Shown here piece by piece: positions 1 to 40,331 of a DNA stretch of 40,331 nt. Numbering within the stretch: the first letter of the stretch is position 1; each line of letters begins with the position of its first letter. This DNA comes from a virus. The position numbers and the translations under genes were made by a program. The notes beneath the pieces are model-generated. The model saw only the letters and a program-made list of their open reading frames with translations, did not search any database and was not told where the DNA came from. The stretch lies in the IMG/VR virus record IMGVR_UViG_3300032236_000840, positions 1 to 40,331 of that record. One strand, given 5' to 3'.

Positions 1-500
1 ATTTCTTTCTTAGAGGATGCAGCTGCTACTGAGTCAACTACGATTGTAACTAATCTATTTTTATCTCCTGTTCTAACCTTTTCGATAATCGTTTCACATG
101 CTTCAAAAATACCTTCGACAGTATCAACTGAAACATATAATAATTTTGAAATATCTACTCCGATTGCTTCTAAGTATTCTCTACTAACTGCGGTTTCTGT
201 ATCAATCAATACTGCAACACCTCCCTTCTTTTGTGTTTCAGCAAGGAGATGGGCGGAGAGCAAAGATTTTCCACTTTGCTCTAAACCCGTAATCTCACTA
301 ATACGGCCAACAGGAATACCTCCATAAGGTCTATTAGAGATTGCTACATCCAACATTGCGTTGCCTGTGGATAACCAATCCTTAACATTAGTAGGTGCAT
401 CTCCACCCTCATCTGTTAGAAAGTAGGCGATTTTACCATCCTTATTTTGTTTGTTTAGTGAATCGGCAAGAATACTTGCTAAATCTTCATTCCTAGCCAT
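1..500 (-). CDS. uvsX: UvsX/RecA-like recombinase (partial, C-terminus off the window)
   Basis: The minus strand from ATG at 500-498 reads without interruption to the window edge, giving about 166 N-terminal residues. A Walker A P-loop is visible as GLEQSGKS near residue 72, preceded by GGIPVGRISEITG, the RecA-type lead-in. A Walker B-like strand, VTIVVDSVAA, lies near residue 155, with LIDTET between them, as in RecA/UvsX. The family forms ATP-dependent filaments on ssDNA and drives strand exchange in recombination-dependent phage replication. It starts 15 nt after the stop of the gp32-like gene, so the two are probably co-transcribed from the promoter upstream of that gene. The N-terminal 60 residues look like a short UvsX-type leader. 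A host-type RecA is less likely because the flanking genes are phage genes. Only the incomplete 3' end limits certainty. Confidence 0.9.
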   Translation of the reverse strand, partial: MARNEDLASILADSLNKQNKDGKIAYFLTDEGGDAPTNVKDWLSTGNAMLDVAISNRPYGGIPVGRISEITGLEQSGKSLLSAHLLAETQKKGGVAVLIDTETAVSREYLEAIGVDISKLLYVSVDTVEGIFEACETIIEKVRTGDKNRLVTIVVDSVAAASSKKE

Positions 501-515
501 AATTGTAACCTTTTA

Positions 516-1385
516 TTAGTTGTTAAATAAATCATCAAATGCTGATGCTACATCATCTGCTTTTTTAGCAGGTGCTTCATCTTCCCAAGGTAAGTCAGTT
601 GGTAAAGTACCATATCCTACACCTGGAATTTCTTTTGCACCACCCATATCAACCGATACACTCTTTTGAGTAGCTGGTTGTGTTTTTGGTTTTGGAGCTT
701 CCAATTCATCAACAATCTCACTATCTGCAACTGCTGAACCTGGATTTAACCAATTTTCCAATACACCTTTTAATTCAGCGTAAGATAATTCCTGATATAA
801 TTCAGTAATTTCTTTTTGTCCATCTAATAATTGTTGGATTTGTTCTGGAGTATCTGCTAACTTTGATGTTGCAGGTTTTACTCTAATTGTAGTTGTTGGA
901 TAAGATGCGTTAGATTCTTCTGCTGACATTACTTCCAATACAATATCTCTACCTGTTAATGGGTCTGTGATATCTCCGTAATCAGGGTCAGCAATATATC
1001 CTAAGATATCTTGATAAACCGTCTTACCAAATCCCCAAAATTTTACACCTTCGTTTTCTTTACCTCTTACGATAACTGGTACGAAAGTTCTTAACTTTGG
1101 TTCCATTTTCTTACCTGCTTTCCAATCATCAGTATCACCTGTTCTCTTAAGTTTTTCTGCAAACTCAACGATAGGGTCAGGTCTACCAAATGACATTGGA
1201 CTTAAATAAGTCTTGTTGTTAATGTTGTAGTGAAAGTAAAGTTCAATGAAAGGAATGTCTTTGTTGAACTTGTAAGGAACGATTCTCACTTGAGATTTTC
1301 CGTTTGCCGGCTTATAAATTGCATCCGACTTTTTAGTGTTGTTTTGTAAAGAGCTAAATCTCTTTAATGCCAATGAAATGTCCAT
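516..1385 (-). CDS. 32: gp32-like single-stranded DNA-binding protein
   Basis: A 289-residue protein with the organisation of T4 gp32: a short basic N-terminus (LALKRFSSLQNN), a central OB-fold-like core rich in aromatic residues (FIELYFHYNI near 46-55; KFWGFGKTVYQDILGYI near 115-131), and an acidic tail ending DDVASAFDDLFNN. The phrase PMSFGRPDPIVEFAEKL corresponds to the conserved SxGxxDPI region of the family. The family coats ssDNA at replication and recombination forks and contacts partners through its acidic tail. The protein has no cysteine, so the zinc site of T4 gp32 is absent. The ATG at 1385 follows an A-rich leader without Shine-Dalgarno. UvsX follows 15 nt downstream. The upstream gap of 131 nt holds a host-type promoter and a palindrome. 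Confidence 0.9.
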   Translation of the reverse strand: MDISLALKRFSSLQNNTKKSDAIYKPANGKSQVRIVPYKFNKDIPFIELYFHYNINNKTYLSPMSFGRPDPIVEFAEKLKRTGDTDDWKAGKKMEPKLRTFVPVIVRGKENEGVKFWGFGKTVYQDILGYIADPDYGDITDPLTGRDIVLEVMSAEESNASYPTTTIRVKPATSKLADTPEQIQQLLDGQKEITELYQELSYAELKGVLENWLNPGSAVADSEIVDELEAPKPKTQPATQKSVSVDMGGAKEIPGVGYGTLPTDLPWEDEAPAKKADDVASAFDDLFNN

Positions 1386-1432
1386 TGTTTTATTGTTTTA
1401 GGGTTTAAAAATTTGTGTTTAAAGTTGAGGTT

Positions 1433-1444
1433 TATATCGATATA
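1433..1444. promoter_or_regulatory. 12-bp perfect palindrome in the gp32 leader
   Basis: TATATCGATATA is a perfect inverted repeat. It lies about 40 nt downstream of the proposed promoter and 48 nt upstream of the gp32 start, inside the untranslated leader. It could be a protein-binding site or a weak RNA hairpin. T4 gp32 controls its own translation through its mRNA leader, so a regulatory role is plausible, but the site is AT-rich and may be chance. Confidence 0.3.
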
Positions 1445-1483
1445 TTCCTATATCTAAATATAACTTTTTCATCTTTTACTATG

Positions 1484-1515
1484 TAAATATACGACTTTTT
1501 TTCCACATTACCAAA
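1484..1515 (-). promoter_or_regulatory. host-type (Bacteroidota-like) promoter upstream of gp32
   Basis: On the minus strand TTTG (1515-1512) is followed after exactly 20 nt by TATATTTA (1491-1484). This matches the known Bacteroidota housekeeping promoter, a -33 TTTG and -7 TAnnTTTG with 19-21 nt between, apart from the last base. Three other genes in the window show the same spacing. A second -7-like box (TATATTTAG) lies about 25 nt downstream. Transcription would give a leader of roughly 95 nt before gp32 and continue into uvsX. Confidence 0.6.
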
Positions 1516-1516
1516 T

Positions 1517-2002
1517 CTATTTTTGGAGGTTTTCTACCTTACGATTTAGGTAAAATATTGCCTTTTTAAGGTCTTCCAGTTCTTTTTGGGGGTCTTTTTT
1601 ACCTGCTCTGGCTACATATTTGACCACATTGAACAAATACGCATCTTTGTCCAATCCCCACGCTTCACATACTTTAATTACTTCGTATGGATTGTCAACT
1701 CCCCCATAATAGGCTGGATTCTTTACTGCATCTATTTTAACTGCTGATTTTTCTACTAAATCTTGTGCAATTTTCATGCATACGTCTGCACCTCTTATTT
1801 TTTGTATTTCAAGTTCGTTTTGTGTTTCTTCAATCCACATTTTTGCAAAACTATCATCATCATTCCACTTTCCGTTAATATTAGAATTGTCTATCAAATC
1901 TTTTGCTCTTTGATTGGATTCTGGAAATAGTTCTTTTTTATCTTTTAACTTTTCAATTGCCTGATTGAATTCGTCTTTTCTTATTTTTGGTTTTGCTGGC
2001 AT
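1517..2002 (-). CDS. DUF3310-domain protein
   Basis: A 161-residue protein. Residues about 95-158 match the DUF3310 pattern: NPAYYGG, then NPYEVIKVCEAWGL, NVVKYVARAGKK and EDLKKAIFYLNRKVE. The family is widespread in phages and occurs in T7 gp1.7, a nucleotide-kinase-related protein, so a role in nucleotide metabolism is possible but not shown here. The N-terminal 90 residues are charged, helical-looking and not recognised. The ATG at 2002 is preceded by an A-rich leader without a clear Shine-Dalgarno. The gene starts 10 nt after the stop of the preceding gene and belongs to the small-gene run feeding into gp32. Its stop lies next to the TTTG box of the gp32 promoter. Confidence 0.75.
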   Translation of the reverse strand: MPAKPKIRKDEFNQAIEKLKDKKELFPESNQRAKDLIDNSNINGKWNDDDSFAKMWIEETQNELEIQKIRGADVCMKIAQDLVEKSAVKIDAVKNPAYYGGVDNPYEVIKVCEAWGLDKDAYLFNVVKYVARAGKKDPQKELEDLKKAIFYLNRKVENLQK

Positions 2003-2012
2003 ATAACTTTTT

Positions 2013-2318
2013 TTATCGTTTCCAAATTTGATACCATTTTTTGGGTTGTTTTTCAGGTGGTGTAAATGGAGCTGTATTATCCCAAATGTTTACCAATCCA
2101 CCATATCTTACTTGCATCATTTGCATAAATAACTGATGATATTGTGGTGGAATTTTATCAAAGTCTGCTTTTATTTCAACATCCAATGATACACTTCTTG
2201 CTTCACCTGTCATTAATCTCAACTGGTCTTTCATAGATACAACAGTCGTTTGTTTCATTATAAGATGTTTACCATCTCCAATATGAAATTCTGCTTCTTC
2301 TTTTTTCTTAGCTACCAT
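2013..2318 (-). CDS. hypothetical protein, 101 aa
   Basis: I do not recognise this protein. It has a basic start (MVAKKKEEAEFHIGDGKHL), a central stretch with alternating hydrophobic residues (SVSLDVEIKADFDKIPPQYH), then a Met/aromatic-rich part (QLFMQMMQVRYGGLVNIW) and a Pro/Lys/Trp-rich tail. No signal peptide or membrane segment is visible. It is likely a small cytoplasmic protein. It lies 3 nt after the preceding 101-residue gene and 10 nt before the DUF3310 gene, so it is probably translated from the same message. The tight packing and the absence of any competing frame support it as real. Confidence 0.65.
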   Translation of the reverse strand: MVAKKKEEAEFHIGDGKHLIMKQTTVVSMKDQLRLMTGEARSVSLDVEIKADFDKIPPQYHQLFMQMMQVRYGGLVNIWDNTAPFTPPEKQPKKWYQIWKR

Positions 2319-2321
2319 AAC

Positions 2322-2627
2322 TTATTTTTTTAATTTATCTTTCAATTTCATAACCAATGCGCAAGTTTCATAATCTTCAAATTCAATTAAAATTTCTAAA
2401 TTTTCATCCAATAATTCCATAAATTCTCTACTGTCAACTGATAGTGTAATTACCAATAATCCTTTAATGATTACTCTTGCAAAATCAATTCGCTTTTTTC
2501 TACTACCAATTCCATGTTGAATGGCATAAACAATACCCTTAGATATTTGTTCTCTATGCGATTCAAAAATATCGGAAGGGTCGTTTGCGTGGATTTCTAT
2601 TGGAGTAAATTTCTTCTTTGTTGCCAT
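2322..2627 (-). CDS. hypothetical protein, 101 aa (ATG start preferred)
   Basis: I do not recognise this protein. It reads MATKKKFTPIEIHANDP and continues through a basic/hydrophobic middle (KKRIDFARVIIKGLLVIT) to an acidic, helical C-terminus. The frame is open 18 nt further upstream to a TTG at 2645, but I chose the ATG at 2627: MATKKK is a typical phage start, and the longer version would read through the -7 box of the promoter at 2632-2663. That promoter sits so close that the message may be nearly leaderless. No membrane segment or known motif is visible. The next gene follows 3 nt downstream. Confidence 0.65.
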   Translation of the reverse strand: MATKKKFTPIEIHANDPSDIFESHREQISKGIVYAIQHGIGSRKKRIDFARVIIKGLLVITLSVDSREFMELLDENLEILIEFEDYETCALVMKLKDKLKK

Positions 2628-2631
2628 ATAT

Positions 2632-2663
2632 CTAATATACGACAAAAATTTTAATTCTCCAAA
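2632..2663 (-). promoter_or_regulatory. host-type promoter upstream of the 101-aa gene at 2322-2627
   Basis: The minus strand has TTTG (2663-2660), 20 nt, then TATATTAG (2639-2632). The bases just before the -7 box are GTCG, identical to those at the gp32 promoter, and the TTTG is in both cases part of ATTTGG. The box ends 4 nt before the ATG, so transcription would begin at or next to the start codon. It overlaps the 3' end of the preceding gene. Confidence 0.55.
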
Positions 2664-3058
2664 TTCTCTACATTAAAACTTTTGAAAACTTTTGTGGGGA
2701 TTTTTTTATATCCCATATTTGATGTTGTAAGGATTGAATTTCTAAATTCTTCCCAATCTATCATATATGAATTATCTAATATACCACCTGTTTTGGATTT
2801 AACTACTTCATTAAGTGCGTTAATAGTGTATATTGTATTAGATTGTTTTTTTCTATGTACTAAAATCGTTTTCCAAACGGAATCAATTGCAGATGAACCT
2901 TTTTCTACATTAAATGTAATGAAAGCTTCTTCAACTTTTAATTTGTTTTCTAATATAAAAACATTAGGATTGGTTAAAGTATAATTTTTTAATATAAAAT
3001 TGGTAGCTATTTCCAATTCATCTTTTGTAGTAAATAAACAAAGTAGTTGTGTATTCAT
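2651..3058 (-). CDS. conserved-looking hypothetical protein, 135 aa
   Basis: I cannot assign a function. The protein starts MNTQLLCLFTTKDELE and has a mixed alpha/beta pattern: a helix near 11-24, then strands around NVFILENKLKVEEAFITFNV, then HRKKQSNTIYTINALNEVV near 85-105. The combination of a YNV/FNV strand and an HRKK..NT.YTINALN segment gives the impression of a conserved small protein of T4-like environmental phages, but that is memory, not a search. Its ATG overlaps the stop of the 685-residue gene by one base (TAATG), so it is probably translated by coupling. No signal peptide or membrane segment is seen. Confidence 0.6.
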   Translation of the reverse strand: MNTQLLCLFTTKDELEIATNFILKNYTLTNPNVFILENKLKVEEAFITFNVEKGSSAIDSVWKTILVHRKKQSNTIYTINALNEVVKSKTGGILDNSYMIDWEEFRNSILTTSNMGYKKIPTKVFKSFNVENLEN

Positions 3059-5115
3059 TATTTTATTCCGTTTTTACCTTTGAAACAATTTATAGTGTCT
3101 TTATCCCACTTATAAACCGTATTAAATCTTCCTGTCTCTCCTGTTTTACTTCTTTGTCTTTTTTCACCGATACGAACTCTTTGTCCTTTATCGTTTAAGA
3201 AATATGCAATTCTTACGGAACCTGTAATATTATTAGTTTTTGAATGTTGTAATTCTTCTTTCTCAGAACCAAACTTTTTAATAAAATCATCTTGATTATT
3301 AGTACCCATACATCCCGAAATGATATCATCATTAATAACACCAAATCCACATACAACTTTGAATAAACCTGGATATTTGAATACACCATGCTTATCACCC
3401 ATTGCACCACCCATATGGAATTTATCTATAAAATTTAAAGCATCCATATAATCACCCAATCCAACTTTTCCACCTTTAACTGGTACTTTAACTTTATTCA
3501 TTTCATCTAACATAGCTCTTTCAACTGCTACCGATTTTTTTCTAATATCATCAATTTTTGCAGCAACTAAATCATCTAAACCAAATGATTTTTTTAATCT
3601 AGCTATAATTTCACCTTCATCTTTTGATAAGTTTTCAGGTTCTGATTTTGCTTTTGTTAAAAAATTCTTTATTGCTTCACTTTCTTTGTTACCATATTTT
3701 GGAACAATTTTATTATAATATTTCATTGGGTCAGCTCCACCACTAATTCCTTTCAATGCTTGTCCAACTTTTTTAGGGTCTACTTTTAACATAGCTTGAG
3801 CAGGTATTGCCGCAACTGTTTTTAATCCTTCTTCAATCGAATTTAATTTTGCAGTTTGTTTATCAATTATAGATTTAAAAGCTTCTGCATTTTTAGCAGG
3901 TAATTTACCTTCTTTAACTAAAGAATCAATTTGTGATTTTTTAATATCACCTTCTTTTGCAAATGATGATTGTGCAACAATTGCATCAAATGAATCTTTA
4001 TCGGATGAAAATTGAATACAAGTTTCACCAGTTTTAGTATTGTATGTAAATTGCGCAGTATCCGATGGATTTGCTGCTTTACCTGAATTTGCAATCATGT
4101 GTAATGCTACATCTTTTGGTATTTCGGTTCCATCTGGTCCTACTATTCTATGTGAACTTTTTATAAAATCCATTTGAGCATTTAAGCCTGTTTTATCTCC
4201 AAAGAAACCATGGAATACACAATCTTCCGGATTCCAACCATTTGCTTTCATTGCTTTAACACCATCTTTAGCTTTGATTACACCAGCACTTGCTGCAATA
4301 TAAACTCTTGATAAAGCGGCATCATTTAATTTTTTAAGTTCTGGATGTTTTGCTCTAAGTTCATTCATTGTTTTAGTAGATACACCACCTGCTGCAGTAC
4401 CACTACTATTATTTGCCAATAATTTTCCACCTTTTAATTGTTCATATAAATAAACAGTAGCTTGACCTGAATCAGCTACATTGTTTTCCATACAATATTG
4501 CGCAACATCATTTGAACCATTTTCATTTAACATAGAACCATCATTACCAGGTGCAGCACCTTTAATAAATCCTGTTTTATAATGTCTTTTAGTTTGAGCT
4601 GTCACCATATCATTGATAGTATCAATTTTTTGATTTTGTTCTGGTGAAGCACTTGATGTTGGTTTTTTAGATTTTGTATCGTTTGGTTTTGTTGCAGGTT
4701 TTTCTTTATCAAATACATCGGCACCTTTACCTTTTCCAAATACATTTGCACCTTTTACAGGTTTTTGTTCTGGTTCTTCTTTACCAAAAGTACCATTAGC
4801 TTTTGCTTTTTGAATATCCTGTGGAGTTGCTTTTGTATGTTTAGATGGGTCAAAATTCTTTACGGGATATACAGCACCACTATCTTTATTTACAACTAAT
4901 GTTGCTTTTGGGTCAATTGGTTTTTTAGGTGTTGCTTCATTTAAATAAGAATAATATACTCTTACTTTTTGAGCAACTTCATTAGCATTTTCTACTTTAT
5001 TCTCTCTTAAAATTTCTGATAATTTTGTAACTTGTTCCTCTTTATTTAAATCAATAATACCATGTTCTACACGATATTCTAATTCTTTAAGGATTTCTTG
5101 GAAATTTATTGACAT
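3058..5115 (-). CDS. large protein of unknown function, 685 aa
   Basis: Three parts can be seen. Residues 1-60 form a helical N-terminal domain (LKELEYRVEHGI, LSEILRENKV, AQKVRVYYSYL). Residues about 61-165 are a Lys/Pro/Thr-rich linker with a near-repeat (GANVFGKGK, GADVFDKEK). Residues about 175-685 form a large soluble domain with GWNPEDCVF near 290 and ETCIQFSSDKDSFDAIV near 365-381, and a Gly/Cys-containing C-terminal region. No catalytic signature that I know stands out. The gene lies between the polymerase-like gene and the small replication-side genes. However, a structural-gene type promoter box (5149-5158) precedes it, which suggests late expression and perhaps a virion or injected protein. 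A DNA-modifying or processing enzyme is also possible. Confidence 0.6.
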   Translation of the reverse strand: MSINFQEILKELEYRVEHGIIDLNKEEQVTKLSEILRENKVENANEVAQKVRVYYSYLNEATPKKPIDPKATLVVNKDSGAVYPVKNFDPSKHTKATPQDIQKAKANGTFGKEEPEQKPVKGANVFGKGKGADVFDKEKPATKPNDTKSKKPTSSASPEQNQKIDTINDMVTAQTKRHYKTGFIKGAAPGNDGSMLNENGSNDVAQYCMENNVADSGQATVYLYEQLKGGKLLANNSSGTAAGGVSTKTMNELRAKHPELKKLNDAALSRVYIAASAGVIKAKDGVKAMKANGWNPEDCVFHGFFGDKTGLNAQMDFIKSSHRIVGPDGTEIPKDVALHMIANSGKAANPSDTAQFTYNTKTGETCIQFSSDKDSFDAIVAQSSFAKEGDIKKSQIDSLVKEGKLPAKNAEAFKSIIDKQTAKLNSIEEGLKTVAAIPAQAMLKVDPKKVGQALKGISGGADPMKYYNKIVPKYGNKESEAIKNFLTKAKSEPENLSKDEGEIIARLKKSFGLDDLVAAKIDDIRKKSVAVERAMLDEMNKVKVPVKGGKVGLGDYMDALNFIDKFHMGGAMGDKHGVFKYPGLFKVVCGFGVINDDIISGCMGTNNQDDFIKKFGSEKEELQHSKTNNITGSVRIAYFLNDKGQRVRIGEKRQRSKTGETGRFNTVYKWDKDTINCFKGKNGIK

Positions 5116-5148
5116 ATCTATTCTATTAACTTAAGTATAATTATATGA

Positions 5149-5158
5149 TATAAATATA
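5149..5158 (-). promoter_or_regulatory. late-promoter-like box TATATTTATA
   Basis: The minus strand reads TATATTTATA 33 nt upstream of the ATG at 5115. This is the same box seen before sheath, tube, fibre and neck genes. No TTTG lies 20 nt upstream. It is the only clear copy in the replication/metabolism region. Confidence 0.5.
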
Positions 5159-5163
5159 TTTTT

Positions 5164-6432
5164 TTAACTAATAACCTCTAAATTATCGTAATTAGTTCCT
5201 TCGTAAGCACGGACAGGAAAATCACCTCTCTCTAATATCGTCGTTAGAGAATTTAAAGTTTCACCTCTTTCGGTTGGATGTGTATCAATTAAGAACGCAT
5301 CATATGTATAAAGTATCAATTTTGACCTTCTCCCATTCAAAAATCTCAATATATCACTTATCTTCTTATAATTGATTTCAGTTTCTAAAGCTTGAAGTAA
5401 ATAGTTAAATACCTTTTGTTCGTTTGGTGATTCAATTCTATTATGTGTGATTTCTCTTTTGTATATCGGTGTCGTTAATTTTCCCGAAATGATAAATCCT
5501 TTCCACAACTCTTTAATATACTCATCCACCTTTTGAAAGAATGGTATTTTACGAGCTACATCATCTAATCCCCCATAAAGATATTTGAAGGTTTGTCCTT
5601 TAGCATCGTTATAATCCGTTACCCCATACCACTTTGCTAAATGTTGGTGAGCAGTTTCTCCTTTAGGGAAATCATATCCAACCAACTTACCAATTAAACG
5701 AATGTGATATGATTCATAATCAAATCCAATTAGAGTACCATTAGGGAAGCGTGAGATGATATTCTTCCTACTACCGTCCGATTTGTTTAAAGCCGCCCAA
5801 TTCACCCCTAAATGGCGATTAGATGGTCTGCCAGTTGTAGTATATGGATTATACTTTGTAAACACAAATCCGTTACGAAGATATCGCTTATCAAATCCAA
5901 ACTCATCAATAAAATTTTCCTCTACGACTCTTACCCCAGCCCCTTCCATTCTTCCTAATATTCTGATATTTTGAGAATATGTACGATACCATTTTTTAAT
6001 ATCATCAATCATTGGTATTCTTGTCAAAACTTCATACCATTTTAATAATGGAATACAATCATTTAATTCTTTAAAATCATTTCTATATTGTTTATAAAGT
6101 TCATTTGTAAATTCACCAAAATCAAATGCTTTTCCGGTATCTTCCATATATGCAAACTCATAATCAATACCAATACTACCAATATAACGATTTCCTAAAA
6201 CTAATGTATTTTCATTTGCTAATCTGTCCAATTTTATCATTTGACATTTGTTAGCATCTATGTGATTAAAATTTATAATATATTCCTCAGTATCCGTTCT
6301 TAAATAAACAAACGAAATAGAACAATCATATTCATGTGCCTTCGGTGAACTCCATACGGGTACCATCAATCTTATTTTTGGATGAGATTGACAAAATGAA
6401 AGAAGGATATGATTATTTTCTATTATTTTCAT
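5164..6432 (-). CDS. short family-A (PolA-like) DNA polymerase domain protein
   Basis: A 422-residue protein with the family-A polymerase motifs in order. TTTGRPSN at 198-205 matches the TxTGRLS segment. Motif A is GFDYESYHIRLIG, with the metal-ligand Asp at 238. Motif B-like KGQTFKYLYGG lies at 278-288. Motif C is at about 375-382, reading TYDAFLID, with the Asp at 378. In ordinary family-A enzymes motif C reads HDE; here it is YDA. The first 130 residues lack the DxE motif of a 3'-5' exonuclease and may be its degenerate remnant. T4 relatives usually use a family-B polymerase, so this may be the replicase, an accessory polymerase or a partial subunit. The ATG at 6432 has AGAAGG just upstream and a host-type promoter overlapping it. 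Confidence 0.75.
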   Translation of the reverse strand: MKIIENNHILLSFCQSHPKIRLMVPVWSSPKAHEYDCSISFVYLRTDTEEYIINFNHIDANKCQMIKLDRLANENTLVLGNRYIGSIGIDYEFAYMEDTGKAFDFGEFTNELYKQYRNDFKELNDCIPLLKWYEVLTRIPMIDDIKKWYRTYSQNIRILGRMEGAGVRVVEENFIDEFGFDKRYLRNGFVFTKYNPYTTTGRPSNRHLGVNWAALNKSDGSRKNIISRFPNGTLIGFDYESYHIRLIGKLVGYDFPKGETAHQHLAKWYGVTDYNDAKGQTFKYLYGGLDDVARKIPFFQKVDEYIKELWKGFIISGKLTTPIYKREITHNRIESPNEQKVFNYLLQALETEINYKKISDILRFLNGRRSKLILYTYDAFLIDTHPTERGETLNSLTTILERGDFPVRAYEGTNYDNLEVIS

Positions 6433-6438
6433 ATCCTT

Positions 6439-6470
6439 CTAATTTACGATTTTTTTATGATTTTACCAAA
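6439..6470 (-). promoter_or_regulatory. host-type promoter upstream of the polymerase-like gene
   Basis: The minus strand has ATTTGG with TTTG at 6470-6467, then 20 nt, then TAAATTAG at 6446-6439, preceded by ATCG. The same ATTTGG plus TCGTA arrangement occurs upstream of gp32 and of the 2322-2627 gene. The -7 box ends 6 nt before the ATG, so the leader would be only a few bases. Confidence 0.55.
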
Positions 6471-6471
6471 T

Positions 6472-7248
6472 TTATTCACCCCAATGTTTTTCTCTTAATT
6501 GATAAATATCAATTGGTTCTCTTTTCATTTGATTTCCTGGATTAAAATAGGCTCCTTTTTTCAAATAAGAAGTCAAATAATTTCTTCTCATTCTTTTAGA
6601 GTCTCTATTTGGTTCACTACCATGTACAACATGCGAATGTAATAATGCACATTGTCCTTTTTTCAATATACCAGGTATTTTTTTAAAATTATGTCCTTCA
6701 GGCATTACACAACTTTTACCTCTCTCACTTCTCCAGTTATCGGTATTAGTTGCTTTTCTTTCTTCATTATCTTCAATTGGTAAAACTGGTAATAAATGAG
6801 AACCTTCATAGTTCCATACTGCTCCGTTTTGACTATCATGATTATCTAATGCAATTGCTGCATTTATAATTTCATTATGTTTACATCCTGTATAAAATCC
6901 GTTTTGATGTTGGTCTCTACCCAATTCACCTTTTGGTTTAAAGTATGCCCAAGTTTGCATTCCTATAATATCACCTTCCATTAAAAATTCAGATGCTTCA
7001 ATTAATTTTGGATGAGCAAATAATTTTTCTAATTTTGGAGATAATTTGTGTGGATACATAAATGGTTCGTATTCCTGCCATTTTTCAGGTTCAGCTGCAT
7101 TTCTTTCTAAACGTAATCTGTCCAATTCTTCATTGATTTCATCAACTTCTTCCTCAGATAATAATTCAATTGTAGTAAATCCTCTATAACGCCAATCAAA
7201 TAACATTTGTTGTTTTTCCTCTGCAGATAGATGCTTGTATTCTTTCAT
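6472..7248 (-). CDS. phytanoyl-CoA dioxygenase (PhyH)-like 2-oxoglutarate/Fe(II) oxygenase
   Basis: A 258-residue protein with the PhyH layout: an N-terminal helix pair with RGFTTIELLSEEEVDEIN, then QTWAYFKPKG (98-107), the iron-box region DQHQNGFYTG (112-121), a core strand NGAVWNYEGSH (141-151), and a distal HSHVVHGSEPNRDS (204-217) followed by RRNYLTSY. The family uses 2-oxoglutarate and O2 to hydroxylate small molecules, and such genes are frequent in marine T4-like phages with unknown substrates. The expected HxD iron ligands read H114-Q-N116 (codon AAC at 6903-6901), so one carboxylate ligand is replaced by Asn. The distal His at 209 is kept. A host-type promoter precedes it; the polymerase-like gene follows after 39 nt. 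Confidence 0.75.
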   Translation of the reverse strand: MKEYKHLSAEEKQQMLFDWRYRGFTTIELLSEEEVDEINEELDRLRLERNAAEPEKWQEYEPFMYPHKLSPKLEKLFAHPKLIEASEFLMEGDIIGMQTWAYFKPKGELGRDQHQNGFYTGCKHNEIINAAIALDNHDSQNGAVWNYEGSHLLPVLPIEDNEERKATNTDNWRSERGKSCVMPEGHNFKKIPGILKKGQCALLHSHVVHGSEPNRDSKRMRRNYLTSYLKKGAYFNPGNQMKREPIDIYQLREKHWGE

Positions 7249-7269
7249 AACTTATTTTTTTTATAATAT

Positions 7270-7301
7270 TAAATATACTAAAAATTATTTAAATTAACAA
7301 A
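7270..7301 (-). promoter_or_regulatory. host-type promoter upstream of the PhyH-like gene
   Basis: The minus strand has TTTG (7301-7298), exactly 20 nt, then TATATTTA (7277-7270), 21 nt before the ATG at 7248. It is the fourth instance of the same spacing. It separates the baseplate genes from the metabolism/replication genes. Confidence 0.55.
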
Positions 7302-7318
7302 TAATTTTATGATTTTAA

Positions 7319-7693
7319 TCATTTACGAAATTGTAATAAATTTGGTAAATATAAACCTATATTTTTTAATTTTGCAGATGCCAACCCTATTGATGCTGAA
7401 TTTGATGCTCTTACTCCTCTATCATCCATAGTTCCATCTTCTTTATAATTTGGTTCTATTGGGCCTGTTATTCTCCATAACATTCTATCACTTATCCAAA
7501 ATGGATTTGATGAATACTCTGCAAATACTTCATAATTTACTTCAAAAATATGTCCATTTGAATCATTTGCCTTTCTTACAAAATATCTTTCTATAAATCC
7601 GTTTTGATAATCAATAGCAGTAGGTGATGGTACAATAGTTTTTGGATATTGTATTATAAATTTGTTTAAATTATTTGCTACATCTTCGTACAT
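7319..7693 (-). CDS. small conserved-looking protein next to the baseplate hub, 124 aa
   Basis: I do not recognise a named family. The protein starts MYEDVANNLNKFIIQYPKTI and has beta-rich segments with aromatic residues: FIERYFVRKANDSNGHIFEV (33-52), FWISDRMLWRITGPIEP, and then NSASIGLASAKLKNIGLYLP. No signal peptide or membrane segment is visible. It begins 1 nt after the stop of the hub gene and ends the baseplate gene run, which suggests a minor baseplate or tail protein or an assembly factor. That is position-based inference only. Confidence 0.6.
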   Translation of the reverse strand: MYEDVANNLNKFIIQYPKTIVPSPTAIDYQNGFIERYFVRKANDSNGHIFEVNYEVFAEYSSNPFWISDRMLWRITGPIEPNYKEDGTMDDRGVRASNSASIGLASAKLKNIGLYLPNLLQFRK

Positions 7694-7694
7694 A

Positions 7695-10148
7695 CTATTG
7701 TTCTAAATTTATTATTAACCACATTGCTTCTATTGTCGTAATCCAACCAGATTGTGTTTCCAAATTATGTTTAACATTTGTTACTTGAAATACACCATTT
7801 TGATTATAAATTTCAGGTACTCCATTTATTCTAAAATATTCTCCTGCACTAATTCCTGTGATACCATTCACCGTAACCGATACATTAAACGATGTCAATG
7901 CTTGTGAATTTTTTTGAATCTTTCTATTCAATTGTTTCATTACAGCATCTTTATCATTTAAAACTAAAATTTCATTTTTAGTTGCAGATGGTAGTTTAAA
8001 TCTAATAACCTTTGAATCAATAAATGCTTCTGCATCTTTTTGTGGATTTGTTACTTCTTTTGGGTCATCTCCCAATGCTAAGTCTGCATCTCTTTTCTTT
8101 TTTTCTTTTGCATTAACTGCTTTACTTGCATCAATTAATGGTTTACCCTTTGCATCAATTGCTTTCCTATCTTTTAATCCTATTTTAATATTTTCAACTT
8201 CAATAGCATCCATAGAATAATAACCATCACCATTTTGATAAATCTGATGTAATGCGTTGTGAGAATCAACATTTGTTATTGCATTATTGTAATCTATACT
8301 ACCATCTGTTTTTGTATTTTGTTGTAATATATTTTCAATAATTGATGTTGTTTGGAATACCGATTGTCCTGCTACCAAATTACCTAAATCCAAATTCATA
8401 GTAAAATTTTTAACTATACTATCTATTGAATTTAATTTAAATCTATAAATTTTATCGTTTTTAATATCATTTATAGTTTCATCAAATACAGGTGAAAATT
8501 TTCTATCTATAATCGTTACCGGCCCATTGTCGCCATGCAATGGTGCAACTACTAAATTAGTTAAACCATACATGTTATCATTTATCATTTTCAATACACC
8601 ATTAATAAAATCTGCTCTTGTTGTTGATTTTCTCCACATTTCTATAACATCATTATAATATAAAAATACATTCAATGCATTACCAACGGTCGTATCTGTA
8701 TTTGTTATAGTATTACCATCATTAATTGTTTCAAATTTTTTAGTAGATTCGTTATATTTTAATTTTGGAAGATTTATATTACCATCCATATTAAATTCTA
8801 AACCATTTATTTTACAATCTCTTAAATTTTTTGTATCAAAAAGTATTTCATCAGTTTTTGTATTTCTATCATGGTTTACTTTGAAAGTTGGTAATTTTCC
8901 AGGAAACAATACATTTTGAGATGATGATATTATGTTCTTTCTACTATTACATGGAATACAATCTATTTCTTTTTTATTATATGTAACTTTTTGAAATTGT
9001 ATTTCATAACTCTTTCCTTCTAATCCTGTTTTTTGTAAAATAAAATTACCTAAGTATTTTATTATAAAATATAAACTAACATATTTTGAATCACTTATAT
9101 GACTATCTTTTTGCGAATCATTTGGTTTTACAAAATTAAATGTATGCGTTTTAATATCATCATCTGATATTTCTAAATTTAATAAACCTGAATCAATTTG
9201 AATTGCTCTTCTAATAATTTCTTCTTTTGTTAATGGTTTGCCATCTTCTCCCTTTGCACCAATCTTAACAGCATCACTTATTGTATTATTTGGTATTGCC
9301 AAAGTAACGGTGTTACCTGCCGAAATTTCCAACATAACTTTATAAATACCATTTTCAACTTCTATTTGGAAATTTGTAACCTTTCCGGCAAATATTTCAT
9401 AATTACCTCTTGATTCTAATATTTTCTTATGATATGTTTGTAAATCATCTTGATTTAATGCAAAATATTTTCTATATTCTGTTTCTACAAAATCTTTATA
9501 ATTGTTTTTAGGTACTATTAATGTTTCTACATCAAATGCAGCTGCTACTGATTTACCCGTTCTATTGTTTACACTACTTAATGGTGATGAATTACTTGTT
9601 TGTTGGTTTGGGTTTTGTAAACCTTTCATCTTTTTATACAAATCAATTCTATCATGGTTTAACATATAATTGTTTCCAAATTCACATAATATGTTATATC
9701 CAGGTCTACAAAAAAATATCTCAAACATTTCAAGTTGTTTAAGACTAAATAATTCAATGTTTATTTGTAATTTTTTTAATGCATTATTATCACCATCGGT
9801 ATCCATTGTTACTTGCGTAATAACGGGCATTGGTTTCTTTGCATCGGTTTCATTATCAACTATTATTTTTTGACCTGTAAAATCATAACCCAATGCAGTA
9901 TTACTACCTTTTGTTAATCCATAATTTTGATATGGGTCTATATTATTTGCAATTATACAACCTTGATATTTTATTTCACCTTTACCGGTAACCGCATCAA
10001 CATACGATTCACTTTTTGAAACTCTTGCAGCAGATGTTAATACCACAAATGGCATCTTTAAAGATTCCATCTCTGGAGTTTGCTCTCTTAATTTAAATTC
10101 ATCAACAATCCATTTTTTAAGTGGTTGTAAATATGGAAAACCTGGCAT
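7695..10148 (-). CDS. baseplate hub protein (gp27/gpD-like)
   Basis: An 817-residue protein. The N-terminal half has long beta-rich segments with DNNALKKLQINIELFSLKQLEMFEIFF near 115-142, and a Lys-rich linker lies near 675-700. The C-terminal 70 residues read SFNVSVTVNGITGISAGEYF, then INGVPEIYNQNGVFQVTNV and SGWITTIEA. This is the pattern of hub proteins at the tip of contractile tails, where a GxFxVTxVxH strand and an SGWxTxIEA strand close the domain. The hub connects the tape measure and tube to the spike. No lysozyme or peptidase motif is visible. The ATG overlaps the stop of the LysM gene (TAATG), and a tail gene order of tape measure, baseplate protein, LysM, hub fits this role. Confidence 0.7.
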   Translation of the reverse strand: MPGFPYLQPLKKWIVDEFKLREQTPEMESLKMPFVVLTSAARVSKSESYVDAVTGKGEIKYQGCIIANNIDPYQNYGLTKGSNTALGYDFTGQKIIVDNETDAKKPMPVITQVTMDTDGDNNALKKLQINIELFSLKQLEMFEIFFCRPGYNILCEFGNNYMLNHDRIDLYKKMKGLQNPNQQTSNSSPLSSVNNRTGKSVAAAFDVETLIVPKNNYKDFVETEYRKYFALNQDDLQTYHKKILESRGNYEIFAGKVTNFQIEVENGIYKVMLEISAGNTVTLAIPNNTISDAVKIGAKGEDGKPLTKEEIIRRAIQIDSGLLNLEISDDDIKTHTFNFVKPNDSQKDSHISDSKYVSLYFIIKYLGNFILQKTGLEGKSYEIQFQKVTYNKKEIDCIPCNSRKNIISSSQNVLFPGKLPTFKVNHDRNTKTDEILFDTKNLRDCKINGLEFNMDGNINLPKLKYNESTKKFETINDGNTITNTDTTVGNALNVFLYYNDVIEMWRKSTTRADFINGVLKMINDNMYGLTNLVVAPLHGDNGPVTIIDRKFSPVFDETINDIKNDKIYRFKLNSIDSIVKNFTMNLDLGNLVAGQSVFQTTSIIENILQQNTKTDGSIDYNNAITNVDSHNALHQIYQNGDGYYSMDAIEVENIKIGLKDRKAIDAKGKPLIDASKAVNAKEKKKRDADLALGDDPKEVTNPQKDAEAFIDSKVIRFKLPSATKNEILVLNDKDAVMKQLNRKIQKNSQALTSFNVSVTVNGITGISAGEYFRINGVPEIYNQNGVFQVTNVKHNLETQSGWITTIEAMWLIINLEQ

Positions 10149-10441
10149 TATTTATTTATTTTTTGTAAATCAAATAATATTTGTTTTATATCAGATGGTA
10201 TTCTTAATTGAACTCCTGGTCCTACATAAAATGTTGCATCGTTAATATTATTTGCAGTTGCAATTATCCACCACAAAGTTGGGTCAGAATAATATTTTTT
10301 AGCCAATAAATCCAATCTATCACCATCTTCCGATATAATATACATATCATTATCGTTTGGTTTTATTTTTGGATAAATGGTAGATGATTGATACTGAATA
10401 CCATTTGAATTTTTTAATATATTTGTATTTTTATATCTCAT
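10148..10441 (-). CDS. LysM-domain baseplate protein (gp53-like)
   Basis: A 97-residue protein. Residues about 33-85 form a LysM-like unit: MYIISEDGDRLDLLAKKYYS, then LWWIIATANNI and VGPGVQLRIPSD. LysM proteins of this size in tail clusters form part of the baseplate wedge or hub, as T4 gp53 does, and bind either peptidoglycan or the tube tip. The ATG at 10441 follows the stop of the 453-residue gene by 9 nt, and the stop overlaps the start of the hub gene by one base, so these are co-translated. There is no signal peptide. Confidence 0.75.
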   Translation of the reverse strand: MRYKNTNILKNSNGIQYQSSTIYPKIKPNDNDMYIISEDGDRLDLLAKKYYSDPTLWWIIATANNINDATFYVGPGVQLRIPSDIKQILFDLQKINK

Positions 10442-10450
10442 TATTATTTA

Positions 10451-11812
10451 TTAAAGAAATGTTAATTCACTATCATCTGTCATTGGAAGACTTGATGCTT
10501 TTTTATCACTATCCTTTGCATCTTGCCATTTTGCAACAGCATCTTGGTTTCTAAAATTATATCTAAATACCTTATTATCTTTTATATTAAAATTATTTTT
10601 ACTATTAATAACTTTCATACCCATACTAACATTTATAACACTTGGTATCATTTCGGTTGAATCTGTTCCCTGAAATGTATTCCATGCAACATTATCATCT
10701 ATTGTGAAACTCATATTATCTACAATTCCCAATATATCTTTATACATTGATTTAATGGATAATTCTATAAAATTTGGAGAAAATATAAGTTGACTAGATT
10801 CTTTACTTTTATCGTATTTAGTTTCTACCAAATTTTCAAATGGATAAACTAATTTAGTTAAATAATTTAACTTTACCAACATACTATTTTTTGATTCTTC
10901 ATCCAAATAATACAATTTAAAATCTAATTTTATTGTTCTTTCAACACCATTATAAATGTAATTATTAAATGGTGAACCAATGAATTTATAAGTTTGAATA
11001 TCAGGTTGTAAATCTTCTGTAAAATTCGTTATAGTTGCGTTGAAAAACATTGGATTATCTTCACCCAATACTTTTATTTTTATGTAAGGCGTTGGAGATT
11101 TTTCTAAATCCTTTGCATCATCTTCACTTATTATTTTATTTGCATTATCCGATTTTAATATTAAATCACTTCTATCATCAAATGTTCTAGTATCTAATCC
11201 AAATCTTTCTTTTATACCAGTTTGAACCCAAATTTCATTACCATTTATACCTGTCATTTTTGAATAAACAGGTGCATATTTTGTATATCCTTTAGAATTA
11301 CCACCGGTCATTTTTGCATGATACCCATATCCTTCATCACTATCTTTTTTGAATTTTAAAGAATCTTTATAAGCTTTAAGTTTACTAATACCCTTTTTAC
11401 TACCAAATGTTTGAAGTGCTCCTATTGCCGCACTGGTTGCCATGCCCATTGGTGATGTAGCACCTTGTTTTAATTTTGCAATTATTGAACCGGGTGCAGG
11501 TGCAGGTTTAACATAATACATAGTATCAGGCTCAACTGCATCTTTAATTTGTGCATTTGTTTTAGCCAATGTAACTGGTTTATTAAATACACCATTTCCT
11601 TTAAATATAGTATCGGATGGTCTATTTGGATTTCCACCAAATGCACCACCAATTTGATTACCAATTAAATCACCTAATGCATTGGGAGAAGATGCAAGTA
11701 ATGCAACTTGTCTTGGTGCATTAACTAAACCTTTGGATTCTATTAAGGCAGTACCACTTAATCCGTATAAATCGGTTTCATTTTTCTTTAATAATTCTCT
11801 TATAGTTGGCAT
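10451..11812 (-). CDS. tail/baseplate structural protein, 453 aa
   Basis: No named family is certain. The N-terminal 170 residues are low in complexity (Gly/Ala/Pro/Lys) with a possible short hydrophobic stretch, SPMGMATSAAIGALQTFG. Residues about 235-400 form a compact beta-rich domain: YIKIKVLGEDNPMFFNATIT, NFTEDLQPDIQTYKFIGSP, YNGVERTIKLDFKLYYLDEE. That domain resembles those of tail-tube-initiator and baseplate proteins seen beside hub genes. The position between the tape measure (10 nt away) and the LysM protein supports a baseplate-tube junction role like T4 gp48 or gp54. This is inference from context and fold impression. Confidence 0.6.
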   Translation of the reverse strand: MPTIRELLKKNETDLYGLSGTALIESKGLVNAPRQVALLASSPNALGDLIGNQIGGAFGGNPNRPSDTIFKGNGVFNKPVTLAKTNAQIKDAVEPDTMYYVKPAPAPGSIIAKLKQGATSPMGMATSAAIGALQTFGSKKGISKLKAYKDSLKFKKDSDEGYGYHAKMTGGNSKGYTKYAPVYSKMTGINGNEIWVQTGIKERFGLDTRTFDDRSDLILKSDNANKIISEDDAKDLEKSPTPYIKIKVLGEDNPMFFNATITNFTEDLQPDIQTYKFIGSPFNNYIYNGVERTIKLDFKLYYLDEESKNSMLVKLNYLTKLVYPFENLVETKYDKSKESSQLIFSPNFIELSIKSMYKDILGIVDNMSFTIDDNVAWNTFQGTDSTEMIPSVINVSMGMKVINSKNNFNIKDNKVFRYNFRNQDAVAKWQDAKDSDKKASSLPMTDDSELTFL

Positions 11813-11822
11813 TTTCTAATTT

Positions 11823-14639
11823 TTATTGTTTACCTTTTACCGTTGGTTGTGCTCTTGAATTTGCATTGTATAATATCGATGCTCTATCATATGCCTGTGA
11901 TGAAACTAATTTACCATCTAAATAAATCTTCTTACCTTCTGCACTTCCCTCTTCATCATCCGTTGCAAATGCCATAATTTCTAACAATCTAGTTGCTTCA
12001 ATTAATTGTGCAACAACTGCCGCTTGGAACATTCCCGTATCCTGTGCAGCCATCAATATACCATTTTGTTGCTCTTTCATTGCATCTGCGGTGGCTTGTT
12101 GTTTTAAAGCCATCTTTTTTGCAATAATTTGTTGTTTTAATGCTTCATCTTTCTTTTTAGCATCATCACTGAACCAGTTATCCCATATACCTTTAATACC
12201 ACCGATTACACCACCCACAGCTCCACCAATTGCAGTACCTACTCCAGGAATAACACTACCAACCATCATACCATATCCGGCATATTCGGCAGCTTCTCCT
12301 CCAACTTTCATTGCTTTACCTTCATTTACTTTGGTTCTATCACCTTCAGCCATACCTTGAGCTTCTCTTTGTGAACCAAAATAATCCCCAGCCATTCCTA
12401 GTCCGGTTGCAAGAATCTGTGGTCCTGCGGATTTTAATAATCCGGTTCCTGCTTTTGCTAAACTAAATCCACCTTTAGCTGCCATAGTAGTACCTTCTGC
12501 TAATGCAGTTTCACCACCACTCACTGCCATTTTTTCGGCTGAATTAACTGCCATTTTTTCTCCTACCGCTTCCACAGTTTCAACACCTGCTTTTTCTACA
12601 CTTTTTACACCCATTTCAGTTGCTTCCTTTGCCACAGCTTCTTCGGCTACACCTGCTGCTGCTTTTTCCGCACCTGTTCCTAATAACTTTGCACCAAGTT
12701 TTGGTAAAAGTTTTCCAAGTAATTTATATGCACCAAATGCAAGTGCCATTAAACCAATACCAATTAAAATATCTCCTAATTTATTTAAAGATTCATCCAT
12801 TGTTCTTTTGGCTCCTGCTTGTATATCTGCTTGCTTTTTAGCTGCTTCTGCAGCCCACATTGCTGTTGCTGCTTTTGCATCCAAATCTTTAATTGTTATA
12901 CCATCTCCAATATATTTTTTAATACTAGCATCAAATGAATTTCCTAATTCTTTAATAGAACCGGCCATTTGTTCTTGTTGAGTTTGTAATTTCCCACCAG
13001 GTCCACCTTTACCCAACTTCATTATAGTATCCATATCCATACCGGTAGCCTGTTGTAAAGCTTGTCTTTGGAACATATTCATTTTATCCAAATCAATACC
13101 TTTCAATTGCTCTCTAAGAGTTTGTGCTGCTCCGGCTGCATCTCCACCTGCAAATTGTTGTCTTACTTTTGAAAGGTCAACCTGTCTACCTAATAATGCA
13201 CCCAATTCCATTTCTGATTTTATACTATCTTTATAGTTTAAAACCATACTTTGTCCTGCTTGCAATACTTTTTGTGCAGCTACACCCATTACTCTTAATG
13301 TTGCAGCTTGCTTCATTAAACTCTTTTCATTACCATAATTGTTTTGTAAAAATAATTCAGATGATTCTGCCAAATCTTTAAACAATGCATTTACAGGTAC
13401 ACCGGCAGTTTTAGCAACTGACTCGGCCATACCTAATGAATTTACAGCAGCTTTACCACTTAAATTACCAACAATTCTAAATGAGTTTGCAATCTTATCC
13501 AAATCTTCGGCTGATGCTCCGGTTCTCTTTGCATACATTGCCATATCGGCACCTACTGCTTGAGCTTCTTTACCCATCAATCCTAAATCGTTTGATGCGT
13601 TTGTTGTTGCTTCTTGGAATTCTTGTGCAGAAACTCCCAATTTTACCATATTAGCTTTTAGTGCACCGGATATTTGAACCGATTGCCCTAATTGCATTGA
13701 TGTTTGTGTTAAATCTTTATTTAAAGCATTTATACCGGTTGCCATTTCGTATTGCATTTCAATACCAACTTTGGTCATACCTGATAAACCTTTAATACCC
13801 ATTACATCTCTAACATATCCAACTAATTGACTTAATGCCAACCCCATTGCAACTATTCCACCAATTACACCTAATGAACCCAATGTTGTTAATGTAGTTG
13901 CTAAACTACTAACTCCTGGAATTGCACCACCTGCTTCACTTGCAATATCTGCTATACCTCGTTTGGTATCTGCTAATGCTTTTTTATTTGCACCAAATTG
14001 TTTAGAAAGGTCAGTAGATGATTTGACTGTGGATTGTAATCCTTGTTTTAATTTTGCAACTTCTACATTTGATTCATCTAATGAATTAACAAAATCATCC
14101 ATTTCATCGGATGCTTGCTTTAATGTACTTGCTAAACTTTCTGCAGAAATATTTCCTTTATCAAATTCACGCATTGCTTTGGAAACTGTCGATGAATATG
14201 ATTCCATTGCTGATGCTGCATCCGCTGCTGCTTTTACACCTGCTTTTGTTTGATATGTATTTTTTTGTAAATTAACTCCAATTGTACCAGTTAAACCGGT
14301 CATTGTTAGTAATTGTTCTGCAACCTTAGAAGATACTTTTTGTGTATCTCTGTATGATTTGTATATTTTTGTACTACTCTCTAATGCATCATCACTTGCT
14401 TCGGCAGACCTTTTAAGAGTGGTTTCTATTTCATCTCTTAATTTTTTTTCTTTTTTTAACTTAACTAATTGTTCTATTAAGAATTTTTTCTGTCCTTCAT
14501 CTATTTGTTGACCTTTGGCTTTTTCTACATTTATTTTTTTCAATAGAGCAAGAGTTTCCTCATACCCAGCTTCTATTTGCTGGTCACTTGCTTTATCTTT
14601 ACTAATAAATTTACCAGTATTATCACGAAATTGAGCCAT
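11823..14639 (-). CDS. tape measure protein
   Basis: A 938-residue, Ala/Lys/Gln-rich, mostly helical protein following the tail chaperone genes, which is where tape measures lie. The first 235 residues are coiled-coil-like. Hydrophobic segments occur near 245-278 (SLGVIGGIVAMGLALSQLVG), 622-645 (ILIGIGLMALAFGAYKLLG) and 795-825 (GMMVGSVIPGVGTAIGGAVG). These are candidates for the membrane-inserting parts released at DNA ejection. The family sets tail length and is wrapped by tube subunits with help from chaperones. By the usual 1.5 A per residue rule it would give a tail around 140 nm, assuming the whole length is helical measure. The gene starts 8 nt after the preceding 80-residue gene and lacks a Shine-Dalgarno. 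No peptidase motif was seen. Confidence 0.85.
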   Translation of the reverse strand: MAQFRDNTGKFISKDKASDQQIEAGYEETLALLKKINVEKAKGQQIDEGQKKFLIEQLVKLKKEKKLRDEIETTLKRSAEASDDALESSTKIYKSYRDTQKVSSKVAEQLLTMTGLTGTIGVNLQKNTYQTKAGVKAAADAASAMESYSSTVSKAMREFDKGNISAESLASTLKQASDEMDDFVNSLDESNVEVAKLKQGLQSTVKSSTDLSKQFGANKKALADTKRGIADIASEAGGAIPGVSSLATTLTTLGSLGVIGGIVAMGLALSQLVGYVRDVMGIKGLSGMTKVGIEMQYEMATGINALNKDLTQTSMQLGQSVQISGALKANMVKLGVSAQEFQEATTNASNDLGLMGKEAQAVGADMAMYAKRTGASAEDLDKIANSFRIVGNLSGKAAVNSLGMAESVAKTAGVPVNALFKDLAESSELFLQNNYGNEKSLMKQAATLRVMGVAAQKVLQAGQSMVLNYKDSIKSEMELGALLGRQVDLSKVRQQFAGGDAAGAAQTLREQLKGIDLDKMNMFQRQALQQATGMDMDTIMKLGKGGPGGKLQTQQEQMAGSIKELGNSFDASIKKYIGDGITIKDLDAKAATAMWAAEAAKKQADIQAGAKRTMDESLNKLGDILIGIGLMALAFGAYKLLGKLLPKLGAKLLGTGAEKAAAGVAEEAVAKEATEMGVKSVEKAGVETVEAVGEKMAVNSAEKMAVSGGETALAEGTTMAAKGGFSLAKAGTGLLKSAGPQILATGLGMAGDYFGSQREAQGMAEGDRTKVNEGKAMKVGGEAAEYAGYGMMVGSVIPGVGTAIGGAVGGVIGGIKGIWDNWFSDDAKKKDEALKQQIIAKKMALKQQATADAMKEQQNGILMAAQDTGMFQAAVVAQLIEATRLLEIMAFATDDEEGSAEGKKIYLDGKLVSSQAYDRASILYNANSRAQPTVKGKQ

Positions 14640-14647
14640 GTACTAAA

Positions 14648-14890
14648 TTATTTGTTTAATTTATCAACATCTATACCTTGACTTTTCATATATGGTTTTG
14701 CAACTGCATCTACTTGCTTTTCTGCATCTTTGATTTTTCTATCAAAGCTTTTCCACATATCTTTTAACTTTGGATTTTTTTTAAATGTTCTTTCTATCCA
14801 ACCATCTTCTCTTTTTTTACCTTTCTCTTGATAGTAAGTTAAAAACAAATCTGTAAAATCGTTAAATTCTTTTAATGTTATTTTGGACAT
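14648..14890 (-). CDS. small helical protein upstream of the tape measure, 80 aa
   Basis: I do not recognise it. It is highly charged and helical, starts MSKITLKEFNDFTDLFLTYY and ends with KSQGIDVDKLNK. Its place between the gp51-like chaperone and the tape measure, with a late-promoter-like box 21 nt upstream of its ATG, suggests a tail-assembly factor or tape-measure cofactor. No membrane segment is seen. It ends 8 nt before the tape measure start. Confidence 0.65.
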   Translation of the reverse strand: MSKITLKEFNDFTDLFLTYYQEKGKKREDGWIERTFKKNPKLKDMWKSFDRKIKDAEKQVDAVAKPYMKSQGIDVDKLNK

Positions 14891-14911
14891 ACCTATACTA
14901 TTGATGTTTCA

Positions 14912-14921
14912 TATAAATATA
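14912..14921 (-). promoter_or_regulatory. late-promoter-like box TATATTTATA
   Basis: The minus strand reads TATATTTATA in the 45-nt gap upstream of the 80-residue gene and the tape measure. It would restart transcription after the possible terminator at 15143-15171. Confidence 0.5.
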
Positions 14922-14935
14922 TGATTAAAACATTC

Positions 14936-15154
14936 TTATCGTTTTTTTGTAGATTTCGTACCCTTTGCATTTTTCATAGCATCGGCTTCCGATTTTTTAG
15001 TATCTAATAATTTTCTAAAATAAAATCTACGAAATTTGACAGGCATATTGTATACCTCAGTCCAATTAAAGCCTCCATTGGAATAATAAAGCAAATCAAA
15101 TATCTCACTATGTAGTAAAGATGAGTAATTAGATGGAAGGGTAAAAAAAGTCAA
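14936..15154 (-). CDS. gp51-like tail assembly protein, probably made by frameshift or weak TTG start
   Basis: Up to 72 codons. The segment EIFDLLYYSNGGFNWTEVYN followed by MPVKFRRFYFRKLLDTKKSE is the pattern I associate with T4 gp51-like baseplate-hub assembly proteins, which accompany gp26-like proteins. The frame is +1 relative to the gp26-like gene and overlaps its last 26 nt. The only start near the overlap is TTG at 15154; the first ATG is 36 codons in, inside the conserved part. The TTG lies in the 3' arm of a hairpin, and the AAGGAGG at 15182-15176 is 21 nt away, too far for normal initiation. Expression as a +1 frameshift extension of the gp26-like protein (about 339 residues in total) is the better explanation. 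The basic tail ends GTKSTKKR. Confidence 0.7.
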   Translation of the reverse strand: MTFFTLPSNYSSLLHSEIFDLLYYSNGGFNWTEVYNMPVKFRRFYFRKLLDTKKSEADAMKNAKGTKSTKKR

Positions 15155-15956
15155 GTCCGAATGGGACTTGAAGAGCCTCCTTCTCTCCTGTCAATGGACT
15201 TACATAATCAAATGTGAAATCGATATCAGGTGTGATACTTTTTATGTAGTTTCTAAATCCTCTCGAATCAACTGCTAAAAATTGATTCATTACAAATTTA
15301 GATATTGTACCTAAATCAGTATTACCATTCACTGCTGTAATGATATGTCTCAATCTTGTAGTAATTTCGGATGGATTATCTTTATTTATTTTTGATATGG
15401 CTTGTAAATCCAAATCAATTTTCTTTTCCAAACCATGTGTTAATAGTTGGAATTGTATTATAGTTCCATTTTTTAATGTATATTCGTAACGATTGTTTCT
15501 ATTTAATTGACTAAAATCAATTTCTTTAGTATTTAACATACTCATATCGACAGTGTAATCAACTTCATCTTGTGTAATAGGGTCTGTAACTGTGATGTCA
15601 TAATCAGGTCCGTAAGATAATACTCTACTTGCAATTAATATTGCATTTTTATCTCCTGATAATAAATCGTCAGCTTTTACACCATCTTCCACTACAACTG
15701 CTTCCAATAATTTATCTAATATGATACCCTTTTTAATTAAATTTGGAGAAGCAAGAATATCTTCTTCTTTTGCTGTCATTAATTTAATTGTGATTTCACC
15801 TTTTGATAATGGAGAAGATTCTGGATATCCCAATCCTTTTGATGGTAATGTAATTACTTCCGTTGGGAAATCGTATGTTTTTCTTTGTGTAGTTGTTGGT
15901 TGTTCTGGTGTGTTACCTAAACCTCTTGAAACTTGTTGTTCGATATTTTCGCTCAT
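15129..15956 (-). CDS. gp26-like T4 baseplate/tail assembly protein (T4_baseplate family)
   Basis: A 275-residue protein with the family lead-in TEVITLPSKGLGYPESSPLS (33-52) followed by GEITIKLMTAKEEDILASPN, then a predominantly helical body. This matches the T4_baseplate family that includes gp26. It lies between tail tube and tape measure, the place of tail-assembly chaperones in other phages. Its 3' end holds AAGGAGG (15182-15176), an 8-bp hairpin and seven T residues at 15149-15143, followed four codons later by TAA. The T run would allow a +1 slip into the gp51-like frame. The N-terminal 30 residues are Gln/Thr-rich. Transcription would start from the box at 15977-15986, downstream of the tube terminator. 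Confidence 0.75.
   Translation of the reverse strand: MSENIEQQVSRGLGNTPEQPTTTQRKTYDFPTEVITLPSKGLGYPESSPLSKGEITIKLMTAKEEDILASPNLIKKGIILDKLLEAVVVEDGVKADDLLSGDKNAILIASRVLSYGPDYDITVTDPITQDEVDYTVDMSMLNTKEIDFSQLNRNNRYEYTLKNGTIIQFQLLTHGLEKKIDLDLQAISKINKDNPSEITTRLRHIITAVNGNTDLGTISKFVMNQFLAVDSRGFRNYIKSITPDIDFTFDYVSPLTGEKEALQVPFGLDFFYPSI
15143..15171 (-). terminator. hairpin plus T7 tract: intrinsic terminator and/or +1 frameshift site
   Basis: On the minus strand TCAAGTCC, a 5-nt loop CATTC and GGACTTGA form a perfect 8-bp stem (15171-15151). One C and seven T residues (15149-15143) follow. The shape is that of an intrinsic terminator, but it lies inside the coding end of the gp26-like gene. The zero frame reads GAC TTT TTT TAC. 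A +1 slip of the Phe tRNA on the T run re-pairs perfectly and continues as ACC CTT CCA in the gp51-like frame. Both roles may hold together, setting the ratio of the two products and reducing read-through to the tape measure. Confidence 0.5.
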
Positions 15957-15976
15957 AATATAACTTTTGTGTTTAT

Positions 15977-15986
15977 TATAAGTATT
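15977..15986 (-). promoter_or_regulatory. late-promoter-like box, one mismatch
   Basis: The minus strand reads AATACTTATA, one base from AATATTTATA as found before the tube gene. It sits 20 nt upstream of the ATG at 15956 and just after the terminator that follows the tube gene, which is where a restart promoter is expected. Confidence 0.35.
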
Positions 15987-15995
15987 ATGATTTTG

Positions 15996-16034
15996 AAAAA
16001 ATAAAAAGGGGATAACATTACTGCTTCCCCTTTT
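15996..16034 (-). terminator. intrinsic terminator after the tail tube gene
   Basis: On the minus strand AAAAGGGG (16034-16027) pairs with CCCCTTTT (16011-16004) across a 15-nt loop. A T-rich tract TTTTTATTTTTT overlaps the stem end. It begins 21 nt after the tube stop and is the most GC-rich hairpin in the surrounding intergenic DNA. It would limit high-level sheath/tube transcription from entering the chaperone genes. Confidence 0.75.
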
Positions 16035-16055
16035 CTTTTATTATTTTTATTACAA

Positions 16056-16547
16056 TTAGTATTCTAAGATAGCGTAATCGTAGTTCAATGTTAATGTAAT
16101 TTCAGCTACATCAGTTGCGTTTGACCAATCTAGTTCACCAAATTGTGCGTTTGTGATAAATGCACCCTTTAAAGTCCATTGTTCAACTTTGTCACCAACT
16201 GGTCCTAACATATAGATATTAACATCTTTTTTATAGAAAGCTGCGTAACCATCTCTACCTGTTAAAGATTCGTGTGAAGTTCTAACCCACTCCATTACTT
16301 GTTGTGCACCTGATGGAACGATTGGGTCATAAAGAGTAATTTCTAACTCTTGCCAATCACCTTTACCTTTTAACTTTCTTTTTACGTTGATGTGATTTAA
16401 CTCAACAACTTCAAATTGAATGTTTGGTCTGTTTGCTGTTTTTATCATATATGATTCTATACCATCTATCTCCATAATGAAACGATGTTTCATCTTTGGT
16501 TCAAAATTCTTATAGAATATTTTGTCAAAATCTAATATCTCTGGCAT
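16056..16547 (-). CDS. 19: tail tube protein (gp19-like)
   Basis: A 163-residue protein, the usual length for gp19. It shows the family pattern: KMKHRFIMEIDGIESYMIKT (18-37), then RPNIQFEVVELNHINVKRKL, WQELEITLYDPIVPSGAQQV and EWVRTSHESLTGRDGYAAFY, ending ATDVAEITLTLNYDYAILEY. The protein forms the inner tube of the contractile tail through which DNA passes. It follows the sheath gene after 46 nt, with its own late-promoter-like box (16573-16582), and a strong terminator follows it. The ATG has an A-rich leader without Shine-Dalgarno. Confidence 0.92.
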   Translation of the reverse strand: MPEILDFDKIFYKNFEPKMKHRFIMEIDGIESYMIKTANRPNIQFEVVELNHINVKRKLKGKGDWQELEITLYDPIVPSGAQQVMEWVRTSHESLTGRDGYAAFYKKDVNIYMLGPVGDKVEQWTLKGAFITNAQFGELDWSNATDVAEITLTLNYDYAILEY

Positions 16548-16572
16548 TTTACTTTATTTTATATTGTTCTTT

Positions 16573-16582
16573 TATAAATATT
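16573..16582 (-). promoter_or_regulatory. late-promoter-like box AATATTTATA
   Basis: The minus strand reads AATATTTATA 25 nt upstream of the tube ATG, in the sheath-tube gap. It gives the tube gene its own start in addition to read-through from sheath. Confidence 0.5.
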
Positions 16583-16593
16583 TAATTTTCAAA

Positions 16594-18855
16594 TTATCCG
16601 TTAAAACTTGCACCAGTTGGTAAGATATTGAAGTCAATTTGAATGAATTCAGCTGTCTTAGTTGGTTGTAAGTAGATAGCACCTTTTAAAATGTTTCTAT
16701 CAATTACATCTGGAGTGTTATTAGTATCATCCATTACAACTCTGAAAGCGTATAAACCTTGTCTTTGTTGTACTGATTCTAAATACGGATTAACAATATT
16801 TAAAAATTTATTTCTTGTTGTTGCTGTGTTTTGTTCGAATACTAAGTATCTTGAAGTAGATGCGATATATTTTCTAACAGTCAATAATAATCTTCTTACA
16901 TTAATTCTATCTAATGCAGATGGTTTATCTTGTAATGTTTTTTGACCCCATACTACGATACCTTGTCCTGGGAATTGTTTGATTGGATTTACTTTGTTTT
17001 CGTATAATGTATCTGTTTCAGATTGTGTTAATCTATTTAATACACTTACTGCTCCTAATAAACCACCTCTATTCAATCCTGCTGGTGCGAACCACTCAGC
17101 TGCTACTCTATCGTTAGATGCGAACACACCTGGTAATAATACTGATGGTGGAACGGTTACTAATTTGTTTGTGTTAATATCAATTGTTTTAACCCATGGA
17201 TAGTAAGATGCTGCGTAGTTAGTATCTAATGCTAATGCTTCGGTTACCGCTTGTGATACTGAATCACCTGCTGCTGTACCATCTAAGATTAAAAATGCAT
17301 CTCCTCTTTGTTCAGTTAAATCTACTAAAGATTGTGCAACTGATGAGTGTAATCTTTGAATAACACCTGGAGCGATTACCATATTAATATCATACATTTC
17401 TGCGTTTGATAATGCTGCAATTGCTTTACCATATGCTACTGAACCACTTGCTGTTGCTGTTGATAAATCAAAACCTTGTGAGTTTGTATTAGAAATATCA
17501 GTTCCTTTGTTTATTGGTTGTGCTGGACTGAAACCATCAAAACCATTTTGGAATGCAATAGTAAATTGTCTTTGTGCAATATCTGTTGCTAATGTAGAAG
17601 TTAAAGTTAATCCTAATGTAGAATCTAAACCAAAACCAACATTTGCTCCTGTACTTGCTCCGTTTGGAGTTGGTGCAATGTAGATTGTGTTATCTGCATT
17701 ATTATCTAAATCAATACCACTATATTTTGTAGAATCTACTAATGAACCAGTTGAGTAAGTTACTGCTGGTATTTTTGCTACTTGCGTTGCACTACCACTA
17801 AGAGGTAATGTGTAAGCTCCGTGTCCAAAAGGAACTGCTTGTACTGGTGCGTTTACATTTAAGTTTTTAACTCTAACATATTTTGAGTTATTAACCCAAT
17901 CACCAGTTTCAGATACTTTACCTAATGAATCTATACTTAATTTTCTATCACCAATTACTCTACTAATAAAGTTTGGAGAATTAGGGTCTAATGTTACATT
18001 TGACCATGTTTCTAAAACTGTCTTTTTCTTATCAGTATCATTGTAATCTCTAATTACTACTGTGAATGTACCATAATCGGTACCATTTACAGAACCTGCT
18101 GCTTTAACATTTGTAATACCAATTTTTACTTTAGTATTTGCTGCGTTACCAACACCCAATGTTTCAAATTGGAATAAGTTAGTTGTTTGACCACTTATAG
18201 TTTGAGATGTAATATATGGAGTAGTTGCTTCTTGTGCATCAAATGTAAAATATTGGTCACCCAATGCAGTTACACTAACAACAGCATGTGAATCTAAAGT
18301 TACTGCACTATTTTGGAAATATCCATAAACATATCCACCTTTGTTACCAAATGGAGATGTACCAAATACTTTTGTTAATGAGTTTGTGCTAGATGGGTCA
18401 ACTGAAACTGAACCACTAAATGCTAAACCTGGATTAGAACCATAGATAGTAAAATTACCTGCCGTTGAGCTAGTTACATTTAAACCAGTATCTAAACCAA
18501 TTACATCATTGTTTGTATTAAATAATATACCAACTGATGCGGTTACAGAACCACTTGCAACGGTAACTAATAAAGGATTTTGTTCAGTATATCCACCAAT
18601 ACCAGCTACTCTACAAATTGTTGCTGTTCCTGCTTCTCTTAAATAATTTTGTACTGCTAAAGGAGTGTAGTATGTACCATCCGCTTTACCAAATAATGTT
18701 TCAAATTCTGCGTTAGAATTAACGGTTGTAGGTACGATTGGTCCTTCTAAGAAAGGTCCTACGAATGCCGCTCCAATTGCTGCTACACCTTGTTGTAAAA
18801 AAGAAAGGTCATTCTCTCTTGTAAATACACCAGGTGATACGATTTTTTCTGCCAT
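16594..18855 (-). CDS. 18: tail sheath protein (gp18-like)
   Basis: A 753-residue protein, somewhat longer than T4 gp18 (659). The start KIVSPGVFTRENDLSFLQQG is the standard sheath N-terminus, followed by AIGAAFVGPFLEGP. The conserved C-terminal half has YYPWVKTIDINTNKLVTVPP (around residues 545-564), GVFASNDRVAAEWFAPAGLN, then INVRRLLLTVRKYIASTSRY and a terminal IQIDFNILPTG. The variable middle (about residues 85-440) is beta-rich with Thr/Ser/Gly and is probably the outward-facing domain. The sheath contracts to drive the tube through the envelope. A late-promoter-like box lies 35 nt upstream of the ATG. Confidence 0.93.
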   Translation of the reverse strand: MAEKIVSPGVFTRENDLSFLQQGVAAIGAAFVGPFLEGPIVPTTVNSNAEFETLFGKADGTYYTPLAVQNYLREAGTATICRVAGIGGYTEQNPLLVTVASGSVTASVGILFNTNNDVIGLDTGLNVTSSTAGNFTIYGSNPGLAFSGSVSVDPSSTNSLTKVFGTSPFGNKGGYVYGYFQNSAVTLDSHAVVSVTALGDQYFTFDAQEATTPYITSQTISGQTTNLFQFETLGVGNAANTKVKIGITNVKAAGSVNGTDYGTFTVVIRDYNDTDKKKTVLETWSNVTLDPNSPNFISRVIGDRKLSIDSLGKVSETGDWVNNSKYVRVKNLNVNAPVQAVPFGHGAYTLPLSGSATQVAKIPAVTYSTGSLVDSTKYSGIDLDNNADNTIYIAPTPNGASTGANVGFGLDSTLGLTLTSTLATDIAQRQFTIAFQNGFDGFSPAQPINKGTDISNTNSQGFDLSTATASGSVAYGKAIAALSNAEMYDINMVIAPGVIQRLHSSVAQSLVDLTEQRGDAFLILDGTAAGDSVSQAVTEALALDTNYAASYYPWVKTIDINTNKLVTVPPSVLLPGVFASNDRVAAEWFAPAGLNRGGLLGAVSVLNRLTQSETDTLYENKVNPIKQFPGQGIVVWGQKTLQDKPSALDRINVRRLLLTVRKYIASTSRYLVFEQNTATTRNKFLNIVNPYLESVQQRQGLYAFRVVMDDTNNTPDVIDRNILKGAIYLQPTKTAEFIQIDFNILPTGASFNG

Positions 18856-18890
18856 GTTATCTTAAATTTATAAAGTTAGTTTTAATCTAC

Positions 18891-18900
18891 TATAAATATA
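18891..18900 (-). promoter_or_regulatory. late-promoter-like box TATATTTATA upstream of sheath
   Basis: The minus strand reads TATATTTATA in the 68-nt gap upstream of the sheath gene. It is the cleanest example, placed before one of the most abundant virion proteins. A TTTG exists nearby but not at the 20-nt spacing. Confidence 0.55.
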
Positions 18901-18923
18901 TTTTTTATTTTCAAAACAATAAA

Positions 18924-20648
18924 TTACTTCATTGAAGGAGAGAAATAACTATACACTTGTGATACTAATGTTGAGTTCTGTAATGTGTTATAGAACAATA
19001 CAGGACCTATACCGGCATTCCAAAATGATGTTCTTGCACTATTTGCTCCAATCGTTAAATAGTTTGTAGATGATGGTGCAGAAAATGCAGATGAACTAAA
19101 TGTACCAACCGATGTACCATCTAAATAAATAGTAACTGTCCCAGATGGTTGGAATGCTGCAGAAACCATATAGTTTACTCCAGATGTTAATGCTGTAATA
19201 CTAATTTGTGCAGAGTTTCCTAATGAACTACCATAAAACTTAAGATAGTTATATGCCGTACTATTAGAAGATTCAACTGCTAAACCAAAGAATCCTGCAT
19301 AATCAAAAATAAATCTAGATGTTGTTCCGATTGATGCACCTGGTCTAATCCATGTATGAATTGTACCCGATGTAGTATTAAATTGTGCAATACCACCATT
19401 GATATTTGTACTAGTATCTTTATACCAGAATTGGTTTGTTCCGTTTAATGCAAAGTATTTATCTTTTCTTAATGAACCCGCTTGATATGCTGGGTTACCA
19501 CCACTAATACCTGCTGCGTTTTGAACACCTGCAGGTCTAATACCTGTGTTCCAACCTGAAAGGTCTAATAAGTCTGCTGTATCTGCTGATTGATATGATG
19601 CTGTTTTACCTGGGTCAACATACATTCTTAATCCACTTGAAGGGATATATGGTTGTGTTGTTGTACCTTTGTTGTGTGATACAAAACCACCTGCTAAGAA
19701 TGTATCGACAGTTTCCACATTCAATGTTACAATCTCCACATCTTCCGTTACAATTTCTATATCATAAATTTCAACTTCCGTTACAACCCCATTATCATCT
19801 CTAATCAACATATCTCCAATTAATAAATCTTCTACTAATTTGAATCTATATTTAGAAATTTCAGAATCGTAAACCCAAAGAGGATGTGTGCCGGTTGCTT
19901 TAATTGCACCATTATTAATTGAATAATATCCACTTGCAAAGTTAAATACCATATCTTTAACAGTCACCAACCCATCATTACCATCTAAATTATCCATAAA
20001 GTAAAATCTCCAATCAACATCCGTACTTTCCAATGATTGATTTTCCGATGGTACTCCATTTGGTTCCCAAGCTTTTATTTGGTCACCTACTGTCAAATCT
20101 TCAATATTAATTACACTACCATCTGCTTTTGTTACTTTTGTACCAAATAATAAACAGAAATCAGGTTGGTTAATTGTATTATAAACATCAACTGCATATA
20201 ATGTTTTAGTATATGTAGTTCCATGATTTGTTGCATTAATATTATATCCATCTGCATATCCCATTGTTAAAACAGATGATGCTTCTGAATATGTTGTTTG
20301 AGTTACAGCTGCTGGTGTAATTGGGAATGTATTTGCGGTATAGTTAATAGAACCAACCGAAAAGTTACCATTGTTAAATGAGCAAGTATAGTTATTTGGT
20401 TGTGTTGCAACTTTTGTTGAAAAGTTTGAACCACTTGTACCAAATTGAAACGATGCGTTTTCAGTTGTACTTTCAACTATGTATGTATATGTTGGAGTAT
20501 TGACTGTAATTGAATCGGTTGCAAATCCGGTAAATGCTACATTTGTACCACCACCATTTAAACCACCGATTGAAACGGCTTGTGTAGTTCTTACTGAACC
20601 ACTAACCGCTCTGTATAGATTTCCTAATGATAAATTTGTTCTTGCCAT
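18924..20648 (-). CDS. fibre-like structural protein with internal Hint (intein-like) domain and C-terminal LamG-like domain
   Basis: 574 residues in three parts. Residues 1-164 are a Thr/Ser/Gly-rich beta domain starting MARTNLSLGNLYRAVSGS. Residues 165-326 are a Hint domain: C165 opens block A (CLLFGTKVTKADGSVINIED), T252-G-T-H255 is the block B TxxH, and the end is FLAGGFVSHN with H325-N326. Residue +1 is Lys327, not the Cys/Ser/Thr needed for splicing, so self-cleavage or transfer is more likely than splicing, as in bacterial intein-like domains. No homing endonuclease is present, as only about 160 residues are available. Residues about 340-574 look like a LamG/concanavalin domain (GTIHTWIRPG, VTIYLDGTSVGTF). 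It lies between a glycosyltransferase and the sheath gene, with a late-promoter-like box 20 nt upstream. Confidence 0.8.
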   Translation of the reverse strand: MARTNLSLGNLYRAVSGSVRTTQAVSIGGLNGGGTNVAFTGFATDSITVNTPTYTYIVESTTENASFQFGTSGSNFSTKVATQPNNYTCSFNNGNFSVGSINYTANTFPITPAAVTQTTYSEASSVLTMGYADGYNINATNHGTTYTKTLYAVDVYNTINQPDFCLLFGTKVTKADGSVINIEDLTVGDQIKAWEPNGVPSENQSLESTDVDWRFYFMDNLDGNDGLVTVKDMVFNFASGYYSINNGAIKATGTHPLWVYDSEISKYRFKLVEDLLIGDMLIRDDNGVVTEVEIYDIEIVTEDVEIVTLNVETVDTFLAGGFVSHNKGTTTQPYIPSSGLRMYVDPGKTASYQSADTADLLDLSGWNTGIRPAGVQNAAGISGGNPAYQAGSLRKDKYFALNGTNQFWYKDTSTNINGGIAQFNTTSGTIHTWIRPGASIGTTSRFIFDYAGFFGLAVESSNSTAYNYLKFYGSSLGNSAQISITALTSGVNYMVSAAFQPSGTVTIYLDGTSVGTFSSSAFSAPSSTNYLTIGANSARTSFWNAGIGPVLFYNTLQNSTLVSQVYSYFSPSMK

Positions 20649-20657
20649 AATAGTATG

Positions 20658-21656
20658 TTATTCTCCGTTATAAATATCTAAAAGTTTTTCTTTCCACACT
20701 TCTTTATTAGAAAAGTGTGTTATCATCCATTGTTTTAATTTATTGAATTCCGTTTTACGGGTTTCGTAATCATCTTCACAAATTGTTTGATAGATTTTTT
20801 GAAATGTTTCCTTGTCAGATGCTTTGTATTTATAATCAAGTGGAACATGCCATTTTTCATGTAGTATTGGTAATTTACCCCAATCCACAGCTTCAAAAAT
20901 TCCATATCCAAATGGTTCATGTTCAAAGCAAGAATGAGATATTCCCCAATCAAGTCCGTAGAACCTTTCTTTATATTTATAATCAAATTTGTAAATTCTG
21001 CTTTTTTCGAATTTGAGTCCATATTTTCCTCTATAATATTTATTAAATGTATCGGAATTAGTTGATATTAAACTATCCAATCCATCTATAAATTCTAAAT
21101 TTTTTCTACCTTCTGCTCTTGCAGCAAATCCTATTTTTGTAGATTCTGATAATTCGTTATTTTGTATAAATTCATAACAATTTGGTATATGGTATAAATT
21201 TTCCGTTTGATATGGAAAATGATATAATCCAACCCAAACTTTATTTTTTATTTTATCAATCATTTCCGATTCATATTCCCAATTACCATACCAATGCAAA
21301 TATTCATCTTTTTGCATTTGTGCTATTAATGAAACTTTAGTAAGATTGTGAAATATTATTGAATCAATTTTTTCTAAATTTTGGTGAATAGCTTTTGTAG
21401 GAGTATAATGTCCATGTAATATATGTATTTTTTTAGCACCTTCAAAGATTTTAATAATTTCATCTTCGTTGGTTTCCCACACATTATCTATATCAATCGG
21501 AAATTCTTCGTAATTATTTGGTTTTTTTCTATGAAATAAAAGAAGTGGTTTAACCTCTAAATTTGGTGCCACTTCTTTTATCCAATTTGTTACCCATATA
21601 TCAGCACCGCTGTTAAACCATGGTCCTCCAGCGGTGGTGTAATAAACATCGTACAT
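20658..21656 (-). CDS. GT-B fold glycosyltransferase (family 4-like)
   Basis: A 332-residue protein. The C-terminal half has the GT4-type signature: GFAARAEGRKNLEFIDGL (176-193), then CFEHEPFGYGIFEAVDWG (243-260). E247 and E255 are spaced as the E-x7-E motif that binds the nucleotide sugar. The N-terminal half has a GPWFNSGADIWVTNWIKEV lead-in, like the glycine-rich acceptor loop, and IHILHGHYTP near 77-86. It transfers a sugar to an unknown acceptor. It stands inside the fibre cluster, 3 nt after an S74 fibre gene and 9 nt before the Hint-fibre gene, so glycosylation of virion fibres is a reasonable guess; modification of host surface sugars is the alternative. No signal peptide or membrane segment is visible. 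Confidence 0.72.
   Translation of the reverse strand: MYDVYYTTAGGPWFNSGADIWVTNWIKEVAPNLEVKPLLLFHRKKPNNYEEFPIDIDNVWETNEDEIIKIFEGAKKIHILHGHYTPTKAIHQNLEKIDSIIFHNLTKVSLIAQMQKDEYLHWYGNWEYESEMIDKIKNKVWVGLYHFPYQTENLYHIPNCYEFIQNNELSESTKIGFAARAEGRKNLEFIDGLDSLISTNSDTFNKYYRGKYGLKFEKSRIYKFDYKYKERFYGLDWGISHSCFEHEPFGYGIFEAVDWGKLPILHEKWHVPLDYKYKASDKETFQKIYQTICEDDYETRKTEFNKLKQWMITHFSNKEVWKEKLLDIYNGE
20669..20678 (-). promoter_or_regulatory. late-promoter-like box inside the glycosyltransferase 3' end
   Basis: The minus strand reads GATATTTATA, 20 nt upstream of the Hint-fibre ATG. It lies within the last codons of the glycosyltransferase (Asp-Ile-Tyr), so it may be partly coincidental, but its spacing is like the other copies. 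Confidence 0.35.
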
Positions 21657-21659
21657 TAA

Positions 21660-23477
21660 TTATAAACCTTTTTGTTTCTTTAAGTTTTCTATTTCAATTG
21701 TTAAAGAGTGTATTTGTGTTTGTTGTTCTTTTATTGCTTCTACTAATAAACCAACCATTTTAGAATAATCTAAACCTAAGTGACCATCTTCTCTTTCCAT
21801 TACTACTTCAGGTAAAACTTCCTGAACTTCTTGTGCAATAAGACCTGTATTAGGAGTTGTTTTTGTTACTTCGTTTACATCATCATTCCAAGTCCAAGTT
21901 ACACCATTTAATTTAGTTACTTTTTCTAAAGCGTTTGGAATTAATTGAATGTTAGATTTGAATCTTCTATCGGATGAATAATATGCTGTAATATCACCAG
22001 TTGCGGTTATTGCTCCGTTGATTGTTAAACCTGCAAATGTAGGTGATGATGAAGTCAATACTGCCTGATTAATATATGTTCCAAATCCAGTTGTTGAACT
22101 CAATGTAATTTGAGATGAACCAGATACTAATGTAGGTTTATTTACAATTGTATTAAAGTTTGTTGAACCTGTTATACTTCCACTAACAATTAATGAGCCT
22201 GAAATTTGAGTATTATCATATATTATTGCTCCTGCTCCGTTTGGATTAAGTAATAAAGGTGAGTAGTTACTTCTGATTTCAATTGCACCACCATTATAAA
22301 GTAAATTCGTTTGAACATACCCAGTAGTAGTTTGAATATTACCAGTTGTAAGTAATGAACCTGTAACTTGTACATTTGAACCCATTGAAATTGTAGTTCC
22401 ATCATCATAAATGTTTGAACCTGTGATATGGTCACCACCTTGTCCTTTTTGAATTACGTTTGCAGTTGTTGTTTGTTCGTTTCCTAAAATTCCAGTTGTA
22501 TTTCTTGGACCACTAATCAAAGCACCACCTCTATAAGATGAACCACTTTCTCTACTATAAATCCAACCATTATTAGTTGAATCCCATAATAATGAACCTG
22601 TTACGCCGGCATTTGAACCACTATCTTGTACAGATATACCTGCAAATCTAACTGCTGGGTTTGCTGTATTTAAATTAATTATATTTGTTCCAATATTTAC
22701 AGCCGATGCAGAAACATTTTGAATAGAAGAACTACCATATACAACTAAATCTGATGTGATGTATACTGCTCCAGAAATGATTTGATTACCAGTAAATGTA
22801 TTAGAACCCGTTGTTGCATATGAACCCGTTTTATTATTTAAATTTGCTATTGCAATAGTTGAATTTGATTCCGATACAATTAATGAACCCGTAATAGTTG
22901 CAATTGCAGTCATTCTTGTTTCTAAAGAAGAAGTATAAGAACCAATTGTTCCTAATCTACTTTCAAGTGAACTTGCCGTTAAAATTAACGAACCAGTTAT
23001 AGTTGCTAAATTTGTATTTTGAGTTTGTTGTGAACCTGTATTATTTAATAAATTTGTTAATGTATTATTATTAAATGTATTAATAACCGTTCCGTTTGCA
23101 TCTGTGAATTTAATTGAACCCGTTGAGATGTATAAATCTCTCCAAATTTTGGTAGCACTACCCAAATCAAATGCGTTTGTAGTTTGTGGTATCAATGATG
23201 AACTCAAAGATGCTACAACATTTACGGTGTCAGATGTTTGGTCACCTATTTGAAGTTGACCTGCTACTGTCACATTACCAGCAACACTAATATTACCACT
23301 TGCGGTAATGTCATTTACTGATAAATTACTTGATGTTGTGAATGTTGCGGCCAATGTAATATCACCACTTGCACCACCCACCATAAGGGTATTCAGGTCT
23401 GTGTTTACATATGGTTCTCCGAATGCTAACGAACCTGATTTTTGTGCGGTTGTCCCACGTCTAAATTTAAGTGCCAT
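21660..23477 (-). CDS. tail fibre protein with C-terminal S74 chaperone domain, 605 aa
   Basis: The N-terminus carries the fibre-family motif: KFRRGTTAQKSGSLAFGEPY with VNTDLNTLMVG. The middle is Ser/Thr/Gly-rich with heptad-like ITGSL segments, a cassette with NIGTNIINLNTANPAVRFAG and GSLLWDSTNNGW, and beta-rich stretches. Residues about 499-605 are a peptidase S74 intramolecular chaperone: YYSSDRRFKSNI (S501/S502, K507), GLIAQEVQEVLPEVV and LDYSKMVGLLVEAIKEQ, ending in a coiled coil. This family trimerises the fibre and then cleaves itself off with a Ser-Lys dyad. A late-promoter-like box lies 41 nt upstream. The segment at 22878-22966 is identical to one in the 1697-residue fibre gene. Confidence 0.82.
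   Translation of the reverse strand: MALKFRRGTTAQKSGSLAFGEPYVNTDLNTLMVGGASGDITLAATFTTSSNLSVNDITASGNISVAGNVTVAGQLQIGDQTSDTVNVVASLSSSLIPQTTNAFDLGSATKIWRDLYISTGSIKFTDANGTVINTFNNNTLTNLLNNTGSQQTQNTNLATITGSLILTASSLESRLGTIGSYTSSLETRMTAIATITGSLIVSESNSTIAIANLNNKTGSYATTGSNTFTGNQIISGAVYITSDLVVYGSSSIQNVSASAVNIGTNIINLNTANPAVRFAGISVQDSGSNAGVTGSLLWDSTNNGWIYSRESGSSYRGGALISGPRNTTGILGNEQTTTANVIQKGQGGDHITGSNIYDDGTTISMGSNVQVTGSLLTTGNIQTTTGYVQTNLLYNGGAIEIRSNYSPLLLNPNGAGAIIYDNTQISGSLIVSGSITGSTNFNTIVNKPTLVSGSSQITLSSTTGFGTYINQAVLTSSSPTFAGLTINGAITATGDITAYYSSDRRFKSNIQLIPNALEKVTKLNGVTWTWNDDVNEVTKTTPNTGLIAQEVQEVLPEVVMEREDGHLGLDYSKMVGLLVEAIKEQQTQIHSLTIEIENLKKQKGL
22878..22966 (-). repeat. 89-nt segment identical to 29806-29894
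   Basis: By direct reading, the 89 bases here match 29806-29894 base for base, at an offset of 6928. Both copies are coding, in frame and in the same orientation, within two different fibre genes. Identity at synonymous positions points to recent duplication or gene conversion. Confidence 0.85.
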
Positions 23478-23518
23478 CTAGTTTACCTTTTTTTTAGTAC
23501 GGTTGTTTAATTAATGTC

Positions 23519-23528
23519 TATAAATATT
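23519..23528 (-). promoter_or_regulatory. late-promoter-like box AATATTTATA
   Basis: The minus strand reads AATATTTATA 41 nt upstream of the 605-residue fibre start. Its first base overlaps the stop codon of the preceding fibre gene. Confidence 0.45.
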
Positions 23529-26323
23529 TATTTATTTTCCAATTCCTTCACTTTTGCTGATAATTCTTTTACAGCTTCAATTAAAAGTGGAATTATTTTT
23601 TCGTAATCAACTGCTTTATAACCATTTTCTCTTTCTATAACAACTTGTGGAAGAACTTTTTCTATTTCTTGTGCTATTACCCCAACATCATTTCCTTTGT
23701 GTGGGTGTATATTATCAAATCCTTCTTTCCAATCATATGTGTTACCACTAATTAATTCAACTTTTGATAATGCGTTTTCAATTGGAGTAATATTTTCTTT
23801 TAATCTTTCATCGGAAGAATAATATGCCACAATATCACCAGTTGCTCTAATACCTGCCGATGCAGTAATATTATTAAATTGAACATCAGATGTAGTACCA
23901 ATACTTTGTGGTGTACTTAATGTAATTGCTGCATTTGTTACACCAGAACCTGCTACTATTATTTGGTTTGCTGTACCTGTTATTGTTGCAACATAGTTTC
24001 CGATTTGACTACTACCACTAAATAAAGTATGGGTAGAAGATGCTACCGGTTCGTAATACGCTGCTAATTGAGATGAACCAGAAATGATACCTCTACCCTT
24101 AGTTTCATATGAAGATGTTGCTGCATTTATATTTGCAATTGAAGAACTATACGATGAAGTTAAACTTTGTAAAGTAGTAAATCTAGTCTCTATACTTGCA
24201 GTTTCCGTTCCTAATGTTATCAATTGAGATAATACCGATGCAGTAAATGCATTCAATTGTGCAGTACCACCACTTGCTGTAAATGCGTTTAAATTTGCTA
24301 TTGATATATTAACACTTGCAGATGTAGTTTCTAAATTATTTAATCTTATATTTGCAGAAGATGTAAACGATTGTAAAGATGATGTTACCGATTGTAATGC
24401 TGTAAATTGTGCATTTAAATCTACACCACCAAATGCAACTGTGTTAATATATGCTACCGATGCACTTAATACTAAATAAGAAGCGGTCATACTTGCAGTA
24501 AAACTATTAATAGATGCACTCCATGTATTAAGAGATGCAGTATGTTGGTTTATACTTCCTGTATAACTTGCCAATGTTGTAAATCTATTTTCAACACTTG
24601 CACTCCATGTGTTAGCAGATGCGGTATATGTATTTAACGATGCGCTTACAATTTGTAAACTTGCCGTTGCTTGGTTAACTGATGCAGTTTGTTGATTTAT
24701 ACTTGCTGTATAACTTGCTAATGTTGTGAATCTACTTTCAATACTTGCCGTTTCCGTTCCAATTGCACTCATTCTTGTTTCTAAAGAAGAAGTATAAGTT
24801 CCAATTGTTGCTAATCTACTTTCATGCGATGATGCTGTTGCAATTAATGAACCAGTTATAGTTGCTAATGAATTAAATACAGATGTATAATTTGTAGTTT
24901 GTGTTAAATCTATTTGAGATGAAGCAGAAATTACACTATCACCACCTGCTCTTAAAAATTTACTTTCATTACCAGATGTACCACCTTTCCAATAATCATT
25001 TGTTGAATCCCATAATAAAGAACCACTTATTGTAGAACCTCCAGTTGGGTCTTTAACTAATAAACCTGCGTTTGCAACACCTGTACCATTCAATTCAATA
25101 ATATTATCACCTAATTGAATTGTAGTTGAATTGATAACGGATTGCGAACCTTGTACGGTCAAATTACCCAATATAGTTAAATTTGCACCACTTGCACTTA
25201 TTGCCGTTTTTAAAGAAGATGTATATGCTTCTAATCCTGATATTTGTGATGCACTTATTGTTCCTATTACATTTATGTTATTATCAAATTTAACACTACC
25301 ACTAATTTCTACTGCAAATCCTGCAGTTGGAATTGTTGATGCATTATTATTGAATTTATCCGTATTAATACCAATTGTACTATCATTATAAATTGATATA
25401 GAAGATGATTGCCATAGATTACCACCAAACAAATGCAAATGCCCATGTGAACCGGTTGTTGTAGAACCTATGTATAAATCATTTCCCGAATTAAATAAAT
25501 AACCATCACTACCATATCCAACATATCCTGCACTATAATTTGATGAGTTCATACCCAAATCCACAAATACCGCAGTTTCACTTGATTGGTCATTCCATAT
25601 TACTAAATCGGTTGATGAGTTTGAACCACTACCTAAGTTTTTAATATTAACTTCTGCGTAAGAACTTTGTTGTGTTGTTTGGAATGTTGCTATATTATAA
25701 GAATTACCACCATCAACAATTATTCTTTCAGGTGCATAAGATGTATAGTTTGATGTACCAAATCCAATAGTTTGACCAGAATTTGCAGAAATTACATTTC
25801 CCAAAGAACCCAATGTATTTGCTCCATTGAAATATGCTAATTGATTTACAACCCCAGTTATACTTGAACTAAAACTAGATGTTGATACCAATGTATTCTT
25901 AAATAAAGATGCCGTTGCTATTAATGAACCAGTTACAATTCCAATTTGAGTCATTTGTGGTGCATTAATATAAGATGAACTCAATGTTGTAGCATATATT
26001 GTTCTCCATGCAGCAGTACTTGTACCAATATCCAATGTATTTCCTGGACTTGGAACTAAATTTGTTGTAAATACACCTAATGCAGAAATATTATCAGTAC
26101 CTTGACCATCTCCCAAATAGATACTACCACTTAATTTAATATCACCGGTTAATCTAATTGAACCAATGTTTTCATCATTTAATTTTACCAAAGTAACTTC
26201 AGTACCTAAACCATCAATACCAACTTGTAATGATTGTGATGTTGTATTTACATATAATTCACCAGCTGCAAGTGTTGGTTTTGCTCCTGTTGTACCTCTT
26301 CTTAATTGAAATATAGCTGCCAT
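23528..26323 (-). CDS. tail fibre protein with C-terminal S74 chaperone domain, 931 aa
   Basis: The N-terminus is IFQLRRGTTGAKPTLAAGEL with YVNTTSQSLQVG, the fibre-family motif. The body has a glycine-rich beta part (residues about 150-370), a cassette with QLGDNIIELNGTGVANAGLL and GSLLWDSTNDYWKGG (about 395-460), then a long Thr/Ser/Ala coiled-coil-like shaft rich in LASYTASIN and TASIESRF units (about 480-770). Residues about 834-931 are an S74 chaperone: YYSSDERLKENI (S836/S837, K842), VGVIAQEIEKVLPQVV and AVDYEKIIPLLIEAVKEL, with a terminal coiled coil. It probably forms a trimeric receptor-binding fibre whose chaperone is removed. A late-promoter-like box lies 20 nt upstream. Confidence 0.82.
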   Translation of the reverse strand: MAAIFQLRRGTTGAKPTLAAGELYVNTTSQSLQVGIDGLGTEVTLVKLNDENIGSIRLTGDIKLSGSIYLGDGQGTDNISALGVFTTNLVPSPGNTLDIGTSTAAWRTIYATTLSSSYINAPQMTQIGIVTGSLIATASLFKNTLVSTSSFSSSITGVVNQLAYFNGANTLGSLGNVISANSGQTIGFGTSNYTSYAPERIIVDGGNSYNIATFQTTQQSSYAEVNIKNLGSGSNSSTDLVIWNDQSSETAVFVDLGMNSSNYSAGYVGYGSDGYLFNSGNDLYIGSTTTGSHGHLHLFGGNLWQSSSISIYNDSTIGINTDKFNNNASTIPTAGFAVEISGSVKFDNNINVIGTISASQISGLEAYTSSLKTAISASGANLTILGNLTVQGSQSVINSTTIQLGDNIIELNGTGVANAGLLVKDPTGGSTISGSLLWDSTNDYWKGGTSGNESKFLRAGGDSVISASSQIDLTQTTNYTSVFNSLATITGSLIATASSHESRLATIGTYTSSLETRMSAIGTETASIESRFTTLASYTASINQQTASVNQATASLQIVSASLNTYTASANTWSASVENRFTTLASYTGSINQHTASLNTWSASINSFTASMTASYLVLSASVAYINTVAFGGVDLNAQFTALQSVTSSLQSFTSSANIRLNNLETTSASVNISIANLNAFTASGGTAQLNAFTASVLSQLITLGTETASIETRFTTLQSLTSSYSSSIANINAATSSYETKGRGIISGSSQLAAYYEPVASSTHTLFSGSSQIGNYVATITGTANQIIVAGSGVTNAAITLSTPQSIGTTSDVQFNNITASAGIRATGDIVAYYSSDERLKENITPIENALSKVELISGNTYDWKEGFDNIHPHKGNDVGVIAQEIEKVLPQVVIERENGYKAVDYEKIIPLLIEAVKELSAKVKELENK

Positions 26324-26343
26324 TTATTATTGTTTCTGTTTTG

Positions 26344-26353
26344 TATAAATATC
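26344..26353 (-). promoter_or_regulatory. late-promoter-like box GATATTTATA
   Basis: The minus strand reads GATATTTATA in the 31-nt gap upstream of the 931-residue fibre gene, 20 nt from its ATG. Confidence 0.45.
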
Positions 26354-26354
26354 G

Positions 26355-27557
26355 TTAAATATTAAAATCTAAATCTCCTGCCGTATTTATGTATTTTGCT
26401 AAATGCATATAGTTTGCAGTTTTACTTCCTGTTGTAACATTCATTGCCGATGCACTTATTGATAAATAGTTAATTCCACCTATTGTATGTTCTATTGAAC
26501 CAGTATTTGCTATTACAAATGTATTTCCAGTATTATCTTGTATAAAATTTACCGTTCCGGCTGCTTGTGGTGATAAATTAAAATCATATGTATTTGGGCC
26601 GGGTGCTATACCTACTGCGTTTCCATTTACATAAATAGAACCTGTAATATTAACTGAGCCTGTTATTGTTTGTGAACCACTAATTTGTACAGAACCAGTA
26701 ATTTGCATTATATCATCTCCAGTATCACCAAATTTTGTAGAACCACTTTGATAAATTACGGATGATGAAATTATACCAATATTAAATTGCCTTGCATTAA
26801 CTGCCCCTAATACTGTAATATCACCACTTACTGATAATGAACCTGTTTGAGTTATATTACCTATAAATGTACTTGGCCCTATTGATGTTAATGAACCACT
26901 TTGTATAATTGAACCAGTTACACTTACAGAACCATTAAACAATGAAGAACCCGTTACATATAAAGAACCAGTCGATGAACCTGATATTTGTAATTTATAT
27001 CCATTATCTGTAAACGTTCCCCCTGTTTGAATTATAGTATTACCAAAGTTGGTAATTCGCATTGCTTCATTGTAAGTAGAAGAATACGGTTCATATACTT
27101 TAAATTTTAAATAAGGAAGATATGCAGTAGAAGTTCTACCAAATGCAGTTACTTCCGCAATATCAGTTGTATTATATCTAAATTTAAGAGATTTATCGGC
27201 TTCACCATAACCATTATTTATTGATAATGTTACACCAACACCCCCAGCATTACGTTGTTGTATTTCAAAAGAAGAACTGGGGGTGAATAAAATATTACCA
27301 GCTATACTATGTGAAGTAATATTAGAACCCGTTATATTTAATGAACCCGTAATGGTTTGATTACCGATTAAATTTATTGAACCTGTGTTTGTACTATTTG
27401 TTACTATTACTTCTTGGATTGTATCAGTTGAACCTGAACGTCTAAAGAATATCTTACCATCGTAAGTATTTAATGCTAATTCACCCAAATTAAGGGAACT
27501 CGTATCAGGTACCTTACCCGATACCGCAGAGCGTTTCAGTTGAACAATTGATGACAT
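26355..27557 (-). CDS. tail fibre family protein, 400 aa
   Basis: The N-terminus reads SSIVQLKRSAVSGKVPDTSS then LNLGELALNTYDGKIFFRRS, the family motif in its KxP form. It is nearly parallel to that of the 183-residue protein upstream. The body is made of short SGS/TGS beta repeats such as QTITGSLNITGS, SLYVTGSSLFNGSVSVTGS and QISGSQTITGSVNITGS, which look like a triple-stranded beta-helix shaft. The C-terminus (IAPGPNTYDFNLSPQAAGTV to DLDFNI) may be a small head domain. There is no S74 chaperone. It probably is a short fibre or a fibre subunit joining others through the shared N-terminus. The upstream 85-nt gap contains a terminator and a late-promoter-like box. Confidence 0.72.
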   Translation of the reverse strand: MSSIVQLKRSAVSGKVPDTSSLNLGELALNTYDGKIFFRRSGSTDTIQEVIVTNSTNTGSINLIGNQTITGSLNITGSNITSHSIAGNILFTPSSSFEIQQRNAGGVGVTLSINNGYGEADKSLKFRYNTTDIAEVTAFGRTSTAYLPYLKFKVYEPYSSTYNEAMRITNFGNTIIQTGGTFTDNGYKLQISGSSTGSLYVTGSSLFNGSVSVTGSIIQSGSLTSIGPSTFIGNITQTGSLSVSGDITVLGAVNARQFNIGIISSSVIYQSGSTKFGDTGDDIMQITGSVQISGSQTITGSVNITGSIYVNGNAVGIAPGPNTYDFNLSPQAAGTVNFIQDNTGNTFVIANTGSIEHTIGGINYLSISASAMNVTTGSKTANYMHLAKYINTAGDLDFNI

Positions 27558-27590
27558 CTGTCTAAATCTTTAAAGTTATCTAACAAAAAT

Positions 27591-27616
27591 AAAAAAGGGT
27601 ACTATGTAGTACCCTT
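27591..27616 (-). terminator. intrinsic terminator after the 183-aa fibre gene
   Basis: On the minus strand AAGGGTACTA and TAGTACCCTT form a near-perfect stem around a CA centre, followed by TTTTATTTTTG. It lies about 26 nt after the stop of the 183-residue gene. A late-promoter-like box directly abuts its 5' side, which is unusual. Confidence 0.75.
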
Positions 27617-27625
27617 ATAAATATA
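27616..27625 (-). promoter_or_regulatory. late-promoter-like box abutting a terminator hairpin
   Basis: The minus strand reads TATATTTATA and shares its last base with the hairpin at 27591-27616. Any start 7-10 nt downstream would lie inside the hairpin, so the message would carry, or end at, this stem. The start of the 400-residue fibre gene is 58 nt away. Confidence 0.4.
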
Positions 27626-27642
27626 TTATTTAAAAATTAAAA

Positions 27643-28194
27643 TTAAATTTCTCCGGCATCTACATTTGATGCTGAATATTGTAATGCTGCAAATTGCGTT
27701 GCTATTGAACCACTAAATGCTAATACATCACCAATACCATATAATGAACCACTATAACCAGTTCCTGCTGTAAAGTTTGCTACAACTCTTGAACCTGTTG
27801 TAATTGCAACTCCTGTTGGAGATGGTGTTACAACATAGTTTGAACCAGTATCTTGTAAGTATCCAGAAAATCCAGATGCAACAGGCTGATTAAAGTCAAA
27901 ATTGTTTGCTGCTGAAATTGCTACATTCTGCAATCCACTACCATCACCATAAAAATATGATGCTGATACTACCGATGCAGTTACTGCTCCAACTAAAGTT
28001 ATTGAACCCGTTACAGTCGTACCAGTAACAACTACTTCTACTACCGATTCCGTTGAACCAGATTTATGCAAAAATACTTTACCATCGTATGTGTTAAGTG
28101 CTAATTCACCTACTTGCAACGATGCGGTGGTAGGTACTTTACCTTGTATTCCGGAGCGTTTTAATAAAATCGATGAAGTTGGATTTGTTGCCAT
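27643..28194 (-). CDS. short tail fibre family protein, 183 aa
   Basis: The N-terminus, TSSILLKRSGIQGKVPTTAS then LQVGELALNTYDGKVFLHKS, aligns closely with the 400-residue protein, indicating a paralogous duplication. After about 60 residues the protein has VTGSITLVGAVTASVVSASY and a beta-rich domain GNNFDFNQPVASGF-like in composition (residues about 90-170). It ends SASNVDAGEI, a D-x-G-x terminal peptide also seen in two other fibre proteins here. It is probably a short fibre or fibre-base adaptor. A terminator follows it. There is no late-type box upstream in the sense orientation. Confidence 0.68.
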   Translation of the reverse strand: MATNPTSSILLKRSGIQGKVPTTASLQVGELALNTYDGKVFLHKSGSTESVVEVVVTGTTVTGSITLVGAVTASVVSASYFYGDGSGLQNVAISAANNFDFNQPVASGFSGYLQDTGSNYVVTPSPTGVAITTGSRVVANFTAGTGYSGSLYGIGDVLAFSGSIATQFAALQYSASNVDAGEI

Positions 28195-28221
28195 ATATTT
28201 TTATTTATACTTTATTTTTTA

Positions 28222-31200
28222 TTAATATGTTCCACCATCTATTGTAGCAAATTGTGATGCAATTGAACTACTGAATGTTGAATAATTTGTTGTTGCTGTT
28301 AAATCAATCTGCGATGAACCACTTACTAATGTATGAGTTCCACTTGCAATAACTTCAAATGCTGATGCTAATTGAGATGAACCCGAAACGATTCCTCTAC
28401 CTTTAGTTTCATAAGATGATGTTGCTGCGTTTAAGTTAGTTTGTGATACTAACAATGAACTAGTTACACTTGCTAATGTTGTAAATCTACTTTCTAAACT
28501 TGCAGTTTCAGTTCCTATTGCTGATAATTGAGTAAGAACGGATGAACTGAATGAATTTAATTGAGATATTGATTGTCCAACATTACCACTACCTACCGAT
28601 GCAGATAAAGCTGATAATGATGCTGATACTGAACTACTATATGTTGTGAAGTTTGTTGTTGCAGTTACATCAACTTGTGCAGATGAAGTAAATACATTAT
28701 CACCACCATATCTTAAAATTCTACTTTCAGAACCACTTTGACCAGCTATCCAATAGTTGTTAGTAACATCCCATAGTAAAGAACCAGTACCTTGATATGG
28801 TGCTACTGCATCTATTACATAGATACCACCATTTACACCACCACCTGCATCAACTGTGATTACCGATGAAGATAATTGAACAGTCGTAGAGTTTACAGTC
28901 GTTGTAGTACCTTGTACAAATAAGTTACCAATTACGGTTACATTTGAACCAGTTAATGCAATTGCTGCTTTTAATGATGATGAATAAGTATTTAATGCGG
29001 CAACTGAAGTATTTAAACTTGCAGTTGTAGTATTGATATTACTTACAGAAGTATTTAAACTTGCAGTAGTTGAGTTAATATTGAATATTGAAGTATCAAC
29101 CGATGCTGATTTAGTATTTAAATTACTTATAGAACTACTAACACTTGCAGTATATGAGTTAATATTGAATAATGAAGTATTAACACTTGCAGAAGTTGTT
29201 TCTAAGTTTGATAATTCTACTTTTGCACTTGCACTCCAAGAGTTTAAACTTGCAACTGATATTGTATTTGCAGATGCTGTACTGATTAATGAACCTGTAA
29301 TAGTTGCTAATGCAGTTGCTCTACTTTCTAAAGATGCAGTTTCTAAGTTTAATTGTCCTAATGAAGAACTAAATGATGAAGTTGTAGTTGCTAAAGTTGT
29401 GAATCTACTTTCTAAACTTGCAGTTTCAGTACCCAATGTTGCTAATTGAGTAAGAACAGATGCAGTAAAGTTATTTAATGCAGTTGTTGAAGTATTAGAA
29501 GATGTATAACTATTCAATGCTGCAATTGAAGTGTTTACACTTGCAGATGTAGATTCTAAGTTATTTAATCTACCATTTGTAGAACCTGTATATGTAGCGA
29601 TTGTACTAAATCTACTTTCAATACTTGCAGTTTCCAAATTCAACTGTCCTAATGAAGAACTAAATGATGAAGTTGTAGTTGCTAAAGTTGTGAATCTATT
29701 TTCAATAGATGCAGTTTCAGTTCCTAAAGTTACCAATTGAGAAAGTACAGATGCCGTAAATGTATTTTGATTTGAATCTGCTATTGCTGCTGCAGATGCT
29801 GAACTAATTAATGAACCCGTAATAGTTGCAATTGCAGTCATTCTTGTTTCTAAAGAAGAAGTATAAGAACCAATTGTTCCTAATCTACTTTCAATAGAAG
29901 CAGTTTCTAAGTTTATTTGATTTATACTTGCACTATAAGATGCAGTTAAAGTTCCTAATGTTGTAAATCTACTTTCAACTGAACCAGTATAAGTTCCTAA
30001 AGTTACTAATTGTGAATTTATAGAAGAACTAAAACTTTCAATTTGTCCTAATCTTTGAACATTTGAACTTGCACTTGATATTAAAGATGCAGTTACAACA
30101 CCAACTTGTGTTAATCTTGTTTCAATACTTGCAGTTTCAGTTCCTAATGTTACCAATTGAGATAAAATCGATGAACTAAATGTATTTAAGTTTGTGATAG
30201 ATACTACATTATTAGATGCAGTTGTTATTAACGAACCAGTTATAGTTGCTAATGCAATTGCTCTACTTTCTAAACTCGCAGTTTCAGTACCAATTGCTGA
30301 GAATTGAGTTAATGCTGATGCTGTAAAGTTATTTAATGCAGTAGTTGATGTGTTAGAAGATGTATAACTATTTAATGCTGCTATTGATATAGATGCAGCT
30401 GATGCTGAACTAATCAATGAACCAGTAATAGTTGCTAATGCAGTTGCTCTACTTTCTAAGGATGCAGTTTCAGCATTTAATTGTCCGATTGATGTACTTA
30501 CACTTGCACTATATGTATTTAAGTTTGTAATTGATACAACATTATTAGATGCAGTTGTTATCAAAGAACCTGTAATTGTTGCTAATGCAGTTGCTCTACT
30601 TTCTAAAGATGCAGTTTCTGCGTTTAATAAACCAACCGATGTACTTACACTTGCAGTATAAGTGTTTATATTTGTAATAGATACTACATTATTAGATGCA
30701 GTTGTTATCAAAGAACCAGTGATAGTTGCTAATGCAGTTGCTCTACTTTCTAAAGATGCCGTTTCTGCGTTTAATTGTCCAATAGATGTACTTACACTTG
30801 CAGTATAAGTGTTTATATTTGTAATTGAAATTCTATCTGCAGATGCTGAACCAATCAAAGAACCAGTTACAACACCAATTTGTGTTAATCTTGTTTCAAT
30901 TGAAGCAGTTTCAGTTCCTAAAGTTACTAATTGTGAAAGTACAGAAGAACTAAATGTATTTAAGTTTGTAATAGATACTACATTTGCAGATGCGGTACTA
31001 ATTAAAGAACCCGTAATAGTTGCTAATGCAGTTGCTCTACTTTCTAAACTAGCAGTTTCAGTTCCTAAAGTTACTAATTGAGATAAAACAGAAGAACTAA
31101 ATGTATTTAAATTTGAAATTGAAACACCTGCTCCACTTCCTACCGATGCACTTAATGCAGCTATTGAAGTAGATATTGAACTACTATATGAAGAGAAGTT

Positions 31201-33315
31201 TGTTGTTGCAGTTACATCGATTTGAGATGAACCAGAAACAATTGTAGTTCCACTTGCATAAATTGAACCAGTTATTACTAAATTTGTTCCAATAGATGTA
31301 TTTGTACCATCAGTCCAAATTTTTGAGTTCATAATATGGTCAGAAGCTTGTGCTACTGGAACATAATATTGTGCTAATGTTTGTTCAGAACCCAATGAAC
31401 CACTATTTTCAGGACCATTAATTAAAATAGCTGAATTGTATGGTGCACCTGATTGTGATGGTTGTGCGTATAACCATCTATTATATGTAGAATCCCATAA
31501 TAAAGAACCAGTTGCTTGGAATGAACCAGAATCAATAACACTAATTCCTGCAAATCTAACAGCAGGGTTAGCTGTATTTAAAATTATTGTATTTGTTCCA
31601 ATGTTTACTGAACTTGCACTAACATTTTGAATAGATGATGAACCATATACAATTAAATCCTGTGTAATATAAACGGAACCTGTTATGATTTGATTACCAA
31701 CAAATGTATTAGAACCGGTTGTTGCGTATGAACCAGTTTTTGCTTCAAGTGCACCCAATCTTTGAACATTTGAAGATGCACTTAATATTAATGAACCTGT
31801 AATAGTTGCTAATGCTGCTGCTCTACTTTCTAAAGATGCAGTTTCACTATTAATATTAGTAATTGCAATTACATTTGCAGAAGCCGTACTAATTAACGAA
31901 CCAGTTATAGTTGCTAAAGCAGTTGCTCTACTTTCTAAAGATGCAGTTTCGGTATTTAATTGGCTAATTGAAGTATTTAAACTTGCAGTTGTAGTATTAA
32001 TGTTTGTTATTGATACAACATTAGCCGATGCAGTTGTGATTAATGAACCTGTGATAGTTGCTAAAGCAGTTGCTCTACTTTCTAAGCTTGCTGTTTCTGC
32101 ATTTAATAAACCTATTGAAGAACTTACACTTGCACTATATGTATTTAAATTTGTAATTGCTACAACATTTGCCGATGCAGTTGTTATCAAAGAACCAGTA
32201 ACAACACCTATTTGATTCAATCTTGTTTCAATAGAAGCAGTTTCAGTTCCTAATGTACTTAATTGAGTTAATACTGATGCTGTAAATGTATTTTGGTTTG
32301 CATCTGCTATTGCTGCTGCCGATGCTGAACTGATTAAAGAACCAGTTACAACACCAACTTGTGTTAATCTATTTTCTAAAGATGCGGTTTCAGTACCTAA
32401 AGTTACTAATTGAGATAAAACTGAAGAACTGAATGTATTTAAATTACTTACTGAAGTGTTTAAACTTGCAGTTGTAGTATTAATGTTTGTTATTGAAATT
32501 CTATCTGCAGATGCCGAACTAATCAATGAACCTGTAATAGTAGCTAAGTTACTATTTTGAGTTAATTGAGATGCTGTAAATGAGTTTAAAGATGCAGATA
32601 CAACTTCCAATGAAGTTACTCTTGATGCAATACTACCACTTGTACCACTACCACCAACCGATGCAGATAATGCCGCAATTGATGATGATACATTTGTAAT
32701 ACTATCACTTAATACTCTACCTTTATATTGGTATGCAGTAATGTAAACATATTGAGATGTTGTAGGTGCTACTCCGTTTGTAGTAAATTGTAAAACACCC
32801 GTCTTATAATCAAATGTGTAGTTATTTGAAGAAACCACATCACCTGCCGATGGAGTAGTTGAGTTACTTGAAACAAATACTTTAGCTAAATAACCAGGTG
32901 TAGCATCTTCCGCTGTTGCGTTTGCTAATGAAGAAGTTGCGTATTTTGGAGAAATAAAGTTTGTTAATTGTCCTGGGTCAATCAACTGAGCTCCAATACC
33001 TACTGCTGAACCTGTTGGTGATGTTACAAACCAAACCTCATTCGCTGAACCCGAAACTAAGTTAGAACGAGTCAATGGATATCTGTAATAGTATTGTGCT
33101 ACATTTTGTCCATTGATAGAATATACTGAACCATTTTGCCCACTACCACTATAAGGTAAACCTACATATGGTATTAAGTTCTGGTCAACATATACCTCAT
33201 TGGCGTTGATATCCAATGTAGAAGTAAATGCTTCTTGTGAGTCTGTAAAACTATCATGCGTATATCTTCTACTCTGCAGTAGTCTTTCGGATTTTTCGGT
33301 AAAATTTATTGCCAT
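28222..33315 (-). CDS. giant repetitive tail fibre/shaft protein, 1697 aa
   Basis: Residues 1-200 are a distinct N-terminal domain (MAINFTEKSERLLQSRRYTH, TFDYKTGVLQF, QYVYITAYQYKGRVLSDS) likely to attach to the virion. The rest is mostly a Thr/Ser/Ala/Leu shaft built from near-identical units around ETASLESRATALATITGSLI, of which I count nine, spaced by 49 residues (seven heptads) or variants. Two cassettes interrupt it. One at about 528-712 holds NIGTNTIILNTANPAVRFAG and GSLLWDSTYNRW; another at about 1440-1560 holds GSLLWDVTNNYWIAG. Both are related to cassettes in the S74 fibres. The C-terminus ends FATIDGGTY. It likely forms a long trimeric coiled-coil fibre. No S74 domain is present, so folding help may come from another protein. 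Confidence 0.78.
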   Translation of the reverse strand: MAINFTEKSERLLQSRRYTHDSFTDSQEAFTSTLDINANEVYVDQNLIPYVGLPYSGSGQNGSVYSINGQNVAQYYYRYPLTRSNLVSGSANEVWFVTSPTGSAVGIGAQLIDPGQLTNFISPKYATSSLANATAEDATPGYLAKVFVSSNSTTPSAGDVVSSNNYTFDYKTGVLQFTTNGVAPTTSQYVYITAYQYKGRVLSDSITNVSSSIAALSASVGGSGTSGSIASRVTSLEVVSASLNSFTASQLTQNSNLATITGSLISSASADRISITNINTTTASLNTSVSNLNTFSSSVLSQLVTLGTETASLENRLTQVGVVTGSLISSASAAAIADANQNTFTASVLTQLSTLGTETASIETRLNQIGVVTGSLITTASANVVAITNLNTYSASVSSSIGLLNAETASLESRATALATITGSLITTASANVVSITNINTTTASLNTSISQLNTETASLESRATALATITGSLISTASANVIAITNINSETASLESRAAALATITGSLILSASSNVQRLGALEAKTGSYATTGSNTFVGNQIITGSVYITQDLIVYGSSSIQNVSASSVNIGTNTIILNTANPAVRFAGISVIDSGSFQATGSLLWDSTYNRWLYAQPSQSGAPYNSAILINGPENSGSLGSEQTLAQYYVPVAQASDHIMNSKIWTDGTNTSIGTNLVITGSIYASGTTIVSGSSQIDVTATTNFSSYSSSISTSIAALSASVGSGAGVSISNLNTFSSSVLSQLVTLGTETASLESRATALATITGSLISTASANVVSITNLNTFSSSVLSQLVTLGTETASIETRLTQIGVVTGSLIGSASADRISITNINTYTASVSTSIGQLNAETASLESRATALATITGSLITTASNNVVSITNINTYTASVSTSVGLLNAETASLESRATALATITGSLITTASNNVVSITNLNTYSASVSTSIGQLNAETASLESRATALATITGSLISSASAASISIAALNSYTSSNTSTTALNNFTASALTQFSAIGTETASLESRAIALATITGSLITTASNNVVSITNLNTFSSSILSQLVTLGTETASIETRLTQVGVVTASLISSASSNVQRLGQIESFSSSINSQLVTLGTYTGSVESRFTTLGTLTASYSASINQINLETASIESRLGTIGSYTSSLETRMTAIATITGSLISSASAAAIADSNQNTFTASVLSQLVTLGTETASIENRFTTLATTTSSFSSSLGQLNLETASIESRFSTIATYTGSTNGRLNNLESTSASVNTSIAALNSYTSSNTSTTALNNFTASVLTQLATLGTETASLESRFTTLATTTSSFSSSLGQLNLETASLESRATALATITGSLISTASANTISVASLNSWSASAKVELSNLETTSASVNTSLFNINSYTASVSSSISNLNTKSASVDTSIFNINSTTASLNTSVSNINTTTASLNTSVAALNTYSSSLKAAIALTGSNVTVIGNLFVQGTTTTVNSTTVQLSSSVITVDAGGGVNGGIYVIDAVAPYQGTGSLLWDVTNNYWIAGQSGSESRILRYGGDNVFTSSAQVDVTATTNFTTYSSSVSASLSALSASVGSGNVGQSISQLNSFSSSVLTQLSAIGTETASLESRFTTLASVTSSLLVSQTNLNAATSSYETKGRGIVSGSSQLASAFEVIASGTHTLVSGSSQIDLTATTNYSTFSSSIASQFATIDGGTY
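28480..32610 (-). repeat. 147-bp (49-residue) degenerate tandem repeats in the giant fibre gene
   Basis: The marker gttgctaa(t/a)gc on the plus strand recurs at 30431, 30578, 30725 and 31019, that is at 147, 147 and 294 nt. It recurs again at 31910 and 32057 (147 nt), with one 105-nt step from 31805. 147 and 105 nt equal seven and five heptads. Other units diverge (IGVVTGSLI instead of ALATITGSLI). The array is interrupted by a cassette at about 31180-31730 and ends near another at 28640-28990. Confidence 0.85.
29806..29894 (-). repeat. 89-nt segment identical to 22878-22966
   Basis: This is the partner copy, in the giant fibre gene, of the segment in the 605-residue S74 fibre gene. Both encode the RLGTIGSYTSSLETRM region and the residues that follow it. 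Confidence 0.85.
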
Positions 33316-33331
33316 TTTGTTATATTATATT

Positions 33332-35806
33332 TTATGCGAATGTTACTGTCATTGATGAAATAGGTGTTGGGTCTCCATTGTAACGAATTATAACATACAC
33401 TGCTGTTTTTGAAGTGTCTAATATCATACCATCTGCGTTTCTTAACGGAATAGTATAAGTTGTAGTTGCTAATGAACCACCCGTATTACCATACAAGTCA
33501 AAATTTGAACCAAATGGATTATATCCTAATGTATTTGCAGTTTGTGTTGCTATAAAGTTTGATGTCGTTGCTGATGGGTCGTATAATCTAGCACTTGAGT
33601 AGTTAGGAGTTGCTGATGATTGGAACAACAATGCTACCGAAATTCCCGGTGTTGTTGATGCTGCCCAGTTTGTTAATGTTTGTCCTAAATTCAATGTCAT
33701 TGTAGATTTAGTTGCACCATTTGTTGTGAACTTTCTAACATAGTATTTAGATGTTTGAGTTGAATCAGGGTCACCTAACCAATATGCGTTTGCTCCACCT
33801 GGTTTAACTAAGAAACCTGGTTTAACTTGTAAATCTTTACCAGTTAATGTATACAATCCAAATGCGGTATTCCATGCAGTACCACTAAATGATAACATAT
33901 TATCAGCTAACTGAATTCTGTAATTCTCACCTGTAAATGGTTCTGAGTTTGAAGCTCCTGCATCGGTTGCTGTATCTGCACCTTGTGTTCTTGTATAGTA
34001 TGCTAAAGAACCACTACTTGCAGGTTGTCCAAATGTACCGGCAACATGATAAGATAATGTATTTGTGTATGAGTTACTTGTACCATTGTAGTTATAACCA
34101 ACTGCACTTACCGTAAATGTTGTCGGAGTAAATGTTGTTTGTGTTATATTTGTAATATTAGCTACTCCAAATGTGTATAAACCATTTAATCTAATTAAAT
34201 CTGTTTCAAATGGAATTGTTGCTGTACTTCTTACTGTCGTATTTGTACTATCCCATACACCATTTGCAGTTTGAATTACACCTGTTGAAGTACCAACTGC
34301 GGTTACACCAGATGTTTGAGTCATGCCCGTACCACTCAACGTATGTTGTGCGTTTGTTCCATTATAGAATAAAGGAGCAAATGCACCACTTATTGAAGAT
34401 GATACAATATAAGTAGATTGTGATAAATAAGGTGCTCCAGATAACGAACGAGATACTGCGGTTACATATGTTAATGTTGAAACCGATGCAGTATAAGTTG
34501 TTTGTGCTGGTATGTTAGTTGCAATTGTAGTTAATGGTGCATAGAATAATTCCGAACCATTTGATGCAATTGCTGTTGAATATGTTGATGAACCTGATTG
34601 AATTTGGAATGAAGCTGATACATGGTAATATCCACTACCACTTGCACCACCACTTAAGTTACCATTATAAATAGATTGTTGTGCAGCTGCTGCAAATTTA
34701 CCATCTTGATAACCCGGAGGGATAACCGCTGGGTTAACCGTATTAATTAATGCTAATGTTACACCATTTGTTGTACCTGCTCCAGTTTGTGTTAAACTAA
34801 GTATTGATGATGATGTTGCAGTTTGTGTTTTAGATGCGTTATCAAAATATCTAAATGTAAATGAACCACTAACGGTAAATGAAGTTGGAGTACCATTACT
34901 TAATCTACCAACACCAAATAATTGAGCATCTGCAGAAGAAGTAGCTACTGTCGTACCTGCTGCTACTGATGTATAGTTATATCCTAATGTATTTGTATTG
35001 TATATTGTACCAATACCACTAAAGATAGTCGAACCTGCTGTTGCAAATCCTTTACCACTCAAATAAGTAATTGTACTATTTGATGTACTTTGAGGAATTC
35101 TACCTGCTAATGCAGTACCTGTTGTACTAGTTACTATATTTGCAGTTACCGAACCTAATGTTCTTGTATTTGGAGAAGCATCCGGTGCAGAAGCTGATAA
35201 TAAACCTGCTACAAATCTTAATATATCGGAAACATTTGAACCTGATGTAAAGTTATTAAAATAAGAACCATTCAAATTCGATTGCCATGCATTTGTTACT
35301 GGTGCACCAACATTTATATTAGATGCTGTAATTGCTCCTGCTACTGCTAAACTACCCGTTATTTGAATATTATTAGTAGTTGTATATGCAGAACCAGTTT
35401 GAATGAATATACCTGTATTTGCTGCTAAACTTGCACTTAAATTTGTAATTGAAGTTGCAACTGAACCTGAAAAAGTTGAAATGTTACCTGTTAAATCAGG
35501 AATATCATTACCATCGGAGTTTAATAAATATAAAGTCTTATTACCAGTTGAGTAATAAGGAACACCTTTAACCATTCCGTTATAAACCGATGAAGAGAAT
35601 ATATTTGGTGCCGAAGCTCCAGTCATAATTCTATTTATAGGTGCAACGGAACCACTTTCAACGGCTACAAATACAATAGATGAACCATTTGTTGAGTTAA
35701 TATTCGATGAACCCGATGCTATTACGATTTCACCCTTTTGTAGAGAGCCGGTTATAGTGGATAATCTTTCTAAACTACCACGTCTTAATTTTATTATTTG
35801 TGCCAT
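33332..35806 (-). CDS. large tail fibre/adhesin protein, 824 aa
   Basis: The N-terminus is QIIKLRRGSLERLSTITGSL with QKGEIVIASG, the fibre-family motif. Residues about 110-165 hold a short shaft (SVATSITNLSASLAANTGIF). The remaining 650 residues are a large beta-rich, Thr/Ser/Asn/Gly-rich region without obvious repeats. Near the C-terminus lie PGFLVKPGGANAYWLGDPDS, TSKYYVRKFTTNGATKSTMT and ISVALLFQSSATPNYSSARL, which look like a folded adhesin domain. No S74 domain and no enzymatic motif were seen. It is likely a receptor-binding or decoration fibre. A late-promoter-like box lies 40 nt upstream. The giant fibre gene follows after 16 nt. Confidence 0.72.
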   Translation of the reverse strand: MAQIIKLRRGSLERLSTITGSLQKGEIVIASGSSNINSTNGSSIVFVAVESGSVAPINRIMTGASAPNIFSSSVYNGMVKGVPYYSTGNKTLYLLNSDGNDIPDLTGNISTFSGSVATSITNLSASLAANTGIFIQTGSAYTTTNNIQITGSLAVAGAITASNINVGAPVTNAWQSNLNGSYFNNFTSGSNVSDILRFVAGLLSASAPDASPNTRTLGSVTANIVTSTTGTALAGRIPQSTSNSTITYLSGKGFATAGSTIFSGIGTIYNTNTLGYNYTSVAAGTTVATSSADAQLFGVGRLSNGTPTSFTVSGSFTFRYFDNASKTQTATSSSILSLTQTGAGTTNGVTLALINTVNPAVIPPGYQDGKFAAAAQQSIYNGNLSGGASGSGYYHVSASFQIQSGSSTYSTAIASNGSELFYAPLTTIATNIPAQTTYTASVSTLTYVTAVSRSLSGAPYLSQSTYIVSSSISGAFAPLFYNGTNAQHTLSGTGMTQTSGVTAVGTSTGVIQTANGVWDSTNTTVRSTATIPFETDLIRLNGLYTFGVANITNITQTTFTPTTFTVSAVGYNYNGTSNSYTNTLSYHVAGTFGQPASSGSLAYYTRTQGADTATDAGASNSEPFTGENYRIQLADNMLSFSGTAWNTAFGLYTLTGKDLQVKPGFLVKPGGANAYWLGDPDSTQTSKYYVRKFTTNGATKSTMTLNLGQTLTNWAASTTPGISVALLFQSSATPNYSSARLYDPSATTSNFIATQTANTLGYNPFGSNFDLYGNTGGSLATTTYTIPLRNADGMILDTSKTAVYVIIRYNGDPTPISSMTVTFA

Positions 35807-35845
35807 ATTTTGATTTAAATTATCTCTTTGATAAGGTTATTCGGA

Positions 35846-35855
35846 TATAAATATA
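35846..35855 (-). promoter_or_regulatory. late-promoter-like box TATATTTATA
   Basis: The minus strand reads TATATTTATA in the 100-nt gap upstream of the 824-residue fibre gene, 40 nt from its ATG. The rest of that gap is AT-rich with no clear hairpin terminator. Confidence 0.5.
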
Positions 35856-35906
35856 GTTTATAAATGGAAATAACGATTTATATTGATTAAATATTTCTAT
35901 AACTCA

Positions 35907-36572
35907 TTAAAACTCACCTTGGTCAATAATATCAGCTTGAACTTGACCGGTTGGAGTATATGGTTGTGCTGGAGGATTTCCTGCAGAACCTGTTTGTCCA
36001 TTTAACCAAATTTCACCTGCTACATTGTATTGAGAACCACTTATTGTAATATCTGCATCTACTATTGCCAATGCACCACTTACAATCAATGAGTAATTAT
36101 CACCCGTACTTCCAATTGTTAAATTATTAATAACAGAATTATCCAATTGATGAGATGATGTAATTACATTTTCGGTATTTAATTTTTGTTTAATAGTCAA
36201 ACCAATTGAAGAAGTAAATGCATTTAATGAAGAACTAACTGATGTTATATTTGAACTTTGTGTTGCAAATGTATTTGCTACCGATGCACTAAAATCCCCA
36301 GTTACTGTCTGTACCGAAGAACTTAATAAACTTAAACTTGTACTTACCGATGAACTTAAAGTTAATATTGAAGAACTTATCAAAGTATCCGTTGCCGCAA
36401 TTGAAGAACTAACAATTCCAACTTCTATATCAGTTGCAATTATAGATAATGCACCACTTAAAGATGCACTAACAACATTAATAATTGAACCACTTATATC
36501 AACACCAATATTTGCAGCATTTGTTAATGCCGAACCACTTTCTATTTGTTTTAATCTTATTAAATTTGCCAT
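35907..36572 (-). CDS. small fibre family protein, 221 aa
   Basis: The N-terminus, MANLIRLKQIESGSALTNAA, is a degenerate form of the fibre-family motif. Residues 20-130 are almost pure Ser/Ile/Leu/Thr/Ala heptads (SSSILTLSSSVSTSLSLLSS), a coiled-coil or beta shaft. The C-terminal 90 residues contain TIGSTGDNYSLIVSGALAIV and GEIWLNGQTG, then a Pro/Gln-rich part, and end ADIIDQGEF, the shared D-x-G-x terminal peptide. It begins at ATG 36572, directly after the stop of the 160-residue gene. It may be the basal fibre piece linking the neck or baseplate to longer fibres; this is inference. Confidence 0.65.
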   Translation of the reverse strand: MANLIRLKQIESGSALTNAANIGVDISGSIINVVSASLSGALSIIATDIEVGIVSSSIAATDTLISSSILTLSSSVSTSLSLLSSSVQTVTGDFSASVANTFATQSSNITSVSSSLNAFTSSIGLTIKQKLNTENVITSSHQLDNSVINNLTIGSTGDNYSLIVSGALAIVDADITISGSQYNVAGEIWLNGQTGSAGNPPAQPYTPTGQVQADIIDQGEF

Positions 36573-37055
36573 TTATTTAAATTTACCTATAACATAAATA
36601 TCATTAATTGTAACATTATCAAAGTCTATGTATCTATCATGCAATGTTATAACGATATTATTATTAACTTGTTCTATTTTATAATCACCAGGAATATGTA
36701 ATCCAAATACTATTACTTCAAAATTATCAGGTGTAACACCATCTGTACCATAATCTAAGTTTACATTTTCTATTGTTAATGTATTTTTTTGATTATCAAA
36801 TGAATCAATTGTTCTACTCACATATCTAGCACTATTTTGTAAAATTTCAGTATAAAAATTATTAATAGTATTTTTATTATTAGTAATTGTAGTTGTATTC
36901 GATTGAGAACGTGTATTTGAATTAAATTTATTTGTAGTTGGTAATTTAATATGTTCCAAACTACCTGTTAAATCATTATTGACAAGATGTTGTATGTTCG
37001 TTTTTGGAACAACTTTATTTAAAATTCTTGCATTTGAATTAAAACGATTAAGCAT
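36573..37055 (-). CDS. neck/connector-region structural protein, 160 aa
   Basis: No named family recognised. The first 65 residues are Asn/Thr-rich and disordered-looking, with a near-repeat (RFNSNARILNK and KFNSNTRSQSN). The C-terminal module, residues about 100-160, reads FEVIVFGLHIPGDYKIEQ, NNIVITLHDRYIDFD, NDIYVIGKFK. It resembles the ends of the two preceding genes. Its ATG overlaps the preceding gene by 8 nt, so translation is coupled. It lies between neck-type genes and the fibres, and could tether fibres or whiskers. Confidence 0.6.
   Translation of the reverse strand: MLNRFNSNARILNKVVPKTNIQHLVNNDLTGSLEHIKLPTTNKFNSNTRSQSNTTTITNNKNTINNFYTEILQNSARYVSRTIDSFDNQKNTLTIENVNLDYGTDGVTPDNFEVIVFGLHIPGDYKIEQVNNNIVITLHDRYIDFDNVTINDIYVIGKFK
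36593..36602 (-). promoter_or_regulatory. late-promoter-like box, one mismatch
   Basis: The minus strand reads GATATTTATG, one base from GATATTTATA, 20 nt upstream of the 221-residue fibre start. It lies within the 3' coding end of the 160-residue gene, so chance is possible. Confidence 0.3.
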
Positions 37056-37377
37056 ATTTTTCTATATCTCCTTTTATTTCAATATAATCATTTGCATCTA
37101 ATTGAAATTCAAATTGTGATTTTATAAATTTTATTAACAATCCGTTTGGGCCTGATTCAACAATGTAATCTATTGCGCTTATTGATTGTGTGTTTATGTA
37201 AACTCTTATTCTATCCTGGTCTGCTCTATATTCTATTTCTCTTAATAAATCTACAAATTTATATCCAGTTGCTTCAAATATCCAATATGTAGAATTATTT
37301 AAATCAAATGGATTTAATACTGCTTTTTGGGTATTTCTACTAATTTTTTTAGTTATATCCAGTAAACTTCTTTTCAT
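37048..37377 (-). CDS. structural protein, 109 aa
   Basis: Not recognised. The N-terminal 45 residues are basic (MKRSLLDITKKISRNTQKAV). The C-terminal 60 residues (RIRVYINTQSISAIDYIVES, LLIKFIKSQFEFQLD, NDYIEIKGDIE) share the [VYIN ... DYIV ... D.I.I.G] pattern with its two neighbours. The ATG overlaps the preceding stop by one base (TAATG), and the next gene starts 8 nt before its stop, so the three are translationally coupled. It is probably a minor virion protein of the neck or fibre base. Confidence 0.6.
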   Translation of the reverse strand: MKRSLLDITKKISRNTQKAVLNPFDLNNSTYWIFEATGYKFVDLLREIEYRADQDRIRVYINTQSISAIDYIVESGPNGLLIKFIKSQFEFQLDANDYIEIKGDIEKYA

Positions 37378-38492
37378 TATAAATTTATAAATTTACCTGT
37401 TATAATAACTTCATCCGTTGGTGTTACATTAAATCCCAAATTTCCACTTATAAAATTTAATGTAAGTGAAGTAGATGAAATTGTAAATGTAAAATGCGTA
37501 GTTGGATAATATCTAACACCATTAATATAAACTTTAATATCATAAGAATCACTACCACTTGTCAAACCTGCAGAAACTACTCCAGCTAATGATGCTGGTG
37601 TTTTTATTAATTTTATGTTTGAAAATGTAATAGTATTAGTTGATGTTGGATGTTGATTTTCATTATTATTAATAGATAAAAAATCAATTAAATCTTTATT
37701 ATCATAATATGGTGATGGTGTAGTTAGTAATCCTTCCAATCTACCAGTTCCACTTGTCATATCTACTTCAGTTGAAAAAACAGTCCTTTTAATTGTAGTA
37801 GATTTTCTAATTGGAGATTGTCCATCAAATGTTTCTGGTAAAAGATATGCTTTAACATTAAGAGTAAATTCAACTCTATTAATTCTTTCCATTTCATCAC
37901 CAACTTCATTTACAACATTATAATCCGTTATATTTGTTCTAAATTTAAATTTATCTTTATCACCCCAATATTCACCAGTATAATTTACTGATTCAATTAC
38001 TGAGTTTAGGTGTTCAATATAACTTGTCCAACCCATACATTCGTAATTTAATTCAATATATTCTGGCATTAAAATATCATATCTTTCATATTTTGGAGTT
38101 GCTGTATTTCCCAACAAACTAAATCTATCGTATCTATTATCTTTTGAATATTTTGTAACACCACTATATGAAACTGCTCTTTTAACCATAGGCATCGATT
38201 CATCTTTTGCAATAGATGTTCTTCTAATCATCATTAAAGGTAATTGTAACTTACCTTTTGCATCTCTATAAATACCTTCTTTTCTTGCAGCATTCCATCT
38301 TGGAGAATTGCCATATATTACAGGTATCTTCAATGCTTTACCATTATCATCCAAAGTAGGTAAGACAGTATTTTCCAAATATGACATCATTGCATAATCA
38401 ATGTCAAATAAGGTAATACTTTGTTTTAAATCACCTACTTCTGATTTTTGTTGCAATATTCTATCCGTTTTTCTTAATGGGTTAGTTGACAT
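37377..38492 (-). CDS. tail-completion/neck-region structural protein, 371 aa
   Basis: Residues 1-225 form a compact domain: ITLFDIDYAMMSYLENTVLP, then KIPVIYGNSPRWNAARKEG, IRRTSIAKDESMP, YDILMPEYIELNYECMGWTS and INRVEFTLNVKAYLLPE. This gives the impression of a conserved structural protein of T4-like environmental phages at the head-tail join, but I cannot name the family. Residues about 300-371 form the C-terminal module shared with the two downstream genes (YDIKVYINGVRYYPTTHF, DEVIITGKFINL). It begins 1 nt after the stop of the 151-residue protein. The role of T4 gp15-like tail terminator is possible by position only. Confidence 0.6.
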   Translation of the reverse strand: MSTNPLRKTDRILQQKSEVGDLKQSITLFDIDYAMMSYLENTVLPTLDDNGKALKIPVIYGNSPRWNAARKEGIYRDAKGKLQLPLMMIRRTSIAKDESMPMVKRAVSYSGVTKYSKDNRYDRFSLLGNTATPKYERYDILMPEYIELNYECMGWTSYIEHLNSVIESVNYTGEYWGDKDKFKFRTNITDYNVVNEVGDEMERINRVEFTLNVKAYLLPETFDGQSPIRKSTTIKRTVFSTEVDMTSGTGRLEGLLTTPSPYYDNKDLIDFLSINNNENQHPTSTNTITFSNIKLIKTPASLAGVVSAGLTSGSDSYDIKVYINGVRYYPTTHFTFTISSTSLTLNFISGNLGFNVTPTDEVIITGKFINL

Positions 38493-38493
38493 A

Positions 38494-38949
38494 TTATAAT
38501 ATTCTTTCTTCTATGTTAAGACCTGATTTAGCTACCATTATACCACTACATACAATTGAGAAATTATATTGTGGTAAACCGCCTGTATATTGTGTTTCAA
38601 CGATGTTATTAAGTTCGTAATACGATGTATCAAAAAATATAACATCACCTATTTCAGGATAAGTATTTTTTTCTTCCAACATAAATCTATCAAATTTGAA
38701 AGATATAGTTTGAGATGTATTAGGTCCAAATCCTTCGTAATTTTGTGATTGTGGTTGTTTATCTATTAAACAATTTAATTGAACACCAATATGCCAACTT
38801 TTGTTTATAGCTTCACCATATATGTTTGTTTTTGTATCAAATAAATTTACTTTATACAAAACAACAGAATCCTGTACCACATCATCTACAACTTCTCTGG
38901 CAATACTTTTGAAAAATGTTACGTCTCTATCTGATATAAATTTTGGCAT
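38494..38949 (-). CDS. neck protein, probably gp14-like
   Basis: A 151-residue protein with IAREVVDDVVQDSVVLYKVN (17-36), NIYGEAINKSWHIGVQLNCL, a mid-protein FKFDRFMLEEKNTYPEIGDV and IFFDTSYYELNNIVE. The YGE....K.W and P.IGD.I.FD...YE..N motifs fit the T4 gp14 neck family, which joins the filled head to the tail. It overlaps the preceding gene by one base (TAATG). The order, first a gp13-like and then a gp14-like protein, matches T4. The assignment is by motif impression, not by search. Confidence 0.6.
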   Translation of the reverse strand: MPKFISDRDVTFFKSIAREVVDDVVQDSVVLYKVNLFDTKTNIYGEAINKSWHIGVQLNCLIDKQPQSQNYEGFGPNTSQTISFKFDRFMLEEKNTYPEIGDVIFFDTSYYELNNIVETQYTGGLPQYNFSIVCSGIMVAKSGLNIEERIL

Positions 38950-40130
38950 TATCCTACATATATTTTAAGTGGTACTTTTTGTAATACCGATTGATGATAA
39001 TCTGCTTCGTTTTTCTTTTGTTCAAATTGATTTTTTCTACTCAACTCTTCTAAATTTTCTCTAAGTTGTTCTATCAATGAATCCTTTTCAACTTGTGCTT
39101 CTGCTCTTAATGCAGCTCCATCCAATCTTAATTCACCATCTGGAATAGGAATTGAATCATATTTTTCTCTAATTGCTCCTAATAATTCTTTTGCTAATGC
39201 TAATGTATATTTTCTAATCCATTGTTTACCAACTTCATTTATAGTATGATATTGAATAAAATCATAATTAATATTTGAATAATCTGCTACTACATTACTT
39301 TTAATTATTGTTGAATTTTGTTCAAAACTATCTCTTTCCATATAATCAAAGAAAAGAATAGTTGGGCCTCCACCAAAAGGAACAGGAAATATTTCAATTG
39401 TATTATTTACAATATTAAATGTATGTGCTGATTTTCTAATTTGGTCATTAAATTCAATTTGTTGCATTCTTAAAATATCCTCATATATTGGCATTAATAA
39501 GAATTGTGCAGCTGGCGAAAAGTTTCCAAATCCTAACTCACTCATTAAATTTAATGTACCCTGTGCACCTACTGAATATGGGTCAAAGAATCTTGTAATT
39601 GCAGGTGTGTTTTCAAAATAAACTCTTGTAACATCTCTTTGTACTGATGCTGATAATGGTGTTCCAAATGAACCAGATTCACCACTATAAACATTTGTTG
39701 TTAAATCATATTTTTGTACACCAGGTGTTAATTGTATAAATGCTCTTTTTATATCAACATTACCACCTACACCGGCTAAAGTACCATAACTTTCTGACAT
39801 TCTATAAAATGTAGCCAACCCTGCACCATCCACCATTTTTTGTGTAAATGATGCATCATTATTATGTCCTCTTAAATTAAATAAATTATTTCTAATATTG
39901 AATTGATTAACTTGAGCACCATATTCCGATGTAGCTTCTTCAAAACAAGCATAAAATTGTTCATCAATTAATTCAACATCAATTACAGGATATCCTAATC
40001 TTTTTGCACACCATACAGCTGTCTGCGGTCCTGCTACTTGATATTGAGAATCGGTATCATAAATTCCAAACGGAGTGCTTCCTGAAATTGGTATTGAAAC
40101 ACTTCCTGACCATTTTATGTTTATAGACAT
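38949..40130 (-). CDS. neck/head-completion protein, possibly gp13-like
   Basis: A 393-residue protein starting MSINIKWSGSVSIPISGSTP then FGIYDTDSQYQVAGPQTAVW. The conserved-looking segment CAKRLGYPVIDVELIDEQFY (41-60) and CFEEATSEYGAQVNQF is typical of neck/adaptor proteins of T4-like phages. Residues about 185-275 contain FFDPYSVGAQG, FLLMPIYEDILRMQQIEFND and NTIEIFPVPFGGGPTILFFD. The C-terminus is a charged helix (EQLRENLEELSRKNQFEQKK). It probably joins portal and tail. A terminator and a late-promoter-like box lie upstream, so it opens a transcription unit. Confidence 0.6.
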   Translation of the reverse strand: MSINIKWSGSVSIPISGSTPFGIYDTDSQYQVAGPQTAVWCAKRLGYPVIDVELIDEQFYACFEEATSEYGAQVNQFNIRNNLFNLRGHNNDASFTQKMVDGAGLATFYRMSESYGTLAGVGGNVDIKRAFIQLTPGVQKYDLTTNVYSGESGSFGTPLSASVQRDVTRVYFENTPAITRFFDPYSVGAQGTLNLMSELGFGNFSPAAQFLLMPIYEDILRMQQIEFNDQIRKSAHTFNIVNNTIEIFPVPFGGGPTILFFDYMERDSFEQNSTIIKSNVVADYSNINYDFIQYHTINEVGKQWIRKYTLALAKELLGAIREKYDSIPIPDGELRLDGAALRAEAQVEKDSLIEQLRENLEELSRKNQFEQKKNEADYHQSVLQKVPLKIYVG

Positions 40131-40145
40131 AAGATTATTGTTTAC

Positions 40146-40155
40146 TATAAATATA
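40146..40155 (-). promoter_or_regulatory. late-promoter-like box TATATTTATA
   Basis: The minus strand reads TATATTTATA 15 nt upstream of the gp13-like ATG and just downstream of a terminator. The order of terminator then promoter is the expected one for a unit boundary. Confidence 0.5.
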
Positions 40156-40160
40156 AGAAT

Positions 40161-40192
40161 AAAAAAAGAGTAGATATTTCTACCTACTCTTT
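40161..40192 (-). terminator. intrinsic terminator after the partial gene at the right edge
   Basis: On the minus strand AAAGAGTAG (40192-40184) pairs with CTACTCTTT (40173-40165) over a 10-nt loop. A run of seven T (40167-40161) overlaps the stem end. It lies about 20 nt after the stop of the partial gene. Confidence 0.8.
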
Positions 40193-40212
40193 CTAATATT
40201 AGTTAATTTTTA

Positions 40213-40331
40213 TTAAGATATAATAGCCGTTACAAATAAATTAGTTCCACCATCTGCTACTAAACAATAATATCTTAAAAATGCTAATTGTTTTGTTGCT
40301 AAATAAAAAGATGAACCATTACTTGCATTTG
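40213..40331 (-). CDS. C-terminal end of an unidentified protein (partial)
   Basis: The minus strand gives 38 codons and TAA at 40215-40213. It reads NASNGSSFYLATKQLAFLRY then YCLVADGGTNLFVTAIIS. The composition fits a structural protein, and a gene followed by a strong terminator and upstream of neck genes would often be the major capsid protein or another head gene. The fragment is too short to identify. Confidence 0.6.
   Translation of the reverse strand, partial: NASNGSSFYLATKQLAFLRYYCLVADGGTNLFVTAIIS

Follow-up and report, generated by a model that had tools for sequence, protein, structure and literature searches.

The chaperone gene of phage lambda lies just before the tape measure gene and yields G and, by a -1 frameshift, GT. 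A review describes such G-T frameshifting as widely conserved 'except T4' (PMC5009743). The corresponding G/GT-type shift of HSTV-2 is very likely +1, and hence the direction of the shift alone is not new. In the RF2 gene (prfB), the P-site tRNA slides +1 on CUU_U or UUU_U with cognate re-pairing, downstream of an internal Shine-Dalgarno (SD) sequence; a minority of species have UUU_U as their RF2 shift site, and the known spacing of a +1-stimulating SD is 3 nt (PMC5009743). The prfB gene of F. johnsoniae keeps its +1 site with a perfect SD, although initiation in this organism hardly uses SD sequences (PMC8710568). In synthetic constructs, a hairpin abutting the E site mimics the SD duplex and stimulates +1 shifting on 70S ribosomes (PMC6321510).

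In T4 itself, gp26 and gp51 are chaperones of hub assembly. T4 gp51 is required yet missing from the final particle, and a 1968 study cited in this connection asks whether the action is catalytic or stoichiometric (PMC3004832). A literature search that left most subscription journals outside its coverage returned no reported frameshift at gp26/gp51.

In our case, a gp26-like gene shares the position before the tape measure gene with the chaperone gene of lambda. It differs from the lambda gene in its affiliation with the T4 baseplate family PF12322 and in a predicted shift that is +1 instead of -1, at the motif V-UUU-Y (a Phe codon UUU with a non-U before and U or C after). The likeness to RF2 lies in the forward slide with cognate re-pairing and in an upstream internal SD. 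Unlike in RF2, the A-site codon is UUU or UAC and not a stop, and the SD core GGAGG is located 26 nt away with a hairpin between, against 3 nt in RF2. The hairpin occupies the same place adjacent to the E site as the synthetic stimulators (PMC6321510), and would be a natural, evolutionarily selected candidate of this type.

Gene context and the overlapping reading frame

The window, i.e. the whole stretch of 40,331 nucleotides that was analysed, is a virus record of metagenomic origin and carries the following genes and frames around the junction:

16056-16547, minus strand: tail tube gene (gp19-like), upstream of the gp26-like gene; PF06841, E 1e-13
15956-15129, minus strand: gp26-like ORF (zero frame), 275 aa; PF12322, E 3.9e-8; phrog_150 baseplate hub, E 5.8e-12
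15131-15129, minus strand: zero-frame stop TAA of the gp26-like ORF, 18 nt 3' of the first slip base
14936-15142, minus strand: T domain in the +1 frame, 68 codons after the shift; detected by tblastn, third-position excess and hhalign
11823-14639, minus strand: tape measure gene, 938 aa, downstream of the gp26-like gene; phrog_167 tail length tape measure, E 3e-7

The gene order is sheath, tube (gp19), gp26-like gene, an 80-aa ORF and tape measure protein; as in G/GT systems, the gp26-like gene thus sits between the tube and the tape measure genes. The 80-aa ORF (14648-14890, minus strand), which follows the T frame and precedes the tape measure gene, has a weak match to phrog_8988 (E 1e-3). 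Adjoining the sheath gene is a protein of 574 amino acid residues (18924-20648, minus strand), in which a Hint/intein-like stretch is combined with a laminin-G-like domain; it may be an intein or else a structural protein that cleaves itself.

The gp26-like ORF scored 33.7 bits against PF12322, above the curated cut-off of 24.5. Its predicted structure is confident (pLDDT 86) and resembles gp26-type viral proteins in BFVD. The top match there, A0A8S5RZL9, is a myovirus protein of 430 aa, a length that would accommodate both domains fused in frame. Among solved structures in the PDB no chaperone was matched significantly; the HK97 tail assembly chaperone 2ob9 was listed with a non-significant score (E 1.2, prob 0.33). 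The gp26-like product is most likely a G-type chaperone of tail or baseplate-hub assembly.

The second frame lies in +1 relative to the gp26-like ORF and is open as far as 14936, with a first TTG at 15154. A +1 shift would yield a product of 339 residues (271 + 68) instead of the unshifted gp26 of 275 residues, in agreement with the +1 overlap and the fusion of about 339 residues described in an earlier note on this DNA. With tblastn, a T-domain match was found in +1 directly at the gp26 end in 83 of 85 sequences (84 relatives and the window). Four further scans enlarged the relatives to 260, of which 257 keep the frame open in +1, overlapping the gp26-like gene at its 3' end. Clustering at 85% identity left 116 representatives, and the frame was open in 114 of them, the exceptions being L261 and L266. 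Third codon positions differed most within the T frame in seven of the eight pairs compared. Judged from these sequence comparisons, the +1 frame encodes a real, conserved protein domain. Searched alone, the T domain matched nothing significant in Pfam or PHROGs.

Probable slip site and candidate stimulators

The overlap of the two frames and the region before it contain three features:

15149-15143, minus strand: slippery site TTT TTT T, in which either Phe codon can re-pair one base forward; a C at 15150 precedes it
15171-15151, minus strand: 5' stem-loop TCAAGTCC-CATTC-GGACTTGA, ending 1 nt before the slip site; putative +1 stimulator
15176-15180, minus strand: internal SD core GGAGG, 26 nt 5' of the slip codon

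In the zero frame, the 3' end of the gp26-like ORF reads GAC TTT TTT TAC CCT TCC ATC TAA. The distance between the first slip base and the zero-frame stop ranged from 15 to 24 nt in the first 63 representatives. V-UUU-Y is present in the overlap of all 114 non-redundant relatives with an open frame, a conservation that strongly supports the +1 frameshift first suggested from the window alone. A T immediately before the Phe codon or T run was found in none of the 109 scored representatives, against 53.8 expected from codon usage (log10 p -39), and U is likewise avoided before the 3-base U run of 15 TTTC representatives; elsewhere in the gp26-like gene, T often precedes TTT codons. The tRNA-Phe has the anticodon GAA. 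Since the UUU is flanked by A, C or G before and by U or C after, this tRNA can move one base forward with no loss of pairing, but cannot do so in the backward direction.

The T run is exactly seven bases long in 91 representatives and never reaches T8 or longer. The variants without T7 are TTT CTT, TTT CTA, TTC TTT T, TTC TTT C, T6C and T6A. Loss of the T run in relatives, which the earlier note would count against the shift, does happen, but always together with another +1-competent Phe codon or with a new ATG.

The hairpin and T run reported at the overlap are real, on the minus strand: an 8-bp stem (15171-15164 with 15158-15151, 4 G-C pairs, 5-nt loop), a single C and the T7 run. Taken alone, the hairpin of the window has a modest z-score of -1.89; the decisive signal is the comparison among relatives. 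In the window's clade, the 39 nt before the site fold with a z of -2.6 relative to synonymous shuffles, and other segments of the gene gave values near 0. Against column-specific synonymous nulls the z-scores were -4.8 to -5.9, with 0 of 200 nulls as strong; folding beyond such nulls argues that the stem is selected, though in a variable register. Split by group, the signal is clear in FFYP relatives (z -3.3 and -4.3) and non-significant in the smaller FFWP group. Relatives L038 and L082 have no T7 run, yet a hairpin folds before their site.

In the window's clade, 39 of the 46 representatives have GGAGG upstream of the slip codon at a spacing of exactly 26 nt, and the region contains it in 87% of them, against a synonymous expectation of 2.6%. 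The L001 clade shows an enrichment too, members without T7 included (68% vs 14.7%), and the L080 clade lacks GGAGG. In the window itself, AAGGAGG occupies 15182-15176, separated by 21 nt from TTG 15154 as the earlier note had stated; its proposed role as a stimulator is upheld by conservation for GGAGG and not for the flanking AA, which vary. Among 30 gene leaders of the window, good pairing with the anti-SD was seen in only one, so that a conserved GGAGG is exceptional here. The host class is likely Bacteroidia, in which the anti-SD is occluded. A scan for an internal SD at 0-18 nt from the slip site gave no signal, and the signal appeared only once the scan was widened to 60 nt. The GGG at the third codon before the slip was considered as an SD and rejected, as GGA-GTN makes a better SD and a hairpin fits better. 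By the synonymous nulls applied, both GGAGG and the intervening 5' hairpin are under synonymous selection.

Downstream of the site, no structure was found in the window's clade (z about -0.5). In the L080 clade, a sister clade, a covarying 3' hairpin begins 5 nt past T7, with 96.7% pairing, compensatory changes of both bases in four of six pairs and 0 of 500 shuffles as strong. Conserved in separate clades, the SD and the 3' hairpin both point to the ribosome.

Possible routes into the +1 frame

On the evidence of the sequences compared, the fusion of gp26 and the T domain is very likely made by a frameshift, and a programmed +1 ribosomal frameshift in particular can be assigned with good confidence. 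It is favoured by the conservation of V-UUU-Y combined with the missing start codons of the T domain and with the gain of an own ATG in the relatives that lost the motif. Several points speak against it: the zero-frame A-site codon is not a stop as it is in RF2; GGAGG is 26 nt away and not at the 3 nt known for +1 stimulation, which makes its role doubtful; the anti-SD of the likely hosts is occluded; and in the window itself, T7 next to a hairpin would be equally compatible with slippage during transcription or with weak termination.

Owing to this hairpin-T7 geometry in the window's clade, slippage of the RNA polymerase is the strongest rival, although an improbable one. The polymerase would drop one U of U7, or add two, driven by the stem-loop as it folds within the exit channel of the enzyme, and standard translation would give the same fusion. 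A hairpin followed by 1-4 nt and T7 matches an RNA:DNA hybrid of 9-10 bp, both elements co-occur in the window's clade, and a Roseiflexus IS loses one base through a stem-loop adjacent on the 5' side (PMC5009743). However, 20 of the 114 representatives keep the overlap and V-UUU-Y without a T6 or T7 run, so that a homopolymer is not found in all members. A run that never exceeds seven and the avoidance of U before runs of only three bases also argue against slippage, as do the location of the hairpin within a translated ORF and the lack of an evident polymerase role for GGAGG or for the 3' hairpin of the L080 clade.

The same frame would be reached by a -2 ribosomal shift at U7 in the manner of phage Mu, a route that we regard as quite improbable. 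Each of the 91 representatives with T7 could take it with full re-pairing on U7. A backward shift would also agree with the 3' hairpin seen in the L080 clade, an argument limited to that clade. In the 20 representatives without T6/T7, which belong to several lineages of the same family, -2 re-pairing is impossible and +1 re-pairing possible. In a tree of gp26, the representatives without T7 are scattered among the T7 lineages and T7 requires at least four changes; a continuous +1 shift covers all of these sites, whereas -2 shifting or polymerase slippage would require repeated changes of mechanism. The two ribosomal routes predict different junction peptides, LDFF-TLPSNYSS for +1 and LDFFFTLPS, with one additional Phe, for -2; the corresponding junction sequences of the window type are LDFFTLPSNYSS and LDFFFTLPSNYSS.

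That the T domain is a separate gene, begun at TTG 15154 or coupled to the gp26 stop, is highly improbable. The window does contain this TTG, its sole candidate start near the junction, but it is located within the stem and is not conserved. From the upstream +1 stop to codon 16, no ATG, GTG or TTG occurs in 31 of the 114 representatives and no ATG in 79. As in G/GT pairs, the second ORF overlaps the first at its 3' end with a kept shift site while its own start is missing. A domain ATG just past gp26 does exist in cyanophages and in L261 and L266. In the latter two the slip site is broken (TTC TTG TAT and TTC CTT TGG, respectively) and the domain stands in another frame, its ATG just after the gp26 stop; as far as sequence comparison goes, this joint loss of the motif and gain of an ATG is a natural control. 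A separate gene would moreover leave the conservation of V-UUU-Y in 114 of 114 representatives unexplained. Some FFWP-type relatives (L043-L046) have an ATG three codons past the shift in addition to V-UUU-Y, and perhaps use both routes.

An intrinsic terminator or attenuator reducing the expression of the tape measure and later genes, raised in the earlier note as a possible function, finds no support as the main one and has next to no probability: the window's clade does have a GC-containing 8-bp stem, a 1-nt gap and T7, and a scan for terminator-like sites recovered this hairpin among two sites (0.5 expected), but the stem has only 4 G-C pairs and lies within an ORF whose +1 frame continues, the genes that follow have the same orientation, other clades keep the T run with a non-significant stem beside it, and the +1 domain would be left unexplained. 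Position 15143, at which the earlier note would look for a drop in coverage, is the last T of the run.

Under programmed +1 frameshifting, most ribosomes would stop at 15131-15129 and release G (gp26), and some would shift and produce GT of 339 aa. The peptidyl-tRNA-Phe on UUU would let go and re-pair one base 3' on UUU or UUC at no pairing cost, while the non-U before UUU or the T7 run would prevent the mirror-image -1 shift. Refolding beside the E site, the stem-loop may push the ribosome forward, perhaps jointly with GGAGG, whose effective distance from the slip codon would be reduced by the stem. If the roles are as in lambda, the tape measure protein would be coated by G, and tube subunits would be recruited by the rarer GT. 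The locus offers a natural candidate for a +1 shift stimulated by a 5' hairpin together with an internal SD, in phages that hardly rely on SD sequences to initiate their own genes.

Relatives among T4-type phages

PF12322 is matched by T4 gp26 (E 9e-64) and, over residues 1-201 only, by T4 gp51 (E 4e-52). The C-terminus of T4 gp51 has its counterpart in the small gp51 of cyanophages and KVP40 (hhalign 95.8%, E 7e-9), as previously noted in PMC3037559 and in the KVP40 record. The T domain of the window matched the small cyanophage gp51 with a probability of 95% (hhalign, E 3e-8; reversed control 0.3%). Compared directly with six T4-type gp51, the T-domain profile gave a weak result (P 0.02), and the cyanophage sequences were needed as a bridge.

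With PF12322 in its N-terminus and the T domain in its C-terminus, T4 gp51 unites the two parts, gp26 and T, in a single ORF. T4 thus resembles the window in that gp26 belongs to PF12322 and the C-terminus of gp51 holds the same T domain. In T4, however, T is joined to a full-length gp26 paralog on its own gene (NC_000866, L085, 116479-117228), whereas the T frame of the window (68 codons) is devoid of PF12322, which is supplied by the zero frame. The designation 'gp51-like' in the earlier note accordingly holds for the C-terminal ~45 residues of T4 gp51 and fails for the remainder, which is a gp26 paralog. At the 3' end of T4 gp26, neither a shift site nor a following T frame was found.

Cyanophages and KVP40 share with the window the order of the two domains, the placement of T outside the gp26 frame, and Phe-Phe (FF) codons at the shift. 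They differ in that T lies in -1 with a canonical heptamer, usually plus an ATG. In all 80 P-SSM2-type loci, gp26 ends in NNT TTT TTC with the heptamer U_UUU_UUC and gp51 in -1, and an ATG after the gp26 stop is also present (80/80); S-PM2 and KVP40 have the same heptamer arrangement. The family of the window avoids precisely the U that would make this heptamer. In S-RIM8, the first gp51 ATG lies inside the domain with none near the junction, and Desulfovibrio phage 7757 has no start codon whatever, so that the -1 shift looks obligatory in these two. Altogether, U_UUU_UUC at the gp26 end with gp51 in -1 was observed in L288-L367, L284, L285, L286, L368 and L373 (cyanophages, KVP40 and Desulfovibrio phage 7757).

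On balance we lean towards the view that T4-type phages are no exception: they would make a pair of G (gp26) and GT (gp26+T) by a +1 shift in the window's lineage, by a -1 shift in cyanophages, KVP40 and others, or by duplication in T4, with gp51 as GT, the shift in the window's lineage being driven by a new composite signal of internal SD, hairpin between and V-UUU-Y. Compared with its relatives, phage T4 appears to have replaced the frameshift by a second gene copy, and the comparison with them suggests that in T4 the GT form of the chaperone has been relocated to a gene of its own, gp51. That gp51 is required but absent from the particle, with the question of catalytic action raised for it, would suit a low-copy GT. 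Once gp51 is regarded as the GT form, a question that has stood for decades can be put to a direct test in T4. Within the family, nature offers a series of solutions to one junction: a +1 shift, a -1 shift, a separate ORF or gene duplication.

In several of the public records examined, the T domain is unannotated, has its start placed inside the domain or appears as 'hypothetical protein'. The deposited gp51 start of S-RIM8 (L373, 1762-1899) falls inside the domain. In Flavobacterium phage immuto (L001), the T frame at 3188-3446 is not annotated as such, and the record holds just a small hypothetical protein at 3336-3446.
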